Below are positions 1-64,000 of a stretch of DNA of 64,000 bases, one piece after another. A program made the position numbers and the translations under genes. The stretch is taken from the NCBI GenBank assembly GCA_026398615.1, contig JAPLSN010000023.1:1-64000 (forward strand), written 5' to 3'. The DNA is from Spirochaetota bacterium (GTDB lineage: Bacteria > Spirochaetota > Spirochaetia > Treponematales > UBA12059). How positions within the stretch are numbered: position 1 is the stretch's first letter; each line of letters opens with the position of its first letter. Under the pieces are notes generated by a model. The model was given only the letters and a program-made list of their open reading frames with translations, ran no database searches and was not told where the DNA came from.

Positions 1-2136
1 GAAGAGGAGGTTGTTGAGGAGGATCTGGACGGGTGTCATGGGCAGGAAGGGCAGGAAGAGCGAACTGCCGAGCATCGAGAGCATGTTGCCGAAGTTGGAG
101 CTTGCGCCCATCTTGATGTACTTGATGATGTTGTGGAAGACATGCCGGCCTTCGAGGATGCCGTCATCGAGCACGAGGAGGTTTTTCTCCAGGATGATGA
201 TGTCCGCGGATTCCTTGGCCACGTCCACCGCCGAGTCCACCGAGACGCCCACGTCGGCGGCTCGCATCGCGGCGGCGTCGTTGATGCCGTCGCCCATGAA
301 TCCCACGATGTGGCCGGTTCCGCGCAGCGCGAGGACGATCCGCTCCTTCTGGGCAGGCGTCAGGCGCGCGAAGACATCGTGGGTCTCGACCATTCCCGCG
401 AAGGCGGCCGGGTCGAGGGAATCGAGTTTCTTCCCGGTCACGACCTCGATGTCCCTGAAGCCGACTTCCTCGCAGATTGTCGCGGTGACGAGCTCGTTGT
501 CGCCGGTGAGAACCTTCACGCGGACGCCGTGATCGCGGAGCAACGCTATCGCCTTTTCCGCGGAGTCCTTTGGGGGATCGAAGAAGGCGAGGTATCCGAG
601 GAGGACGAGCCCGTTCTCGTCGGATACCGTGAAATTTTCCTTCGAGCTCTCGTACTCACGGTAGGCGATCGCGAGCACGCGGTAGCCGCGGGAAGAAAGC
701 CGCGCGTACTCCTCGAGGATGTCCTGCTTCACGATGTCGATGAGGGGGAGGATCTCGTCGTCGACCTGGTAGCGTTCGCAGACTTCGAATATCGCCTCGA
801 CGGATCCCTTGCAGATGAGGACGTGGTCGTCCTCCCAGTCGACGATGACCGACATACGCTTGCGCGTGAAATCGAACGGGATTTCGTCGACCTTCCGGAG
901 GCTCCGCTCGACGTCGAGGTCCTCGTTCAGGAGGATGGAGTTGTCGAGCAGGTTCCGCAATCCAGTCTGGTAGTACGAGTTCATCCACGCGTAGCGGAGG
1001 ACATCCTCGCTCGTGCGATTCGCCACGTCCACGTGCTTTTCGAGGATGACCCTGTCACGGGTGATGGTTCCCGTCTTGTCCGTGCAGAGGATGTCGATGC
1101 CGCCGAGATTCTGGATGGACTTGAGCTTCTTGACGATCACCTTCTTGCGCGACATGAAGATGGCGCCCTTGGACAGGCAGACGGTCACGATCATGGGGAG
1201 CATGGTGGGCGTGAGCCCGACGGCCACCGAGAGGCCGAAAAGAAGCGCTTCGAGCCAGTTGTGCCTGAGCAGTCCCTGTACCGCGAAGATTATCGCCACC
1301 ATGACGAGCATGAAACCGATCATGAGCCGCACGAAGGACCGGAGGCCGACATCGAACCCGGTGGCTCCCTTGGGCGCGGCGACCTCCCTGGCGACCGATC
1401 CGAGGACCGTCCTCATGCCCGTATTGACCGCGACGCCCCTGGCTGAACCCGAGAGCACGGTCGAGCCCTGGAAGCATGCCGAGGCCAGCTCGAACATGCC
1501 CGAGGCGGACGCGTCGGGGACGGCGAACTTCTCCACCGGCATGGATTCGCCCGTGAGAGCGGACTGCGTGACGAAGCAATCCTTGGCCGAGAGGATGCGC
1601 AGGTCGGCCGGAACGATCGAACCCGCCGCGAGGACGATGATGTCGCCCGGGACCACTTCGCTGATCGGGATCTCGGCCTCCCTGCCTTCGCGGACCACGT
1701 CGGCGCTCGCCTTGACCATCAGGTTGAGCTTTTCCACGGCGTTGCCCGATCGCCGTTCCTGGAACCAGGAGAGGAACACGCTGATGAGGATCATGCCGAC
1801 GATGATGCTCCCCGACGCGATATCGCCTGTCGCGTAGGAGACGGCGCAGATGACGAGGAGTATGGCGACGAGGGGATCCCCGAGGCGCGAAAGCATGTCC
1901 GCGAAGAAACTCTTCCGCTTCTCGCCGGCCAGGACATTGGGCCCGAAGCGCTTCCTTCGATCCTCGACTTCTTCGCCGGAGAGACCTTCGGCACGGGCAT
2001 CGAGAAGCGTGAGCGCCGCCTCGGCAGGCACGGTGCAGGCTTTGCGGAGTTGCCCTTCGTCCGCGGCATTGCCTTTGCGGGTGGTCATCGCTTTCCGTGC
2101 GACGGAAGGCGAAAAGTACCTTGGAAGAAGGGCCAT
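1..2136 (-). CDS. mgtA: Magnesium-translocating P-type ATPase (MgtA/MgtB-like), 3' end outside window
   Basis: The minus-strand frame is open from an ATG at 2136 to the window edge (712 codons; the family is usually 850-900 residues), so the C-terminal membrane segments are missing. It should be an inner-membrane P3B ATPase importing Mg2+ at the cost of ATP. Seen: the phosphorylation motif CTDKTGTITRD with Asp353, an actuator-type TGES (LTGESMPVEKF), the nucleotide-domain element MNSYYQTGLRNLL near residue 385 that is typical of MgtA, and the hinge GDGINDAAAM. The start at 2136 is chosen because GGAGG lies 6 bases upstream; a second in-frame ATG at 2088 is possible. A Ca2+ or other P-type specificity is less likely because of the MgtA-style segment. 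Confidence 0.9.
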   Translation of the reverse strand, partial: MALLPRYFSPSVARKAMTTRKGNAADEGQLRKACTVPAEAALTLLDARAEGLSGEEVEDRRKRFGPNVLAGEKRKSFFADMLSRLGDPLVAILLVICAVSYATGDIASGSIIVGMILISVFLSWFQERRSGNAVEKLNLMVKASADVVREGREAEIPISEVVPGDIIVLAAGSIVPADLRILSAKDCFVTQSALTGESMPVEKFAVPDASASGMFELASACFQGSTVLSGSARGVAVNTGMRTVLGSVAREVAAPKGATGFDVGLRSFVRLMIGFMLVMVAIIFAVQGLLRHNWLEALLFGLSVAVGLTPTMLPMIVTVCLSKGAIFMSRKKVIVKKLKSIQNLGGIDILCTDKTGTITRDRVILEKHVDVANRTSEDVLRYAWMNSYYQTGLRNLLDNSILLNEDLDVERSLRKVDEIPFDFTRKRMSVIVDWEDDHVLICKGSVEAIFEVCERYQVDDEILPLIDIVKQDILEEYARLSSRGYRVLAIAYREYESSKENFTVSDENGLVLLGYLAFFDPPKDSAEKAIALLRDHGVRVKVLTGDNELVTATICEEVGFRDIEVVTGKKLDSLDPAAFAGMVETHDVFARLTPAQKERIVLALRGTGHIVGFMGDGINDAAAMRAADVGVSVDSAVDVAKESADIIILEKNLLVLDDGILEGRHVFHNIIKYIKMGASSNFGNMLSMLGSSLFLPFLPMTPVQILLNNLLF

Positions 2137-2380
2137 GCATGCCTCCGGATCATGCGGTCGAGTTCGGCGCCGCATTCAGCTCTGCCTCGAGCATAGCGCA
2201 TGAAGGGTTCCGGCGAAAGAAGCCTGATGCGGGGATGGTGAATGTGGATGCACCGTGCGCGGAATTTCCGGCGGGAGGGAACGGCGGTGCATGCGAGTTT
2301 CCAAACCTTCCCTGCATGCACCATCCTTTCATCGAGGAGATTGGAGGGATCCATCCCGCAGTCCGGGGAGGTTCGGTTCT

Positions 2381-2857
2381 ATGAAAAGAAACATTCCCGT
2401 GCTTTTCGTCCTGTCGTTCCTGCCCACCCCCATCGCCGCCCGGGACTTCGTCACGCTATGGCGCCTTGACGAGCCCGGCGACCTGGACGGGAACGAGATC
2501 AAGTTGTATTGGAGATACGACGACGACGAAGGACGGGAAGTCGCGATAGTTTCCTTCGACGTCGCATCCCCCTCGCCGGGGATCGACGAGCTGTCGCCAG
2601 GGCTCCACGCGGGGCGCGAACGGGGCTGGAGCGTACTCGAAAAGTCCGACATGCTCATCGATATCGCCGGGCGGGAACCACGCTGCCTGGCCGAACGGCT
2701 GGATCCGGGCCTGCCGGGCGGCACGGAGAAGTTCACGGGGTACATGGACCTGGACAACTTCAACGGGACGCTCCATTCGTTCCTGTTCGTGGATCCCCTG
2801 GACCCGGCGATCGGGTGGACGGGCAAGGAACTGGACGGGCTCATCGGGCAGGAATAA
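2381..2857 (+). CDS. Secreted protein of unknown function, paralogue of the 9624 gene with an internal deletion
   Basis: Not a recognised family. The 158-residue product starts with a signal peptide (MKRNIPVLFVLSFLPTPIAA). It is closely related to the protein at 9624-10214: both share YDDDEGREVAIVSF, VASPSPGIDELS and GYMDLDNF. After the shared FxDPLDPA the sequence jumps to a GWTGKELDGLIGQE-like tail, whereas the paralogue has about 40 more residues before the matching TGKGLDALIRGK tail. The simplest reading is an in-frame internal deletion. The stop lies inside the 3' end of the convergent kinase gene (17-base overlap). A GGGGAGG element precedes the ATG. The upstream region shares the string CATGCAxxATCCTTTC with the paralogue. 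Confidence 0.75.
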   Translation: MKRNIPVLFVLSFLPTPIAARDFVTLWRLDEPGDLDGNEIKLYWRYDDDEGREVAIVSFDVASPSPGIDELSPGLHAGRERGWSVLEKSDMLIDIAGREPRCLAERLDPGLPGGTEKFTGYMDLDNFNGTLHSFLFVDPLDPAIGWTGKELDGLIGQE

Positions 2858-4304
2858 ACCCGGCGGGGGGCTGCGTTCCGCGCGGCAGGCGCACCCACGC
2901 GGCCACCCCGGTCCGCGTGTTGCGGATTCCGCAGGTCCCGCCGTGGGCTTCCACGACGCTCCTGACCACCGCCAGCCCCAGGCCTGAGCCCCCGCTCCCG
3001 CGCGACCGGGAGGCGTCGACACGGTAGAACGGCTCGAACAGGTGCGGCAGGTGCGCGTCGGGCACGGGTTCCCCCGTGTTCTCCACCTCCACGAGCGCCT
3101 CGCCTTCCATCGACGCGACGCTGACCGCGATGGCGCCTCCTTCCGGCGCGTGCCGCAGGCCGTTGGAGAGGAGGTTGTCGACCACCTGCAGTATCCGGTC
3201 GTGGTCGAACCTCGCGGCGATCGGCCCGCGTCCAGTGATGCCAAGCGCCACGCCCTTCTCGCGAGCCGCGTGGGCGAAGCGCGAGACCGCGCGCGACACG
3301 GTGTCGAAGAGGTCGCCCTCGGCCGGCAGGAGGGAACTGCCGGTCCCCCCCAGCGCCGCGATCTGAGCGAGGTCGCGGACGAGGCGGTCCAGGTGGTCCG
3401 CTTCCTTGAGGATCACGTCCGCGAGCTCGTCGCGCTCCGCGTCGGTGCCGTACAAGCCCAGCTGGATGGCCTCGGCGTAGCCGCGCATGAGGCCGACCGG
3501 GGTCTTGAGCTCGTGGGAGGCCCCGGCGATGAAGTCCTCCTGCGCCTTCACTTCCAGCGCCAGGCCGCGGTTGGCGGCGGTCAGCTCCCCGATGTTCCGC
3601 GCGAGCGCGGCGGCCATCGCGTTCAGGCTGTCACCGAGGATCCCGAGCTCGTCGTTCCTCGAGTGCCGGTACCGGGCCGCGAGGTCATTCCCGGCGACGC
3701 GTCGCGCGACCTCCGAAAGCTCCAGGATGGGCCGCGCCATCCTGCCGGAGAGGAGCAGCACGATGCCGAACTCCAGGACGAGCACGAGGGCGCCGACGAG
3801 CAGCAGGAACCTCGAGGCGATCGCCATGTCGCGCCTGAGGCGGTCCAGCGGCTGGGTGACCACGAGGTACCGACCTGGTTCCAGGCGCGCGACCAGCTGG
3901 ATGACGGACTGCCCCCGCGGGTCCGCGTCCAGGATGCCGAACAGCGGCTCCCCGCGCCCGAGCCGCTCCCTGTTCGACGCGAAGTACTCGAGCTGGTCCT
4001 TCGGCAACGGGAAAGCCTGCCCGTCGGTGAACTCCGGGGCCGAGGAGACGCGGACGACGCCGTCCCCGTCGGACACCGTGATCCTGCAGCCCGTGCCCGC
4101 GCCGAGCTCCCTGGCGGTCCGGGAGAGCGAAGGCGCGCCCCCGGGCGACGCCCGCATGGCCGCGAGGATGCGCAGGAATTCGACCTTCGTGCCGGCGGCG
4201 TAGTACGGCTCCAGGAAAAGCGCGTTGGCCGCCATCAGGATGCCGAGGCCACCCGCGAACAGGATCGACGCGCCGACCGTGAGCTTCGCCCGGATGGACG
4301 TCAC
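2841..4304 (-). CDS. Sensor histidine kinase
   Basis: A 487-residue membrane kinase that should autophosphorylate on His264 and pass phosphate to the response regulator encoded just upstream. Order of parts: N-terminal membrane segment (about 10-30), extracytoplasmic sensor of about 140 residues, second membrane segment (about 165-190), HAMP, HisKA with ASHELKTP, then HATPase with the N box DNLLSNGLRHAP and G boxes GSGGSGLGL. The GTG start at 4304 overlaps the stop of the response regulator by four bases (GTGA) and has AGGGGG upstream, so translation is probably coupled. The 3' end overlaps the convergent secreted-protein gene. Signal sensed: unknown; the operon suggests something at the cell surface handled by the phosphoesterase. 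Confidence 0.92.
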   Translation of the reverse strand: MTSIRAKLTVGASILFAGGLGILMAANALFLEPYYAAGTKVEFLRILAAMRASPGGAPSLSRTARELGAGTGCRITVSDGDGVVRVSSAPEFTDGQAFPLPKDQLEYFASNRERLGRGEPLFGILDADPRGQSVIQLVARLEPGRYLVVTQPLDRLRRDMAIASRFLLLVGALVLVLEFGIVLLLSGRMARPILELSEVARRVAGNDLAARYRHSRNDELGILGDSLNAMAAALARNIGELTAANRGLALEVKAQEDFIAGASHELKTPVGLMRGYAEAIQLGLYGTDAERDELADVILKEADHLDRLVRDLAQIAALGGTGSSLLPAEGDLFDTVSRAVSRFAHAAREKGVALGITGRGPIAARFDHDRILQVVDNLLSNGLRHAPEGGAIAVSVASMEGEALVEVENTGEPVPDAHLPHLFEPFYRVDASRSRGSGGSGLGLAVVRSVVEAHGGTCGIRNTRTGVAAWVRLPRGTQPPAGFIPAR

Positions 4305-4978
4305 GGAATCCCCCTGCGGAAGGAATAGCCCACGCCCCTGCACGTGACGACGAGCCCGCCCGCCGGCCCGAGCTTCCGGCGCAGCGACTTGACGTGGGTG
4401 TCCAGCGTCCGCGGGTCGCCTTCGTAGTTCCAGCCCCACACCTGGTCCAGGATGCGCTCGCGGGGGCAGACCGTGTCCATGTTGTCCATCAGGTGTCGCA
4501 GCAGCTCGAACTCGCGGAAGCTCAGGGCGACGGGTTGCCCGTCCGCGGCGACCTCCCTGGTCCCCGTGTCGAGCGTCACGCCGCCGCCGGACAGCACGTC
4601 GGGGGCGGCGGCCCTGGCCCTGCGGAGCAAGGCCCGGACACGCGCGCACAGGAGGTCCCTGCTGAAGGGCTTGGCCAGGTAGTCGTCCGCCCCCGTGTCG
4701 ATCCCGCGTATCTCGTGCGGCTCGTCGCCCAGCGCGGTCAGCATCAGGATGGGCACCCGCGAGAAGGACCTGATGGCCCGGCAGGCGCCCAGCCCGTCCA
4801 TGCCGGGCATCATCATGTCGAGGATCACGAGCGCGGTGTCGGGGCGCCTGCCGAGCGCCTCGAGCGCGGAGCGCCCGTCCCCGGCGGTCAGCACTTCGTA
4901 GCCTTCCCGCTCCAGGAAGAGCTTCACGAGCCGCAGGTAGCGCGGCTCGTCGTCGGCGTAGAGTATCGTGTCGCCCAC
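4301..4978 (-). CDS. OmpR/PhoB-family response regulator
   Basis: The 225-residue product has a receiver domain (acidic pair Asp9-Asp10, phosphoacceptor Asp54 in VILDMMMPGMDG, Lys in YLAKPFS) followed by a winged-helix DNA-binding domain with TLDTHVKSLRRKLG and the terminal GVGYSFRRG strand. It should be phosphorylated by the adjacent kinase and bind promoter DNA. GTG at 4978 is preferred because the protein then begins MGDTILYADDEP like other receivers and GAAGGG lies upstream. A second GTG at 4996 overlaps the phosphoesterase stop (GTGA) and would add six residues. The gene is the third of a four-gene operon. Confidence 0.92.
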   Translation of the reverse strand: MGDTILYADDEPRYLRLVKLFLEREGYEVLTAGDGRSALEALGRRPDTALVILDMMMPGMDGLGACRAIRSFSRVPILMLTALGDEPHEIRGIDTGADDYLAKPFSRDLLCARVRALLRRARAAAPDVLSGGGVTLDTGTREVAADGQPVALSFREFELLRHLMDNMDTVCPRERILDQVWGWNYEGDPRTLDTHVKSLRRKLGPAGGLVVTCRGVGYSFRRGIP

Positions 4979-4992
4979 CGCGCCCGCGCCCT

Positions 4993-7900
4993 TCACGGCT
5001 TCAGGCCGTACGAGTGGACGACCGCGCCGTCGGCGCCCCGGACGAATTCCACCGTGGCCTTGCCCGGCGCCACGGAGACCCGCAGGTAGCCGGGGGAGGG
5101 CAGGAAGGTGCCCGACGAGTAGCCGTATTCCGCGAGGCCCTCGGGCGTGATCCGCTGCGTGTTGCCCAGCGACGGCTGGGGCACGAGCTGGTAGACGACA
5201 CCGTCCTTCTCCTCGCGGGCGTAGAAGTGGTCGTGTCCCCTGAACACGACATCGACCCCGTATTTCACGAAAAGGGCGTGCAGCGGCATGGCCCACCCCG
5301 GCCGTTTCGCCGCGAACAGGTCAGCGCCGTTCCCGTCAGACCCGCCCCATTCGTAGAGGCCGGCCCAGTCCGCGCCGCCCCGGGCGTCCTTGCCGGAGCC
5401 GCCGAGGATGTTGTGGATGAACACGAACCGGTACGCGGCCTTCGACGCCGACAGGACTCCCGCGAGCCAGTCGTACTGCTTCTTCCCCAGCGTCCAGGCC
5501 CAGCTGTCGTCGCCGGGCTTGACCGTCTCGGCGGCATAGGGGTCCAGGACTACGAACAGCGCGTCGCCCCATTCGAAGGCGTACGCCATGTCACTGAGGA
5601 TACTAAAACTATCGGCGGGTGCCGCATTCGGGTCCACGAGCCAGGTCCTGCGCAGCGCGGCCGCCTCGGCGCTCTCAGGCTGTCCTTTCCTGGCCGGCCA
5701 GCCGTGCTCCCCGTCGTGGTTCCCGAGCACCATGAAGAAGGGCAGGGAGGCGCCGACGTCATCCCAGTACGAACGGACCAGCTGGTTGCGCGCCAGGTAC
5801 GAAGCTGCGTCGGTGGCCAGCTTTTCGACCATGGACGTGTCCCCGAGGTCCATCGCGAAGTCCGGCCTGTCGGCGGCCATGCGCGCGAGGGTGGCGGAGT
5901 AGACCGGCTCGCTGGAGTTCTCGTCGAAATGCGGGTCGGCCTCGACAAGGAAGGTGTAGGACGATCCCGCCGCCTTCATCGTCGAAAAACGTCCGGGTTC
6001 GCCGAGCGCGAAGTTCTTCGAGCCGGCTTCCGCCCACTCCAGCCTGAAATGGTACGTGCGCCCCGCCTGCAGTCCCGTGATGGCGTCCCGCGTGACGGTG
6101 CCAGCCTTGGCGCTCCTGGTCAGCGTCGTCCGGTCGAGTTTCGCGGGATCTTCGCCCCACCGGTAGCGGTAGTCGACGGCCTTCGTGAAGGCGGTGGCCA
6201 GCCCCGCGCCCGTCTTTCCCGGATACTCGACCAGCGTACGGGCATGGAGATCGCCGGATGCCGCGATCGTGACGGCCGCGCCGCCGGTCGGAGGCGGCGC
6301 GGCCCCGGCATCCGGCGACCCCTTCCCCTTGGACGCTTCCGTGCCCTTCGGGGCCGCCCTGTCCTTGGGGACCGCGGAAACCGCGCCGGGGTCCTTCTTG
6401 CGCTGCTGCGTAGTGCCGTCGGTCCTTTCCTTGCCGGCTTGCGCCACCGTCGTGCCCGGGGCCGACTGGGCAGGATCGACGACGCCCGCGGCGGGCGGGC
6501 CGCCCGCGGGGATCTCGAAGCGGTAGGCGGGACCCGATGCCGTCCCGTCGGCGGGGCCGTCGCCGTCCAGCCATTCGCGCAGGTATTCCACGACGACCTT
6601 CGAGGGGGAGACCGTGAGCCTGACCCTGCCCGAGTTCGGCAGGATGTCTCCGCTCCTGAACGCGTCCGCGTTGTAGAGCGCGTACGAAGGATCGGCGGGC
6701 TCCGGCAGCGTGATGTAGGCCACGCCGTCCAGCAGCTGGTTGGCGAAGACGTGGTCGTGGCCCTGGACGAAGGCGGTCACCCCGCGCTCCGCCATGAGCT
6801 CGTGGATCGGAGCCTTCCACCCGGGCCGGCGAGCGGCGAACCCGTCCCTGCCGTCCGGGGACTTCCCGCCCCACTCGTAGTACGGCGCCCGCTCGATGCC
6901 GCCGCGCCCGGTGCCCGACACGTGGTGCGCGAAGACGAACTTGAACGTCGCCTTGCTGCCCTCCAGGGTTTTCCGGAACCAGTCGTACTGGGCCCGCCCG
7001 AGCGTCACGTTCCAGAGGTCGCGGGTCTTCTCCCCACCGCCGAAGACGTTGTCCACGGGTTCCTTGGAGTGCCAGTACGGGTCGATGACGACGAACAGTG
7101 CGTCGCCCCAGGTCCACGCGTAGTAGTCGCGCAGGAACCCGACGTGCTCGACCTTCTCCGCGTCGCCTGAGTAGAAGCCGTCCGGGGCGGGCTGGGGGAA
7201 GAGCGCGTTGCGCGCGTTCTGGACCCAGACCGCGACGTTGGCGGCCGTGCCGTCCAGGTTGGCCAGCGACGCCTGCTCGTGGTTCCCGTTGACCAGGAAG
7301 ACCGGCGCGACGCTCCCGACGAGCGAGAGGTAGAGGCGCTGCCGGACGTAGACGGCGTCCACCGCTTCCTTCATGACGGCGTCCAGCGTGTCCACGCTGA
7401 AGTCGTCGCCGATGGTCATGAAGAAATCCGGCGCGTCGGCCGCCGCGCGCCCGAGGTTCCGGACGTACAGCGCGGAGTCGAACTGCTGGGGGCGCTCGGG
7501 ATGCGAGTCCCCGATGATCTCGAAGAAGAACGTCGAGCCGGCGGCCCGCCGCGTCCTCATCCGGCCCGTGGGGCCGGGGGTGAAGGCCGTCTCCCCCGGG
7601 GCTCTCGACTGCAGCCGGTAGCCGTACTCGCGGTCCTGGGCGAGCCCGGTGATCGTGATTTCCGCGCCGGTGCCGGCGGCGAGCCTGGTCGTCCCGGTCT
7701 TCCGGTCGTATGCGCCGCCGGCGGCCCCGTACTCCACGAACACGTCCTGGTCGCGGTTCCCGAGCAGGTTGATCGTCACGGACGTGTCCGTGGGGCGCCC
7801 GAGCATCGCGGACAGCCTCTGGAACGGCTGGACTTCGGCGGGGAAGGGCGCTTCGCGGGAGGGCCCGGGCTTTCCCTTGCCGGTCTGGCCGCCGCCCGGT

Positions 7901-8043
7901 TCCTGGGCCCAGGCTTCGCCGCCGAGGGCCAGCAGCGCCGCAAGCACCGCAAGCGCCAGCAGCGCCGCGCGGACGCTCCGCGCCGACGAAGCGCCGCGCG
8001 CCATCATGGCAAGGGGTTCCGCGGTGGGGGTTCGGTCGTCCAT
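4993..8043 (-). CDS. Secreted double calcineurin-like metallophosphoesterase
   Basis: A 1016-residue exported protein: signal peptide with hydrophobic core at about 25-42 ending GEAWAQ, then two copies of a fibronectin-like N-terminal domain plus calcineurin-like phosphoesterase domain, the layout seen in purple acid phosphatases. Copy 1 has IGDSHPE (Asp179), TIGDD, NGNHE, FAHH and QGHDHVF. Copy 2 has EADPHFDE, LGDTS, LGNHDGE, FIHN and RGHDHFY. The two are joined by a low-complexity Pro/Lys/Ala linker (about 505-575). Both sites keep the metal-binding Asp, His and Asn residues, though the first motif of copy 2 is ADPHF rather than GDxH. Substrate unknown. GGGGAG lies just before the ATG. The gene sits between the LTxxQ protein and the response regulator. 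Confidence 0.85.
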   Translation of the reverse strand: MDDRTPTAEPLAMMARGASSARSVRAALLALAVLAALLALGGEAWAQEPGGGQTGKGKPGPSREAPFPAEVQPFQRLSAMLGRPTDTSVTINLLGNRDQDVFVEYGAAGGAYDRKTGTTRLAAGTGAEITITGLAQDREYGYRLQSRAPGETAFTPGPTGRMRTRRAAGSTFFFEIIGDSHPERPQQFDSALYVRNLGRAAADAPDFFMTIGDDFSVDTLDAVMKEAVDAVYVRQRLYLSLVGSVAPVFLVNGNHEQASLANLDGTAANVAVWVQNARNALFPQPAPDGFYSGDAEKVEHVGFLRDYYAWTWGDALFVVIDPYWHSKEPVDNVFGGGEKTRDLWNVTLGRAQYDWFRKTLEGSKATFKFVFAHHVSGTGRGGIERAPYYEWGGKSPDGRDGFAARRPGWKAPIHELMAERGVTAFVQGHDHVFANQLLDGVAYITLPEPADPSYALYNADAFRSGDILPNSGRVRLTVSPSKVVVEYLREWLDGDGPADGTASGPAYRFEIPAGGPPAAGVVDPAQSAPGTTVAQAGKERTDGTTQQRKKDPGAVSAVPKDRAAPKGTEASKGKGSPDAGAAPPPTGGAAVTIAASGDLHARTLVEYPGKTGAGLATAFTKAVDYRYRWGEDPAKLDRTTLTRSAKAGTVTRDAITGLQAGRTYHFRLEWAEAGSKNFALGEPGRFSTMKAAGSSYTFLVEADPHFDENSSEPVYSATLARMAADRPDFAMDLGDTSMVEKLATDAASYLARNQLVRSYWDDVGASLPFFMVLGNHDGEHGWPARKGQPESAEAAALRRTWLVDPNAAPADSFSILSDMAYAFEWGDALFVVLDPYAAETVKPGDDSWAWTLGKKQYDWLAGVLSASKAAYRFVFIHNILGGSGKDARGGADWAGLYEWGGSDGNGADLFAAKRPGWAMPLHALFVKYGVDVVFRGHDHFYAREEKDGVVYQLVPQPSLGNTQRITPEGLAEYGYSSGTFLPSPGYLRVSVAPGKATVEFVRGADGAVVHSYGLKP

Positions 8044-8063
8044 GGATGGCTCCCCATCCCGCG

Positions 8064-9353
8064 TCACTTCGAGAACAGGAAGGCCGTCTCGAGCGTGACG
8101 GGACCATCCACCGGATCGGCGTAGAGGTAGTACCCGGACGGGAAGATGTCCTGGTTCCTGAGCGTGGCCAGGTCCGCCTTCTGGGCCGCCGTCAGTGTGG
8201 CATGCACCGCGGCGAAGCGGTACGCCATCTGGAAGGACAGCCTTCCGTCGAGTTCGCCGTAACGGCGCGAGAGCGCGGCCACGGCCGCCTCGTTCGCGGA
8301 GACGCCCGACAGGTACTTCCTGAATTCCTTCGAGACCGAGGTGCGGACCGCGAGGATCTCCTGCAGTATCGGGGCGAGGGGCTCCATGATCCCGGTGACG
8401 AGCGCCGCCTGTTCGGGCGTCAGCAAGGCGATGAAGGCCTCGCCAGAGTCCCCGGTCAGGGCGGTGGGGATGAAGTAGTCGGCGTTGCCCATGGCCGGGT
8501 AGTCCTTCATGTAGAAGCCGCCGAAGTAGGTGCCGTGGCGCTCGGGGCAGAAGTAGACGTCGGCCGTCTCGGAACCCGCGTACCAGCTGAAGAACTCGCT
8601 GGCGTAGGTCATGTAGAGCACGTCTTGGCCGTGGGTCATCGTGCGCTTGTCGTACTGGTCGGGGAGGGCCGGCCACGTGCCCGAGTCCCCGAACTTGAGC
8701 CTGGCGATGGCGGTCTTCTGGGCGGCGGTCAGCGTCTTCACGATCTGCCCGTAGACCTGCGCGCGGCGGAAGGCGAGCCTGCCGTCGACTGCGAAGATGT
8801 CCGCCACGCACGCCGTGACGGCCTTTTCCGACAGCCCCGTCGTCCCCGCCGGGCGTTTCCCTTCCATGTTGTCGCGGAACGCCTTGATCAGGACCAGCCG
8901 TTTGCGGCCGAGTTCCGCGAAAAGCGGCTCCTGCTCCCTGGCCAGGGCGAGCAGCAGGGCTTCCTGCTTCGAGTCCAGCATGGCCAGGACGTTGTTGCCG
9001 ATGTTCGTCAGGAACATCATGTTGTGGCCCGCTTCCTTCGCGTCGATGTCGCGCATGTACTGGAAGCCGAAGAAGTCGGCCACCTTGCCGGGAGGCAGGA
9101 AGGTGTCGGCGCCGAACGTGCCGGTCACGAACGCGAGCGCCGAGAAGGCGATCGTGCTGAGCTGGGCCTTGTCCGAGACCGATTGCTCGATGGTGTACAT
9201 TTCCGCCGGGGATTTCGGGGCCGGTGGCGGCTTGCCCTGCCCGGAGCCCGGCCCCGGCTGTTTCTGGGCAAAGGCGCCTTGCGCGGACGCCAGGGCGATG
9301 ACGAGCGCGAGGGCCGCGGCCGTCGTCCGTCCCGTGATTCGGGTCATGGTCAT
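8064..9353 (-). CDS. Secreted LTxxQ-motif protein of unknown function
   Basis: The 429-residue product starts with a signal peptide (MTMTRITGRTTAAALALVIA, ending near GAFAQ), then a Pro-rich stretch and a mostly helical body. Three LTxxQ-like motifs are visible: TLTAAQKTAIARL, LLTPEQAALV and TLTAAQKADLATL. Such motifs occur in periplasmic Spy/CpxP-type proteins and in related helical secreted proteins, but this protein is much longer than Spy and homology is not established. It is the first gene of the operon, with a strong AAGGAG seven bases before the ATG and 20 bases before the phosphoesterase start. It may be a partner or substrate of the phosphoesterase, or part of the envelope signal sensed by the kinase. 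Confidence 0.7.
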   Translation of the reverse strand: MTMTRITGRTTAAALALVIALASAQGAFAQKQPGPGSGQGKPPPAPKSPAEMYTIEQSVSDKAQLSTIAFSALAFVTGTFGADTFLPPGKVADFFGFQYMRDIDAKEAGHNMMFLTNIGNNVLAMLDSKQEALLLALAREQEPLFAELGRKRLVLIKAFRDNMEGKRPAGTTGLSEKAVTACVADIFAVDGRLAFRRAQVYGQIVKTLTAAQKTAIARLKFGDSGTWPALPDQYDKRTMTHGQDVLYMTYASEFFSWYAGSETADVYFCPERHGTYFGGFYMKDYPAMGNADYFIPTALTGDSGEAFIALLTPEQAALVTGIMEPLAPILQEILAVRTSVSKEFRKYLSGVSANEAAVAALSRRYGELDGRLSFQMAYRFAAVHATLTAAQKADLATLRNQDIFPSGYYLYADPVDGPVTLETAFLFSK

Positions 9354-9623
9354 GGTGACGCTCCTTCCGGTCCGTGTTCCGGTATGCGAACCATACGGTA
9401 CATCGCCAATGTGATGGCACCGTGAGAAGAGCGGGAAAATCGCGGCTGGTCCCGGGACCCGTCGTCGTCCCCCGCCGTGGCGGCATGCGATGAACAGTGC
9501 CGCGTACCGGTCCGGAATGCAATGGGTGGGTCGCCCGGGTTTTTCCTGTCGAATCGTGCGGCCATGCACTATCCTTTCCATGGACGGCGATCGACCACAC
9601 GCGGCTCCGGGAGGGTACTTTCC

Positions 9624-10214
9624 ATGAAGAGACATGCAATCGCCATGTTCCTGCTATCGTGCATGGCGGCGTCGGCCGTCGCCGAGGAACCCCGGGTGCT
9701 CTGGCGGCTCGATGCTTCAATGGACGGCCGCAAGGCCGAGATCAATCTGTCCTGGTGGTACGACGACGACGAGGGCAGGGAAGTCGCGATAGTTTCCTTC
9801 GGCGTCGCTTCCCCCTCGCCGGGGATCGACGAGCTGTCGCTGAGCTTCAATGCCGGACGGGAACGCGGGGCCGGCGCCCTCGAGAAAGGCGACCTCCTGA
9901 TCACCGTCTCCGGCCGGACCTGGCACTACCTCGAGGAACGCATCGACCTTCGCCTGCCGAGCGGCACGAAGCGTCTTGGGGGTTACATGGACCTGGACAA
10001 TTTCGACGGCCAGCTCAACTCCTTCCTCTTCGCGGACCCCCTCGATCCCGCGACCGCGAAGGAACTGCTCTCCCTGGCCGATTCACACGTCGTCCGGGTG
10101 CGCGTGTACCTGCGGGACGAGGCTCCCCTGGACCTCGGCGTGCCCGCGGCATTCTTCAGGGAATATCTGGGTCTCACGGGCAAGGGGCTGGATGCACTCA
10201 TCCGCGGCAAGTGA
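9624..10214 (+). CDS. Secreted protein of unknown function, full-length paralogue of the 2381 gene
   Basis: A 196-residue product with signal peptide (MKRHAIAMFLLSCMAASAVA). The body is acidic, with WYDDDEGREVAIVSF, VASPSPGIDELS, GYMDLDNFDG and a C-terminal part (VVRVRVYLRDEAPLDLG, GKGLDALIRGK) that is absent from the copy at 2381. The stretch coding for REVAIVSF and SPSPGIDEL is almost identical in DNA between the two copies, which suggests recent duplication or gene conversion. It is divergent from the phosphoesterase operon, separated by about 270 bases that should hold both promoters. GGGAGGG lies upstream of the ATG. No known domain was recognised. Confidence 0.78.
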   Translation: MKRHAIAMFLLSCMAASAVAEEPRVLWRLDASMDGRKAEINLSWWYDDDEGREVAIVSFGVASPSPGIDELSLSFNAGRERGAGALEKGDLLITVSGRTWHYLEERIDLRLPSGTKRLGGYMDLDNFDGQLNSFLFADPLDPATAKELLSLADSHVVRVRVYLRDEAPLDLGVPAAFFREYLGLTGKGLDALIRGK

Positions 10215-10267
10215 CGGCGGAGTTCCCGCTCCTGTTTCCTCATGAAGGCGTTTCCGACGGTTTCGGC

Positions 10268-10468
10268 ATGACGAAGGCCGGCTTCGCGAAGTACTTCGAC
10301 GGCCTCCTGCGCTCCACCTTCGCCAACCCGCGTGACGTCCTGCACGGATCCCACTACCACTTCTTCGTGCTCCACACCGTTCTCGCCGAACTCACCCTGC
10401 TCGTCCTGCCGTTCTCGAAGGTGGTCTACGCCTTCCTCTCACTGCCGCTCAAAGTCCTGAGGAGAAAC
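10268..10468 (+). pseudogene. C-terminal remnant of a NarI/DsrM-like membrane cytochrome b subunit
   Basis: This frame encodes the end of a quinone-linked membrane subunit: NPRDVLHGSHYHFFVLHT followed by ELTLLVLPFSKVVYAFLSLP. The pattern, a last helix with histidines then a PFSK loop, matches the C-terminus of NarI/DsrM/HmeC-type proteins that pass electrons from menaquinol to a heterodisulfide-reductase-like Fe-S partner. The N-terminal four or so helices are missing, and the frame runs on without its own stop into the next fragment; a TGA in another frame at the expected end (CTGAGGAG) hints at a frameshift. The partner remnant follows at once. Confidence 0.6.
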
Positions 10469-10469
10469 C

Positions 10470-10673
10470 ATGGATTCGGAAATGGGCGCGGCGCTCAAGA
10501 CCCTCTTCGAAACGAAGTTCCACGGCGCGATGCGCATGTACCTGGAAACCTGCTCGCGTTGCGGGCTCTGCGTGAAAGCCTGCCACGTGTATGCGTCCAT
10601 GCCGGAAGCAATGAAGGCCATGGGGAATGTCGCAAAAACTGACGCGAAATCATGCGGAGGTCGTCGTGGATAA
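10470..10673 (+). pseudogene. Truncated HdrD/DsrK-like iron-sulfur protein
   Basis: Sixty-seven codons encode the N-terminus of a 4Fe-4S protein: METCSRCGLC-like motif CSRCGLCVKACHVYASMPEA, with four cysteines spaced as CxxCxxCxxxC. Full-length proteins of this kind (HdrD, DsrK, TmcB) have two clusters and CCG domains over 400 residues or more. Here the frame leaves the family after MPEA and ends within 30 residues. GAGGAG precedes the ATG, so a short peptide could still be made. Together with the preceding remnant it looks like the leftovers of a two-gene menaquinol-thiol oxidoreductase complex. Confidence 0.6.
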
Positions 10674-10825
10674 CCCCGGCATCGGCACGATTGGCTTGCT
10701 CGATCGCTTGGCTTCAGTACAGTGATGGTTTCCCGAGCTTTTCGGGAATACCATCGGTGGAATTCCTGAAAACAGGAAACATTGCGCGCTCCTCGGCGCC
10801 AAGGTCTCACAGGCAACGAAAAGAT

Positions 10826-11140
10826 TCAATTCAAGGGGCACCCCGGGATATGGTCCCCTGAGGATCTCTTCGTCGAAGCGGCAGGATTTTGCGCAGAGGC
10901 CACAGCCGTCGCAGCGTGCTCCGACAGGCGGGGTACTGCAAGTGAAACCGGGGATGCTTTCCCGACGTGGAAAGCCTCGGGGAAATACCCGAAATCGTCG
11001 GGCGCCTCGACGTCGAGATCGACGAGGAGCGTCTTCCGGGAACGGGAGCTCGCGAGGGCGAGATGGGCGGCGATCGTCGTCTTGCCGGTACCGCCCTTGC
11101 CGCTCACGACGGCCATCACCGCCGCGCGAGCGTCGCTCAC
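10826..11140 (-). pseudogene. Frameshifted, truncated MinD-family ATPase with ferredoxin insert
   Basis: The first 50 or so residues are a clear MinD/ParA-type ATPase start: VVSGKGGTGKTTIAAHLALA (deviant Walker A) and LLVDLDVEAPD. The frame then diverges. In the +1 frame, at about 10860-10915, the DNA reads CDGCGLCAKSCRFDEEIL, the ferredoxin insert typical of this ATPase class. A single frameshift near 10915-10960 and loss of everything after the first cluster explain both observations. The ATG at 11140 overlaps the stop of the DUF5320 gene (ATGA), so it was an operon partner. Intact homologues are linked to iron-sulfur or molybdenum cofactor delivery complexes. Confidence 0.72.
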
Positions 11141-11508
11141 TTCACCGCGTCTACGTTCGCCGGGACGTTCTCCCCCGGGGCTTCCCCGCGCAGCAGGGCT
11201 TCGGTGCGGGGAAGTTCGGCACGAAGGAACGCCAGGCGCTCCTCGAGTGCAAGTTGGATATTCGCCGTCACAGCCTCATCGCCGCCTGGGCCATAGCCCA
11301 CGGCGAGCCAGCCCAAGCCCCGACCACGACCCATCCCCATTCCGCGCCCTCGACCGTAGCCGCCGCCGTAGCCCATGCCATATCCGGGACCGAAACCATG
11401 GCCTCGACCGTATCCGGGTCCCATCGCTCGAGCACCGCCGCAGGGACCCAACCCCCTGCCTGTCATCGCTCCAGCCCCATCAGGCCCTGTTCCATTGAAA
11501 TTGGGCAT
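11137..11508 (-). CDS. DUF5320-type Gly/Arg-rich small protein
   Basis: A 123-residue product beginning MPNFNGTGPDGAGAMTGRGL, followed by a long low-complexity Gly/Arg/Tyr/Met stretch (about 25-65) and a C-terminal helix (LALEERLAFLRAELPRTEAL) that looks coiled-coil forming. This layout is that of DUF5320 proteins, which sit beside NifX-type and Mrp/MinD ATPase genes in anaerobes; their role is not known. GGAGG lies 5 bases before the ATG. The next gene in the operon is the frameshifted MinD. Two copies of a candidate operator lie upstream. The longer reading from 11547 lacks a ribosome site and is rejected. Confidence 0.75.
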   Translation of the reverse strand: MPNFNGTGPDGAGAMTGRGLGPCGGARAMGPGYGRGHGFGPGYGMGYGGGYGRGRGMGMGRGRGLGWLAVGYGPGGDEAVTANIQLALEERLAFLRAELPRTEALLRGEAPGENVPANVDAVK

Positions 11509-11568
11509 ATACACCTCCACCTGAAAGAAAGATCGGTAGTGCGCCAACGGCGCACGCTTGCCATAAAT

Positions 11569-11613
11569 AGCATATGCCTATTACGACTCACGCAATAATA
11601 TAAGCATATGCCA
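11569..11613 (-). promoter_or_regulatory. Candidate operator: two AGCATATGCC direct repeats
   Basis: AGCATATGCC occurs at 11569-11578 and again at 11603-11612, 34 bases (about three helical turns) apart, each containing the perfect palindrome GCATATGC. The DNA around them is AT-rich against a GC-rich background. A minus-strand promoter with -35 TTGCGT and -10 TGCTAT (17-base spacing) overlaps the proximal copy. This placement upstream of DUF5320-MinD suggests a repressor or activator site. A related GCATATG string occurs in the leader of the NapH-like gene at about 16692. The cognate regulator is not identified; the DUF134 protein at 14382 is one candidate. Confidence 0.45.
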
Positions 11614-11663
11614 ATAATAATCAAGCCTCATCCGTCTTTCCCGCGGTTTTGGTGGCTCGATCC

Positions 11664-12110
11664 TCAGTCGTACGCGGCGCGGGTCGCTTCGTCCGCGAGC
11701 GTGGCATCCAGGCGCTGCTTCCATTCCGGAGCTTTCCACGTCCCGAGCTTTTCATGGATGGCAAGATACTTGGCGGGGATGGGGTGCGTACCGACGATCA
11801 CGCGAACCCTGTAGCGTTCTTCCATGAAACGGGTAAAGTGATCGATGCTCGGGCAGGGCGGGTACCCGACGAGGAAGCCGGTGGCCAGGTGGATGACCGT
11901 GACGCCGTTCTTGACCATTTCCTCGCCCGCGTACTCGATGTTCCCGCCCGGGCAGCCGCCGCAGCTCGTGAAGCCCGCAAGCTCCACTTCGATGCCCCGG
12001 TAAATCGAAAAGGCGCCTTCGCGATTTCTCAGCGCGCGGAAGCATTTTCCGCCCGCGCAGGTCTTGTAGCGGTCGCAGATAATGATGCCGATTCTCTGTC
12101 TATCGTCCAT
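11664..12110 (-). CDS. CGGC-domain protein
   Basis: A 148-residue cytoplasmic protein with the diagnostic central motif FTSCGGCPGGN, and further cysteines in CDRYKTCAGGKCFRAL and YPPCPSIDHF. CGGC-domain proteins are common in anaerobes and archaea and are thought to bind metal through these cysteines; no reaction is established. GGAGG precedes the ATG at 12110, and a TTGACA (12159-12164, minus strand) is a plausible -35. It is transcribed towards the DUF5320/MinD genes but separated from them by the operator region, so it probably forms its own unit. Confidence 0.8.
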   Translation of the reverse strand: MDDRQRIGIIICDRYKTCAGGKCFRALRNREGAFSIYRGIEVELAGFTSCGGCPGGNIEYAGEEMVKNGVTVIHLATGFLVGYPPCPSIDHFTRFMEERYRVRVIVGTHPIPAKYLAIHEKLGTWKAPEWKQRLDATLADEATRAAYD

Positions 12111-12219
12111 GGAAACCTCCTTAGCTATCCAGAAGACGGTATGCCCTTGATTTGTAATTGTCAAATGCCCAGAAACAGCTTCGGAGTATCGGTGTCCCAC
12201 CTATCCTCCGGAAATTCCA

Positions 12220-12358
12220 GCTTGATATGTCGATACCGGTCGACGCGCCGCGGGAGATCAAGGTCCGCCACATCGGGAATTGCCTCAAGGCCGATCCGGC
12301 CTACGGGAAAGGAACCGCCGACGCACTCGGGATACCGCTTTCGGAAGTGCCCTCGTGA
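12220..12358 (+). pseudogene. C-terminal remnant of a catalase
   Basis: The plus-strand frame ending at the TGA 12356-12358 reads [20 protein letters not shown] and then [16 protein letters not shown]. This matches the last 40 or so residues of haem catalases, where a REI-xx-RQI-xx-xx-KADPxYGxxVAxxLG pattern closes the protein. Nothing upstream continues the family: the preceding DNA is the promoter region of the CGGC gene. It is therefore a gene-end fragment left by deletion or rearrangement. Confidence 0.55.
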
Positions 12359-12403
12359 CGGACGACCCCGCGTGCGGAACCCGGTTCCAGTGCGCGGGGT
12401 TGC

Positions 12404-12613
12404 GTCCAGATCGAGGTGGGAGCCCGGTTCGGCGAGGAGGTAGAGCTCGGGCTCGGCGGCCATCGCGCGCGCGATGGCGAAACGGTGGTACTGACCGCAC
12501 GACAGCTCCTGGATCGCGCGTCGCGCGAGATGGCTATCGGCGAGTACGACCTTGGCCAAGGGAAGGGTCGTATCCTGCACTGTCCCTGCGGCTTCCCCGG
12601 CACATACGTCCAT
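12404..12613 (-). pseudogene. Fragment of an ABC transporter ATPase
   Basis: The minus strand encodes about 70 residues containing QELSCGQYHRFAIARAMAAE, a degenerate ABC signature (normally LSGGQ), then PELYLLAEPGSHLDLDA, a Walker B/D-loop region in which the usual DEPTSHLD has become AEPGSHLD. There is no Walker A upstream and the frame then leaves the family. The altered signature and missing Walker B aspartate show that it is not functional. It abuts the catalase remnant in convergent orientation. Confidence 0.6.
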
Positions 12614-12651
12614 CGCTTGACAGTCCGCTCCCTTCCCTTCATTATGGGCTA

Positions 12652-13470
12652 ATGACTATAACATCTCTCGTGGACGACTATTGCCCGAACCGCGGTTTTC
12701 GCGGCGAACACGGGCTGTCTCTATATATGGAAGCCAACGATACTAAGTTGCTCTTCGATACGGGACAGGGCGACGCCTTTCTCGTCAACGCCCGCACCCT
12801 CGGAATCGACCTGTCAGGGCTCGACGCGGTCGTCCTGAGTCATGGGCACTACGATCACGGCGGCGGGCTCATGGCTCTCTACGGAACTTTCGGAGGACTT
12901 CCCCCGCCTCTCTTCGCGGGGAGAGGTTTCGACGAGCCCAGGCGATCCCGAAGCGAGGGCGGCTACAGGGATATCGGCCTTCCGATTCCGATATTGCCCG
13001 CGCGCGCCCCTGCCGCGATCGTTATTGATGCTTTCGAGGAGCTTGTCCCTGCCGTCTTTTTTCTCCCCCATGCGGAGCGGGTCGACGGGACTGAAGCGAT
13101 GCCCCGTTTCCGGAGGATCGTGGGAGAGGCCGATATGGTCGACGATTTCGACGACGAACTCTCGCTCGTCCTTGACGGGAAGGACGGAATCGTGATCGTG
13201 ACGGGCTGCGCTCATCGGGGCATCCTCAATATCGCCCGCGCGGCGGCGCAAGCCTTTCCCGGCAGACCGGTGAAGGCCTTGGTCGGCGGTTTCCATCTCA
13301 TCGACGCGTCGGATGCCGTTCTCTCCCAGGTCGCGCGGGATATCGCGGCACTCGAGCCTGGATTTGTTCTATGCGCTCACTGCACTGGCCTCAGGGGCTA
13401 CGCGGCTCTCTCGGAAACGGTTCCCGGGGAAGTCTCCTGGCTTTCCTGCGGTATGAGTATTTCTCTATAG
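12652..13470 (+). CDS. MBL-fold metallohydrolase (dihydropterin synthase-like COG1237 type)
   Basis: The 272-residue product has the metallo-beta-lactamase signature SHGHYDHGGG at about residues 61-70 (here the variant HGHYDH), an upstream LLFDTGQG, and distal metal ligands in VTGCAHRGI and GGFHLI, ending with CAHCTG. This is the subfamily annotated as 7,8-dihydropterin-6-methyl-4-(beta-ribofuranosyl)-aminobenzene-5'-phosphate synthase in methanogens; in bacteria the substrate is not established. It lies directly before an Mrp ATPase and a NifX-like protein, a common trio in anaerobes. The ATG at 12652 is chosen because the protein then begins at the first beta strand; no strong ribosome site is visible. 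Confidence 0.8.
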   Translation: MTITSLVDDYCPNRGFRGEHGLSLYMEANDTKLLFDTGQGDAFLVNARTLGIDLSGLDAVVLSHGHYDHGGGLMALYGTFGGLPPPLFAGRGFDEPRRSRSEGGYRDIGLPIPILPARAPAAIVIDAFEELVPAVFFLPHAERVDGTEAMPRFRRIVGEADMVDDFDDELSLVLDGKDGIVIVTGCAHRGILNIARAAAQAFPGRPVKALVGGFHLIDASDAVLSQVARDIAALEPGFVLCAHCTGLRGYAALSETVPGEVSWLSCGMSISL

Positions 13471-13483
13471 ATAGGAGTCTATC

Positions 13484-14377
13484 GTGGATCTCGTTCCGGA
13501 AAAGAAGCGCAATCCCAGGATCAAGCGCGTCATCGGCGTCATGAGCGGCAAGGGCGGCGTCGGTAAATCCACCGTCGCCGTCCTCCTCGCACAATCCCTT
13601 GCGGTCCAAGGCAGGAGTGTCGGAGTCCTCGACGCCGACATCACGGGGCCGAGCCTTCCCAGGCTCCTCGGGGTCGATTCCTTCAGGGCCGAATCCGACG
13701 GTCATGTGCTTTTCCCCATCGTCAATGAGGATGGCCTCAAGGTCCTATCCATCAACCTCCTCGGCGAGAACGAGGAGGAGCCCGTCATTTGGCGCGGTCC
13801 CCTGCTCGGGAAGGCGATCGAGCAGTTCTGGGGCGACACCGACTGGGGCGAGCTCGACTACCTCATCGTCGACTTCCCTCCAGGCACGTCGGACATCGCC
13901 CTGACCGCTTTCCAGACCATACCCTTCGCGGGGGTCGTCGTCGTCGGAACGCCTCAGGACTACGTCTCCATGATCGTGATGAAGTCGGTGAAGATGGCCG
14001 GGATGCTCAAGGCTCCGGTCCTCGGCATCGTCGAGAACATGCGAACGATGGTCTGCCCCTCCTGCGGCGAGGAAGTGAAGCTCTTTGACGACGGGGGGGG
14101 CGGGAGCGCAAGGCGCCTGGGGATTCCCCTCATCGCGAGCTTTCCCTGGCGCAAGGAGGTGGCGCAAGCCCGCTCCATCCGCTGGAGCGAGCTACCCGAG
14201 GCGGTGCGGAAGGACGCCGACCGTATTGCGGGCGGGGTTGAACTCGCCCTCGCCGCGAGCGCTTCCTCCCGTTCGGGTGTGGACAGGGAGCCCGAATCGG
14301 TGCATAGCCCCGGCGGCTGCGAGTGCGGCACGGGTCCCTGTTGCGAGTCCTGCGCCGATTCGCCCTCGGCCCGGTAG
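13484..14377 (+). CDS. Mrp/NBP35-family iron-sulfur carrier ATPase
   Basis: The 297-residue product has the deviant Walker A VMSGKGGVGKSTVAVLLAQ, DADITGPSLPRLLG, Walker B YLIVDFPPGTSD, a CxxC pair in MVCPSCGEEVKLF that would bridge a shared cluster in a dimer, and a cysteine-rich C-terminal tail with CECGTGPCCESC. Mrp/NBP35 proteins hold and transfer Fe-S clusters using ATP. The start is GTG at 13484, with AGGAG upstream. It lies 13 bases after the MBL gene and 4 bases before the DUF134-NifX gene, so all three are probably one operon. Confidence 0.9.
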   Translation: MDLVPEKKRNPRIKRVIGVMSGKGGVGKSTVAVLLAQSLAVQGRSVGVLDADITGPSLPRLLGVDSFRAESDGHVLFPIVNEDGLKVLSINLLGENEEEPVIWRGPLLGKAIEQFWGDTDWGELDYLIVDFPPGTSDIALTAFQTIPFAGVVVVGTPQDYVSMIVMKSVKMAGMLKAPVLGIVENMRTMVCPSCGEEVKLFDDGGGGSARRLGIPLIASFPWRKEVAQARSIRWSELPEAVRKDADRIAGGVELALAASASSRSGVDREPESVHSPGGCECGTGPCCESCADSPSAR

Positions 14378-14381
14378 TCCC

Positions 14382-15056
14382 ATGCCCCGCCCGATCAACG
14401 AGCGTCGGCTAGGCGCGCCCATCCCGCCCCGGGTCATGAAGCCCGCGGGGATCCCCGCCCGCGATCTCGAAGAGGTGCGCCTCGGCTTCGACGAGGCCGA
14501 GGCCTTGCGCCTGGCCGACCTCGAGGGGCTCTACCAGGAGGCCGCGGCCAGATCCATGGGTGTCTCGCGGCAGACCTTCGGCCGGATCGTGGAGATCGCC
14601 AGGAAGAAGGTCGCGGACGCCATACTGAACGGAAAAGCCATCCGCATCGACGGGGGCGAGATAGTCATACGGGAGCAAGGAGAAATGAACATGAAAATAG
14701 CGGTACCTTCAATGAACGGAATCGTGGACGAGCACTTCGGCCACTGCAAGGAATTCCTCATCTTCCGGGTGGAAGGCGAAAACATCGTCGAAGAGCCGAG
14801 CATTCCCTCGCTCGAAGGCTGCGGCTGCAAGTCCGGCGTGGCCTCGATACTGGCCCGCGCCGGCGTCACCCACCTCGTCGCCGGAAACATGGGCGAAGGC
14901 GCGGTCCGCGTGCTCGGGTCACAGGGCATAATCGTCGTGCGCGGCGCCTCGGGACAGGCCCGCGCCGCCGCGGAAGCCTTCGCGAGGGGAAGCCTCGCGG
15001 ACTCAGGCGTCGGTTGCGCCGGACACGGAGAACCGGGGCACGAGTGCAAGGATTGA
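14382..15056 (+). CDS. DUF134 DNA-binding domain fused to NifX/NifB-like cofactor-binding domain
   Basis: A 224-residue product in one open frame. Residues 1-100 are a DUF134 protein: PRPINERRLG start, a helix-turn-helix (LADLEGLYQEAAARSMGVSR) and a sigma-like recognition helix. Residues about 102-224 are a dinitrogenase iron-molybdenum cofactor-type domain: MKIAVPSMNG, VDEHFGHCKEF, GCGCKSGVASILARAGV and a Cys/His tail. The second domain has its own ATG at 14685 preceded by CAAGGAG, so a stand-alone NifX-like protein may be made as well as the fusion. Such domains bind Fe-S or Mo-Cu clusters. The first ATG at 14382 has only a weak ribosome site, four bases after the Mrp stop. Confidence 0.85.
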   Translation: MPRPINERRLGAPIPPRVMKPAGIPARDLEEVRLGFDEAEALRLADLEGLYQEAAARSMGVSRQTFGRIVEIARKKVADAILNGKAIRIDGGEIVIREQGEMNMKIAVPSMNGIVDEHFGHCKEFLIFRVEGENIVEEPSIPSLEGCGCKSGVASILARAGVTHLVAGNMGEGAVRVLGSQGIIVVRGASGQARAAAEAFARGSLADSGVGCAGHGEPGHECKD

Positions 15057-15106
15057 AGGAGCCACGCGGCGGGAACCGAGCTCTGGAACACGGTTCACCG
15101 AACCGT

Positions 15107-15143
15107 TAAAAAGAGACCGCCGACGTTTTTTCCGGCGGCGGTT
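15107..15143 (-). terminator. Intrinsic terminator of the NapH-like gene
   Basis: On the minus strand an ACCGCCG arm pairs with CGGCGGT across a short loop containing an A run, followed by CTCTTTTT. It lies 30 bases beyond the stop of the NapH-like gene and in the gap to the convergent DUF134-NifX gene, so it may also serve the plus strand less efficiently. Confidence 0.65.
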
Positions 15144-15172
15144 TGTGCATTCTGCCTTTGACGGCCTGGATT

Positions 15173-16678
15173 CTATTTCTTGATCCTTTCTTTCAGCAAC
15201 GGCATCGTGTAGCCGTACTGGTCCTTCATGTCCCGCAAGGGTTTGTCCACGGCGATGTCCGGAGGCAGGCCCAGCTTGGCGATGACGGCAGCGGTGCTGG
15301 TCGAGAGCGCGAGGGCTATGTCATTGATGCTCATGGTCCCTTCCAGTTCGAAGTCGACCGGTACGACCAGGGCGCCGGCTCCGGGACTGGCGGCCGCGGG
15401 TTTCGCCTTCTGCGCCGCGGCAGGCACGGCCGGGGCTGGCACGGCTGCGGCAGGCTTCGTCGTGTCCGCGGCAGGGGGCGTCTCCCCTTCCGGACTCGCC
15501 GGGGCGAGGTCGCCCTTTTCACCCGCATAGGGAATGCCGAGGATTCTGGCCACGGCCGAGCGCACGGCGTCCGCTTCGAATCCGTCGATACCGGCAAGCT
15601 TGCCCGTGTCCTTGAGCATGGTTTCAGGGGGGACCGTCTTCATGTCGATGCCCACCTCGCGATAGAGCCTCTCGAGATCTATGCCGAATGACTCGGCAAC
15701 CATCGCGTAGGTCGATGAACCTTTTATATCCTCAATGCCGAGGATCCCCGCGGCAGCACGGTCCTGCAATGTGGGGGCGACGAAGCGCAGCATCCCGGCG
15801 GCCTGGCCGATGGCGGCGGCAGCGAAGTAGATGCCGAAGCCGAGAGCCACGATGACCCCGATCCTGACGGCTTTGCCGCCCAAGGCGGCAACGAGGCTGT
15901 TCTTCTTCGTGGGACAGGCGGTGACGCATTCCATGCAGGAGATGCACTCCGGCGAATCGATCGTCCCGGCATGGGAGACGTCGATGTTCATCGGACAGGC
16001 GCGATCGCACCCGGCGCAGGAAATGCAGGTGGATTCGACGCGCTTGATCCTGAAAAGGGGAATGCGGCCCAGGATGGCGTTGACGGCGCCCAGGGGGCAG
16101 AGGTACTTGCAGAAGACGCGCTCGTAGAGCATCGACATCAGCAGGATCGCGATGAGCATCACAAGGCCTACGGCGAACTCGGCCCAGACGGCCGTCAGGC
16201 CGGCGGAGAGGTGGCCGAAGGCTGCAAGGGGATCGTAGGGTCTGATCACGAGCTCGCCAGCCTTCCAGGTAAACCAGATGATCGCCGCGAGAAGCGGATA
16301 CTTCACCCAGCGCAACACCCTGTCCACCTTGGGCGGAACGGTGAGGCGTCGGCCGAAGATTTTCTTCCCGAGCCAGCCGAAAACCCCCTGGAGTGCTCCG
16401 AAGGCGCAGAACCAGCCGCAGAAAAAGCGCGAAAGGACGATGCCCAGGGCGACGATGCCCCCGAAAAGGATGAGGGTGCCGGGCTCGATCTTCTTTATAA
16501 GCTCCCCGCCCGAGACGAATTTCAGGAGAGTCTCGAGCCCGCCGAAGGGATCGAGGGCGTCGATGGAAGGAATGCCCTGCAGCTTCTGATGCAGGATGGT
16601 GAGGGTCGTCAAACCGACGAGCATGATGCCGAGGGTGATTCGCCTGATGATCTGTACCGGAGCGAGCTTGACCGCCAT
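15173..16678 (-). CDS. NapH/YccM-like polyferredoxin membrane protein with duplicated C-terminal domain
   Basis: The 501-residue inner-membrane protein has about five membrane segments, the FCGWFCAFGALQG and FCKYLCPLGA motifs, then two 4Fe-4S clusters (CISCAGCDRACP and CISCMECVTACP) and another membrane segment. These are NapH/NosR/CcoG hallmarks of quinol oxidation feeding periplasmic or cytoplasmic redox enzymes. The C-terminal 190 residues are unusual: a block starting IKGSSTYAMVAESFGI, a Pro/Ala-rich linker, and a second related block FELEGTMSINDIALALSTST, each a short helical domain ending in a leucine-rich helix. ATG at 16678 has AGGAGG upstream. The SHOCT protein gene lies 71 bases upstream in the same direction. 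Confidence 0.87.
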   Translation of the reverse strand: MAVKLAPVQIIRRITLGIMLVGLTTLTILHQKLQGIPSIDALDPFGGLETLLKFVSGGELIKKIEPGTLILFGGIVALGIVLSRFFCGWFCAFGALQGVFGWLGKKIFGRRLTVPPKVDRVLRWVKYPLLAAIIWFTWKAGELVIRPYDPLAAFGHLSAGLTAVWAEFAVGLVMLIAILLMSMLYERVFCKYLCPLGAVNAILGRIPLFRIKRVESTCISCAGCDRACPMNIDVSHAGTIDSPECISCMECVTACPTKKNSLVAALGGKAVRIGVIVALGFGIYFAAAAIGQAAGMLRFVAPTLQDRAAAGILGIEDIKGSSTYAMVAESFGIDLERLYREVGIDMKTVPPETMLKDTGKLAGIDGFEADAVRSAVARILGIPYAGEKGDLAPASPEGETPPAADTTKPAAAVPAPAVPAAAQKAKPAAASPGAGALVVPVDFELEGTMSINDIALALSTSTAAVIAKLGLPPDIAVDKPLRDMKDQYGYTMPLLKERIKK

Positions 16679-16749
16679 GAAGGCCTCCTATATGCATATG
16701 TGCTTGAAGTATAAGCGATACTGTTGTGGGAGCTGGATGATAATCGAGT

Positions 16750-17016
16750 TTAAGCCTTGGCCTCCAGTTCGGACTTCATCGAGCGGAAGGTTTCGGCATC
16801 GATCTCGCCGCGGGCGAAACGCCCGGAAAGGATATCGAGTCCCCTGTCCTTCGAAACCGCATTGGCCTGCGTCCCCGACCTCGACAGGCGGACAATCAGG
16901 ACAACAACGAGGGCGATGAGTGCGACGAGGAAAATGCCCATCGTAAGGCTTCCCCAGGGAAAACCGAGGGCATTTCCGCCCTGTGCCCATCCGCCGCCAT
17001 TCCAACCATGCAACAT
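16750..17016 (-). CDS. Small SHOCT-domain membrane protein
   Basis: An 88-residue product: Gly/Trp-rich N-terminus (MLHGWNGGGWAQGGNALGFP), one membrane helix (about 26-46), then the SHOCT motif DILSGRFARGEIDAETFRSM. SHOCT segments are short helical pieces found at the ends of many small membrane proteins, with unknown or oligomerising roles. GGAGG precedes the ATG. The gene is upstream of and co-directional with the NapH-like gene and probably transcribed with it. Confidence 0.82.
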   Translation of the reverse strand: MLHGWNGGGWAQGGNALGFPWGSLTMGIFLVALIALVVVLIVRLSRSGTQANAVSKDRGLDILSGRFARGEIDAETFRSMKSELEAKA

Positions 17017-17252
17017 GGTAAAACCTCCGTTCCAAGGAATATGCGAAAATTATTATGCAAGATCCGTGCCAACTTGTAAGGCGGCCTATTCAGGGTGTTT
17101 CCTTCGTTTATCGCGTGTTTTGCGTGCATCCACTCCGCATCATTGGCCGCAAATACCATGACAGGAAGTTTTTTACCCATGAGGTGAGCAATATTTTCCC
17201 ATCACCCTTCCTGGGATAGCCCCGGATCTATCGACCCGGAAACAGGCCCGGT

Positions 17253-17530
17253 ATGGAGAAGAGGTGCCAGAGCGTGTGGAATCAGGGCTGCAAGATCGCC
17301 GACTCGGGGCGGGAGATCGCGTTGTACGGCATCGAGAAGGGCCAGAGCTGCATCCTGAGCCTGGGTTGCGGGGCGGGCATCGCGTCATTTCCCGCGTCCG
17401 TCGTCGCTGAAAAGGCCACGAGCGCCGCCTTCCTGCTGTGCGGGACGGTCCGGAGGCTCTTCGCCGAGGGCGCCACCTTCAGGGATTATGTCCTCGACCA
17501 GTACTCGCGCTCCATCCGGTACCGACCGGC
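17253..17530 (+). pseudogene. Remnant of a Crp/Fnr-family regulator
   Basis: The plus-strand frame contains the middle of a cyclic-nucleotide-type sensor domain: ADSGREIALYGIEKGQSCIL, then EKATSAAFLLCGTVRRLFAE and FRDYVLDQYSRS. This matches Crp/Fnr regulators of anaerobes in order and spacing. The first strands of the beta roll are missing, and just after the dimerisation-helix start the frame leaves the family, with no helix-turn-helix. In the wider gap 17017-17702 no other gene was recognised; a minus-strand stretch at 17095-17180 (MGKKLPVMVFAANDAEW) may be another protein start but continues into nothing known. Confidence 0.6.
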
Positions 17531-17702
17531 TATGCCCTCCACCGGCAGCTTGAGAAACTCTGGATCGAGTGCGAGCCCTGCGAAGCGCCCCGGGATTGCC
17601 GGAGACCGGATTCCTTGAGAGGATAAGGTCATGGGCTTGGGGGGCCTTATGCAGGCGTCGACAGGGCCTTGCCGACGGTTTCCCGATTCATGATCCCGCC
17701 TT

Positions 17703-17978
17703 CTAATGAGGCATGTCGTCCAGGCCGCCGGCATTCACCACATCCGTGAATCCCGCCTGCTTGAGGATGCGCGCCGCGGAGGCGCTGCGGGCGCCCGAGG
17801 CGCAATAGATGACTATCGGCTTGTCCTTGGGACCGAGTTCCCCGACATGCGCGGAAAGAACGCCAAGGGGGATATTGACGGCGCCCGGATAGGCTTCGTC
17901 GGCGAACTCGTCGGCGGTGCGCACGTCGATGATTTTCGCGCCCGCCTTGATCTTGTCCTTTACGATCGATGCAGCCAT
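17703..17978 (-). CDS. Single-domain rhodanese (sulfurtransferase)
   Basis: A 91-residue cytoplasmic rhodanese: KIIDVRTADEFADEAYPGAV (CH2A-like start) and the active-site loop VIYCASGARSA with the persulfide-forming cysteine and its CxxxxRS loop. It should move sulfane sulfur between thiols. AAGGAG lies before the ATG at 17978, 17 bases after the stop of the CoA-disulfide reductase-rhodanese gene, so the two form an operon for persulfide handling. Confidence 0.9.
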   Translation of the reverse strand: MAASIVKDKIKAGAKIIDVRTADEFADEAYPGAVNIPLGVLSAHVGELGPKDKPIVIYCASGARSASAARILKQAGFTDVVNAGGLDDMPH

Positions 17979-17995
17979 GGTTCTCTCCTTCTCCA

Positions 17996-19696
17996 TTATT
18001 CCTGTTCGAGGTCGAAACCGCCGTCGGCGAGAACGGCAAGGAAGCCGCCGGTGACGTTGACGACATCGGCATAGCCATTTTCTTTCAATATCCGCAAGGC
18101 CAGATGGGATCGGAAGCCGGAACGGCAATGCACGTGTATGCCCATGTTCTTCGGAACCTCGTCGAGGCTGAATCGCAGCTCGTCGAGGGGCAGGTTGAGC
18201 GAACCCGCGATGTGGCCTTCCTCGTACTCATTCCGGTTGCGCACGTCGAGGACCAGGGCCGGCGGACCGCCTGCCGCCGCCGAGGCGAGCGCGGCCGTGA
18301 GGGCGGCGGCAGTCTCTGTCGGCGCGTAGCCGGAGAGGTCGTTCTGCCCGATGAAGGCCACGAGGTTTACCGGATCGTTGGCCGACGAGAAAGGCGGCGC
18401 GTAGGCAAGGTCGAGTTCGGCCAGGTCGTCCAGGGTCATTTTCCCGTGGAGGGCGGTGGCGAGGACATCGATGCGTTTCTCCACGCCTTCTCCGCCGAAA
18501 GCCTGGGCTCCAAGGAGGCGCGCGCTCTTCCTGTCGTAGACCAGCTTGAGACAGAGCTCCTTGCCGCCGGGATAGTAGGACGCGTGATGGTCCTTGTAAA
18601 TGACTGCCGCGCCGACGTCGAAGCCGGCTTCCCGCGCCGCCTTTTCGCTCAAGCCCGTGGAGGCCGCGACGCCGTCGAAAGCCTTGAAGACGCTCGTGCC
18701 GAGGGCCCCATGGTATTTCATGTGCATGCCGAGGGCGTTCGACGCGGCGATGCGCCCCTGCCTGTTCGCGGGCCCCGCGAGCGGCACGCGGACCTTGCGC
18801 CCGGAAACCTTGTGGACGACCTCGACCATGTCGCCAGCCGCCCAGATGGAGGTATCCGAAGTCCTGAGCTCTTCGTCCACTTCCAGACCGCCCGAGGGAC
18901 CGATGGCGAGGCCGGCGGCCTTGGCAAGGGCGAGCTCGGGCCTGACGCCGATGGAAAGGAGGACGATGCCGGCATCGACGAGGCTGCCGTCGGAAAGCTC
19001 GGCCTTGCCTTCCGCGCTCGCCGTAGCGCCCGCCGTGGCGGGAAGGATGGCTTTGAGACCGAGGCCGGTGATGACGCGGACGCCCTTCTCCTCGAGTTTG
19101 GCCGCTATCATCGTGCCGAACTCGGGATCCATGGTCGACATGATGCGCGGCAGGAGCTCGACGACGGTCGTGGTCACACCCCTCTCTCGGAAGGCTTCCG
19201 CCATTTCGAGGCCGATGAAGCCGCCACCCGCGATGAGGGCGGACGCGGGCGCGGCTGACTCGAGGTATGCCTTGATCCTGTCCACGTCGGGGACTGTCCA
19301 GAGCTTGAAGACATTGGGAGAATCCGCGCCGGGAAGGGGCGGCATGACGGGATTGCCGCCCTGCGCGAGTATGAGCTTGTCGTACTCGATCCAGGACCCT
19401 CCTTCGGGTCCCTTCACCCGGACGCGCTTGCCGGCCCGGTCTATCTCCATCGCCTCGGTGTCGACGAGGACCTTGACCCCGTAACGGGCATCGAAACCTT
19501 CCGGGGTCTGGAGGAGGAGTTTCGACCGCTTGGCGATCGCGCCCGAAATGTAGTAGGGAAGGCCGCAGTTGGCGAAGGAGACATAAGGTCCCCGTTCGAC
19601 CAGGGTGATCTCGGCCTTTTCGGAAATGCGCCTCGCGCGCGCGGCCGCGGTGGCCCCGCCGGCCACGCCACCCACGATCACTATTCTCTCGCCCAT
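17996..19696 (-). CDS. CoA-disulfide/polysulfide reductase with C-terminal rhodanese domain
   Basis: The 566-residue product has an FAD fold (VIVGGVAGGATAAARARR), the single active cysteine Cys44 in SFANCGLPYYISG, a second dinucleotide fold (LIAGGGFIGLEMAEAFRERG), the WAAGDMVE FAD motif, a dimerisation domain, and a C-terminal rhodanese with HCRSGFRSHLALRIL. This architecture belongs to CoADR-Rhd/NADH:persulfide oxidoreductases, which reduce CoA disulfide, CoA persulfide or polysulfide with NAD(P)H. A -10-like TATATA (19725-19730) and a Crp/Fnr-type palindrome lie upstream. It forms an operon with the following single-domain rhodanese. Confidence 0.92.
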   Translation of the reverse strand: MGERIVIVGGVAGGATAAARARRISEKAEITLVERGPYVSFANCGLPYYISGAIAKRSKLLLQTPEGFDARYGVKVLVDTEAMEIDRAGKRVRVKGPEGGSWIEYDKLILAQGGNPVMPPLPGADSPNVFKLWTVPDVDRIKAYLESAAPASALIAGGGFIGLEMAEAFRERGVTTTVVELLPRIMSTMDPEFGTMIAAKLEEKGVRVITGLGLKAILPATAGATASAEGKAELSDGSLVDAGIVLLSIGVRPELALAKAAGLAIGPSGGLEVDEELRTSDTSIWAAGDMVEVVHKVSGRKVRVPLAGPANRQGRIAASNALGMHMKYHGALGTSVFKAFDGVAASTGLSEKAAREAGFDVGAAVIYKDHHASYYPGGKELCLKLVYDRKSARLLGAQAFGGEGVEKRIDVLATALHGKMTLDDLAELDLAYAPPFSSANDPVNLVAFIGQNDLSGYAPTETAAALTAALASAAAGGPPALVLDVRNRNEYEEGHIAGSLNLPLDELRFSLDEVPKNMGIHVHCRSGFRSHLALRILKENGYADVVNVTGGFLAVLADGGFDLEQE

Positions 19697-19724
19697 ATGG
19701 ACTCCTCGTTCCAGATCCGCTGTT

Positions 19725-19772
19725 TATATACGATAATCATGAAAATGCCGCATGAAAGTGACGAAAGTCACA
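19725..19772 (-). promoter_or_regulatory. Promoter with Crp/Fnr-type site upstream of CoADR-rhodanese
   Basis: At 19757-19772 the sequence reads AGTGA-N6-TCACA, one mismatch from the Crp consensus TGTGA-N6-TCACA; the inner GTGAC/GTCAC arms pair perfectly around GAAA. A minus-strand -10 TATATA lies at 19725-19730, placing the site about 46 bases before the expected transcript start, near where Crp/Fnr proteins activate. No good -35 is visible, which fits an activator-dependent promoter. The only Crp/Fnr gene seen in the window is a remnant (17253). Confidence 0.5.
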
Positions 19773-19780
19773 ATTCCCGC

Positions 19781-20716
19781 TCATGTAATTTTCCCTTCGG
19801 CACATGAAGCACCCGAACATTGGCCGCAGTTGGCGCACTCGAATTGGATGGTCGTATGCTCGAGGCCGAAACGATGGGCGAGGACCTCTTTCATCTCGCG
19901 CATTATTGCCTCCGTTTCACTCAACGCGAGGTCGGATACGAGCACGTGGGCGCTCAGGACCTTGTATCCCGGCCCGACCGTCCACACATGGACATCGTGC
20001 ACTTCCAGGACACCTTCCACCGCCGCCATCGCGCTCGACACGTCACCGACGCTCGCGTCGTCGGGAGCGCCCTCGTTGAGGATATGGGTGGCTTCCTTGA
20101 GAACGCGCCAGGCTCCCGACAGGATGATGACGCCGATGAGAATGCCTACTGCGGGGTCGACCCAGGTCCAGCCGGTGAAGAGGATGATGAAGCCTGCCGC
20201 CATGACGCCGACCGACGAGAGGGCGTCGCCGAGCACGTGGAGGAAAGCCGCGCGCGTGTTGAGGTCATCGTGCTCGTGATGGCCCAATACGAGAGCAACG
20301 ATCAGGTTCGCCGCGAGCCCGATGACGGCCACGATGAGCATGGGCCCGGCAATGACGGGCTCCGGATGGCCGAAGCGTTTGATCGCCTCACGGAATATCT
20401 CTATGGCGACGATGACGAGGGTGGCGCCATTTATGAACGCGGCGATGACCTTCATGCGATGGAAGCCGTAGGTATGCTTTTCACTCGGGGCCCGCGAGGC
20501 GAGTCGCACGGCTCCGTAGCTCAGGGCCAGGGCGAGGATGTCGAGGAACACGTGGGCCGCGTCGGATAGCAGGGCGAGGCTTCCCGTGAGGATGCCGCCG
20601 ACTGTTTCGGCCACCAGGGTCAGGCTCGTCACGAGTATCGAGAGGACGAACTTCCCGCCCGTCGTTTCCTCGGTTATCGGTACCGAACCATGTGAAGGAT
20701 CATGACCAGCTGACAT
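19781..20716 (-). CDS. Cation diffusion facilitator (CzcD/ZitB-like metal exporter)
   Basis: A 311-residue inner-membrane protein with six membrane helices, the site in helix 2 (LLSDAAHVFLD) and helix 5 (HVLGDALSSVG), and a cytoplasmic C-terminal domain (VEGVLEVHDVHVWTVGPGY). These are the zinc-site residues of CDF exporters that swap Zn2+ or Co2+ for protons. The tail is cysteine-rich (CANCGQCSGASC), which could sense or carry metal and is not usual for the family. It lies 31 bases after the CcdA-like gene in the same direction. Confidence 0.92.
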   Translation of the reverse strand: MSAGHDPSHGSVPITEETTGGKFVLSILVTSLTLVAETVGGILTGSLALLSDAAHVFLDILALALSYGAVRLASRAPSEKHTYGFHRMKVIAAFINGATLVIVAIEIFREAIKRFGHPEPVIAGPMLIVAVIGLAANLIVALVLGHHEHDDLNTRAAFLHVLGDALSSVGVMAAGFIILFTGWTWVDPAVGILIGVIILSGAWRVLKEATHILNEGAPDDASVGDVSSAMAAVEGVLEVHDVHVWTVGPGYKVLSAHVLVSDLALSETEAIMREMKEVLAHRFGLEHTTIQFECANCGQCSGASCAEGKIT

Positions 20717-20747
20717 ACAAGCTCCAAATAGAAATGCCCCGCGCCTC

Positions 20748-21278
20748 TCATCCGAGAAGCTGTGCTGCTCCCGCGACGACCACGACGGCGCCGCAAGCCC
20801 GCTTGAACCAAGTCGCGGCCGTTCCCGATCCGCGCCGTGCGAGGAAAGCGCGAACCGCGTCGCCGAAGGTGCCCGCCGCGATGATGGCGGCGCAGTGGCC
20901 CAGAGCGAAGGACGCCATAAGGCCGATGCCGAAGCCGAGATCGGCTCCGCCCGCCTGAAAGACGACGCCTATCATCGGCGCGAGGAAGGCGAAGGAGCAG
21001 GGGCCGAGGATCACTCCATAGATGAGGCCGAGGATGAGGGCGCCCGAGGCTCCGCGCCCGGTGGGTGCGGCCTTGGTCGAGAACATTACCCTCGACAGTG
21101 GCGGTACGTCCATGAGCCAGAGCCCGCACAGGATGATGAAACCTACGATGAGCGGAATGGATCCCAGGTGACAGGGGCTCAGGAGCACGCTCATGAGCCC
21201 CCAGAGTATGGCCGCCCCGAATGACGGGATACCCGGCCGCGACAGGGCCGCCGAGACGGCTTCCACGAGAGAATCCAT
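20748..21278 (-). CDS. CcdA/DsbD-like membrane thiol transporter lacking a central segment
   Basis: The 176-residue protein has the two reactive-cysteine helices of the CcdA family, LLSPCHLGSIPLIVGFI and LGPCSFAFLAPMIGVVF, each with a Pro-Cys pair. CcdA proteins pass reducing power from cytoplasmic thioredoxin across the membrane. Relatives in similar gene neighbourhoods are about 230 residues; here GFI is followed directly by ILCGLWLMD, so about 55 residues (the loop after helix 1 and the next helix or two) are missing in frame. Topology would change, so activity is doubtful. The ATG at 21278 overlaps the stop of the preceding thioredoxin remnant (TGATG). Confidence 0.75.
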   Translation of the reverse strand: MDSLVEAVSAALSRPGIPSFGAAILWGLMSVLLSPCHLGSIPLIVGFIILCGLWLMDVPPLSRVMFSTKAAPTGRGASGALILGLIYGVILGPCSFAFLAPMIGVVFQAGGADLGFGIGLMASFALGHCAAIIAAGTFGDAVRAFLARRGSGTAATWFKRACGAVVVVAGAAQLLG

Positions 21279-21441
21279 CACGGTTTCACTCCGCCCTTTT
21301 CGAGCACCTTGAAGAGTCCTTCGGCAGGGAAGAAGCCTTCATGGCGGAAGTATTCGCAACAGGAGCCGCTTCGACCCTGGAACAACCCGATACCGCGAAG
21401 ACCAGGACGATGGCGGCGAGGGCGACTCGTACCTTGCTCAT
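21278..21441 (-). pseudogene. Thioredoxin-like lipoprotein broken by deletion and frameshift
   Basis: From ATG 21441 the frame encodes a lipoprotein signal (MSKVRVALAAIVLVFAVSGC) and about 30 unrelated residues, stopping at 21286. In a different frame the same DNA ends with YFRHEGFFPAEGLFKVLEKG and stops at 21278, which matches the C-terminus of thioredoxin-fold lipoproteins found next to CcdA genes (xxRHEGFFxxxxxxxxLxxxG). The central domain with the CxxC site is gone. The parent gene would have supplied the extracytoplasmic partner of CcdA. Confidence 0.65.
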
Positions 21442-21459
21442 GTGCGCTCCGTTTATCCA

Positions 21460-22653
21460 TCAAGCTGTTTGAGCGATAGCCCCGAAAGCCATGCCGGCCG
21501 CGGTGGAAAGGATGACGACGAGACCCACATAGGCAAGCGTCTTCTTCCAGCCGAGTTCGCCCGCTATGACCAGAATCGACGGAAGCGAGAGAGATGGCCC
21601 CGCGAGGAGGAGCGCCAGGGCGGGTCCCTGCCCCATGCCCGTGCCGATAAGACCCTGGACAATGGGGATCTCGGTGAGGGTAGCGAAATACATGAGGGCG
21701 CCTGAAAAGGCCGCGAAGAAGTTGGCGAAGAGCGAGTTGCCGCCGAGGAGACCCCCGATCCAGGAGCTCGGTATGAGGGCATCGTGGCCGGGACGTCCAA
21801 GAAGAAAGCCCGCGACGAGGACGCCGCCGAAGAGGAGAGGAAGGATCTGAAGGGAGAAATCGCGCGTTGCGATGACCCACTCGACCCGCTCGTCCCTGTT
21901 GAACCATTTCACGACGGAATAGATGAGGACGAGGCCGAAGGCGCCGGTGATCCACCATTTGGTGTTGTAGATCGCGTCCCAGACTGCGCTGCCACCCTTG
22001 GAGCTGGCCCAGTTCACGAACACGAGGATGCCTATCATGCTCGCCATGTAGACGACCATCTGGCCGAGGTGGCGCCGCGGCTTCTCGTCAGGCGCGGCGA
22101 ACATGCGGGCATCCGCGGCGCGCTGTTTGTCGTCCTTGCGGAAGATGAAGGCCATGATGAGGCCGATCACGATGGAGAAGATGATGGCGCCGACGGCACG
22201 CGCCGTACCGAGCTTCCAGCCGAAGACCTTGGCCGAGAGCACGATGGCCAGGATGTTGATCGCGGGACCCGAGTACAGGAAGGCGACGGCGGGCCCGAGC
22301 CCCGCGCCTTTCTTGTAGATGCCCTTGAAAATCGGCAGGACGGTGCAGGAGCAGACCGCGAGGATGGCGCCCGATACGGAAGCCACGCCGTAGGCCGTGA
22401 AGCGGTTCGCGTCGGGGCCCAGGTAGCGCATCACCGCCTGCTGGTTCAGGAATACGGTGATGGCTCCGGCTATGAACATGGCCGGTACCAGGCAGAGGAG
22501 GACGTGCTGTCGGGCGTACTCGCCGAGCATGAGGAAGGCCTCGTTCGTGGCGCCCAGGATCCGGGCAGTGCCCCAGGGGATGAACCAGGCGGCGAGGAAA
22601 ACGCCGGAGACAATGAGAAGCTTCTTGTCGGGGGACAGGTCCTTGGCGCTCAT
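21460..22653 (-). CDS. Full-length DUF318/ArsP-like permease
   Basis: A 397-residue protein with eight or more membrane helices and the family's duplicated core: AVCSCTVLPIFKGIYKKGAG with the Cys-Ser-Cys helix, then YSGPAINILA, and a second half with GALMYFATLTEIPIVQGLI. This family (YraQ/ArsP) includes ArsP, an exporter of trivalent organoarsenicals, but many members have unknown substrates. The ATG overlaps the DGC-protein stop (ATGA). It belongs to the ArsR-controlled operon that starts at 24315, and two separate half-length permeases of the same family lie upstream. Confidence 0.88.
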   Translation of the reverse strand: MSAKDLSPDKKLLIVSGVFLAAWFIPWGTARILGATNEAFLMLGEYARQHVLLCLVPAMFIAGAITVFLNQQAVMRYLGPDANRFTAYGVASVSGAILAVCSCTVLPIFKGIYKKGAGLGPAVAFLYSGPAINILAIVLSAKVFGWKLGTARAVGAIIFSIVIGLIMAFIFRKDDKQRAADARMFAAPDEKPRRHLGQMVVYMASMIGILVFVNWASSKGGSAVWDAIYNTKWWITGAFGLVLIYSVVKWFNRDERVEWVIATRDFSLQILPLLFGGVLVAGFLLGRPGHDALIPSSWIGGLLGGNSLFANFFAAFSGALMYFATLTEIPIVQGLIGTGMGQGPALALLLAGPSLSLPSILVIAGELGWKKTLAYVGLVVILSTAAGMAFGAIAQTA

Positions 22654-23021
22654 ACTTTTACCAGTCCGGCTATCCGCTCGGCCACCGTCTCGATGAGGTC
22701 GCCGGTGATGGCGGTCCTGCCTTTCTCCACGTCGAAATCGGTCATGATGCAGTGCTGGAAAGGTATGCCGTTCTTCTCGAAGATCTTCTTGCCGCAGGAC
22801 ACCTTGCAGCCGTCCAGGACGATGTTCCGCGTCGCGTTGCGCGCCGACTGGAGGAAGCCCGATAGATCGGCGCCCATCGCCGCGAGGCAGGTACTCGAGC
22901 CGACCTTGTCGCGGTTGAGCGTACGCATCACCTGGTCGGCGAGGAGACCGGTATTCGCCGCGCCCGAGCATGCATAGATGAGATTGGTTTCGCGGTCGCC
23001 GCCGCAGGAACATCCGGCCAT
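22650..23021 (-). CDS. Putative zinc-binding protein with DGC domain
   Basis: The 123-residue cytoplasmic protein has many cysteines in family positions: AGCSCGGD, IYACSGAANTG, STCLAAMG and VLDGCKVSCGKKIFE, which gives the DGC domain its name. Such proteins are found next to ArsP-like permeases and small thioredoxins in anaerobes; they are predicted to bind zinc or another thiophilic metal. It lies one base after the thioredoxin-like gene and overlaps the permease start. Confidence 0.85.
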   Translation of the reverse strand: MAGCSCGGDRETNLIYACSGAANTGLLADQVMRTLNRDKVGSSTCLAAMGADLSGFLQSARNATRNIVLDGCKVSCGKKIFEKNGIPFQHCIMTDFDVEKGRTAITGDLIETVAERIAGLVKV

Positions 23022-23022
23022 T

Positions 23023-23262
23023 TTACTTGCCTCCCTTGAGATATGACGCTACCTGGTCTTTCGTCAGCACTTTGCCGACGCTCTTGACGACGCCGTCGAG
23101 CGCGAGGGCGGGCGTCATCATCACACCCATTTCCATGATCGCATCGATATCGGTCACTTTTTCAAGCTCGGCGGCAATGCCGAGTTCGGCTATTGCTTCG
23201 CGAGCGTGTTGCTCAAGCAACTTGCACTTGGGACAACCCGTTCCCAGAATCTGAACCCTCAT
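23023..23262 (-). CDS. Small thioredoxin-fold redox protein (CPKC)
   Basis: A 79-residue protein starting MRVQILGTGCPKCKLLEQHA with redox pair Cys10/Cys13, and the cis-proline loop GVMMTPALALDG. This is the minimal thioredoxin/glutaredoxin-like class often called redox-active disulfide protein 2. GGAGG lies before the ATG. Its position between the half permeases and the DGC protein suggests that it delivers electrons or handles metalloid-thiol adducts in this operon. Confidence 0.9.
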   Translation of the reverse strand: MRVQILGTGCPKCKLLEQHAREAIAELGIAAELEKVTDIDAIMEMGVMMTPALALDGVVKSVGKVLTKDQVASYLKGGK

Positions 23263-23299
23263 ATAAACCTCCATATCTTGAATGTCGCTGAATATCCGT

Positions 23300-23836
23300 T
23301 CAATCGATCAGCGCCGCCTCCGCATAGAGGCGTTCAACTTCCTTTTTGGGCAGCGTCGCCTTGATGGCGAACGCTATGATGATGATGCCCACGATGTCGA
23401 TCGCGAGCCGCGACAGGGCGAAGCGGGGGCCGAGCGCCGAAATCTCGAAGAGGAGCATCGGGATCTTGGTGGTCGACCAGGCGCCGATGAAGATGAGGAT
23501 GTTCATGAAGCCCGCGCCCTTCTTCATGAGGATGGCCGCGAAGGGGAAGGCTCCGTAGAGGGGGCCGGCCGCGAAAGAGCCGAGCAGGAATGCGAGGACA
23601 GGTCCCTTGAGTCCCGAATCCGGCCCCATGTACTTGATCATCTTTTCCCGCGGCACCCAGACGTCGAGGAGGCCGAGGAGGATGAAGATGGGCGGGATGA
23701 CGAGGAGCATCGTCTTCGCCTGGAAGATGATGGAGTTCAGGGCCTTGCCGCGCCAGGCCGGAAAGAGCAGGATAAATGCGACGAAGGCAAACACAGCGAT
23801 GATGACGGATGCATAACGCTTTAAGAGCTTTTTCAT
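23300..23836 (-). CDS. Half-size ArsP-like permease (second half)
   Basis: A 178-residue membrane protein with about five helices. Recognisable family elements are WVPREKMIKYMGPDSGLKG, GSFAAGPLYGAFPFAAILMK and IFIGAWSTTKIPM. Full-length relatives carry two such halves in one chain, so this protein probably pairs with the product of the preceding gene. The ATG overlaps the stop of that gene by four bases (ATGA), which favours equal synthesis of the two halves. Confidence 0.82.
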   Translation of the reverse strand: MKKLLKRYASVIIAVFAFVAFILLFPAWRGKALNSIIFQAKTMLLVIPPIFILLGLLDVWVPREKMIKYMGPDSGLKGPVLAFLLGSFAAGPLYGAFPFAAILMKKGAGFMNILIFIGAWSTTKIPMLLFEISALGPRFALSRLAIDIVGIIIIAFAIKATLPKKEVERLYAEAALID

Positions 23837-24315
23837 AGGCTCACCACCCATCCGACGAAGACAGCCGCGACGAGGGAGAAGCCGAAGGCAAGGACGTTCC
23901 GCAGGATGGCTGCCTGCTTCCCGAAGTACTTCATCTCCATGGGCAGGGTCACGACGCCTACCATCATGAGGCTGGAGACGAAGGCGGCAATCTGCGTCGC
24001 TCCCGCTCCGCCAGCCAACAGGGCGGCCGCCGCCGGGAAGGCGACGAAGCCGGGTATCAGGGTGATGGCTCCCACAAGGGATGCTCCGAGAACCCCCCAT
24101 GCGCCCGAGCCGGTGCCGATGAACCTGGAAATCGTCTCCGTATCGAGGACGGCCAGGGTCACCGCCACGAGGGCAAGGACGACGAGGAACTGTGGAAGGA
24201 TTCCTTCCAGGGCCTTCAAGGCTTTCCTGAGCGCGGTCATGGTTTTGGCCGGATCCTTGAAAACCGATACGAGGAGTCCGGCACCGGCGATCACATAGAG
24301 AAGAATCGTATCCAT
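23833..24315 (-). CDS. Half-size ArsP-like permease (first half)
   Basis: A 160-residue membrane protein with four to five helices (ILLYVIAGAGLLVSVFKDP, FLVVLALVAVTLAVL, GAITLIPGFVAFPAAAALL, SSLMMVGVVTLPME). It is the first gene of the minus-strand operon divergent from arsR and would form a heterodimeric permease with the next gene. ATG 24315 is preferred; GTG at 24321 is an alternative, since GAGGTG serves either. An imperfect operator lies directly upstream. Confidence 0.8.
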   Translation of the reverse strand: MDTILLYVIAGAGLLVSVFKDPAKTMTALRKALKALEGILPQFLVVLALVAVTLAVLDTETISRFIGTGSGAWGVLGASLVGAITLIPGFVAFPAAAALLAGGAGATQIAAFVSSLMMVGVVTLPMEMKYFGKQAAILRNVLAFGFSLVAAVFVGWVVSL

Positions 24316-24325
24316 GCTCACCTCT

Positions 24326-24390
24326 TGTTTCTAATTTTGGAAACATTGCAGTAAAAAGTCAAGTACCTTGTTGACATTTGTTTCGAAACA
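24326..24390. promoter_or_regulatory. Divergent ArsR-type operators between permease operon and arsR
   Basis: A perfect 12-base palindrome TGTTTCGAAACA lies at 24379-24390, inside the arsR promoter just after the -35 TTGACA (24371-24376). A second, imperfect copy (TGTTTC at 24326-24331, GAAACA at 24340-24345) lies just upstream of the permease start. Both right arms continue as GAAACATTGCA. Binding at these sites would block both directions. The arsR ATG is only 30 bases after the -35 and lacks a ribosome site, suggesting a leaderless transcript. Confidence 0.7.
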
Positions 24391-24405
24391 TTGCAACTTT
24401 ATTGT

Positions 24406-24732
24406 ATGGATGAACGGACTCAACGGCGTTACGCCCTCAAGGCGGAAATGTTCAAGGCTTTGGCTCACCCCATGCGCATCTACCTGCTCGACAAGCTCAA
24501 GGAACGGCCGTGGTGCGTCTGCGAGCTGGCCGCGGAAGCAGGCATCGACAAGTCGGTCGCATCGAAGCACCTGAGCCAGTTGAAGGCTGCCGGTCTCGTC
24601 GACGACGAAAAGCGAGGCACCCTCGTCGTGTATCGGCTGGTGGCTCCCTGCGTCCTCGACATGGCGGCCTGCGCGGAAGGCACCATCCTGGAGAACAGGC
24701 GGAAAAAACTGGATGTGGTTCAGGCGCTGTAG
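24406..24732 (+). CDS. ArsR/SmtB-family metalloregulator
   Basis: The 108-residue repressor has a winged helix (KALAHPMRIYLLDKLKER, recognition helix KSVASKHLSQLKAAGLV) and a CVC pair, Cys37 and Cys39, at the start of the helix where ArsR proteins bind As(III) (compare ELCVCDL). Further cysteines are in VAPCVLDMAACAEG. It should leave its operators on binding a thiophilic metalloid. It is divergent from the permease-thioredoxin-DGC operon, which is the probable target. Confidence 0.92.
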   Translation: MDERTQRRYALKAEMFKALAHPMRIYLLDKLKERPWCVCELAAEAGIDKSVASKHLSQLKAAGLVDDEKRGTLVVYRLVAPCVLDMAACAEGTILENRRKKLDVVQAL

Positions 24733-24755
24733 ATCGGGATGGTCAGGGGCTGTCC

Positions 24756-25997
24756 TTACGTCGATTTCACACCGCTGTCCCCAGCTCTCTGCATGTCCTT
24801 GCCGAAGATCGCGAACAGGACGGTCCCGAGCGCGCCGAATCCCGCCGCGACGAGGAAGTTGACCGATGGCGCGATGTTCCAGAGCCAGGCGCTCGCGAGC
24901 GCCGCCGCCGTGACTATGACATCCCGAACAAGATAGTACGCACCGAAGGTACGCGCCTTCGCGTCCTCGGGCGCGAGGTCCATGATCAGCGCCTTTCGCG
25001 TCGGTTCCCCGAACTCCTTGAGACCCCTGATGATGAAGGCGACGACGAACATCGCAAAGCCATGGGAAACGAGGAGCACAAGGGGGAAAAGGGTGAAAAA
25101 GCAGAACGTGATCATGACGAAGCGCTTCTTGCCGTACTTGTCGGCCATGAACGAGACCGGGATGTAGACGAGCATCGCCGTGACCATTTCGATCGTCGTC
25201 AGGATGCCGAATTGGAGGGGCGTGAGGCGGTTGTTGTCCACGACCCAGATGACGACGAAGGCGTAGGGTATCTGCTCGGCGAAACGGATGAGGATATCGC
25301 CGGCGAGAAGACTCCTCAGGGAAGGGTTGAACAGCGCCTTCAACCCGGTTTCGGGAACGATCTTCTCCTTCTCCCCCCCGGCGTCGTCGGCCATGAAGCG
25401 TTGCACGACGACGAGGGCGAGGGCTGCCATGGCCAGGGCCACGCCGAAGGCCATCCGTATGCCGCGGACGCGGCCGAATGCGCCGATCAGGATCCCGCCC
25501 GCGACGGGACCCAAGGCCATCGGGATACGGCGGAAAAACGAGTGGAGCGAGACACCGAGCGTTCTCTTCTCCTTCGGGACGGCCTTCGCCACCAGGCTCA
25601 TCACGGCAGGAAGGGAAACGGCGGTCCAGGAGATGAAGAACACCGCTCCGATCAGAACCGCCTGCCATGAAGGGATGAGAAGCACGAGGACGTAGCCGAA
25701 CATGGCCACGACGGTGAAAAGCTGGAGGGACTTCTTGTTGCCGAGACGGTCGGAAAGGAAACCGCCGGGAAAGGAGTACAGGGCGGAGAGGAGGTTGTCC
25801 ATGGCGTTGAGAAAGCCCACCGACCAGGTGCTCCCGCCGAGTGCGATCAGGTAGAGCGGCAGGAAGCGCTCGGCCATCTTTTCGCCCATCCCCACGAGCA
25901 TGACCAAGCTGAGCATCGCGACCATGCTCCCGTTTCTCCTGATCATCTTCCCGAGTTCCGGACGCCCAGGCATGCCTGTCCCCTTTATTGCTTGCAT
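24756..25997 (-). CDS. MFS transporter
   Basis: A 413-residue carrier with 12 predicted membrane helices. The loop 2-3 motif GGFLSDRLGNKKSLQL and its second-half counterpart VSFMADKYGKKRFVMI mark the major facilitator family. A conserved RGLKEFGEPTRKALIMDLAP segment is typical of a subgroup with unknown substrate often found next to metal or arsenic genes. It converges on arsR with a 23-base gap. ATG 25997 is preferred; GAGG is nine bases upstream. The following 265 bases up to rsmG show no gene. Confidence 0.85.
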   Translation of the reverse strand: MQAIKGTGMPGRPELGKMIRRNGSMVAMLSLVMLVGMGEKMAERFLPLYLIALGGSTWSVGFLNAMDNLLSALYSFPGGFLSDRLGNKKSLQLFTVVAMFGYVLVLLIPSWQAVLIGAVFFISWTAVSLPAVMSLVAKAVPKEKRTLGVSLHSFFRRIPMALGPVAGGILIGAFGRVRGIRMAFGVALAMAALALVVVQRFMADDAGGEKEKIVPETGLKALFNPSLRSLLAGDILIRFAEQIPYAFVVIWVVDNNRLTPLQFGILTTIEMVTAMLVYIPVSFMADKYGKKRFVMITFCFFTLFPLVLLVSHGFAMFVVAFIIRGLKEFGEPTRKALIMDLAPEDAKARTFGAYYLVRDVIVTAAALASAWLWNIAPSVNFLVAAGFGALGTVLFAIFGKDMQRAGDSGVKST

Positions 25998-26263
25998 GGT
26001 CGATACCTCAAGGAGGAGTTCTGGATCGGACGGGCGGTCCGGGGAAACCCCAAGCGGACCATTTTTCAACCGCCGGAACGATACTCTTCCGGGGAAATGC
26101 GCGTCAATCCCGTTGTTGCCCGCCGGGGGGGAAACGCGGTTCCGGCCGGTTCCAGTAGAAAATGCCCGCGACGATGGCGGCTTGTTTGGATCCGTTCAAT
26201 TTTCTTCCGATTTCATCGTACCGGTGCATGCGATGGGAACCCGCAATGTCAGCATCCCGAATA

Positions 26264-26917
26264 TTACCGACGGGCGGGTTTCATGACGACGACGCAACGC
26301 TCGTCGTCGAGGAAGGGCACCCTGACGGGCAGGATCTCGCAGCCGTCATGGAGTTCGGAAATCGCGGCCAGTTCCCCGGCGGCCCTGGCAGCCTTGCCCT
26401 TGTAGGCGACGATCCGTCCGTCCGGCGCGCAGAGCGCGAAAACCCGCCTGAAGAGCTTGCGTTCGAAGGGCCTGAACGCCCGGAAGGTCACCACGTCGTG
26501 GCTGCCGCGCGCGTGTTCCACCTGTTCTTCGATGATATCCACGTTGTCCAGGGCGAGTTCCGTCCGCATGGCTTCGAGGAAGCGGATCCGTCTCGTCATC
26601 CGTTCGATGAGGACCACCCGGACGCCCGGCCTCGCAATGGCGAGGGGGATGCCGGGGAGTCCCGCTCCCGTCCCGAGGTCGGCGAGAGAGGGCGTTCCGG
26701 CGGTCTTTTTCGTCAATATGCGGTCGAAGACCGCGAGCGGCGCCAAGCTGTCGAAAACATGCTTGATGATGAGTTCGTCGCCCTTCGCCCCGACGAGGCC
26801 CCACGACGGGTTCCATGCTTCTATGGCTTCGATATATCGGCGCAGTTTTTCGGCGATTTCGCCGTCTCCGGGGAGTTCCAGCTCGACGAGGCCTTTCGAT
26901 AGCAGTTCCGTGTTCAC
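26264..26917 (-). CDS. rsmG: 16S rRNA (guanine527-N7)-methyltransferase RsmG
   Basis: The 217-residue SAM-dependent methyltransferase has the GidB pattern: NPSWGLVGAKGDELIIKHVF, DSLAPL, then the SAM motif LADLGTGAGLPGIPLAIARP, IERMTRRIRFLEAM and VTFRAFRPFER. It methylates N7 of G527 in 16S rRNA; loss gives low-level streptomycin resistance in other bacteria. The start is GTG at 26917. It stands alone here rather than in a mnmG operon. Confidence 0.93.
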   Translation of the reverse strand: MNTELLSKGLVELELPGDGEIAEKLRRYIEAIEAWNPSWGLVGAKGDELIIKHVFDSLAPLAVFDRILTKKTAGTPSLADLGTGAGLPGIPLAIARPGVRVVLIERMTRRIRFLEAMRTELALDNVDIIEEQVEHARGSHDVVTFRAFRPFERKLFRRVFALCAPDGRIVAYKGKAARAAGELAAISELHDGCEILPVRVPFLDDERCVVVMKPARR

Positions 26918-26976
26918 GGCCGCCAGTATAGCGCAAACGGGCGGCCGATTTCAGGTTTTCACCCCCGTGAACCCTT

Positions 26977-27495
26977 TCAGCGCTCCTTCCAGCCGGACCC
27001 GATCCAGGGGACCGGTTTGCCTCCCTCCAGCTGGAGGCGTTCGCTCAGTTGCGCGGCGTGGTGCTGCACGTGGCGGATATTGTAGACGTAGAGCTCCGCG
27101 CGGGTGAAGGTCCGCCGCTCGAACCCCGACCCGCCGGCCAGCGTTCCCGCCGTTTCGGAGGCGATCACGGACCGCGCCTTGTCGCGGCAGAACCGCAGGT
27201 ACTTCCTGATTCCCGGCTTGTCGTAGGGCAGGACGGCTTCCCGGTCCTCGAGCTCCTCGTAGTCCCGGAAAAAGCCCGGGTTGTCGAGGTGGAACGGCTG
27301 GCCGCGCAGGGATTCCTCGTCCTTCCCGAGGTAGAAGTCCGTGTAGAACAGCGTATGGAAAATCACGCGGCAGAATGCGTCGTCCTTGCTTCGTTCGGTC
27401 CAGGCGGAATCCGGACAGGGGTCGATGCACGCGTTCAGCGCGCACAGGGAGGCTTCGAGCTGGTTCGCGACCAGCTGCTTGAAGGTATCGGTCAT
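26977..27495 (-). CDS. DinB-family metal-binding four-helix protein
   Basis: A 172-residue protein with the DinB/YfiT metal-ligand pattern: a histidine in FHTLFYTDFYL and the pair in YNIRHVQHHAAQLSERL. These proteins form four-helix bundles holding a divalent metal, and some act as thiol transferases; the reaction here is unknown. GAGGAG precedes the ATG. It is convergent to nothing and lies 59 bases before rsmG in the same direction. Confidence 0.85.
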   Translation of the reverse strand: MTDTFKQLVANQLEASLCALNACIDPCPDSAWTERSKDDAFCRVIFHTLFYTDFYLGKDEESLRGQPFHLDNPGFFRDYEELEDREAVLPYDKPGIRKYLRFCRDKARSVIASETAGTLAGGSGFERRTFTRAELYVYNIRHVQHHAAQLSERLQLEGGKPVPWIGSGWKER

Positions 27496-27689
27496 GTCGT
27501 TGGCTCCTCGCTCGGGTCATCGCCGGCGTGGTTCCTGCCGGCATCGTGCGGGTGGCGATGATGACTGAAACGTGCATGTGGAATCCATAATAGCCGGCCC
27601 CTGGCTTGGTGTACAGGCGGAAACGCGGTTCCTTCCACGGCGTCGCTTGACCGATCATCCGTGCGGAGATAGAGTTTCAGCACTACCCT

Positions 27690-27950
27690 CGCGCCGCCAC
27701 CGAGATGGTCATCGTCGACCTGCGGATGCCGATCGCCTACACCGACCTGGAGCGGATCTTCGAGCCCTTCTTCACCACGAAGGGATCGGGACGGGGTACC
27801 GGCCTGGGCCTGAGCGTGTCGAAGGACATCATCGAACGGCACCACGGCGGCCGGCTTTTCCTCGCCTTCGCCAACCCGGTCGTATTCAGGTTCGAACTGC
27901 CCCTGCCACCCGGAAAGGCGGTCGTGGCATCCGGAAAGGGGCAAACATGA
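27690..27950 (+). pseudogene. Remnant of a hybrid histidine kinase or response regulator
   Basis: The frame reads [20 protein letters not shown], joining a receiver-like phosphorylation segment (DLRMP) directly to the end of a kinase HATPase domain: [20 protein letters not shown] then [14 protein letters not shown]. Receiver and HATPase order and the missing stretch between show a deletion that fused two parts of a signalling gene. Its stop overlaps the start of the racemase-ASCH gene (ATGA), so residual translation could help express that gene. Confidence 0.6.
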
Positions 27951-28930
27951 GGATCATCGGCATCCTCGTCGCGACGAACACGATGCACCTGTTCGCGCAG
28001 GAAATCGAAGCGGCCGCCGGGTTGCCCCTGCTCCACATCGCGGATGCCGCCGCGCGCGTCGTGAAGGAAGCCGGCGCGAAGCGCGTCGGGCTCCTCGGGA
28101 CGGCCTTGACGATGGAAAATGGATTCTACGCGGACAGGCTCCGCGAACGGCACGGCATCGAAACCATCGTTCCGGACGGAACCGGTCGGCGCGAGGTGGA
28201 TCGCATCATCTTCGACGAACTCTGCCGCGGCATCTTTTCCGATGCGTCGCGCGGGCGGCTGCCTGCCGTCGCCTCGGGCCTCGCGGACGCCGGGGCGGAA
28301 GGCGTCATCCTCGGCTGTACGGAACTTCCGCTTGCCATGAAGGAGGGGGACGCGCCGTTCCCGCTCTGGGATACGACCCGGCTCCATGCGGTGGCCGCGG
28401 CCGAATTCGTGACGGGAAGCGCGTCCACGGAAAGTTCGAACGCCTCGGTGGCCGGGCTATGGGCGGCCTTCCTGGGCTCGCTGCCCACCGTCGAGCGGGA
28501 ACGGGTCAAGCTCAGGGGCCATACCGCCCAGTATTTCTGCTCGAACGAGGCCGACGCGAACGAACTCGGCCGCCTGGTCCTCGCAGGGCGGAAGCGGGCA
28601 ACGGCGTCATCCCTGCGGGCATGCAAAGCCGAAGGCGAGGCGCTCCCCTCCGTCGGGGATTACAGCGTCGTCACCGACTGGCAGGGCACCGCACTCTGCG
28701 TCATCGAAACGACGAGGCTCGAACTGAAGCCCTTCGGGAAAGTGGACGAAGCTTTCGCCGCCCGCGAAAGGGAAGGCGACGGGAGCCTCGGGTACTGGCG
28801 CGACTGCCACGAACGGTTTTTCTCCGCCGAGCACGCGGTCCTCGCCATTTCCTTCGACCTGGGGAGCCCCGTGCTCTGCGAGGATTTCCGCGTCGTCTGG
28901 CCGGAGTCGGGGCGGTCGACCGCGCACTGA
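27947..28930 (+). CDS. Shortened Asp/Glu racemase fused to an ASCH domain
   Basis: The 327-residue product has two parts. Residues 1-170 match the aspartate/glutamate racemase family: [42 protein letters not shown] and [14 protein letters not shown] with the second catalytic cysteine. The family start is cut: MRIIGIL is followed at once by VATNTMH, so about 70 residues including the GGMSWEST-type segment are missing. Residues about 185-327 are an ASCH domain ([40 protein letters not shown]), a beta-barrel thought to bind RNA or nucleotides. The fusion is unusual; with the deletion, racemase activity is doubtful but the ASCH part looks intact. Confidence 0.75.
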
Positions 28931-28961
28931 TCCGGTCGCCGTTTCCGGGAGGTCGGTTCCG

Positions 28962-29198
28962 TCAGGGCTTGCCGGGGAACGACGTCACGTACTGGATCTT
29001 GAAATCGCCGAAGGACGACACCTTCTGGATCTTGTAGTCGGGGAACGAATCCACGATCTGCCATTTTCCCGGGGCGTCCGCAAAGGACGATACTTCCTCC
29101 ACCTTGAGGTCGGGGAACGAACTCACGACTTCGACCCTGTAATCCGGGAACGAATCGACGTACTGGATTTTTCCGTACACCTTCATTACGTCAGCCAT
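28962..29198 (-). CDS. Septoil-knot repeat protein
   Basis: A 78-residue protein built almost wholly from an 11-residue repeat of the form K-I-Q-x-V-D-S-F-P-D-x: KIQYVDSFPDY, RVEVVSSFPDL, KVEEVSSFADA, KWQIVDSFPDY, KIQKVSSFGDF and KIQYVTSFPGK. This pattern matches the 7(1) septoil-knot domain, a small closed beta fold. No signal peptide is present, unlike many relatives. AAGGAGG lies before the ATG. It follows 87 bases after the transglutaminase-like gene and may be cotranscribed. Function unknown. Confidence 0.75.
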   Translation of the reverse strand: MADVMKVYGKIQYVDSFPDYRVEVVSSFPDLKVEEVSSFADAPGKWQIVDSFPDYKIQKVSSFGDFKIQYVTSFPGKP

Positions 29199-29285
29199 GC
29201 CGTCCTCCTTGAATCTGCGCCTGCGCTATATCCGCGGCGGCCGGATCGCCCCGCGGAAACCATATCGATCCCGTGCCGGGCTCGT

Positions 29286-30941
29286 TCACTCGGCGAATGT
29301 CCAGATGAAACGCGATGCGGACTCCACGCCCGAAGTATCCGTCCCCCGCACGGCGCGGCCATAGCTGAATACGTAGGTGTTGTTGATCCCGAGGTAATCC
29401 CGGTCGCCACCGCCGCCCCGCGCGAGCACGAGCGCGTTCCTGTCCACGCCGGGAACGTACTCGTCCGACCACGGTGGATCGCCGCCATCGTTCCGGTTGC
29501 AGTCCACCGGCACCCATCCGCAGCCTTCCATCCAGACCTCGATCCAGCGGTGAAACGTATCATCGACGTACTCCCCGCCGTTCCAGCCGAAGGCGCCGCT
29601 GCCGCCGGAGAAGCGCACCGCGTAGCCATTGAGCGCGTAGACCGCGGCGGTGACGAAACTGTATTCGGTGCAGGAACCCACGCCGCTCTCCAGGATGGCC
29701 GCGGCCGTTTCCCTCCGTTCGTCGAGGCGGTAGGACAGGAGGCGGAAGACGGAGTCCCGCGTTTCGCGCATGAAACGGCGCGGGGAAGCTCTGCCGCCGG
29801 AAACCGAGCGGGCGAGTTCGATGACGCCCGGCGATGTGGCGGAGAGGTAGTCGAGCGACGGATCGATGGCGGTCGTACGTTCGGCCTCGGGAGGCGCTCG
29901 GAACTCCATCCTTGTTTCAGGCGATACGAAGGGGCGCAGGGCCCACAACCTGGCGGTAACGCCGTAACCCAGCTCGATGGATTCCCCCGGCTCGATCCGC
30001 GCGACGCGGAAGACGGCCAGCTCCTGCCCGTAGCGGTCCTTCGTCCGCTCGACCTTGCAGGTTCCGAAGTCCGGCACGGATACCTTCTGGCGTTCGTCGG
30101 TTTTCGGGAGGGGAACGACGAGCTCCGTGTCGACGAGCGCGGTCGACGAGCCGTTGTGAAGGGAGAACGCGTAGCGGATCGTCGCGTCCGCGGGATCGGC
30201 GATGACCCGCCCGGACGGAAGGCGTTCGTACTCGAACGGCGATATCCTGGCTCCCTTGTTCTTCCGGAGGTAGAGCAGCTCGCCCCGGGTCGCCAGGGCG
30301 TACGCAGAGCGGTAGGCCAACGGTATCTCGAACTCGACGGCGCGGGATTCCGGGGCGAGGGCCCATGCGATCCAGTGTAGGGAATCGGTGACGAGGAGCT
30401 TTCCCGCGTGGAAGCGTATTCCCCTCGGGCTGCAGGGGTCGGGAAGCCTGGCCCATTCGGCGGTGATGCCCGTCGCCGGGTCGAAGGACTTGATGACGGG
30501 AACCCTGTACTCGACGAAGAGGAAAATCGATCCATGGCGCTCGAAGCCCTGGATCCCTTCCTGCACGTCCGGGCTCAGCTTGCCGCGGTAGGAAAAATCC
30601 CCGGCGGAAAATTCGTAGAACCGGTTGCTCGAAGCCACCCAGACGCTGTCCCCGTCGACGCGGACGTCGACGGCCCTGAAATCCCGGCCGGACTTCCCGT
30701 ACAGGTCGATCTCAGTCCGGGATTTCCCGGTGGCCGAGTCGATGACGAGGAGCCTGCTCCTGTCGGTCGCAGGATCCCTGGCGACGACGTAGAGCGCGTC
30801 GGTCCCGAAGGCGAAACCTCCATACGTCGTTCCCTCGTCGTAGAAGGGTATGTCATACGTGGTGATGATTCCCGCGGTGAGCGGGGGAGCCGGGGCGAGA
30901 AGGAAGGCGAGAGCGAGAACGACGCCCGTGCGTTTCGGCAT
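29286..30941 (-). CDS. Secreted transglutaminase-like protein with N-terminal propeller-like region
   Basis: The 551-residue product has a signal peptide (MPKRTGVVLALAFLLAPAPP), about 250 residues of repeated beta-strand blades (TYGGFAFGTDALYVV, VDGDSVWVASSNRFYEF), a beta-rich middle domain, then a transglutaminase-like fold with the triad GSCTEYSFVTAAVYAL (Cys), FHRWIEVWMEGCGWVPVD (His, Asp). Such domains act as cysteine proteases or crosslinkers, or are inactive; target unknown. GGGAGG precedes ATG 30941, and a promoter is seen at 31105-31132. Confidence 0.78.
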   Translation of the reverse strand: MPKRTGVVLALAFLLAPAPPLTAGIITTYDIPFYDEGTTYGGFAFGTDALYVVARDPATDRSRLLVIDSATGKSRTEIDLYGKSGRDFRAVDVRVDGDSVWVASSNRFYEFSAGDFSYRGKLSPDVQEGIQGFERHGSIFLFVEYRVPVIKSFDPATGITAEWARLPDPCSPRGIRFHAGKLLVTDSLHWIAWALAPESRAVEFEIPLAYRSAYALATRGELLYLRKNKGARISPFEYERLPSGRVIADPADATIRYAFSLHNGSSTALVDTELVVPLPKTDERQKVSVPDFGTCKVERTKDRYGQELAVFRVARIEPGESIELGYGVTARLWALRPFVSPETRMEFRAPPEAERTTAIDPSLDYLSATSPGVIELARSVSGGRASPRRFMRETRDSVFRLLSYRLDERRETAAAILESGVGSCTEYSFVTAAVYALNGYAVRFSGGSGAFGWNGGEYVDDTFHRWIEVWMEGCGWVPVDCNRNDGGDPPWSDEYVPGVDRNALVLARGGGGDRDYLGINNTYVFSYGRAVRGTDTSGVESASRFIWTFAE

Positions 30942-31104
30942 GGCGATCCTCCCGGCAGGTTTCTGAAAAACCCGAAGCTTTAAACCCGCTTGGCAATTTC
31001 CCGAAAACCTCTCGGTTCTCTGCGCAATTGCATCAGGAAAGGCAATATCCAGAAAGGCTCCATGGCCTTCCACGATACTCTGTCTGAAAGAGGCTATCGT
31101 TCGA

Positions 31105-31132
31105 AGTATAGTGCCCTTCCCCCGGGAATCAA
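31105..31132 (-). promoter_or_regulatory. Promoter of the transglutaminase-like gene
   Basis: The minus strand has TTGATT (31127-31132), 16 bases, then TATACT (31105-31110), a near-consensus sigma-70 pair. It lies 164 bases before the ATG at 30941, giving a leader of about 155 bases, and sits 15 bases beyond the stop of fabV, where no terminator was seen. Confidence 0.6.
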
Positions 31133-31146
31133 GCGCTTGGGAAGGT

Positions 31147-32328
31147 TCAGTCGGCCGAGTAGTCGACTCCCGGGACCTCGAAGCCGTGGGCCTGGAGGAA
31201 ATCCGCGCGGAAGCCATCGAGATCGATGAGGGCGCCGGAGTTCGACGCGTCGACCGCGCGGAGCCTCCGGGTGGTCTCGGCCTGGACATCCTCGCGCATC
31301 TCGAGATCGTCGAGCCGGATGCGGCCTGCGGCGTCGGTCGGGACGGGGGGCGCGGCGTAGAGCCGGTCGCGGTAGAGCCGCACGATCTGGTCCAGGCAGT
31401 CTTCGTGGACGCCTCTCTCTTTCATCACCTTGTAGAGCGCGGAGACGTAGAGCGGGATGATGGGGATCACCGAGCTCGCCCGCGTGACGAGGGCCTTGTT
31501 GACCGAAACCCAGGCCGATCCTCCCAGCGGGGAAAGAGATGCCCGTATCGCCGCCGCCGTCCGCTCGAGGTGTTCCTTGGCGGCCCCGATGGTGCCCGAG
31601 CGGTAGAGCGGCCAGGAATGCTCGGGGCCGATGTATGAGTACGCGACGGTAGCGGCGCCCTTGGCCAGGACGCTGGCGTCGCGCAACGCGTCAATCCACA
31701 GGCGCCAGTCCTCGCCGCCCATGACCTTGACGGTCCCCTCGGCCTCGGTCGGCGTCGCCGGCTCGATGGTCGCGGTCGAGAGCGAGCCGGTCCAGACGTC
31801 GACGTTGATCCCGGAATATGGCTTGCCCAGGGGTTTCAGCACCGAGCGGTACATGGTCCCCGTTTTCGGATCGATCCGGACCGGCGAGGCGAGCGAGTAG
31901 ACGACGAGGTCGAACGCGAGATGCAGTTCCTTCGCGCAGGCGATGACCGTTTCACGCGTGGAATCGGCGAACGCGTCCGCGTTGAAGGAGCGGGCGACGA
32001 GCCCCGCCGCCGCGGCCTCGCGGTCGAAGGCTTCGGTGTCGTACCAGCCGGGGGTGCCCGGCCGTTTCTCGTCGGGTACCCGCTCGAAGGACACGGACAC
32101 CGTGGAGGCCCCGAAGCCCCACGCCGCGGCGACGCGGCTTGCGAGGCCGTAGCCCGTGGATCCCCCGAGGACGAGGACGGCCTTCGGGGGGGTCCTGTCG
32201 GCCGCGATCGCGGCCGAAGCGAGGGAGGGAGCGGTCTCGGCCATGCGGCCGATCCAGGAGCGGACGAAGGCGGCGCAGCCGCCGGGGTGGCAGTTCATGC
32301 AGATGTTGTTGCGGATCATCGGTTTCAC
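31147..32328 (-). CDS. fabV: Trans-2-enoyl-ACP/CoA reductase, NADH-dependent (FabV)
   Basis: The 393-residue product is the monomeric short-chain-dehydrogenase-like enoyl reductase that completes each round of fatty acid elongation. Seen: the NADH fold VLVLGGSTGYGLASRVAAA, the family segment GWYDTEAFDREA, and the active-site Tyr-x8-Lys (YRSGTIGAAK). GTG at 32328 is chosen over ATG 32319 because the protein then begins VKPMIRNNIC, like other FabV (xxKPxIRGxIC), GAGG lies upstream, and GTGA overlaps the fabZ stop. It is the last gene of the fabH-fabF-fabZ-fabV operon. Confidence 0.95.
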   Translation of the reverse strand: MKPMIRNNICMNCHPGGCAAFVRSWIGRMAETAPSLASAAIAADRTPPKAVLVLGGSTGYGLASRVAAAWGFGASTVSVSFERVPDEKRPGTPGWYDTEAFDREAAAAGLVARSFNADAFADSTRETVIACAKELHLAFDLVVYSLASPVRIDPKTGTMYRSVLKPLGKPYSGINVDVWTGSLSTATIEPATPTEAEGTVKVMGGEDWRLWIDALRDASVLAKGAATVAYSYIGPEHSWPLYRSGTIGAAKEHLERTAAAIRASLSPLGGSAWVSVNKALVTRASSVIPIIPLYVSALYKVMKERGVHEDCLDQIVRLYRDRLYAAPPVPTDAAGRIRLDDLEMREDVQAETTRRLRAVDASNSGALIDLDGFRADFLQAHGFEVPGVDYSAD

Positions 32329-32792
32329 GCGCGCGGTTCCTCGCCGATCATGCACATCCACTCGGCTTCCACGACGACTTCGCCGTTGATGTAGCCTTTA
32401 CCCGCCTGCTTGATGGCCCGGTTCGAGCTGCGTAGGGTTTCCACGCGCATCTCGAAGAGGTCGCCCGGGCGCACCTGGCGGCGGAATTTGACCTTGTCGA
32501 CGCTGGCCAGGAAGAAAAGTCCCGAAGCGATGGCGCCCGATTTCTTGAGGCCTGCGCCGCCCGCCTGCGCCATCGACTCGACGAGGATGACTCCCGGGAC
32601 CACCGGATAGCCGGGGAAGTGCCCCTTGAAGAAGAAATCGGCCTCGGTGAAGCGGCGATACGCCCGGATCGAGTCGCCGACGGCTTCCACCCTGTCGACG
32701 AAGATGAAGGGATCGCGGTGGGGCAGGAGCGACTTCACTTCCTCGAATGCGGCCTCGTCGCGGACCGCGGGCACTTCGGACGGGGCCATCAT
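32325..32792 (-). CDS. fabZ: 3-hydroxyacyl-ACP dehydratase (FabZ)
   Basis: A 155-residue hot-dog-fold dehydratase: LLPHRDPFIFVDRV, then KGHFPGYPVVPGVILVES with catalytic His58 and Glu72, and MAQAGG. It removes water from 3-hydroxyacyl-ACP before reduction by FabV. The start ATG 32792 overlaps the fabF stop (ATGA), and its own stop overlaps the fabV start, so the three are translationally linked. Confidence 0.95.
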   Translation of the reverse strand: MMAPSEVPAVRDEAAFEEVKSLLPHRDPFIFVDRVEAVGDSIRAYRRFTEADFFFKGHFPGYPVVPGVILVESMAQAGGAGLKKSGAIASGLFFLASVDKVKFRRQVRPGDLFEMRVETLRSSNRAIKQAGKGYINGEVVVEAEWMCMIGEEPRA

Positions 32793-34024
32793 GCTCGCCG
32801 GACGACGAGGACGCCGTTATGGCCTCCGAAGCCGAGGGAGCCGCTCGCGGCGGCGTCGATCTTCCCGTGGATGCCGACGTTCGGGACGTAGTCCAGGTCG
32901 CACGCGGGATCGGGATTCGCGAGGTTGATGGTCGGCGGGTAGAACCCGTCGATGATGGCCATGGCGCAGACGATGGCTTCCACCGCTCCGGCGGCCGCGA
33001 TGAGGTGTCCGGTCATGCTTTTCGTGGAGCTGATCTTCAGCTTCCGCGCGTGGTCGCCGAAGGCCTTCTTCACCATGAGGGTTTCGGTCGGGTCGTTGAT
33101 CTGGGTCGACGTGCCGTGCGCGTTGTAGTACTGGATTTCTTCCGGCTTCAGGCCCGCGTCAGCCAACGCGAGGCCGATGGCTCGCGCGCCGCCTTCGCCC
33201 TCGGGGTCGGGGGACGTGAGGTGGTATGCGTCGCATGAAGCCCCGTACCCCGCCAGTTCGACGAGCGGTTTCGCGCCGCGCTTGCGTGCGTGCTCTTCGC
33301 CCTCCATGATCAGGATCCCGGCGCCCTCGCCGATCACGAACCCGTCGCGGTCGCGGTCGAAGGGGCGGGATGCGTGCTCAGGATCGTCGTTGCGGACGGA
33401 AAGCGCCTTGAGCATGCAGAATCCGCCCATGGCGAATTCGACGATGGCGGCTTCGGTGCCGCCCGCCACGACGACGTCGGCGCGCCCGACGCGGATCATG
33501 TCGAGGGCCTGGCCGATCGCGTCGGTGCCGCTCGCGCAGGCGGTGACCGCGGTGTAGGCGGGACCGTGGATCCCGAGGCGCATCGCGATGTTGCCCGACG
33601 CCTCGTTGGCGATCATGAGGGGCACCGTCATCGGGAGCATGCGGCCGGGTCCGTTTTCGAGCATTTTCTTGTGGGACTCGGAGAAGATCTCGATACCGCC
33701 GATGCCGTTGCCGATCACGCAGGCTATGCGGTCTTTCGGCACCCCCGCGCCCTCGAGACCCGCCTGGTTCCACGCCTGCACGGCCGCGGCCACGGCGAAC
33801 TGGGTGAAGAGCGCCATCTTGCGCGCATCCTTCTTTTCCATGTAGAGGGTGGGATCGAAATCCTTCACTTCCGCGCCGATGCGGGCGTCGAGCCGGGACG
33901 CGTCGAAGCGCGTCACGGGGCCGACGCCGTTCTTGCCGGCCTTGATATTGTTCCAGAACGTCGGAAGGTCGTTGCCGATGGGGCTTACGACGCCCATGCC
34001 GGTGACTACAACTTTGGTCCTCAT
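32789..34024 (-). CDS. fabF: 3-oxoacyl-ACP synthase II (FabF)
   Basis: A 411-residue condensing enzyme: VVVTGMGVVSPIGND start, active Cys163 in TACASGTDAIGQA, histidines in NAHGTSTQINDPTE and STKSMTGHLIAAAGAVEA, and the glycine-rich SLGFGGHNG end. It elongates acyl-ACP with malonyl-ACP. The fabH stop is 67 bases upstream, a gap with no ACP or other gene. Confidence 0.96.
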   Translation of the reverse strand: MRTKVVVTGMGVVSPIGNDLPTFWNNIKAGKNGVGPVTRFDASRLDARIGAEVKDFDPTLYMEKKDARKMALFTQFAVAAAVQAWNQAGLEGAGVPKDRIACVIGNGIGGIEIFSESHKKMLENGPGRMLPMTVPLMIANEASGNIAMRLGIHGPAYTAVTACASGTDAIGQALDMIRVGRADVVVAGGTEAAIVEFAMGGFCMLKALSVRNDDPEHASRPFDRDRDGFVIGEGAGILIMEGEEHARKRGAKPLVELAGYGASCDAYHLTSPDPEGEGGARAIGLALADAGLKPEEIQYYNAHGTSTQINDPTETLMVKKAFGDHARKLKISSTKSMTGHLIAAAGAVEAIVCAMAIIDGFYPPTINLANPDPACDLDYVPNVGIHGKIDAAASGSLGFGGHNGVLVVRRA

Positions 34025-34091
34025 GTGCTGTCCTCCATGTCGCCTGCTGGCGCTTGGCCTGGCCGGAAACCTGGCGGTCTCCGGCGATTTT

Positions 34092-35069
34092 TCAGAATCT
34101 GATGATGGAGCCGCCGTAGGTCAGACCGGCTCCGAAGCCGAGGGTCATGACGAGATCGCCGGGAACGATGAGGCCCTTGTCCAGCATCTCGTTCAGGGCT
34201 ATGGGGACGGAAGCCGCGGACGTGTTCGCGTATTCCTCGATATTCATATAGAAGCGGCTTTCGGGGATACCGAAGCGCCTGGCCGCGGCCTGCACGATGC
34301 GCGCGTTGGCCTGGTGGGGAACGAGCCACTTGAAATCGTCCAGCTTGAACGTGGTTTCGTGGAGCAGGCGCTCGATGAGCACGGTGATCGATTTCACGGC
34401 GAAGGTGTACACTTTTCCCCCGTTCATGACGATCTTCGGCGTCGTCGGCGGGGTTCGCTCGAAGGCTTTCGTCTGCATGGACTGATCGAGGTAGAGGTCC
34501 CTGGCGCCGCCGCCGTCCGCCCCGAGTATCGTCTTCAGGATCGCCGCGCCTTTCCCCTCGGTGTACGAAAGCACCGCCGCACCGGCGCCGTCGCCGAAGA
34601 GCACGCACGAAGCCCGGTCGTTCCAGTCGACGAGGCGGGAGAGGGTCTCGACGCCGATGACGAGGGCGTTCCGGCCCTTTCGGGTCTCGAGCATCCCGGC
34701 GGCCACGTCGACGCCGTAGATGAAACCAGTGCAGCCGGCGACGATATCGAGCGCCGCGCAGCCGTGGGCGCCGATCTTGTCCTGGACGATGCACGCGGTC
34801 GACGGGAATCCGAGATAATCGGGCGACGCGGTGGCGAGGACGATGACATCGATGTCGTGGGGCCCCAGGCCCGCCTTGGCCAGGGCGTGCCGCGCGGCTT
34901 CGGCCGCCAGGTCGCTCGAAAGGACTCCGTCATCGGCGATGTGGCGGGCGCCGATGCCCGTATGCGATCGTATCCACTCGTCGGTCGTTTCGACGATGGA
35001 TTGCAGATCGTCGTTCGTCATCCTCCGCTCGGGAATGCATGAACCCATGGATCGTATGAACACTGCCAT
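34092..35069 (-). CDS. fabH: 3-oxoacyl-ACP synthase III (FabH)
   Basis: The 325-residue enzyme starts fatty acid synthesis by joining acyl-CoA to malonyl-ACP. Seen: TTDEWIRSHTGIGARHIAD, active Cys113 in DIVAGCTGFIYG, His in WLVPHQANARI and Asn in EEYANTSAASVP, and the terminal GFGAGLTYG loop. AGGAGG precedes the ATG at 35069. A strong promoter with an overlapping palindrome lies about 95 bases upstream. Confidence 0.96.
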   Translation of the reverse strand: MAVFIRSMGSCIPERRMTNDDLQSIVETTDEWIRSHTGIGARHIADDGVLSSDLAAEAARHALAKAGLGPHDIDVIVLATASPDYLGFPSTACIVQDKIGAHGCAALDIVAGCTGFIYGVDVAAGMLETRKGRNALVIGVETLSRLVDWNDRASCVLFGDGAGAAVLSYTEGKGAAILKTILGADGGGARDLYLDQSMQTKAFERTPPTTPKIVMNGGKVYTFAVKSITVLIERLLHETTFKLDDFKWLVPHQANARIVQAAARRFGIPESRFYMNIEEYANTSAASVPIALNEMLDKGLIVPGDLVMTLGFGAGLTYGGSIIRF

Positions 35070-35162
35070 GATTGCCTCCTCGTGAACGCCTCGTCCTGAA
35101 GCGAGCCATGTGGCCTGCCGGCGGAACGTTCGGAATCCGGACTTCAATGTCCGTAGTGTGAC

Positions 35163-35191
35163 AATATACTGCAATCATGTCAATATGACAA
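35163..35191 (-). promoter_or_regulatory. fab operon promoter with overlapping palindrome
   Basis: The minus strand has -35 TTGTCA (35186-35191), exactly 17 bases, and -10 TATATT (35163-35168). The -35 is embedded in the inverted repeat TGTCA-ATA-TGACA (35178-35190), and a related ATTGTCAC overlaps the -10. This is where a repressor would sit. No known fatty-acid regulator gene (FapR, FabT, FadR type) is in the window. Confidence 0.65.
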
Positions 35192-35205
35192 AAATCGGTT
35201 CGATG

Positions 35206-36516
35206 TCATCGGCCTGCCGTGCCCCGAATGCCGCGTTGCCGTGCGTAGCGCCTGGCGTCGATCCAGAGGCCGAGGGCGGGATTGGGCACGAAGAAAACGC
35301 GTTCACCGTCGGGCATCGGGTTCCAGCCGGAGCGCATGCGCGAGGGGTCGTAGCGTGCCATGGCAATCGCCGGATCGAACCAGCCGAAACCGACGGATTC
35401 CAGCTCTTCCCTGGATAGGCTCGGGCTTGGGGCATAGGCGACCCGGAACCTGCCTTCCGGGCAGCCATGTACCAGGTGGGCGGCCGCCGCGAGGGATCCC
35501 GCGAGCTCGGGAGACCGGTCGACGAGTACGCGCATCTCCGGCCCCGGGCGATAGCCGTACTTCCGGATCAGCGCGTCGATCCCCGGATCCTCGCCGAAAC
35601 GGTCGACGCCGGGCGCCAGGATCAGGAGCTCCCCGCCTTCGGCCATGGCCATGCGCAGGCGGTAAATGGCCTTGTTGCCAAGCCAGGTCGAGCGGTATTC
35701 CGCGGGATCCAGCCAGGCCACCGCCTTGTGGACGGGTTCGTCGACGACTTCCATGTTGACGATGCGGGAGAGTTCGGCCGCCCGCTCGAAGCAGTCGCGG
35801 TCGTCGCCCGCGAAGAAGCCGCGCAAGGCCAGAGCGCCGTCGGGGCGTCGTCCCACCACGGTGAGCATCCAGAGCAGGGGCGGCAACCCTTTCCCAAAGC
35901 GGGAGAGCGCCTCGTCGAACAGCGCGCGGACCGGGTTGTCGGTCATGCCCATCAACCGTTCCATGCCCCAGGCGGCGCCGAGCCAGTGGCTCTTGTCGAT
36001 CGCTTCCTTGCCCCCCGTTCCCACGAAGAGGTTCTTCGCGTGGTTGGCCATGCCGGCGACTTCGTGCGGCACGACCTGGCCCACGGAGACGACGAGGTCG
36101 AAGCCACCCGAGGCGAGGACGCGGTTGACCTGCGCGGGCCAGTCGAAGCAGGTGACGCCGCCGGAAACCGCTTCGACGAAGCCCGGCTCGAGCCGGCCGA
36201 GTTCCACGCAGCCGCGGCGCCAGTCGTGGACGAGGAAAACGGATTCGGGCGTGGCGGGGAAGATGCGCCTGATTTCGGGCTTCGACATGGGGGCGTGGGT
36301 CCCGAGGGCCGGCAGGACGGCGCCGAGCCGCGGCCCGAGGAAGCGCGCGGCGGTGTCGGTGATCGTTCCCGCGCAGGAATGGGCCCGCGTCGCGTCGGGA
36401 GGGACGACGATGGCCCTGCGGATCATCCCGACCCGCGACAGGACTCCTTCGACGAGAGCGGAAAGTTCGTCGTCCGTGATATCGGCGGAAGGCGAACCGT
36501 GGGCGGCGTAAGTCAT
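35206..36516 (-). CDS. LarA-family (DUF2088) nickel-pincer racemase-like protein
   Basis: The 436-residue product matches the lactate racemase LarA superfamily: LGTHAPMS (first ligand-region histidine), GQVVPHEVAGM and NHAKNLFVGTGG, where LarA has the histidine and the lysine that carries the nickel-pincer cofactor, and a C-terminal domain with YRPGPEMRVLVD. Members racemise or epimerise 2-hydroxy acids such as lactate or malate. No larB, larC or larE is nearby, so the cofactor would have to come from elsewhere. Its stop is only 15 bases from the fabH promoter. Confidence 0.82.
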   Translation of the reverse strand: MTYAAHGSPSADITDDELSALVEGVLSRVGMIRRAIVVPPDATRAHSCAGTITDTAARFLGPRLGAVLPALGTHAPMSKPEIRRIFPATPESVFLVHDWRRGCVELGRLEPGFVEAVSGGVTCFDWPAQVNRVLASGGFDLVVSVGQVVPHEVAGMANHAKNLFVGTGGKEAIDKSHWLGAAWGMERLMGMTDNPVRALFDEALSRFGKGLPPLLWMLTVVGRRPDGALALRGFFAGDDRDCFERAAELSRIVNMEVVDEPVHKAVAWLDPAEYRSTWLGNKAIYRLRMAMAEGGELLILAPGVDRFGEDPGIDALIRKYGYRPGPEMRVLVDRSPELAGSLAAAAHLVHGCPEGRFRVAYAPSPSLSREELESVGFGWFDPAIAMARYDPSRMRSGWNPMPDGERVFFVPNPALGLWIDARRYARQRGIRGTAGR

Positions 36517-36603
36517 GGTCGGAACGCCTCCATCAGGCTGGGAATACCGACAAGCTAGCGCGCAAAGCGGAAAATGTGAATGCCCGCCGGCGCGGCAGGA
36601 ATC

Positions 36604-36638
36604 AAAAAGGGCCGGCCGGCTGGTCGCCGGTCGGCCCC
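36604..36638 (-). terminator. Terminator of the mgl operon
   Basis: On the minus strand, 25 bases after the mglC stop, GGCCGACCGGC pairs with GCCGGCCGGCC around a five-base loop and is followed by CTTTTTG. A classic strong intrinsic terminator. Confidence 0.9.
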
Positions 36639-36662
36639 GAAAGCACGAAAGGATCGCGCGGA

Positions 36663-37709
36663 TCAGCGCTTGGCCAGGTACTTGCGGATATCCACCGCCA
36701 CAGCGGCGATGATGATGAGCCCCTTGGCTATCTGCTGCCAGTAGGCCGAGACGCCGAGGATGACGAGGCCGTTGTTGAGCACTTCGAAAATGAGGACGCC
36801 GGTGAGCATCCCCGCGACGGTGCCGATGCCGCCCGAGGTGGAGACGCCGCCGATGACGCAGGCCGCGATCGCGTCGAGTTCGTACATCTGCCCGTAGTTG
36901 TTCGTGGCGCCGCCGGAGCGCGCCGCGAGAAGCACGCCGGCCAGGCCATACATGAAGCCGCCGATCACGTAGACGAGGATCAGGTTCTTCTTGACGTTGA
37001 CGCCGGAAACGGCCGCCGCCTCCGGGTTGCCGCCGATCGCGTAGATGTTCTTGCCGAGCCTGGTCTTGTTGAGCATGACCCAGATGATGACGGTGACGAT
37101 CGCGGCCAGGATGATCAGGTTCGGTATCGAGAAGACGTCGGGCAAGCCGACCGATCCCGTGCCGAGGTTCGTGAAGTCTTCCCGCAGACCCCCGATGGGT
37201 TGGGCGCCGCGGGGCGGGCGGTCCACGTAGAGGGACGCCGCTCCGTACACGATGACCATGGTGCCGAGGGTCGTGATGAACGGCGGCACGTTGAGGAAGG
37301 CCACCACGAGCCCGTTGAAGAGCCCCACCACGAGTCCGGCGCTCACCGCCGCGAGTACCGGCAGGATGAAGGGGAGCAGCGGAAGGTCAGGGAACATCTT
37401 GCTGACGTAATCGGGGCGCTGGGTCAACGACGCCGCGATGCATGCGGCCAGTCCCACCGTGCGTCCTGCCGACAGGTCCGTGCCCCGGGTGATGAGGATG
37501 CCGCCGACGCCCATCGCGATGATGGCGCGGACGGAGGAAATCCTCAGGATGTTGAGGAGGTTGTCGATCGACAGGAAGCTCGGCTGGACGATGCCGATCA
37601 GGATGACGAGCCCGGCGAGCACGAGCATGATCGCGTTCTTGCTCGCGAACTCCTTCGCGGAAGCGGGACCGAGTTTCTTGAGCGATGAAGCGAAATCAGT
37701 ATTCCCCAT
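36663..37709 (-). CDS. mglC: ABC sugar transporter permease (MglC)
   Basis: A 348-residue permease of the ribose/galactose class with about nine helices. Typical elements: GVGGILITRGTDLSAGRTVG, FNGLVVAFLNVPPFITTLGTM, the cytoplasmic coupling helix GGNPEAAAVSGVNVKK, and CVIGGVSTSGGIGTVAGMLTG. It forms the membrane channel for MglA and MglB. It is the last gene of the operon, 23 bases after mglA. Confidence 0.93.
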   Translation of the reverse strand: MGNTDFASSLKKLGPASAKEFASKNAIMLVLAGLVILIGIVQPSFLSIDNLLNILRISSVRAIIAMGVGGILITRGTDLSAGRTVGLAACIAASLTQRPDYVSKMFPDLPLLPFILPVLAAVSAGLVVGLFNGLVVAFLNVPPFITTLGTMVIVYGAASLYVDRPPRGAQPIGGLREDFTNLGTGSVGLPDVFSIPNLIILAAIVTVIIWVMLNKTRLGKNIYAIGGNPEAAAVSGVNVKKNLILVYVIGGFMYGLAGVLLAARSGGATNNYGQMYELDAIAACVIGGVSTSGGIGTVAGMLTGVLIFEVLNNGLVILGVSAYWQQIAKGLIIIAAVAVDIRKYLAKR

Positions 37710-37732
37710 ATTCGTCTCCCGTTTCCATCATA

Positions 37733-39247
37733 TCACATGAACTGCGTCGCGAGCGTCATGATGCGCTCCTGCGTCGCTTCGTTGCCGTCCAGGATGCCGG
37801 TGGCGCGACCTTCGCACATGACCATGATCCGGTCGGACATCCCGATAAGCTCGGGCATTTCCGACGTGATCATGATGATGGTCTTTCCGCGCCTCGCGAG
37901 GTCCGCGATGATGGTGTATATCTCGTACTTGGCGCCCACGTCGATGCCCCTCGTCGGTTCGTCGAGGATGAGGATCTCGGGTTCCGTGAGCAGCCAGCGC
38001 GCGACGATGACTTTCTGCTGGTTTCCGCCCGAAAGGTTCTTCATGAAGGTGGCGGCCGACGGCGTCTTCACGTGGAGCATGTCGATGCTCCTCGCTACGT
38101 CCGCGCTGCCGCGCTTTCTGTCGAGCAGCCGGTTCGGCCGCACGTACCTGTCGATATTGGCGATCAGGGTGTTGTCGAACACGGACAGCACGGGGAAGAT
38201 GCCGGTGGTGCGGCGCTCCTCCGTGAGGAGGGCGATCTTGTGCCGCTTGGCCTGGATGGGGTTGGGGATGTGGACCTGCTTCCCGTCGATCCATATCTTC
38301 CCGGACTTGATGCCCCGCAAGCCGAACAGGGACTCCACGAGTTCGGTGCGCTTGGCGCCGACGAGGCCCCCGATCCCGAAGATCTCGCCTTTCCTGACAT
38401 CGAAGGAAACGTCCTTGAACGACATGTGCTCGGAAGAGCTGAGGCTCTCGACGCGCATGGTGACCTCGCCCGGGACGTTCTCACGGGGCGGGAAGCGGTT
38501 CGTGAGGTCCCGGCCGACCATTTTGCTGATGATGAGATCGGTCGTGAGCTCGGAGGCGGCGTAGGTGCCGACATGGCGGCCGTCCCTCATGATGGTCACG
38601 TCGTCCGCGATCTCGAGGATTTCTTCCATCTTGTGCGAGATGTAGATGATGGCCACGCCTTCGGCGCGCAGCTTGCGGATGATGCCGAAGAGGTGTTCGA
38701 CTTCGTTTCCCGTCAGGGACGATGTCGGCTCATCCATGATGATGACTTCCGAACTGTATGAAACCGCCTTCGCGATCTCCATGGACTGTATCTTGGAAAC
38801 GGACAGTTCCACGACCCACCTGGCGGGATCGATCTCCATCTTGAGATCCTCGAACAGCTTTTTCGTGTCCCTGAACATCTTCTTCGTATCGATGAGCCTG
38901 AAGATGCCATAATTCCTGACCGGGTAGCGTCCGAGCCAGATGTTCTCCATGACGCTGCGGTAGGGAATCGGATGCAGTTCCTGGTGGATCATGGAAATGC
39001 CGCTGGTCAGGGCCTGGTTCGTATCGGCGAACGCCACCTTCCTGCCGTTCAGCAGGATCTCGCCGGAGTCGGCGCTGTAGATGCCGAACAGGCACTTCAT
39101 CAGGGTTGACTTTCCCGCCCCGTTTTCGCCCATGAGCGCGTGGACGCTCCCCCGCTTCACCTTGATGCTCACGTTGTCCAGCGCCTTGACGCCGGGGAAG
39201 CTCTTGGAGATGCCGCTCATCTCCAGGACATATTCGTTGCTGGCCAT
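37733..39247 (-). CDS. mglA: ABC sugar transporter ATPase (MglA)
   Basis: The 504-residue protein has two fused ATPase domains. Domain 1: MGENGAGKSTLMK, a signature SVSKIQSMEIAKAVS in which LSGGQ has become LSVSK, Walker B EVIIMDEPTSSL. Domain 2: degenerate Walker A GGLVGAKRTELVE, signature NLSGGNQQKVIVARWL, Walker B LILDEPTRGIDVG. This asymmetry is normal for MglA/RbsA proteins. It powers galactose/glucose-type uptake with MglB and MglC. Start ATG 39247 gives MASNEYVLEM; GGAGG lies about 12 bases upstream. Confidence 0.94.
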   Translation of the reverse strand: MASNEYVLEMSGISKSFPGVKALDNVSIKVKRGSVHALMGENGAGKSTLMKCLFGIYSADSGEILLNGRKVAFADTNQALTSGISMIHQELHPIPYRSVMENIWLGRYPVRNYGIFRLIDTKKMFRDTKKLFEDLKMEIDPARWVVELSVSKIQSMEIAKAVSYSSEVIIMDEPTSSLTGNEVEHLFGIIRKLRAEGVAIIYISHKMEEILEIADDVTIMRDGRHVGTYAASELTTDLIISKMVGRDLTNRFPPRENVPGEVTMRVESLSSSEHMSFKDVSFDVRKGEIFGIGGLVGAKRTELVESLFGLRGIKSGKIWIDGKQVHIPNPIQAKRHKIALLTEERRTTGIFPVLSVFDNTLIANIDRYVRPNRLLDRKRGSADVARSIDMLHVKTPSAATFMKNLSGGNQQKVIVARWLLTEPEILILDEPTRGIDVGAKYEIYTIIADLARRGKTIIMITSEMPELIGMSDRIMVMCEGRATGILDGNEATQERIMTLATQFM

Positions 39248-39278
39248 CTGGGACCGCCTCCGCCTCCGGAAATGAAGA

Positions 39279-39381
39279 GGGTGCGCGCCATGAGCGCACA
39301 CCCCGCATGCTGCAGAGATTCAAGAACGCATCGAGCCTGGGCTGGCAGCCGGACGCCATGCGGCCGGCGGCCAGCCGGCCC
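39279..39381 (-). other. mglB-mglA intercistronic hairpins
   Basis: Two GC-rich inverted repeats lie between mglB and mglA: GGCCGGC/GCCGGCC at about 39361-39381, just after the mglB stop, and GGTGTGCGC/GCGCGCACC at about 39279-39303, before the mglA ribosome site. Neither has a U run. They probably protect the mglB message and lower readthrough, giving more binding protein than ATPase, as is known for sugar-binding-protein operons. Confidence 0.55.
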
Positions 39382-39391
39382 AAGCGGAAGG

Positions 39392-40426
39392 CTATTTCTT
39401 GAAGCTCTTGTAGTTCTCTTTGGTGACTTTCACATAGGGCACCCAGATGTACTTGCCCGCCGGATCGGCCTTGCCTGCGGCGTTGGCGAGGGGGGCGACG
39501 TCGGACTTGACTTCCTTGGCGCCGGTGGCGAGGGCGAAGGCGAGGTCGAAGGTGGCCAGGCCCTGGCGCTCGGCGTCGTTGAGGACGGTGCCGACGAGGA
39601 AGCCCTGCTCGAGCGCGTCGAGGGCGGGCGGGGTGGCGTCGACGCCGACGATGACCATCGGCTTCTTGCCGCCAAGGGCGGTGAGGCCGGCGGCCTTGCA
39701 CGCCTCGATGGCGCCGAGGGCCATGTCGTCGTTGTTGGCGAGGATGACTTCGATCTTGTCGCCGAACTTGGCGAGCCAGGCGGCGGTCTTTTCCTGTCCC
39801 TTCACGCGGTCCCACATGGCGGTGTCTTCGGCGAGCTTCTCGACCTTGAGGCCGGCGGCTTCGATCGCCTTGATCGAGTACTCGGTGCGGTACTGGGCAT
39901 CCGTGTTGGACGGATCGCCGATGAGCATCACGTACTGGATGATCCCGTCCTTGTTCTTGTCGGCGGCGGGGGTGTTCTTCCAGTAGTCGACGACGAGCTC
40001 GCCTTCCATGGTGCCGGATTCCTGGGCCTTGGCGCCGACGTAGTAGGCCTTGTCGTACTTGGCCATGTCGACGGCGACGGGCTCGCGGTTGAAGAAGACG
40101 ATCGGGGTCTTCTTCGCCTGGACCTTGCCGATGACGACGGACACGGCCGACGGATCGACGAGGTTGATGGCGAGGGAGGTATAGCCCTGGGTCAGGAACT
40201 GGTCGACCTGGTCGTTCTGCTTCGGCTGGTCATATTGGCTGTCCTGGACGGAGATCTCGATCTTGTCCTTGGCGCTCGTTTCGATCTTGTTGCGGACATA
40301 CGACATGAAGGTGTCGTCGAACTTGTAGATGGCGACGCCGATCTTCGGTTTCTTGGCTGCCGCCTGGCAACCAAAGCTGGCGAAGAGCACGGCGAAGATT
40401 ACGAGGACTCCGATGAGTCGCTTCAT
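39392..40426 (-). CDS. mglB: Galactose/glucose-binding lipoprotein (MglB)
   Basis: A 344-residue extracytoplasmic binding protein. It has a lipoprotein signal (MKRLIGVLVIFAVLFASFGC), KIGVAIYKFDDTFMSYVR, and the calcium-loop segment DKNKDGIIQYV that marks galactose-binding proteins (DxNxDGxxQ), plus ILANNDDMALGAIEA and VGVDATPPALDAL. It presents sugar to MglA-MglC. GGAGG is before the ATG. A promoter with a LacI-type operator lies 57-97 bases upstream. Confidence 0.95.
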   Translation of the reverse strand: MKRLIGVLVIFAVLFASFGCQAAAKKPKIGVAIYKFDDTFMSYVRNKIETSAKDKIEISVQDSQYDQPKQNDQVDQFLTQGYTSLAINLVDPSAVSVVIGKVQAKKTPIVFFNREPVAVDMAKYDKAYYVGAKAQESGTMEGELVVDYWKNTPAADKNKDGIIQYVMLIGDPSNTDAQYRTEYSIKAIEAAGLKVEKLAEDTAMWDRVKGQEKTAAWLAKFGDKIEVILANNDDMALGAIEACKAAGLTALGGKKPMVIVGVDATPPALDALEQGFLVGTVLNDAERQGLATFDLAFALATGAKEVKSDVAPLANAAGKADPAGKYIWVPYVKVTKENYKSFKK

Positions 40427-40483
40427 ACTTGATACCTCCGGGGTTTATCTTGATCGCCACATGGGCGACATGGAACGCATTCT

Positions 40484-40523
40484 AATAAACCGGTTAACAA
40501 ATGTCCACGGGTAAATAGTGCAA
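40484..40523 (-). promoter_or_regulatory. mgl promoter with LacI-type operator
   Basis: The minus strand has -35 TTGCAC (40518-40523), 17 bases, -10 TTGTTA (40495-40500). Overlapping the -10 and continuing downstream is TGTTAACCGGTTTATT (40484-40499), a near-palindrome with the central CCGG and TGxxAA/TTxA arms typical of LacI/GalR operators. In that position a bound repressor would block initiation. No LacI-family gene is in the window. Confidence 0.65.
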
Positions 40524-40790
40524 TTCTCTCGAACAGATCACCGGAAATGCGGAAAACCCGTCATCTGTATAGTAGTTAGTTGAAATTATGAACAAACTGT
40601 TCTCGACAGTCCCCGATACCGGTTTCTTGTGGAAGGGCGGCCTCGGACATCCGCCGCCAGGCGTTCGAACTCGGCCTGGGGCGGCCGCGATGACCTGTGG
40701 TCCGAGATACTTCCCCGATGCCGATGACGCAGGTCGATGAGCATGATGTCCCTCATCGCGTCACCCGTCGCGGTCCACTCCTGTAGCCGA
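40524..40790. other. Gap without recognisable gene between mgl promoter and ftsH
   Basis: About 270 bases lie between the mgl promoter and the ftsH stop. The half nearer mgl (to about 40610) is AT-rich; the rest is GC-rich and open in some frames, but no product resembling a known family was seen and no ribosome site supports a start. Confidence 0.5.
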
Positions 40791-42716
40791 TCAGGACGCG
40801 AGTATAAGGGCTTTGAATGCCTTGCCGTCCACGGTTTCGCGCTCGAGGAGTTCGGTTGCGAGGGCTTTCAACGCATTCTTGCGCTCGCCCAGCAGCTTGA
40901 GCACGACTTCATAGCGGACGGCGATCACGCGGGCCACTTCTTCGTCGATATATCGCTGGGTTTCTTCGCTGTATTCGCGGGTCAGGAAGGCTTCCTGCGT
41001 TCCCCCCATGACGCCCCCGCCGCGCTTGGTCAGGGCCATGTTCCTGAAGCGGCTCGACATCCCGTATTCGGTGATCATCCGCCTCACGGTGTCGGTCGCC
41101 CGCGTGATGTCGTTGGACGCTCCCGTGGAAACCTTTCCGAAAGTGATCTCTTCCGCCGCGCGGCCTCCGAGAAGGACATCGATCTGGGCGAAAAGTTCCG
41201 TCTCGGTCACGATGTAACGGTCTTCCGTGGGTATCTGGAGCGTGAAACCGAGGGCGCCGAAACCTCTCGGGACGATCGTCACCTTGTGGACCGGGTCGGC
41301 GCCCGGCGTGAAGGCTGCGGCGACGGCATGGCCGGCTTCGTGGAAGGCGATGACCCGCTTTTCCTCGGGATTGATGACGCGGCTCTTCTTTTCGAGGCCC
41401 GCGATGACCTTTTCCACGGCGGCGTTGAAATCGGCATCGCCCACCTTCTTCCTTCCGGCCCTGACGGCGAGGAGAGCGGCTTCGTTCACGATGTTCGCGA
41501 GGTCGGCGCCGACGAAGCCGGGCGTGCTGCGGGCCACCGCCGACAGATCCACGGAATCATCGAGCTTGACGTTTTTCGCATGGATCCTGAGTATGGCCTC
41601 CCGCCCGACGATGTCGGGTCGGTCCACGACGACCTGGCGGTCGAAACGTCCGGGGCGAAGCAGGGCGGGGTCGAGCACGTCGGGCCGGTTCGTGGCCGCG
41701 AGGATGATGAGGCCGCTCGTGGCGTCGAAGCCGTCCATCTCGACGAGGAGCTGGTTGAGGGTCTGTTCGCGCTCGTCGTTGCCGCCGATGGCGCCCGAGG
41801 CGCGGCTCTTGCCGATGGCGTCGAGTTCGTCGATGAATACGATGCAGGGAGCCTTGTCGCGCGCCTGCTTGAAAAGGTCGCGTACCCGGGCGGCTCCCAC
41901 GCCGACGAACATCTCGACGAACTCTGCGCCCGACATCCGGAAGTAGGGAACTTCCGCTTCGCCGGCCACCGCGCGCGCCAGCAGGGTCTTGCCGGTGCCC
42001 GGGGGGCCCACGAGCAGGACGCCCTTCGGGATCTTCCCGCCGATGTCCGTGTACTTCTTGGGGTTCTTGAGGAAGTCCACGACCTCGACGAGCTCTTCTT
42101 TGGCCTCGTCGACGCCGGCGACGTCGACGAAGCGGGTCGTGACGTCGCCTTCCGCCACGATGATGGCCTTGTTCTGGCCGAGCGCCAGCACGTTGCCGCC
42201 CGCGCCTGACATCCGCTTCTGGAGGATCCGCCAGAAAAAATACATGACGGCGATGGGCAGTATCCAGTTGAGGATGATCGAAAAGGCGGCGTTCCCCTCG
42301 CGTGAAACGGCGGCGTACACAACGCCTTTTTCCTCGAGCAGCTTCGTGAAATCGGGATCGGGCACGGGCACCGTGCGCCAGACTTTCACCTGGTCGTTGA
42401 CGGATGGGAAGGGTGATCGCGGTTGCTCCGGCGATGGCGGGGCGGGGTTTTCGGAAAATCCGGTATAAAAGGAAGCTTCGATGGCCACCCGCTTGATTTC
42501 CCCGGAACGGATGAGGTCCTTGAACCGGCTGTAGGGAACGACCGTCCGGTCCGACGAGACAAGGAACCAGTTGACGACGCTGATGAAGACGAGGGCGACC
42601 AGGATAGGCCAGATGGAAAACTGGCGGAAATTCGGGGAGGGTATGATCGGATCGCCCGGTTTCTTGTTTCCCGGTCCAGGTTTCTTGTTCCAGACGGATG
42701 GTTTGCGGGGGGCCAT
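40791..42716 (-). CDS. ftsH: ATP-dependent membrane zinc metalloprotease FtsH
   Basis: The 641-residue protease has a lysine/proline-rich N-terminus, membrane helix 1 (about 35-53), a periplasmic domain, helix 2 (about 145-165), an AAA module with Walker A GPPGTGKT (237-244), FIDELDAIG and the second region of homology [18 protein letters not shown], then the zinc site HEAGHAV and the third ligand region. It degrades misassembled membrane proteins and unstable regulators. It lacks the long acidic C-terminal tail of some relatives. Start ATG 42716 is preceded by GGAG. Confidence 0.96.
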
Positions 42717-42865
42717 GGCTAACTCCGTTGTCGACAGGTGATCGTTTTCAAGCTTGAATCTACCCAAAAAACCCAATGGAGGCTATCCGGGAGCGTGTTT
42801 TTCCGGTCCGAGGCGGATGCATCGCCGACGTTCGCGGTCAAAAACTGCCGGCGCGCGGAAACGAC

Positions 42866-42895
42866 TTGACCCCGGGCCGTCAGTTTTCGTATATT
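42866..42895 (+). promoter_or_regulatory. groES promoter
   Basis: TTGACC (42866-42871), 18 bases, TATATT (42890-42895): a good sigma-70 pair 53 bases before the groES ATG. No CIRCE-type inverted repeat (TTAGCACTC-N9-GAGTGCTAA) is present. Confidence 0.65.
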
Positions 42896-42948
42896 TCCGG
42901 CGAACCCAGCACAACACTTCGTTCATCATTTTCAGGAGGAACCTCGTC

Positions 42949-43215
42949 ATGAAAGTCAAACCCGTTGGCGATCGCGTACTCATCAAGATCCAGGAAAGCG
43001 AGACCAAGACGGCTGGCGGCATCATCATTCCCCAGACGGCCCAGGAAAAAACCCAAGCCGGCGTCGTCATCGCCATCGGTACCGACACCGAGGTGATCAA
43101 GGTCAAGCCCAAAGACAAGGTGATGTACGACAAGTACGCGGGAGCGCAGATCAAGATCGATGGCAGCGACCATCTCATCGTGAAGATGGCGGATATCCTG
43201 GCGATCATCGAGTAA
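42949..43215 (+). CDS. groES: Co-chaperonin GroES
   Basis: The 88-residue protein reads VKPVGDRVLIKIQESETKTA then GGIIIPQTAQEKTQAG (mobile loop with the IIIP contact to GroEL), and ends KMADILAIIE. It caps the GroEL folding chamber. AGGAGGA precedes the ATG. It is monocistronic: a terminator follows at once and no groEL is nearby, as in treponemes, where the two genes are apart. Confidence 0.96.
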   Translation: MKVKPVGDRVLIKIQESETKTAGGIIIPQTAQEKTQAGVVIAIGTDTEVIKVKPKDKVMYDKYAGAQIKIDGSDHLIVKMADILAIIE

Positions 43216-43236
43216 GCCGACGACCGCGGTACCGCG

Positions 43237-43274
43237 AAAAAGCCCGGATCCCCGAAAGGGAGCCGGGCTTTTTC
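43237..43274 (+). terminator. groES terminator
   Basis: AAAAAGCCCGG and CCGGGCTTTTT arms flank a short imperfect stem with a CGAAA loop, ending in a T run. It can work for both strands, ending groES and the convergent EIIA gene. Confidence 0.92.
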
Positions 43275-43293
43275 GCATTCGGGCAGGGGTGGG

Positions 43294-43740
43294 TCACTCG
43301 GAGAGTATACCGATCACCTCTTCTGGGGTCTTTGCGGCGAGCAGGGCCGCGCGTTTTTCCGTGCTCTTGAAAAGGATGCTGATCTCCGCCAGGAACTGGA
43401 GGTGCGGGCCGTTGCGGTCGGGAGGCGACAGGGTCAGGATGAAAATGCGGCAGGGTTCACCGTCGAGTGCGTCGAAGTCAACCGGATTGTCGGAGATGCC
43501 GACGAACGCGATCATTTCCCGGACCGAGGGAGTCTTCCCGTGCGGGATGGCAATGCCGTGCTTCATGCCCGTGGAAATCATCCGTTCGCGTTCGAAGACG
43601 CCGGCGAGCGCCTTGGCCTTGTCGGGTATCCTGCCCGTGGCGTGGAACAGGTCGACCATTTCCGAGATTATGGCCGCTTTCGTGGCTCCCTTCAGGTGAA
43701 GGGCGATGGAATCCCGCGTCAGGACGTTCGTGAGATGCAT
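43294..43740 (-). CDS. PTS EIIA component, PtsN/fructose type
   Basis: A 148-residue EIIA domain with the phosphorylated histidine His67 in HGIAIPHGKTPSV. No EIIB or EIIC partner is nearby, so a regulatory role (phosphorylation-dependent contacts, as for PtsN) is likely rather than sugar import. Start ATG 43740 gives MHLTNVLTRDSIAL, the family's usual beginning; no clear ribosome site. A second EIIA with a DNA-binding domain is at 57231. Confidence 0.88.
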   Translation of the reverse strand: MHLTNVLTRDSIALHLKGATKAAIISEMVDLFHATGRIPDKAKALAGVFERERMISTGMKHGIAIPHGKTPSVREMIAFVGISDNPVDFDALDGEPCRIFILTLSPPDRNGPHLQFLAEISILFKSTEKRAALLAAKTPEEVIGILSE

Positions 43741-43807
43741 GGGAGCGAGTGTACGGCCGCGCCGGCGAAAAGTCAACGAAAACGCCGGAAAGCCGCGGGT
43801 CGCCGGA

Positions 43808-45148
43808 TCAGATCGATTCGGCGTCGAGCGCGCCTTTCCATTTCCCCGACCGGAAATAGAGTATCCCCGCCGTGGCTGTCAGCAGGTTCGACGCGAACAT
43901 GGCTATCCAGATGCCCAGGGGTCCGATCTTCGTGAAAGCCGCGAGCGCGGTGGCGATCGGCACGCGGATCACCCAGAGCCTGAAGACGGCCAGGAACATG
44001 ATGATCCTGGTATCGCCCGCGCCCTGGAAAGCGCCGGTCGTGACGACATAGAGCCCGAAGGTCAGGAGGGACGGCGCCACGACCTTGAACATGAGGTCGC
44101 CGAGTTCGATGGCTCCGGGATCGTTCACGAAAAACCTGACGAGGTTCCCGCCGAAGATCATGGAGAGGACGAGGGGCGGGGTCATGAGGACGACGCAGAG
44201 GATGAGCCCGGCGGATACCACGCGCCCGACCCGGGCTTCGTCCCGCGCGCCGATGGCCTGGCCGGACAATGCCGCGGTGGCCGAGGAAATTCCCCTGGCC
44301 GGCATGTCGAAGAGCCCCATGATCCGCGACCCGATGCCGAAGGCCGCGATGGCCGAAGTCCCGAAGCCGTTGATGACGCCCTGGAGCACGGTGAAGCCCA
44401 GCGCGGACAGGCTTTCGCCGACGGAGGACGGCAGTCCAATCCTGATGAAGAGCCCGAGGGCGTCCCGGTCCGGTTTCATGGCGGACAGCCGGAGCTTGAG
44501 CCCGTTCTTTCCCCGGGCCAGGACCGAGTAGGAGAAAACGGACCCGGCCGCCTGGCTTGCCACGGTCGCGATGGCCGCACCCGGGACGCCGAGGCGGGGG
44601 AAGGGACCGATGCCGAAGATGAGGAGGGGATCGAGCGCCACGTTGACGACGATGGCCCCGAGGTGGATCCAGAACGGCGTCATGGAATCGCCCACGGCGC
44701 TGAACGAGGACTGGAGCACGAAGTACCCGAACATGAAGGGTATACCGAGGAAGATGATCCGCAGGTAATCGTACGCGTGGCGGAAGACCTCCTCCGGGGT
44801 CGCGAGCAGGCGCAGGATCCAGCCGGACGAAAAGAAGCCCAGCGCGGCGATGGCGATCGACGCGGCGATGAGGAGGGATGTCATCTGCCCCAGGTAGAAG
44901 TTCATCTTTTCCCCGTCGTTTCTGCCTTTCGACTGGGCGATGAGGGTCGTGCCCGCGCCCGACATGCCCATGCCGAATACTATGAGGAAGAAGACTATCG
45001 TGAAGGCGATGGATGGGGCCGATATCTCCGCCGCGCCCAGCTTGCCGAGGAAAAACGCGTCGGTCAGGTTGTACAGGGTTTCGAGGAAACTGCCCGCGAT
45101 GATGGGCAGGGCGATGGTCATGATGTCCCGGTACGGCCGGTCCTTCAC
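43808..45148 (-). CDS. MATE-family multidrug/cation antiporter
   Basis: A 446-residue protein with 12 predicted membrane helices in two similar halves, with the MATE patterns LETLYNLTDAFFLGKLGAAE, GVPGAAIATVASQ and VNDPGAIELGDLMFKV. These carriers expel organic cations or metabolites in exchange for Na+ or H+. The GTG start at 45148 overlaps the thrC stop (GTGA). Confidence 0.9.
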   Translation of the reverse strand: MKDRPYRDIMTIALPIIAGSFLETLYNLTDAFFLGKLGAAEISAPSIAFTIVFFLIVFGMGMSGAGTTLIAQSKGRNDGEKMNFYLGQMTSLLIAASIAIAALGFFSSGWILRLLATPEEVFRHAYDYLRIIFLGIPFMFGYFVLQSSFSAVGDSMTPFWIHLGAIVVNVALDPLLIFGIGPFPRLGVPGAAIATVASQAAGSVFSYSVLARGKNGLKLRLSAMKPDRDALGLFIRIGLPSSVGESLSALGFTVLQGVINGFGTSAIAAFGIGSRIMGLFDMPARGISSATAALSGQAIGARDEARVGRVVSAGLILCVVLMTPPLVLSMIFGGNLVRFFVNDPGAIELGDLMFKVVAPSLLTFGLYVVTTGAFQGAGDTRIIMFLAVFRLWVIRVPIATALAAFTKIGPLGIWIAMFASNLLTATAGILYFRSGKWKGALDAESI

Positions 45149-46416
45149 GGCCCGTTTCCGATGGCCCGCAGCAGCTCTCCGACCTCCGGTTCGATGAGGT
45201 GCGCGACGGGGCGGGGTTCGAGCGCGGCAGCGAGGGCGCGGGGGACTTCCGGCCGGACGCCGCAGGCGCGTTCCACCTCGTCGGCGTGCCGGGACGGATG
45301 GGAGACCCCGAACAGCGCGAAGTTCGAATCGTCGGACGCGCCCGCCCCGGCATGCGCGGCGACGGCTCGATAGGCGACCGCGGTCTCGGGATCGAGGAGC
45401 CGCCCGGTACGCCCGTACGCGAAGGCGATGGCTCCGGCTCGGTCGACCTCGCCGCAGGGCAGGAAGTCGATCATCGACCTGAGGACGCCCGGCGCCCCGG
45501 CCGCGAGCGCCTTGATCCTGTCGCGGTTTTCCGGATCGTCGGCGGGGAGTTCGTCCTTCCCGCCCGAGTCCGGGAAGATTCCGTCGGCCGCACCCGCGAA
45601 CGCGAAACCCGACGCCGGAACCCCCCATTTCCACGCGTAGAGCCCCGAGAGAAGGCTGCCGAAATTCCCGGCTGGAACGACATACCTGATATCGCCCGGC
45701 GAGACGCGTTTCAGCGACAGGAAGGCATACAGGCAACAGATCACCTGGGGGATGAGCCGCACGACGTTGGCGCTCGTGGCCGGCACGAGCGCGTGCGAGT
45801 TCGCCGCCTCGGGGTCGGCGAAGGCCTGGCGGACGATCCTGCGGCAGTCGTCGAGGTTCCCGCGGACGCCCAGAACGAGGACCCGGCCGCCGTTCGCCTC
45901 CATGAGCCCGGGATCGACGCCCCTGCACTCGGCGCCCGGGTAGAGCAGCACAGTCCGCACGCGCGGGGAATCCCGGAACGCATGCGCCGCAGCCGCGCCC
46001 GTATCGCCCGTCGTCGCCAGCAGGACGGTGGCGTTCGCGTTGCGCGCTTCCAGGATCGAATCGATGACAGAGGCCAGGAAAGCCATGCCGTAGTCCTTGA
46101 AACCGCGGGACGGTCCGGTGGAGAGGTCGATCAGGGTCACCTGCCCGTCCAGGATTTCGACCCCGGGCGCGAAGGTAAACGCCCGCTCGGCCACTCGGCC
46201 GGCTTCCACCGGGTTGAGTACATCGCCCAGGAGCGCGGCCGAAGCGCAGGTCGCGATTTCCCGGAAACTTTCCGATCCCGACAGGTGGTATGCCAATTCC
46301 TGGAGCACGGGATCGGACACGGGAATATAGAGGCCGCCATCGGCCGGGAACGCTGAAAGCGCGACATCGTGCAGGCTCGCGCGCGCGAAAGGATTGCGCG
46401 TACTCGTAAAGATCAT
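45145..46416 (-). CDS. thrC: Threonine synthase
   Basis: The 423-residue PLP enzyme converts O-phosphohomoserine to threonine. Seen: MIFTSTRNPFARASLHDVAL start, ADGGLYIPV, the PLP lysine in SRGFKDYGMAFLA, LLATTGDTGAAAAHAF, the phosphate-binding VVPAGNFGSLLSGLYA. GAGGAGG lies before ATG 46416. It is translationally coupled to the MATE gene. No other threonine genes (hom, thrB) are adjacent. Confidence 0.93.
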   Translation of the reverse strand: MIFTSTRNPFARASLHDVALSAFPADGGLYIPVSDPVLQELAYHLSGSESFREIATCASAALLGDVLNPVEAGRVAERAFTFAPGVEILDGQVTLIDLSTGPSRGFKDYGMAFLASVIDSILEARNANATVLLATTGDTGAAAAHAFRDSPRVRTVLLYPGAECRGVDPGLMEANGGRVLVLGVRGNLDDCRRIVRQAFADPEAANSHALVPATSANVVRLIPQVICCLYAFLSLKRVSPGDIRYVVPAGNFGSLLSGLYAWKWGVPASGFAFAGAADGIFPDSGGKDELPADDPENRDRIKALAAGAPGVLRSMIDFLPCGEVDRAGAIAFAYGRTGRLLDPETAVAYRAVAAHAGAGASDDSNFALFGVSHPSRHADEVERACGVRPEVPRALAAALEPRPVAHLIEPEVGELLRAIGNGP

Positions 46417-46600
46417 GAAAACGTCCTCCTCGGCCGGGCGGAGGTCGCCCGGTTCGATTTTTTCATGCGGTTCGGGCAGGGGATCGTTGCGCGAGTATCG
46501 CAAATTCGGCGCTTCGATGCAACCTGACGGAAAATTCGGGAAAGGCCCGCATCCGCAGTCAGTGATTGACGCCGCTTCGGCGCTCCGGTATGGTCGTACC

Positions 46601-47833
46601 ATGAAAATCTGGATCAAGCTCGCCATCGCGTCGGCGCTCGGCATCACGATCGGCCTCGTCCTGCCCGCCGGTTCGAAAGCCATAGAGCGGACTTTCGGCA
46701 CCATCACGGCCTTCGCGCTCGGATTCGGGCGCTACGCGCTCGTCCCCCTCCTCCTGTTTTCCATACCGGTGGCGGTTTACGAACTGTACGAAGACAGGAA
46801 ACTCGCGAAGACGGCATGGCACTCCACCGTGTTCGCCTTCGCTGCCGTGTGCGCGGCGGTCCTGGTCGGCGTGTTCGCCCCCATCCTCGTCAAGCCGGCC
46901 AGGATTCCGCTCGTGGCCGAAGCCGCCAGGCTCCCGACGGTACCTGGGCAGGAGGACATCATCCTCTCGCTCTTCCCTGGGAACGCGTTCCAGTCCATAA
47001 TCCTCGGCGGCGACTTCCTGCTGCCGCTCGTGATACTCGGCTTCGCCTTTGGCCTGGCGCTCACCCATGACAAGGTCCTTTCCAAACCCGTCGTCATGCT
47101 GTTCGATGCGCTGTCGCGCATCGTGTACCAGATCAACAGCTTCCTCGTCGAAGTGATCGCGGTGCTCGTGATACCGATCGCGGCCGCGGCCGCGTACGGG
47201 CAGCGCACCAGTTTCGCTTCTCCCGTATATCGCTCGCTCCTGCTCGTCGTGGCCATGGAAACCGTATTCATGGCTTTCGCCGTCCTGCCGCTCGTCATCT
47301 ACCTTGCCGGCGGCAAGAAGAATCCATTCCCCAGGATCTATGCGATGATCGGACCCGTCATCGCGGCAGCGGCCGGCGGGCAGGTTCTCTTTTCCATGGG
47401 CGCCCATCTCAGGCACGGCAAGGAAAACCTCGGCATCCGCCGCCGCGTGGGCACCGTCGCCATCCCGCTCGCCATCATTTTCGGCAGGGCGGGGACGGCC
47501 CTCATCACGTCCACCGCCTTCATCGTCGTGCTCGGCTCCTATTCCAACCTCGGCCTGTCGTTCGCGAGCGTATGGTGGGTCCTGACCACGGTGCCCTTCG
47601 TGATGATCCTGCTCGGCGCGGCCCCCGGCGCCGGGCCGGCGAGCGCGGTCATGGCCCTCTGCGCGATGTACGGCCGGGGCTTCGAATCAGGCTACCTGCT
47701 CGTCGTTCCCGTCGCCGTGCCGCTGGCTGCGTGCGCCGCTGCGCTGGACATCCTGACGGCCGGCACGGCCGCCTTCGTCGTCGCGGAATGGCAGGGCGCC
47801 AGGGTCGAACGCGATATCGCGCACTACATCTGA
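46601..47833 (+). CDS. Dicarboxylate/amino acid:cation symporter (GltP-like)
   Basis: A 410-residue membrane protein with eight or so helices and hairpin loops. It shows family features (PLLLFSIPVAVYELYED in helix 2, FGRAGTALITSTAFIVVLGSY replacing the usual NxDG-containing region, GAAPGAGPASAVMALCAMYG) but the classic NMDGT motif is altered, so the substrate may differ from glutamate or C4 acids. A TTGACG/TATGGT promoter lies just upstream, with a very short leader and no ribosome site. Confidence 0.8.
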   Translation: MKIWIKLAIASALGITIGLVLPAGSKAIERTFGTITAFALGFGRYALVPLLLFSIPVAVYELYEDRKLAKTAWHSTVFAFAAVCAAVLVGVFAPILVKPARIPLVAEAARLPTVPGQEDIILSLFPGNAFQSIILGGDFLLPLVILGFAFGLALTHDKVLSKPVVMLFDALSRIVYQINSFLVEVIAVLVIPIAAAAAYGQRTSFASPVYRSLLLVVAMETVFMAFAVLPLVIYLAGGKKNPFPRIYAMIGPVIAAAAGGQVLFSMGAHLRHGKENLGIRRRVGTVAIPLAIIFGRAGTALITSTAFIVVLGSYSNLGLSFASVWWVLTTVPFVMILLGAAPGAGPASAVMALCAMYGRGFESGYLLVVPVAVPLAACAAALDILTAGTAAFVVAEWQGARVERDIAHYI

Positions 47834-47923
47834 TCCGCCACCGTTCCGCAGGTTGTTGAAAAGCAGCTCGTTTCTCCAGAGGCCGAATCTGCCTCATCAT
47901 GCCTTCAAACCGATTCAAACCAG

Positions 47924-48893
47924 GTGGAAGTGCCCGGCACGAGATCGGGGTGGACCCTGATCAGCCGGGTCTCGAAGAACGTGACCTTCAAGGTCCTGGC
48001 CGAGGGTTACGTCAATTTCGGCTGCCGGGCCAACGCGTGTATCGACGGGGCCGGCGCGGGAGCCACGGGCTGGAAGGACAGGGCCAGGGTGGTCATCGCC
48101 GTGGCCGGTGTGGCGTCCTTCACCCGCTGGCTGGCGACGGACGAGGATGACGGGAAGATCCAGCGCACGGTGAGCGCTTCCGGCTGCCGACAAGGAATCA
48201 GGCTTGCCGCGCTGTTTCCCGCGGTAAATCGTCAGGGGCGAGGCGGACTTGATGGCAGGTGCCATCTACAGAGTCCCCCTATCCTCGGCGCCGGCATGGG
48301 CCTTGACGTCAACCGGGAATCGCCGATCCGCCTCGAAGCCGCATGGGCTCACAAGTTCGGTCTTTTCGTGGGTCCGGGCTCGACCCTGGGCACGGGCTAC
48401 AGGCTGCCGGTTTTCGCTTCCCGGCAGCCCGCCAGGATCCGCCTTTCCGGGCTCGCGTCCCTGGATCATGGAAATGTCTTCCCGTGCCCTGTTCAACGAC
48501 AGGATCCTGGTTGTCATGGAAACCACGAAAGTCAGCACGGAGGTTTCCCTGGAATACGGCGGCGTCTCAGTCAGGAGCGCGACCGACCCGGTCAACGACC
48601 GCATCACCCTGACCCGGGATGACGATCACAAGGTCGCCGCCTTCTTTCTGAATGGCGCGCTCGAATACGCGAACCTTTTCGAGTTTTCCAAATATTTCGA
48701 ATTGTCCGATTCGATGTCCCTGCTATTCGGACTGCTGAATGAACTCGGATGGTCGGAGGAAATAGCGGAAGGCATTGCGTTGAGGATCGGCGTTGAAACC
48801 GACCTTCTCGGTTCATCCCTATTGTATAAACTGGATATCGCGCCGATTGTCGGGCATGGTTTGTCCTTGAACTTGTCATTCATTCTGGAGTAG
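47924..48893 (+). pseudogene. Probable decayed outer-membrane-type gene in a gene-poor stretch
   Basis: From 47924 to about 48480 one frame reads with amphipathic strand-like segments (SRVSKNVTFKVLAEGYVNFG, GMGLDVNRESPIRLEAAWA); from 48468 to 48893 a second frame continues in the same style (TEVSLEYGGVSVRSATD, LRIGVETDLLGSSLLYKLD, ending LSLNLSFILE). One frameshift near 48470 would join them into a beta-barrel-like protein of about 320 residues. No family was recognised with certainty and no ribosome site is visible. From 47834 to 49097 no other gene is supported; a minus-strand stretch at 48899-49090 (MAIGGAIAIEADRVMPYETS) is unrecognised. Confidence 0.35.
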
Positions 48894-49097
48894 GCGGTTC
48901 ATTTTCGTGTCGGTATGGCTTGAAGCGGTCGATCCTGCGCTTGAGTGCGGCTCCCCGCCTTGCTCCCGACTTGAAGGATTCCTGGACTGTTCCCGAAGGT
49001 CTCGGCCATGGCGCGGTCGGTTTTTTCCAGCGAGGTTTCGTATGGCATGACCCGGTCAGCTTCAATGGCGATCGCACCGCCGATCGCCATCGTACGT

Positions 49098-50342
49098 TCA
49101 GGGGATGATGTCGACGCTCACGTCGTTGATATCGTTCCCGATGACGTAGCTGATCTCGGTATCCTCCAGCTCGCACGGACCCGAGCCGCCGATGCGCATG
49201 TCGATCAATGAATTGATCGAACTGGTGGTGTATACGGGTCGATACGCGACATCCCAGCCTTCGCCCGGGTACAGGGTGTAATCCCAGAGATTGCCCGAAA
49301 AGTCCACCTGGGGGAGGCTGCTGAAGACATAGCCTCTCCTGCCGTCGTTGTCGGTGAATTCAAGGACGCAGAAGGTGGAGCCCGCGGGGGAATTGAACGA
49401 GATGGTCCCGGTAGCCTGGTCCCATCCGTCGCTGTCGATATCCACGGTTTCGGTCGGAGCAGTCGTCGGCGCCGCCGGAAGCTGTACACTCGCCCCGTGA
49501 GCCGTCGATTTCCCGAGATGCATCATGAACGACGTGAAATCCGCCACGGGCGAATCCGCCGCCAGCACCACGTTTTTCCAGATGATGGGGTGGTCGTCGG
49601 GGTTGTAGACCTGGATATCCACGCTGGTTCCACTCGCTATCCCGCCGCTCGCGTAATCCGGTATGTTGTGGAAGGGACCCAAATCCAGCTCGGCCGAGAA
49701 CAGGTCGTCGAGTAAGCCGTTCACCGTGACGGTATCATCGCTCTCATCGGCCAAGTCGATATTTATGTCACTGCTGAGGTCCAAGCGGTAATATTGCATG
49801 ATGGGCGTCGTATGGGAGTCATCGCTGTACTTGAGGGCCACAATGCAGTCGGAGCCGTAGGTGTAGGTCTGGAAACTCGCGGCGGCGCCCAGGTCTTCGG
49901 TCATGTACCTGCCTTCGAGCGCATTCGTGCAGAAGCCGTACAGGTGCGGATTGGCCCCCTTCACGAACTGGAAAACCACCGTCACCGTCTTCGCGGGATT
50001 GGAAGCGAAATCCTGCGGATCCAGGTAGATGTTGTAGCGCGGATTGGCCGCCGGGTTCAGGGATACTTCCTGGACGCCCCAGAACGCGTACAGCAGGCCC
50101 TTGTTCGCGAAAATCTTCCCGGTGACCGTCGCGTCGTCGGCATAGGTGAACCTGAAGTCCCCGTCGGCGTCGGTCAGGGTGACGCGGTCCGCGATCTGCA
50201 CGAAGGCGGACGGGATGCCCGAACCGGTGATACCGTCCCGGACCTGGCCGCCTATCGTGAATGACTCAGGCGCGTCCGAACCCGGATCCGGACAGGAGGA
50301 AAACAACAAGGGAATCATGAATAACAAATAACGAGTACGCAT
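49098..50342 (-). CDS. Lipoprotein with carboxypeptidase-regulatory-like domain
   Basis: A 414-residue exported protein with a lipoprotein signal (MRTRYLLFMIPLLFSSC), then a CarboxypepD_reg-like beta sandwich (FTIGGQVRDGITGSGIPSAF, TDADGDFRFTY), followed by about 300 residues rich in Asp, Thr and aromatic residues of no recognised family. Likely surface-exposed or periplasmic; function unknown. A promoter with 17-base spacing is at 50466-50494. Confidence 0.7.
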   Translation of the reverse strand: MRTRYLLFMIPLLFSSCPDPGSDAPESFTIGGQVRDGITGSGIPSAFVQIADRVTLTDADGDFRFTYADDATVTGKIFANKGLLYAFWGVQEVSLNPAANPRYNIYLDPQDFASNPAKTVTVVFQFVKGANPHLYGFCTNALEGRYMTEDLGAAASFQTYTYGSDCIVALKYSDDSHTTPIMQYYRLDLSSDINIDLADESDDTVTVNGLLDDLFSAELDLGPFHNIPDYASGGIASGTSVDIQVYNPDDHPIIWKNVVLAADSPVADFTSFMMHLGKSTAHGASVQLPAAPTTAPTETVDIDSDGWDQATGTISFNSPAGSTFCVLEFTDNDGRRGYVFSSLPQVDFSGNLWDYTLYPGEGWDVAYRPVYTTSSINSLIDMRIGGSGPCELEDTEISYVIGNDINDVSVDIIP

Positions 50343-50465
50343 GGCCGCCCCCCCTTCCCCGTCGAGCCCTGGAATTCGGGGAGTTCGTGTGGCATGGTGG
50401 CTTGTCGCGATGCGCCGCTTGTCGGACTCCGGGTGACGAAAGGCTCGGCAAGGCAAATCAACAAT

Positions 50466-50494
50466 AGTGTATCGCAGTTAAGTTCTCAAAACAA
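50466..50494 (-). promoter_or_regulatory. Promoter of the lipoprotein gene
   Basis: The minus strand has TTGTTT (50489-50494), 17 bases, TACACT (50466-50471), about 125 bases before the lipoprotein ATG. The rest of the 385-base gap up to the tRNA contains only the tRNA promoter; no gene was recognised in it. Confidence 0.5.
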
Positions 50495-50624
50495 GGAGCG
50501 GGAAAACCAACCGGAATCCCGCTTTGGCCGATTCTCCGGCTCGAAGCGGCGGATCGGGGCAGGGCGTGCACTGGTCGCGTTTTATTCGTCCGGCAGCTGC
50601 CCGCCGATCCCGGGACCCGCTCAC

Positions 50625-50653
50625 TTGAAAAAATCGTGCATTGGTGATAGGCT
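50625..50653 (+). promoter_or_regulatory. tRNA-Arg promoter
   Basis: TTGAAA (50625-50630), 17 bases, TAGGCT (50648-50653), followed 75 bases later by the tRNA. A plausible sigma-70 promoter for the single-tRNA transcript. Confidence 0.5.
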
Positions 50654-50727
50654 ATGCATTGCGGGCGCGGCAAGTGCTTTCCCGGCATGTTTTTACATTG
50701 GGGAAAGCGTACGAGCCCGATCGGATC

Positions 50728-50801
50728 GGTCCAGTAGCTCAGCAGGATAGAGCGGCTGCCTCCTAAGCAGCAGGTCGGGGGTTCGATTCCCTCCTGGGTC
50801 A
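50728..50801 (+). tRNA. tRNA-Arg (anticodon CCU)
   Basis: A full cloverleaf: acceptor GGTCCAG with CTGGGTC (two G-U pairs), D stem GCTC/GAGC, anticodon stem GCTGC/GCAGC around CTCCTAA with anticodon CCT, variable AGGTC, and T arm GGGGG-TTCGATT-CCCTC. The discriminator is A; CCA is not encoded. It reads the AGG arginine codon. Confidence 0.95.
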
Positions 50802-50803
50802 AT

Positions 50804-50840
50804 GAAAAGAACGCCGTCCACGGGGGACGGCGTTCTTTTC
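50804..50840. terminator. Bidirectional terminator after tRNA-Arg
   Basis: GAAAAGAACGCCGTCC (50804-50819) and GGACGGCGTTCTTTTC (50825-50840) form a perfect 16-base-pair stem with a five-base loop and T-rich end. It ends the tRNA transcript and, on the other strand, the cyclase gene. Confidence 0.92.
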
Positions 50841-50877
50841 ATGTGGCCGCGGCGGATGCTCCGCCGACGATGCATGA

Positions 50878-53205
50878 TCAACCGGGCGTCGAGGATCCTT
50901 CTTCCTTGGGGGGCGCCAGGCGTTCGCGCCGTTCACGTTCTTCGACGAGCTTTTCCAGTTCGGCGTAGGGGTCGACGGACACTTCGTCCCAGCCCCTGCG
51001 CATGTCATCGAGGTAGCCCTGGAGTTCGTCGGTCCGGCGCTTGACCGCATCGATGGCGGTCTGGTCGCCCGAATCCGGCAGGGTTTTGAGCCGGGCCATG
51101 TCGATCTGCATCTGCTTGAGGGCGTTCACGGACGACTTGAGCCTGAGCCTCACCACTTCGCGCTGGTCTTCGAGGTCCTTGCAGGCCTTCTGCTGCTTTT
51201 CGATCTCGCCGACCGACTTTTCATATTCCCTGCGCAAGGATGGATTGTCGGACTCGGAGAGTCTCCGGGAAAGCTCCGCCTTGTCCTTTTCCAGGTCGCC
51301 CAGCGGGATCGCGTCGATGATGCGGTCTATCTCGTTGGCCGACTGCGTGAGCAGCTTTACCTGGCCCACGTACTCTTCGAGCTGGGGAGCCAGGTCCGGG
51401 TCGTATGCCGGGTCCTTCTTTTTCAGACCCTTCACCTGCGAGACGATGGCGTCCCTGGCAGCGCGCGCTTCCGCGTAGAGCGCTGCATACCTGCCCATGG
51501 ATTCCGTCTCGGCGCGGACGGTGTCCCTGTTGCGGAAGAAACCGCGACTTCCGCCGGAATGGCCAAGGCTGTCGAAGAAGCGGCGCTCGAGGCTGCCTTT
51601 CGTGAAGCGGTAGGTGATCAGGTGGGATATCCATCCGATGACCATGATGCCCGACGGGATGGCGGCCCAGAGGAATTCGGGGCTCGTCACGAGGTTGATG
51701 AGGAACAGGAGGAAGGGGACGGTCAGGGTGCTCGCGGTGTGGTGGACGATCGAGTCCTTGACGCGGTTCAACTTCTTGTAGAGGTCGAGCTGGTTCCCGT
51801 CCAGGGCGGGCAGGCGCTCCAGTTCCCTGCGCTTGGCCGCATGGCGGAAGGCGGCCGCGATGTTGGACACGACGCCGATGCCCCACGCGGCCGTCACGAT
51901 GGCCGCCCAGGGGAAGGCGGTCGCGGTCGTCAGGTTGAGGAACCAGAGCAGGGCGTTGACGCCGAGGAACGACGCGATATTGCCGACGAGGCCCGCCTTG
52001 ACCCTGCGCTCGTTGGTGGCGACGGCCGTCTTGTATTCCTCGAAGTCCCTCGACAGGGCTTCCTTGCCCGGCTTGAAGTAATCCGATCCCGACAGGTCCC
52101 TGTCCCATTTTCCCGTCTCGAGCTCGCGGTCCTGACGCTTGAGTTCGAACCTGGCCGCGGCGCGCTCGAAGCGCTGGCGCATCCGTTCGGACCGGTATCC
52201 GTGCCGGCCGCCGTCGTGACGGTCCCATTCGTGCACGCCGCGTTCGATGGCCCCGACGATGCCTTCCACCGCCGAACTCACCTCCCGGCCGATCCCGCGT
52301 GCGAGTTCGCTGGAATCGGAATCCTGGGAATTGAACCCGTAGTCCTCGACGGGCCGCTTCTTGATGATGAGGCCCTGGTCGGCCATCGTGGCGATGACTT
52401 CCTGCGCTTCCACGCCGTACTCGCCGTACTTGGCCAGGGCTTCCTGGACCGACATCCGGCGGCCGGCTGCCTTGATGTCGGCGAGGATGGCCCTGCGGAT
52501 TTCGGCGATGACGTCGGCGGATCCTTCGGGCGTGTAGGAACGATCCGCTTCCGGGCTACCCGCCATGGCGGGAGCCGACGGTATCGCGGGCGGAACCGGT
52601 ATCCCGCTTCCGGCTTCGTCGCCGTCGAGGTAGGTTCCCGGTTTGTAGCCGGGGCGGGGTTTGTCGCGATTGGGATCGAAATCGACGTTGGGCGTCGTGA
52701 TCTCGTAGGCATGCACTTCCTTGGTGATGTTCTTGAGGGACACCTTGCCGAGCTTGGCCGCGGCGAAATCGAGCTTGTTCAGGACCTGGTTGTAGACGTC
52801 CTGGGAAAAGCAGATGCAGCCGGGATGGGCGAGCGACTGGAGCCTGGCCGCGATGTTGATACCTTCGCCGAGGGCGTCGTTTTCGAAAAAGTAAATGTCA
52901 CCCAGGTGGATGCCGATGCGGACGAGGAGCGGGAGGTCGGGGTTTTCCTTGTTATGGACATAGAGCTTGTCCTGGACTTCGAGGGCGCTCTGGAGCGCTT
53001 CGACGGTGTTCCTGAAATCGATGAGGAACGCGTCGCCGATGGTCTTGATGACGGTGCCGTGGTGGCGTTGGACGATCTCCGTTATGAGGGCGTTGTGGAT
53101 GTGAAGGAGCTTGAGAGTGCCGGTCTCATCCTTTTCCATCATGCGGGAGAAACCCGCGATGTCGGTGTACATGATGGCGGCGAGCCTGTAGTCCTTCTGT
53201 TCCAT
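50878..53205 (-). CDS. Class III nucleotide cyclase with two 2TM modules and C-terminal coiled coil
   Basis: A 775-residue protein. Residues 1-180 are a class III adenylate/guanylate cyclase domain with metal aspartates Asp15 (YTDIAGFSR) and Asp58 (KTIGDAFLIDF), and Asn117/Arg121 in EGINIAARLQ. A proline-rich linker and a small helical domain (about 235-285) follow, then two 2TM-type membrane hairpins (SFLGVNALLWFLNL and TVPFLLFLINLV) and a long charged C-terminal coiled coil (about 590-765). Cyclase at the N-terminus with 2TM repeats after it is an unusual order. It may make cAMP near the membrane; the Crp/Fnr-type site at 19757 is a conceivable output. ATG 53205 is chosen; ATG 53217 is possible. 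Neither has a clear ribosome site. Confidence 0.8.
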   Translation of the reverse strand: MEQKDYRLAAIMYTDIAGFSRMMEKDETGTLKLLHIHNALITEIVQRHHGTVIKTIGDAFLIDFRNTVEALQSALEVQDKLYVHNKENPDLPLLVRIGIHLGDIYFFENDALGEGINIAARLQSLAHPGCICFSQDVYNQVLNKLDFAAAKLGKVSLKNITKEVHAYEITTPNVDFDPNRDKPRPGYKPGTYLDGDEAGSGIPVPPAIPSAPAMAGSPEADRSYTPEGSADVIAEIRRAILADIKAAGRRMSVQEALAKYGEYGVEAQEVIATMADQGLIIKKRPVEDYGFNSQDSDSSELARGIGREVSSAVEGIVGAIERGVHEWDRHDGGRHGYRSERMRQRFERAAARFELKRQDRELETGKWDRDLSGSDYFKPGKEALSRDFEEYKTAVATNERRVKAGLVGNIASFLGVNALLWFLNLTTATAFPWAAIVTAAWGIGVVSNIAAAFRHAAKRRELERLPALDGNQLDLYKKLNRVKDSIVHHTASTLTVPFLLFLINLVTSPEFLWAAIPSGIMVIGWISHLITYRFTKGSLERRFFDSLGHSGGSRGFFRNRDTVRAETESMGRYAALYAEARAARDAIVSQVKGLKKKDPAYDPDLAPQLEEYVGQVKLLTQSANEIDRIIDAIPLGDLEKDKAELSRRLSESDNPSLRREYEKSVGEIEKQQKACKDLEDQREVVRLRLKSSVNALKQMQIDMARLKTLPDSGDQTAIDAVKRRTDELQGYLDDMRRGWDEVSVDPYAELEKLVEERERRERLAPPKEEGSSTPG

Positions 53206-53238
53206 GTGAACCAGCATAGAACGCGCCGCGCCGCAAGG

Positions 53239-55056
53239 TCAAGGATGAGCGGCCGCTCGAGCCGTCGACCACCTGGCGTCCCGCCGCGGGATGTCCACGC
53301 CCGTGCATTTCATGCGGACGGACGCATTGTCTTCGAGCTCCCCCGCCTTGATGCGCGTTTCCAGGCCCAGGTCGGGAATGTACACGGACGAAAGGCCGCC
53401 GCCGGAACCCGTGACGACGCCGTCGCCTTCCCAGCCCGGCCGGGCGGCCAGCCAGGCCAGGGTCCAGTGGAGTTCGCTCGCCCGCTCCGCCTGGCGGTTG
53501 AGCGCGAGGGCGGCCAAAGCCCTGCCAAGCCTGGATGCCAGTTCGTCCTCGTCGAGCGGCTGACGGCCCGCTAGCGCCGCGCGCAGCTGCTGGTGGGCCA
53601 GAAGGTCGCCGTAGCGGCGCAAGGGGCTGGTGGCCTGGGCGTAGAACGACAGCCCGAGCCCCCTGTGGGCGCTCGGGTGGGTGCCCGCGCTCCCCGCTTT
53701 CATGAGTTTCCGCTTGGCAAACTCTCCCGCGAGTCCGGAAGGGAGCCGTTCGCGGATTTGCGGCGCTTCCTGGCCGTAATACGGGAAGGGAATGCCGCGT
53801 TCGAACGCCCATCGTGCCGCCGCCTCGCCGCATAGGACCATCATTTCGCGGACGATGGCGCCTGAGCGCGCGTGCGGGACGGGCTCCACGGCGGGCACGC
53901 CGTCGGCCACCCAGATCCGTACTTCGGGGATGTCGATGTCGATGGCGCCAGCGGCCGCCCTGAGCCGGGCACGGAGGGTCGCGACGCGATCCAGCCCGTC
54001 AAGTGGCCCGGGGAGCAGTTCCATGGCGCTTTCGTACGAGTGCCGCTCGACGCGGACGAAGCTCGGGAATATCCCGATTCCCCCGATGGCTCCCGAGTCG
54101 TCGAGTTCGATGCGGAAACTCAGGGCGCGTGAGACTTCCGACAGTCCGAGGCCGAAGCGGGGGAGGGCTTCGTCGGGCAGCATGGGTACGGTGAGTTCGG
54201 GAAGGTACAGCGTGCCCGAACGGTCGGCAGCCTCCGCGTCGGCGGAGCTGCCAGGTGTCACGACGCTCGCCGGATCGGCGATGGAGACGAACACGGCGCC
54301 GTCCTCGAAGGCGATGGCGTCGTCGGGGTCGCGGCTCCACGCGTTGTCGATGGCATATGAGGCGAAGCCCGTGAAATCCAGCCGGCCATCGTCATCGTCG
54401 GACCCCAGGGGCAGGACGGGCGCTTTCAGGGGGAGGCCGGATCGCAAAGGCCAGGGATTGAAGGTAGCCGTCCAGCGTCCGACGCACACGAGGAAGGCGT
54501 GGGCGGCTTCGGGGGTCTCGGACAGCCCGATCTCGGCCGCGATCCTGGATTTGACGATTTTCCCGAGGGCGAGGGATTCGATTTCACCGAGAAAGCGCTC
54601 ATCGCCGGATCCCGCCACGCCCCGTTTCGCCCTGGCGATGAAAGCCTCGCGCTCGGCGGCTTCGCCTTCCTTCCTGGCCCGACGGGAAGCTTCCCGTTCT
54701 CGTTCTTCGTCCGTCAGGGCCACGATACGGTCGCCCTCCGCCCTGAACAGCGAACCGTCGAGTGCGGCATTCCAGCACGCGAGCGCCGTCCCCGCGGCGT
54801 ACTCGCCGAAGACGAGCTCGCAGGCGGCGCGTATTTCCACGGTCTCGCCCGCGATCATCTGTCGGGCCGTCTCGAAGTCCCCGCCGTCACGGGGGGCAGG
54901 TGGCTCGGCGAGGGGGCCGGGGTGGAGAAACACGATGTCCTTTTCCCGGACTTTGACCGCGTCACCGCCCTCCAGCGCCAGTTCGAGCCGATCACCCGAG
55001 AACGCGACGACCGCCGCTTTTCCTTTATACGCGACCAGCGCGCCCGTGTTGATCAT
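53239..55056 (-). CDS. RNB-domain (RNase II/R-family) exoribonuclease
   Basis: A 605-residue protein: an N-terminal small barrel-like region (VAYKGKAAVVAFSGDRLELA), a helical domain, then an RNB catalytic domain with the acidic metal residues in AIDNAWSRDPDDAIAFEDGA, and the conserved YAQATSPLRRYGDLLAHQQL near the end. It should degrade RNA 3' to 5'. It lacks the full cold-shock domains and basic tail of RNase R. The closest architecture is the RNase II-type found in spirochaetes and cyanobacteria. It lies 33 bases before the cyclase gene in the same direction. Confidence 0.87.
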   Translation of the reverse strand: MINTGALVAYKGKAAVVAFSGDRLELALEGGDAVKVREKDIVFLHPGPLAEPPAPRDGGDFETARQMIAGETVEIRAACELVFGEYAAGTALACWNAALDGSLFRAEGDRIVALTDEEREREASRRARKEGEAAEREAFIARAKRGVAGSGDERFLGEIESLALGKIVKSRIAAEIGLSETPEAAHAFLVCVGRWTATFNPWPLRSGLPLKAPVLPLGSDDDDGRLDFTGFASYAIDNAWSRDPDDAIAFEDGAVFVSIADPASVVTPGSSADAEAADRSGTLYLPELTVPMLPDEALPRFGLGLSEVSRALSFRIELDDSGAIGGIGIFPSFVRVERHSYESAMELLPGPLDGLDRVATLRARLRAAAGAIDIDIPEVRIWVADGVPAVEPVPHARSGAIVREMMVLCGEAAARWAFERGIPFPYYGQEAPQIRERLPSGLAGEFAKRKLMKAGSAGTHPSAHRGLGLSFYAQATSPLRRYGDLLAHQQLRAALAGRQPLDEDELASRLGRALAALALNRQAERASELHWTLAWLAARPGWEGDGVVTGSGGGLSSVYIPDLGLETRIKAGELEDNASVRMKCTGVDIPRRDARWSTARAAAHP

Positions 55057-55273
55057 CGCAACCTCGATCCTGGGATATGGAAGTGCATCGTACCCGAAAA
55101 CCCGCGGAAAATCCCAGCGGGTTTCACGTCCCGAAAGGCAAGGTCATCCGTCCTGCTGCCATATTGACGAAAGCGGTCAAATCGATATGCTGGGGTATCG
55201 CCGAGGAGGACGAGCCACACCCGGACCGCGGGGCTTCGGCATCATGTAGAACCGAAACACAGGGGGTACACCC

Positions 55274-55510
55274 ATGACTGCCTTGATCGTAGGACTCGTG
55301 CTTATCGGCTTCGCCATTTTCTCGTGCATTCCCGGATTCCTGGGCTGGTGGAACGACATACTGGCCTTTCTCCGGGGAGCCGTGCCCGTGATGTTCGCCT
55401 TTATCGGCCTGCTCGCCGTGTTCATCGGCATTGCCGACATCAAGGACCGTCGCGAAGCCCGGAAGGAAGAAGAAGCGGAAACGAAGGCGGGCGCGCAGAA
55501 GAAGGACTGA
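55274..55510 (+). CDS. Small two-helix membrane protein
   Basis: A 78-residue protein with two membrane helices (about 3-22 and 37-54) joined by a short loop (PGFLGWWNDILAFLRG) and a charged, lysine/glutamate-rich cytoplasmic tail. GGGGGT precedes the ATG. The pattern is common in spirochaetes; no function is known. The 217 bases before it hold no recognised gene. Confidence 0.7.
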   Translation: MTALIVGLVLIGFAIFSCIPGFLGWWNDILAFLRGAVPVMFAFIGLLAVFIGIADIKDRREARKEEEAETKAGAQKKD

Positions 55511-55567
55511 AATTGCCGATGGCGGGGGAGGATCGCAGCCCGGAACCTTGACCTGGCCTCCCTTCCC

Positions 55568-55596
55568 TTGACATGATTGGCGTTCTGTGGGAATAT
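55568..55596 (+). promoter_or_regulatory. rplM-rpsI promoter
   Basis: TTGACA (55568-55573), 17 bases, GAATAT (55591-55596), 48 bases before the rplM ATG. The consensus -35 fits a strong ribosomal-protein promoter. Confidence 0.6.
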
Positions 55597-55643
55597 ACGC
55601 CGCAATTTTCAGGGTAAACTCCATGCCGTGCAAGGATAGATCG

Positions 55644-56072
55644 ATGAAGACCGTTTCCGTGAAACCCGAAAACGCGAACCGCGTGTGGTACGTGATCGAC
55701 GCCAAAGGCAAGCGCCTCGGACGCATCGCAGCCAAGGTAGCGGCCATGCTTCGAGGCAAGTGCAAGCCATCCTATACGCCGAACCAGGAAACCGGCGATT
55801 TCGTCGTCATCGTGAATGCCGACAAGATCGAAGTCACCGGCCGCAAGTTCGACGACAAGATGTATTATTACCACACCGGGTTTCCCGGGGGAATCAAGAA
55901 GAACACCTTCCGCTCCCTCGTCGAGCGCAATGGTATTGTGCCGCTCGAGATCGCCATCCGGGGCATGCTCCCGAAAGGGCCGCTCGGACGAAAGTTGTAC
56001 AAGAACGTGAAAGTGTACGTGGGACCCAACCATCCCCATGTCGCCCAGCGACCCACCGCCATCGAAGTGTAA
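55644..56072 (+). CDS. rplM: 50S ribosomal protein L13
   Basis: A 142-residue protein with L13 landmarks: VWYVIDAKGKRLGRIAAKVA, GDFVVIVNADKIEVTGRKFD, KMYYYHTGFPGGIKK and RGMLPKGPLGRKLYKNVKVY. It binds 23S rRNA early in 50S assembly. Start ATG 55644 (KTVSVKPEN) is preceded by AAGGA; earlier ATGs at 55587 and 55623 lack support. It is 12 bases before rpsI. Confidence 0.96.
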   Translation: MKTVSVKPENANRVWYVIDAKGKRLGRIAAKVAAMLRGKCKPSYTPNQETGDFVVIVNADKIEVTGRKFDDKMYYYHTGFPGGIKKNTFRSLVERNGIVPLEIAIRGMLPKGPLGRKLYKNVKVYVGPNHPHVAQRPTAIEV

Positions 56073-56084
56073 GTGAGGACAGGA

Positions 56085-56477
56085 ATGGTAAAGAATATCG
56101 GAATCGGTACCGGTCGCCGCAAGACCGCGGTCGCTCGCGTATACCTTCGCGACGGCTCCGGCAAGGTGACGGTCAACGGCATCGAGCTCGAAAAGTATTT
56201 TGCGCTCTCCGAGCTGGTCGCCAGCGTCCGCCAGCCCCTCTTGCTTACCGCCAGCGAAAACAAGTTCGACATCGTCATCACCGTCGTCGGCGGCGGCATC
56301 ACCGGCCAGGCCGGGGCTTGCCGCCATGGCATTTCCCGCGCGCTGTCCACCTTCGATCCGACCAACCGCGTGGCGCTCCGCACGAGCGGGCTGCTGACGC
56401 GCGATTCCCGAATGGTGGAACGCAAGAAGTACGGCCAGCGCGGCGCGCGCAGGCGCTTCCAGTTCTCCAAGCGCTAG
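56085..56477 (+). CDS. rpsI: 30S ribosomal protein S9
   Basis: A 130-residue protein: [40 protein letters not shown], and the C-terminal RRRFQFSKR tail that reaches the P-site tRNA. GAGGACAGGA precedes the ATG. It forms the conserved pair with rplM, and recX follows 27 bases later. Confidence 0.97.
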
Positions 56478-56504
56478 TCGGCGCTTACACTCGCCGGCCG
56501 CGAT

Positions 56505-57170
56505 ATGCACCGTATCCTCGCCGGACGGAGCTCCCGCGATTCCGTTCGCATCACGACGGAGGGCGGGAGTTCTTTTTTTACCCGTCCGGAGTATCTCGAG
56601 CGAGCGGGCATCGGTCCGTCCGCCGTCGACTCCATCCGCAGGCTCTGCGCCGGGGGCGTGGACGGCGCGGTGGAAGCGATGGATATCGGGGACGACCTTG
56701 AGGATGCCCTGGACGCCGCCGGAAATGCCTGGGTGGCCGAAAAGCGGGCCGCTTCCCTCCTCGCACGGAGCGAACAATCCAGGTACATGGTCGGAACCAA
56801 GCTCGCAGCCCGCGGTTTTGCGCCTGTGGCCGCCTCGATGGCCCTTGACCGTCTGGAAAGCCTGGGTTTGCTCGATGACGCCCGTTTCGCGGCCGCATGG
56901 GTCGAATCCAGGATACGTCGCTCCGCCGACGGGCCCGACGCGGTGGTAGCCGGGTTACGCTCCAGGGGCATCGACCCCGAACTGGCCCGGTCGACCGTCG
57001 AAAACCTGTTCGACCGGGACGCGAGGCTCCTCTCCCTCAACCGGGCGCTCGCGAAAGCCGCCCGACGCTCCACCTTCGACCCGGACCGGACACGTGCCAA
57101 ACTTCTCAGGCAAGGCTTCAGCAGGGCTGAAGTGGATGATGGTTTACAGCGGTTAAAAACCGCCACTTGA
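56505..57170 (+). CDS. recX: Regulatory protein RecX
   Basis: A 221-residue helical-repeat protein: EKRAASLLARSEQSRYMVGT, KLAARGFAP, LESLGLLDDARFAAAWVESR and LRSRGIDPE, ending KLLRQGFSRAEVDDGL. RecX caps RecA filaments and limits recombination. There is no recA beside it; linkage after rplM-rpsI is what is seen in treponemes. Confidence 0.88.
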   Translation: MHRILAGRSSRDSVRITTEGGSSFFTRPEYLERAGIGPSAVDSIRRLCAGGVDGAVEAMDIGDDLEDALDAAGNAWVAEKRAASLLARSEQSRYMVGTKLAARGFAPVAASMALDRLESLGLLDDARFAAAWVESRIRRSADGPDAVVAGLRSRGIDPELARSTVENLFDRDARLLSLNRALAKAARRSTFDPDRTRAKLLRQGFSRAEVDDGLQRLKTAT

Positions 57171-57195
57171 CATTTGGCGACATATTTTACAATAT
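57167..57195 (+). promoter_or_regulatory. Promoter of the HTH-EIIA gene
   Basis: TTGACA (57167-57172), 17 bases, CAATAT (57190-57195), beginning at the recX stop and 36 bases before the next ATG; GAGGAG serves as ribosome site. Confidence 0.6.
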
Positions 57196-57230
57196 GATGC
57201 AAACCTTCACAGCGTTGAGGAGTCCGCCCG

Positions 57231-57890
57231 ATGGATGACGATATCCTGACAATAGAAGAAGTCGCCCGCTACCTTCGCGTTTCCGAACGCACGGTATACG
57301 ACTGGGCGCAAAAGGGTGAAATACCCTCGGGAAAGATCGGTACCGTCTGGCGCTTCAAGAAAACCGAGATCGAACGCTGGGTCAACGAGCGGCTTTCCTC
57401 CAACAAGACTTCCATCGCCGCCAATACCGTCAAGCTCAGAAACATGCTTTCCCCGGAACGCGTCGTCTTTCTCGACCATCCCCGCAAACGCGATGCCATC
57501 GTCGCGCTCGCGGAAAGCATCGCCAAGGCTCCTCAGGTGAAGAACCGGCAGGAACTCGTGTCCGAGATCCTCAGGCGCGAGGAACTGATGAGCACGGCGA
57601 TCGGACGCGGTATCGCCATCCCGCACGTCAGGCTTTCGTCAGTGACGGATCTCGTCATCGCGGTCGGCATGAGCCGCTGCGACATCATCGATTTCAGCGC
57701 GTTCGACGACCAGCCCATCCGCCTGCTCATCATGGTCGCCGCCGCGTACAACCAGCATGCCTATTACCTGCAGACTCTCTCATTCCTGAGTTCGAAGCTG
57801 AAGAACACGGAACTGCGGGGGGCATTGACCCAGGCGGCCGGCATCGAGGAAATCTATGACCTGCTCGTCAAGCAGGATGATCTGCCCTGA
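57231..57890 (+). CDS. Helix-turn-helix protein fused to PTS EIIA domain
   Basis: The 219-residue product has an excisionase/MerR-like helix-turn-helix at residues 5-52 (LTIEEVARYLRVSERTVYDW, KIGTVWRFKKTEIERW), then a PtsN-type EIIA domain with phosphoacceptor His132 in GRGIAIPHVRLSS. This fusion is typical of spirochaetes and suggests DNA binding tuned by phosphoenolpyruvate-dependent phosphorylation. Unlike transport EIIAs it has no EIIB/EIIC neighbour. The FmdB gene follows 11 bases later. Confidence 0.88.
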   Translation: MDDDILTIEEVARYLRVSERTVYDWAQKGEIPSGKIGTVWRFKKTEIERWVNERLSSNKTSIAANTVKLRNMLSPERVVFLDHPRKRDAIVALAESIAKAPQVKNRQELVSEILRREELMSTAIGRGIAIPHVRLSSVTDLVIAVGMSRCDIIDFSAFDDQPIRLLIMVAAAYNQHAYYLQTLSFLSSKLKNTELRGALTQAAGIEEIYDLLVKQDDLP

Positions 57891-57901
57891 ATGGAGCGTC
57901 T

Positions 57902-58177
57902 ATGCCCACCTACGAATATGAATGCTCGTCCTGCGGTCAATCCTTCGAAAAGTTCCAGAGCATGTCCGATGATCCCCTGAAGGAATGCCCTTCCTGCGGG
58001 AAGAGGGTACGCCGCGTCATCCACGGCGGAACCGGCATCATTTTCCGGGGATCGGGTTTCTACGTGAATGACTCCAGGAAAAAAGAAAGCGGGGAATCCT
58101 GCGGCGCCACGGAATGTCCGAAGGTCAAGGAAAGCCCGAAGGCCAAGGAAAGCCCGAAGGCCAAGGAAAGCGCCTGA
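57902..58177 (+). CDS. FmdB-family zinc-ribbon protein
   Basis: A 91-residue protein with the FmdB ribbon MPTYEYECSSCGQSFEKFQS and ECPSCGKRVRRVIHGG (two CxxC pairs). The tail repeats a short lysine/proline element (KESPKA, three copies), encoded by near-identical 15-base units at about 58127-58170. Zinc-ribbon proteins of this type are putative regulators; the function is unknown. Confidence 0.88.
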   Translation: MPTYEYECSSCGQSFEKFQSMSDDPLKECPSCGKRVRRVIHGGTGIIFRGSGFYVNDSRKKESGESCGATECPKVKESPKAKESPKAKESA

Positions 58178-58244
58178 GACGCACGACGGCGGATCCGGTC
58201 GGGCTCGCCTAAACCGCGAACCCCGGCGCGCCGACAATCAGAGC

Positions 58245-58559
58245 ATGGCCAGCGCCAGATATTTTTGCGAGCATTGCGGACTCGAAGTGCCCCGCGACGC
58301 CAAGTACTGTTCCAGTTGCGGCAGGTTCTTCTCGGCCGTGCGATGCCCCCGTTGCGATTATTCAGGTGCGCCGTCGGCCTTCAGGGACGGTTGCCCGGTG
58401 TGCGGCTATTCCGCCGGCTCCCCGGCAAGCGAACTGCCCGAGCTTCCCGTAAAATCCCCGAACCGCTCCATCGAAGCCCTGCCGCCGTGGGTCTACGCGG
58501 CCGCCCTCACGGCGCTCCTCGCGGCCATGGCCGTGTTCTTCTTCGCCGCTTCACGCTGA
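58245..58559 (+). CDS. Double zinc-ribbon, tail-anchored membrane protein
   Basis: A 104-residue protein with two zinc ribbons (FCEHCGLEVPRDAKYCSSCG and RCPRCDYSG...CPVCG), a proline-rich linker, and one C-terminal membrane helix (VYAAALTALLAAMAVFFFAA). The ribbons would face the cytoplasm. No close functional match. The ATG has no strong ribosome site. Confidence 0.72.
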   Translation: MASARYFCEHCGLEVPRDAKYCSSCGRFFSAVRCPRCDYSGAPSAFRDGCPVCGYSAGSPASELPELPVKSPNRSIEALPPWVYAAALTALLAAMAVFFFAASR

Positions 58560-58601
58560 CCCGGAGGCGCCGGACCTGTCGGCCGCCCCGTTTCCCCGGG
58601 T

Positions 58602-59138
58602 TCAGCCCGGAGCCTGGTCCAGGTATCCCTTCCTGATCACTTCGTAACGTCCCGTCTTGATGTCCAGGTCGAAGATGTCGAAATTCGACGCGATGTCGAA
58701 TCCTTCCGCCCTCTTCGCGAAATTGAGCGACGCCGAACCATGCTCGCCGGACATGATGCGGTGGAACACCCCCGTGGGCCAGACGAGCATGCACGGTTCC
58801 CCGCAGACCACCTCGCCGTTGCGGACGATCCTGTCGGGTTCGACCGAGAAGGTTTCCACGCGGCCGGTCTCGACGGTGAAGATGTCGACGACACGTATTC
58901 CATGAAGGACGAGAAGGTTGTCTTCCTGGTGGGGATGCATGTACCACGGATTCCGGATAGCGCCCACGGGTCCGGGCGACACGGCGCTCCGCGCGTGGAC
59001 GACGCGGTCGATGCCGTCGATCCTGGGCAGGAAGCCCATCGGGACGAGATCGAATGAAACGCCTTCCGTACGCCTGAACGGGGAGAGTCTGATGATCCTG
59101 TAAAACCGGGGTTCCTCGAGAACGATGGAATCCTGCAT
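58602..59138 (-). CDS. Conserved protein with cupin-like features
   Basis: A 178-residue cytoplasmic protein. The segment NPWYMHPHQEDNLLVLHGIR looks like cupin motif 1 (HxHxxE variant) and VWPTGVFHRIMSGEHGSASL like motif 2, so a small-molecule- or metal-binding beta barrel is likely. It may be a sugar or keto-acid isomerase-like or sensing protein. GGAGG precedes ATG 59138. It lies downstream of clpA in the same direction. Confidence 0.65.
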   Translation of the reverse strand: MQDSIVLEEPRFYRIIRLSPFRRTEGVSFDLVPMGFLPRIDGIDRVVHARSAVSPGPVGAIRNPWYMHPHQEDNLLVLHGIRVVDIFTVETGRVETFSVEPDRIVRNGEVVCGEPCMLVWPTGVFHRIMSGEHGSASLNFAKRAEGFDIASNFDIFDLDIKTGRYEVIRKGYLDQAPG

Positions 59139-59212
59139 GCCTTGTCCTCCTCGCCGCCGGTGCGGCCGGCACCGCGTCCTCACATCGTCGATGTCTATCC
59201 CGGCAAGCCGGG

Positions 59213-61477
59213 TTACAGGGAACCGGCCGTCCGCCCGGCGGTCCGCGACGCCGGTTTGTCGTTCAGGGCGGTGGAAACGGGCTTGAAGCGGAGTTCGCCC
59301 CCTTCCGCGCGAACGGATACCGTGCCTGAGCCGCGGAAGGAATCGATGGCCACCGCGAGGGGGCTCGTCACCAGATCCTGGAAAGCACGCTGGAGATTGC
59401 GCGCGCCGAAGTCCGCCGAGTAGCCCTTGTCCACGATGAGGTCGAGCGCTGACGCATCGTATTCCATCGAAAATCCGTATTCCGCCTCGATGGCGGCGTT
59501 GGCCTTGCGGACGATCACCTCGCGCAGGATGAGGGTGCAGTCGTCGCGGGTGAGCGCCCTGAAGGGAACGATCTCGTCGAAACGGTTGAGCAGTTCCGGG
59601 GGGAAGACCTGCTTGAGCCGGGCGAGGGGGACCGCGGGGCGTTCGCTCGGTCCGGAGCCGCTGAAGCCGATCGGCGTCCGGTTGTCGTCGCCGACGTTGC
59701 AGGTGGCGATGATGGTCATGTTGGAAAAGGAAAGGGTCTTTCCGTACGCGTCCATGATCCGCCCGGCGTCGAGTATCTGGAGGAAGAGCCGGTGGACCTG
59801 GGGGTGCGCCTTTTCGAACTCGTCGAGGAGGACCACGCCGCCTGCGTGCTTTTCCACGGCCTGGGACAGCAGGGCCATGTCGCCGTAGCCCACGTACCCG
59901 GGGGGCGCGCCGATGAGCCGGGCGACGGAGTGGCTCTCGGAGAATTCGCTCATGTCGATCCTGAATAGCGCGTCGTCCCGGCCGGTGAGGTGCCGGGCGA
60001 GGCTTTCGGCGAGGGCGGTCTTGCCGACGCCCGTCGGCCCGGTGAAGAGGAAAGCGCCGTCGGGCCGCTCCGGCCGGAGGTCGAGGTGCTTCTTGCAGAT
60101 GCGAAGCACGTTGACGACGCTCGCGATGGCGGGCGTTTGCCCGATGATGTCGGTGGCGATCTTGGCTTCGAGCTTCGCAAGTCCGGTGAGGTCGACGCTT
60201 TCGCCGGGCGCGTCCGACTGGGGATCGAAGCGGATGTTCGCGATATCGGTCACCGCGTCGCGGAGGTGCCGCTCGTTGACTCGGCGCTCGAGCTTGAACC
60301 CGGCCTTGGAACAGGCCCGGTCGAGCACGTCGATGGCCTTGTCCGGGAAGAAGCGCATCGGCAGGTACTGTTCGCTGACGGTGATGGCGCGTTCGACCGT
60401 CTCGTCCGGGATCTCTATGCCGTAATGGGTCTCGAGCCTGGGCTTGAGCCCGTTCATGATGACGCGGACTGTGGCGCGGTCGGGTTCCTTCACGAGCACG
60501 GTCTGGAAGCGGCGCAAGAGGGCGTCGTCCCGCTCGAGGAAGCGGTGGTAGTCCGAGGTGGTCGTGGCGCCGATGCAGCGGAAGCGGCCCTTGGAAAGGG
60601 CGGGCTTCAGGATGTCGGCCGTCGGTTCGTTCCCGTAAGCCTGGGCGATCTGGTGTATCTCGTCCAGGAACACGATGATGTCGGGATTGGATTCCACCGC
60701 CCTGACGAGGTCGCGCAAGCGTTCCTCGAAGGCACCATGCACGTTCGTGCCCGCGGAAAGGTCCCCGACGCGGACCTCGAAGATGCGCGCCCCCTTGAGC
60801 GCCGGGGGAACGTTGCCGGCCTTGACCCGCTCGGCGAGCCCCTCCACGAGGGCCGTCTTTCCCACGCCGGGCTCGCCGATGATGAGCGGGTTCGGCTTGA
60901 AGTATTTCATGAGGATGGAGACGAGGTTGTCGATCTCCTCGTCCCGCCCGAATACCGCGAAACTGCGATCGCGCGAGGTTAGCTCCCGGCCGAACTGCTC
61001 GAGCACCCTGAGGGCCTTGTTGCGTTCCGGAGTCTCTTCAGGCTCGGGCAGGGTGATCTCGGTTCGCTCGGGTCCGGAGAGCGGATCGTCCGAAGGCTTG
61101 AAGCAGGCCGAGACTTCCTGCCTGACGACGGGCCAGGCAGCCCTGATGATGTGGCCGGGTTCCACCTTGCCGTCGCCCGCGAGCTTTTCCGCCTCGTCGA
61201 GGATGCCCCGGAAATCTGGCGCCAGCTTCATGACCGGCGGGAGGTGGCCGGGTTCCTTCGAACCGGTTTCGTCGAAGAGCCGCTTGATGCGGTCGCGGTC
61301 CAGGTCGCAGCCGTTTTCGTGCGCGATGGCCAGGAGTTCGGGCACCGCGGAAAACAGGAGCGCCCGCGAGAGGTCGGAGGCGTCGGTGACGGCCCTGCCG
61401 TCCCGCAGCGCGATGTCCTGCATGGCGAGGAATATTTCGATGGATTTTCCCGAGTACCGTTCGTATCGCCCTTTCAT
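59213..61477 (-). CDS. clpA: ATP-dependent Clp protease ATP-binding subunit ClpA
   Basis: A 754-residue two-ring AAA+ unfoldase. It has a Clp N domain, D1 with Walker A GEPGVGKTALVEGLAER (about 200) and VFLDEIHQI, no long ClpB-type middle coiled coil, D2 with Walker A GPTGVGKT (about 480) and LLDEFEKAHP, and the ClpP-docking tripeptide IGF in RTPIGFSG. It feeds substrates to ClpP. No clpS or clpP is next to it. The YbjN-like gene is directly upstream, 21 bases away. Confidence 0.94.
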   Translation of the reverse strand: MKGRYERYSGKSIEIFLAMQDIALRDGRAVTDASDLSRALLFSAVPELLAIAHENGCDLDRDRIKRLFDETGSKEPGHLPPVMKLAPDFRGILDEAEKLAGDGKVEPGHIIRAAWPVVRQEVSACFKPSDDPLSGPERTEITLPEPEETPERNKALRVLEQFGRELTSRDRSFAVFGRDEEIDNLVSILMKYFKPNPLIIGEPGVGKTALVEGLAERVKAGNVPPALKGARIFEVRVGDLSAGTNVHGAFEERLRDLVRAVESNPDIIVFLDEIHQIAQAYGNEPTADILKPALSKGRFRCIGATTTSDYHRFLERDDALLRRFQTVLVKEPDRATVRVIMNGLKPRLETHYGIEIPDETVERAITVSEQYLPMRFFPDKAIDVLDRACSKAGFKLERRVNERHLRDAVTDIANIRFDPQSDAPGESVDLTGLAKLEAKIATDIIGQTPAIASVVNVLRICKKHLDLRPERPDGAFLFTGPTGVGKTALAESLARHLTGRDDALFRIDMSEFSESHSVARLIGAPPGYVGYGDMALLSQAVEKHAGGVVLLDEFEKAHPQVHRLFLQILDAGRIMDAYGKTLSFSNMTIIATCNVGDDNRTPIGFSGSGPSERPAVPLARLKQVFPPELLNRFDEIVPFRALTRDDCTLILREVIVRKANAAIEAEYGFSMEYDASALDLIVDKGYSADFGARNLQRAFQDLVTSPLAVAIDSFRGSGTVSVRAEGGELRFKPVSTALNDKPASRTAGRTAGSL

Positions 61478-61498
61478 GGCATGGATCCTTCCAGCCCG

Positions 61499-62062
61499 TC
61501 AGTCTTCGAACGCGAGGACGCGCTCGGGTACGCCGGGACCGTTGATCTCGTTCTTCCCGATATACCCGTAGATGTCGTCGGCCTCCCGCTCGATCTTCGC
61601 GGCGCGTTCGGCCCTTTCGAAATCGACGATGCCCGACTCGATGGCCCGTTCCAGCACGGGGTGGTACTCATCCACGATGCGCACGATGCCGTTGACGCAG
61701 CGCATGAGCTGGCGCCGGGTAAGCTGGGAATCCTCGAGCGGGAATTCGACGATGCCTCGGATCTCGCCATCGACTTCGTCGAATTCGAATTGCAGGAGCT
61801 TGGTTTTCCAGGATACCACGAGAAGGGCGCGGAACACCGCTTCGGCGTATGGTCCTTCGGGATAGTGGTAGAGGTGGGGGGCGATGAGCTTGAAATACTC
61901 CCCGTCTTCCTCGAGCTTGATCACGAGGAACAGGCTCCGTTCGCCGTCCTGATCGCGGTAGTTGTCGGTAATGAAGCTCGTCCTGAGGTAGTCCTCTGAC
62001 AACGTATATTTGAGGCCTTCTTCCTTGAAGAATTCTTCTATCCGGGCGATGCTCGTCGACAC
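61499..62062 (-). CDS. YbjN-like protein
   Basis: A 187-residue cytoplasmic acidic protein: IEEFFKEEGLKYTLSEDYLR, LFLVIKLEEDGEYFKLIAPH, LYHYPEG, LLVVSWKTKLLQFEFDEVDG. This alternating beta and helix pattern resembles the YbjN/type III-secretion-chaperone-like fold, a class of putative chaperones or regulators. It probably shares a transcript with clpA. Function unknown. Confidence 0.72.
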   Translation of the reverse strand: MSTSIARIEEFFKEEGLKYTLSEDYLRTSFITDNYRDQDGERSLFLVIKLEEDGEYFKLIAPHLYHYPEGPYAEAVFRALLVVSWKTKLLQFEFDEVDGEIRGIVEFPLEDSQLTRRQLMRCVNGIVRIVDEYHPVLERAIESGIVDFERAERAAKIEREADDIYGYIGKNEINGPGVPERVLAFED

Positions 62063-62123
62063 GCGTTTATCCCCTCGGGATCAGTATACCGAATCCCCTG
62101 CCCTTAGACAAATGCGTGCCGCC

Positions 62124-62157
62124 ACGCGGACGCCGCTACGCGGACGCCGCTACGCGG
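62124..62157. repeat. 14-base tandem repeat
   Basis: ACGCGGACGCCGCT occurs twice in tandem (62124-62151) followed by a partial third copy to 62157. It lies just upstream of the argG leader promoter and between divergent transcripts. Too short for a CRISPR repeat; it may affect promoter strength or vary in copy number. Confidence 0.75.
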
Positions 62158-62165
62158 CGAGGTAC

Positions 62166-62193
62166 TTGACTTTTCATGGCCCCGGGGTATATC
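62166..62193 (+). promoter_or_regulatory. argG leader promoter
   Basis: TTGACT (62166-62171), 16 bases, TATATC (62188-62193), followed about 20 bases on by AAGGAGG and the leader ATG at 62226. It drives argG after a leader of about 300 bases. Confidence 0.65.
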
Positions 62194-62225
62194 TGTAGGT
62201 ACATACAACCTGAAGGAGGTTTGTC

Positions 62226-62351
62226 ATGACAAGTCCGTACGAACATCGCGTTCACGAAACGGCTCCGCTCCCGTCCCGGTCCTCGTGCTCCCCTTCCGCC
62301 TTGACCGCTTATCCCTCCGCCCGCCCCGCCCTCCGCCTCCGTCGTCGCTGA
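62226..62351 (+). CDS. Candidate arginine-rich leader peptide upstream of argG
   Basis: A 41-codon open frame starts at an ATG with a consensus ribosome site (AAGGAGG, six bases away) soon after a clear promoter. It begins MTSPYEHRVHETAPLPSR and ends ARPALRLRRR-stop, with five arginines in the last nine codons. Such an arrangement before an arginine gene suggests ribosome-mediated attenuation: scarce Arg-tRNA would stall the ribosome at the Arg run. The 148 bases after it contain several GCCGGC-type hairpins near the argG ribosome site, but no classic U-run terminator, so translation control is more likely than transcription control. Not proven. Confidence 0.5.
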   Translation: MTSPYEHRVHETAPLPSRSSCSPSALTAYPSARPALRLRRR

Positions 62352-62499
62352 TCCCCACCTTTCGACATTTCCATCCAGAACCGAAACCTCAGGCGCATGC
62401 CGGGGTTAATCGTATTGCGATGCAGCTGGCGTTCCATGCCGGCAACGCATCCGCTCGCCGGCACCGGCAAGCCCGGTGATCGGGCGCAAAGGGGATTCC

Positions 62500-63774
62500 A
62501 TGATTAAGAAGATCGTGTTGGCATATTCAGGCGGTCTGGATACGACCGTCATAGTTCCGTGGCTCAGGGAAAATTACGACTGCGAGGTCGTCGCCGTCTG
62601 CGGCGACGTGGGACAGGATTGCGACTGGGAGGGCCTCGGGCGGCGGGCTGTTTCTTCCGGCGCTTCGAAACTGCTGGTCAAGGACCTGAAAAAGGAGTTC
62701 GTCGAAGAGCAGCTGTGGCCGCTCGTGAAGGCGGGGGCCCGCTATGAAGGCGAATACCTGCTCGGGACGGCCGCCGCCAGGCCCCTGCTCGCGAAGTCTC
62801 TCGCCCTCACGGCGATCGCGGAAGGAGCCGACGCCGTGGCGCACGGGTGCACCGGCAAGGGGAACGACCAGGTAAGGTTCGAACTCGGGGTCAAGGCCTT
62901 CGCGCCCGAGATGGAGGTGATCGCGCCATGGAGGATCTGGGACATCTCGAGCCGCGAACAGGAGATTGAATACCTCGAAACGCGGGGAATCCCGGTCCCG
63001 ATGAAGAAGGAAGATTCCTACAGCCGCGACGACAATCTCTGGCATGTCAGCCATGAGGGGCTCGATCTCGAGGATCCCGCGAACGAGCCGAAGCTGAAGG
63101 GCCTGCTCAGGATGTCCGTACCGCCGGACGAAGGGCCCGACGAACCGGGCTACCTTTCGATTTCGTTCGAGGCCGGGGTGCCGGTCGCGCTGGACGGCGT
63201 CCGGATGGAGGGGCACAAGCTGGTGAAATCGCTCAACGCGACTGCCGGCAGGCACGGCGTCGGCATCCTCGACATGGTGGAAAACCGGGTCGTCGGGATG
63301 AAGTCGCGGGGCGTGTACGAGACTCCCGGCGGCACCGTGATCATGGCCGCCCACGGCAGGCTCGAACAGCTCTGCCTGGACCGGAAGACCCTCTCGTTCA
63401 AGATGATCGCCGCCCAGCGCTTTGCCGAGCTGCTCTACGAGGGCGAGTGGTACTGTCCGCTCATGGACGCGTTGCGCGCCTTCGTCGACTCGACGCAGGC
63501 GAACGTATCGGGAACGGTGACGATGAAGCTGTTCAAGGGTTCTGTCGTGCCCGCGAAGGCGAGCTCGCCGTATTCGCTCTACGACGCGTCGCTGGCGAGC
63601 TTCACGACCGGCCCGCTCTTCTCCCACAAGGACGCGAGCGGCTTCATTTCCCTGTTCGGGCTCCCGACGAAGGTGAGGGCCAGGCTCGCGGCGCGGGTCG
63701 CCGCGACCGGGAGCGCCCTGCCCCCGGGAGCCAGGCCCGGCGTTTCCGGCTACGAAACCACGGCCTGGGACTGA
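62500..63774 (+). CDS. argG: Argininosuccinate synthase
   Basis: A 424-residue enzyme joining citrulline and aspartate with ATP. Seen: the pyrophosphatase P-loop LAYSGGLDTTVIVPWLREN, GTAAARPLLAKSL, VAHGCTGKGNDQVRFELG, and the C-terminal ANVSGTVTMKLFKGS. ATG 62500 is chosen (MIKKIVLAYSGG; AAGGGG upstream); an earlier GTG-type reading at 62476 is unlikely. argH follows 69 bases later. Confidence 0.96.
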   Translation: MIKKIVLAYSGGLDTTVIVPWLRENYDCEVVAVCGDVGQDCDWEGLGRRAVSSGASKLLVKDLKKEFVEEQLWPLVKAGARYEGEYLLGTAAARPLLAKSLALTAIAEGADAVAHGCTGKGNDQVRFELGVKAFAPEMEVIAPWRIWDISSREQEIEYLETRGIPVPMKKEDSYSRDDNLWHVSHEGLDLEDPANEPKLKGLLRMSVPPDEGPDEPGYLSISFEAGVPVALDGVRMEGHKLVKSLNATAGRHGVGILDMVENRVVGMKSRGVYETPGGTVIMAAHGRLEQLCLDRKTLSFKMIAAQRFAELLYEGEWYCPLMDALRAFVDSTQANVSGTVTMKLFKGSVVPAKASSPYSLYDASLASFTTGPLFSHKDASGFISLFGLPTKVRARLAARVAATGSALPPGARPGVSGYETTAWD

Positions 63775-63843
63775 ACGAAAACACCCTCGGGGCGCCGACG
63801 AAAGCCGTGGAGCCTTTCCGGCGTCCCTCCGCAAGGAGGCATC

Positions 63844-64000
63844 ATGGCACGATTATGGGAGACGGCCGGTTCGGAACTCGATCCGGCCATCGACGGATTC
63901 TTGCGTTCGCTGCCCGTGGATGTACGCCTGCTCCCCGAGGACCTCGAGGGATCCCTCGCGCACGTCGGCATGCTCGGCGCGAACGGGATCGTACCGCGGG
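63844..64000 (+). CDS. argH: Argininosuccinate lyase, 5' end only
   Basis: Fifty-two codons are present before the window ends: MARLWETAGSELDPAIDGFL, then a SLPVDVRLLPEDLEGSLAHV segment matching the family's SxxFDxRLxxxDIxGSxAH start, and MLGANGIV. The enzyme splits argininosuccinate to arginine and fumarate. AAGGAGG lies before the ATG. Order argG-argH is the usual operon. Confidence 0.88.
   Translation, partial: MARLWETAGSELDPAIDGFLRSLPVDVRLLPEDLEGSLAHVGMLGANGIVPR

Follow-up and report, generated by a model that had tools for sequence, protein, structure and literature searches.

A spirochaetal gene cluster that links a secreted LTxxQ-family protein and a double metallophosphoesterase to a two-component system, and its relatives in other phyla

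The window analysed here is a 64,000-nucleotide stretch of contig JAPLSN010000023.1 from a Spirochaetota bacterium (assembly GCA_026398615.1). Four of its genes follow one another on the minus strand and encode an LTxxQ-family secreted protein, a secreted double metallophosphoesterase (MPE), an OmpR-type response regulator (RR) and a sensor histidine kinase (HK), in that order (Table 1). The first two genes are separated by 20 bases, and the sequence GTGA forms a four-base overlap both between the MPE stop and the RR start and between the RR stop and the HK start. A sequence-only reading of the window had proposed an operon with this order, a single direction and overlaps among the last three genes, all of which we find, and its description of two secreted products linked to a two-component system (TCS) is supported by the gene layout and the signal sequences. 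The range it gave, 4301-9353, covers the first three genes and leaves the kinase (2841-4304) outside. Pfam identifies Metallophos twice in the double MPE (E 1.4e-17), Response_reg and Trans_reg_C in the RR, and HAMP, HisKA and HATPase_c in the HK. The double MPE may start instead at the ATG of codon 13 or 14.

Table 1. Positions of the operon genes, their subunits and the flanking features in the window.
Feature	Position	Strand	Description
LTxxQ-family secreted protein	8064..9353	-	429 aa, Sec-type signal; first gene of operon
Secreted double metallophosphoesterase (MPE)	4993..8043	-	1016 aa; Metallophos twice
MPE unit A (Fn3-like N-domain + MPE)	6529..7863	-	Orthologous to free-standing MPE-A genes
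MPE unit B (Fn3/PhoD_N-like + MPE)	4996..6333	-	B-type half, long branch
OmpR/PhoB-type response regulator (RR)	4301..4996	-	231 aa, GTG start
Two-TM sensor histidine kinase (HK)	2841..4304	-	487 aa, GTG start
Divergent intergenic region	9354..9623	-	Presumed operon promoter, upstream of LTxxQ gene
Flanking gene F1	2381..2854	+	Small secreted protein of unknown family
Flanking gene F2	9624..10214	+	F1 paralogue

The operon is bracketed by the genes F1 and F2, whose products are 59% identical, and the end of F1 overlaps the 3' end of the HK gene on the opposite strand. No further copies of this family were found in the host genome or in 58 related genomes. The intergenic region upstream of the LTxxQ gene contains no sigma-70 consensus. 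A direct repeat just upstream of the LTxxQ start, ACCGGAA-N5-ACCGGAA with 12-bp spacing, was considered as an RR box and rejected, as it is not above chance and is absent from two related upstream regions. No RNA element was detected in positions 1-14000, PADLOC gave no hit that would mark the operon as a defence system, and the LTxxQ protein has no phage match that would indicate a phage origin.

The two halves of the double MPE, A and B, are 33% identical to each other, and both carry the five metal-binding motifs that define the calcineurin-like metallophosphoesterases (PF00149), with D-x-H, GD, GNH(E/D), H and GHxH intact, so that the two complete phosphoesterase domains proposed earlier are indeed present. 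All eight metal-ligand positions are kept across relatives, in 32/32 of the A domains and 41-42/42 of the B domains, which argues for selection for catalysis, and the enzyme is predicted to be active. In a tree of 74 MPE domains the A domains form a clade with support of 100/99, the other B-type domains fall outside it and the B half from the window sits on a long branch. Fused MPEs from spirochaetes, Clostridia and Verrucomicrobia branch at separate places in this tree, so the fusion happened more than once. The two halves are thus old paralogues, which exist as separate genes elsewhere and have been joined in the double MPE. One such arrangement is found on the "Ca. Chlorohelix allophototropha" replicon NZ_CP128401.1, where genes for an RR, an HK, an LTxxQ protein, a phosphatidylethanolamine-binding protein (PEBP), MPE_A and MPE_B lie in a row on one strand; here the first MPE bears the signatures of the first half of the window protein (GDSHPERPQQFD) and the second MPE those of the second half.

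The LTxxQ protein is internally duplicated, with halves that are 29% identical (E 2e-15) and are each closed by an LTxxQ hairpin; ADTFLPPGKVADFFGFQYMRD of the first half answers ADVYFCPERHGTYFGGFYMKD of the second, and CPERHGTYFGGFYMKD forms a conserved segment. An AF2 model is all-helical (pLDDT 87.5, pTM 0.85), and a fold search of the PDB with this model returned nothing below E 0.1 (best E 0.1). The assignment to the LTxxQ family is weak for this one protein, which scores 12.4 bits against PF07813 where the cutoff is 24.3. The wider family supports the label, since PF07813 is matched at E<=0.1 by 42/49 aligned members (best 3.3e-12) and Metal_resist by 27/49. As no PDB structure matches the full fold, the analogy with CpxP and ZraP is drawn from gene context and from sequence similarity at the level of motifs; by this analogy the protein is likely to be a CpxP/ZraP-like partner. 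It may feed back on the kinase, as CpxP and ZraP do, or it may bind the enzymes in a complex, a possibility favoured by the fusion proteins described below.

The HK has two TM segments that enclose an extracytoplasmic domain of ~125 aa (about aa 30-158). In an AF2 model (pLDDT 86.1) this domain is PAS/PDC-like, and its best fold match in the PDB is the extracellular domain of YycG/WalK (E 1.1e-4). Kinases of the window type, with an FLExYY N-terminus, are found in spirochaetes, Chloroflexi and Clostridia, and loci from Verrucomicrobia and Deltaproteobacteria encode other kinases. Over 11 loci the divergence of the LTxxQ protein correlates with that of the HK (r 0.88, partly driven by three spirochaete-type loci), as it should if the genes move as one unit. 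The host genome contains only four OmpR-family regulators.

None of 392 other genomes from the phylum encodes a member of the LTxxQ family, and 58 related genomes contain no close relative of the double MPE or of the sensor half of the kinase, for which the best matches are 25-39% over short stretches. The gene order does recur in a second Spirochaetota metagenome-assembled genome (MAG), USSF_metabat.37, where it is spread over two contigs that we infer to join: LTxxQ-MPE(A-B) lies on L020/L104, and the C-terminal end of MPE-B with the RR (74%) and HK (58%) lies on L116. A third genome, BP5.bin40, has the order LTxxQ-RR-HK, with a 217-bp gap that holds a 23-aa scrap of MPE-A, 87% identical. 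Unless this is an assembly error, the ancestor therefore had an MPE at this position that was later deleted. The RR orthologues of these two closest loci are 72-74% identical to that of the window. The sequence-only reading had held that its proposal would fail if related genomes usually carried the kinase-regulator pair without the secreted genes; in both genomes whose kinase is ~58% identical, the secreted genes are present, whole or as a remnant. With variations, the four-gene order that it had suggested searching for also recurs in several other phyla, and its repeated occurrence shows that the arrangement is not due to chance.

To describe this wider distribution we collected 136 LTxxQ relatives from GTDB genomes and read the neighbourhoods of the best 80. 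By record title these 80 include loci from Spirochaetota, Bacteroidota, Verrucomicrobiota/Lentisphaerota, Planctomycetota, Chloroflexota, Bacillota, Desulfobacterota, Acidobacteriota, Armatimonadota, Omnitrophota, Elusimicrobiota and a Methanofastidiosum MAG, although single labels may be wrong because many of the loci are MAG contigs. Cultured carriers include Clostridium magnum DSM 2767, Oceanirhabdus and "Ca. Chlorohelix". All-against-all clustering of the neighbours gave LTxxQ, MPE, PEBP, HK and RR as the frequent recurrent families. Within 6.5 kb of the main LTxxQ gene, an MPE is encoded in 46 of these best 80 loci, a PEBP in 20, any regulator in 40 and both an MPE and a regulator in 25. 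The regulators comprise OmpR-type TCS (31/80), ECF sigma factors (6/80) and LytTR proteins (4/80); a LytTR-type TCS is found in Bacteroidales. About half of the 80 loci have no regulator within this distance, some of them on short contigs. OmpR-type RR genes occur at 47/Mb within 4 kb of the core and 11/Mb farther out in the same loci, a roughly fourfold enrichment, and there are 28 HK genes near the core against 2 far from it. ECF sigma factors accompany a Metal_resist/LTXXQ protein in loci L024, L058 and, weakly, L098, and in L058 a zf-HC2 protein as well. Relatives also include the gene fusions LTxxQ-PEBP, PEBP-MPE and LTxxQ-MPE-MPE. In the window itself the LTxxQ gene has MPE A/B adjacent but no PEBP, and PEBP (PF01161) is absent from the host genome.

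Among 31 LTxxQ genomes tested, most of them lacking an adjacent MPE, 20 contain no MPE of the window's family anywhere. A reverse search with MPE-A gave hits in 34/384 genomes of one Verrucomicrobia-related class, and of 30 MPE loci in that class 3 have an LTxxQ gene nearby, 12 a PEBP and 7 an RR. Sulfatases are common neighbours in these loci, with MPE-B often beside sulfatases, PEBP and YHYH proteins. Exclusive pairing is thus ruled out, as LTxxQ lies near only 3/30 MPE loci and the two families are not obligate partners; the MPE family instead forms part of a less tightly linked group of exported esterases and binding proteins, with LTxxQ as one frequent partner.

We favour, with moderate confidence, the view that the window contains a self-regulated secretion operon gained by horizontal transfer. 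It would be the local version of a widespread module in which LTxxQ protein and MPE A/B, often with PEBP, are under envelope sensing and the enzyme is the output. The extracytoplasmic PAS/PDC-like domain of the kinase would detect an envelope or extracellular condition, and the kinase would phosphorylate the OmpR-type RR, which would in turn switch on the promoter in front of the LTxxQ gene. The exported LTxxQ protein could then act as a CpxP/ZraP-like partner, either in feedback to the kinase or as a chaperone or ligand presenter for the enzymes, and the exported double MPE would hydrolyse extracytoplasmic phosphoesters. The simplest reading is that the exported parts are the output, because they stay together while the type of regulator changes between OmpR TCS, LytTR TCS and ECF sigma factor. 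Of the two roles suggested earlier for the phosphoesterase, that of output therefore fits better, and the other, in which the kinase senses a product of the MPE, finds no support here.

The Metal_resist matches of 27/49 LTxxQ members favour the alternative of a metal or metalloid stress operon, in which an LTxxQ protein akin to Metal_resist, ZraP and CnrX binds metal and modulates the kinase, with the MPEs as metal-dependent secondary effectors. The loci in which a pair of ECF sigma factor and Metal_resist protein replaces the TCS are consistent with this, as are an ArsP-type permease in 4 loci, ACR3 in L116 and, close to the operon in the window, a Mg2+-translocating P-type ATPase. However, ArsP is limited to those 4 loci and ACR3 to one, a gene on the opposite strand separates the ATPase from the operon, the ATPase is not seen at other loci, and the conserved LTxxQ segment has no obvious multi-His/Cys metal cluster, so we regard this alternative as unlikely. 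Slightly less probable still is a phosphate-scavenging circuit, a Pho-type loop in which the MPE frees phosphate or some other product whose presence or absence is read by the kinase. Both MPE units resemble the PhoD and purple acid phosphatase (PAP) enzymes, but only at the level of profiles and with matches below the Pfam cutoffs, and the best NCBIfam models are PhoB for the RR and PnpS for the HK. The scores nevertheless lie far below the cutoffs (188.4 bits for the RR against PhoB, cutoff 296.2; 152.3 for the HK against PhoR, cutoff 334.2), by which the PhoBR phosphate regulon itself was rejected. Neither pst, phoU nor a phosphate transporter gene is among the recurrent neighbours, the regulator type differs between lineages, and the sensor fold is closest to that of WalK/YycG. 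That the TCS and the secreted genes are functionally unrelated and share only their acquisition as one island would agree with the absence of the operon from relatives, its G+C of 66-72% against 64% and the duplicated genes that bracket it, but is very improbable given the GTGA overlaps, the same order in the second spirochaete and the repeated presence of regulators beside these genes in several phyla.

The LTxxQ-MPE module is real, conserved and apparently undescribed: we found no description of an LTxxQ-MPE-TCS gene set in open-access full text, in agreement with the earlier remark that no described system of this make-up was known. It joins three common exported families that are rarely connected, LTxxQ, calcineurin-like phosphoesterase and PEBP, in one recurrent regulated unit, and natural gene fusions make their joint function directly testable. 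To our knowledge bacterial PEBP and secreted MPEs mostly lack assigned roles, and their occurrence in the same clusters and fusions suggests that they share a ligand. More tentatively, and with rather less confidence than in the operon itself, we suggest that across roughly a dozen phyla the duplicated LTxxQ protein of new fold, the paired phosphoesterases and PEBP might assemble into a single exported complex. This complex would act on a phosphorylated ligand, extracellular or in the envelope, and its sensor, TCS or ECF, would be exchangeable between lineages.

The window operon can be compared with several known systems. Purple acid phosphatases are defined by a DxG motif I and a GDxxY tyrosine ligand. 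The double MPE shares with these enzymes and PhoD (PF16656, PF09423) the arrangement of an Fn3-like N-domain ahead of a calcineurin-like domain, and has profile matches to PAP structures. It differs in that two units are fused and that motifs I and II read GDSH/GDDFS in unit A and ADPH/GDTSM in unit B, giving a D-x-H motif I and no purple tyrosine, and we therefore rejected its assignment as a purple acid phosphatase. In Cnr-type systems an ECF sigma factor works with a Metal_resist periplasmic sensor and the output is a metal efflux pump. Some relatives of the window likewise pair an ECF sigma factor and a Metal_resist protein beside LTxxQ/MPE genes, whereas the window has a TCS and an extracytoplasmic phosphoesterase set as its output. 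The Chlorohelix cluster, which is not annotated as a system, has the same RR, HK, LTxxQ, MPE_A and MPE_B components on one strand, but with A and B as separate genes, a PEBP gene present and the TCS preceding the LTxxQ gene. Closest in theme are the CpxP-CpxAR and ZraP-ZraSR envelope stress systems of E. coli, in which CpxP and ZraP are periplasmic regulators of their kinases (PMC10848872). The window operon shares with them an exported LTxxQ-type protein encoded beside a TCS. It differs in that this protein is 429 aa long, internally duplicated, carries a unique conserved segment and is encoded by the first gene of an operon with a double phosphoesterase. No NCBIfam model of either system reaches its cutoff in the window, the RR and HK scoring far under those of CpxR, CpxA and ZraS, so that a Cpx or Zra system proper was rejected. 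The operon is a variant of the theme of an exported LTxxQ protein with an envelope sensor, one with an unusual enzymatic output, and its relatives extend the CpxP/ZraP theme to many phyla and three classes of regulator.

The regulatory component of the cluster, as we term the LTxxQ/metallophosphoesterase (MPE) gene neighbourhood, varies between lineages. In two loci (L058 and L024) ECF sigma factor and Metal_resist genes occupy the position taken in other lineages by the response regulator (RR) and sensor kinase. Three cluster-linked kinases carry a cysteine-containing 'ACxGKxxG...GxC' segment, for which there is no Pfam family, in an N-terminal region that is presumably extracytoplasmic. In Clostridium magnum (L027:6408-9750) a family 2 glycosyltransferase and two more genes separate the kinase from the LTxxQ gene.

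The MPE of BP5.bin40 (L019) has apparently undergone an internal deletion, leaving a scrap of MPE-A, one of the two paralogous MPE units. Genes for the other unit, MPE-B, are accompanied in a Verrucomicrobia-related class (L152-L181) by sulfatases, PEBP (phosphatidylethanolamine-binding protein), YHYH and arylsulfotransferase-like proteins, with the LTxxQ protein mostly missing.

The window operon is flanked, one on each side and in direct orientation, by genes for two paralogues, F1 and F2, which are 59% identical. Neither matches Pfam or NCBIfam, and no further copies were found elsewhere in the host genome or in 58 related genomes. F1, on the opposite strand, lies between the operon and a Mg2+-translocating P-type ATPase gene that shares the operon's strand. 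ArsP-type permeases are cluster-proximal at four loci, two of these from Chloroheliales, and at L116 the permease adjoins an ACR3 arsenite transporter.

Features in and around the clusters
Feature	Location	Strand	Remarks
Mg2+-translocating P-type ATPase	window 1-2175	-	TIGR01524, score above cutoff
F1, small secreted protein	window 2381-2854	+	family unknown
F2, small secreted protein	window 9624-10214	+	family unknown
MPE-A remnant, 23 residues	L019:5032-5100		between LTxxQ and RR genes; 87% identical
ECF sigma factor, Metal_resist/LTXXQ protein, zf-HC2 protein	L058:4680-6394		within cluster
ECF sigma factor, Metal_resist/LTXXQ protein	L024:5323-6758		within cluster
Kinase with Cys segment	L088:6714-8618		cluster-linked
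Kinase with Cys segment	L095:6479-8200		cluster-linked
Kinase with Cys segment	L082:2828-4369		cluster-linked
ArsP-type permease	L018:5973-7019		near cluster
ArsP-type permease	L026:9592-10644		near cluster
ArsP-type permease	L056:3971-4927		near cluster
ArsP-type permease	L116:6466-7482		near cluster
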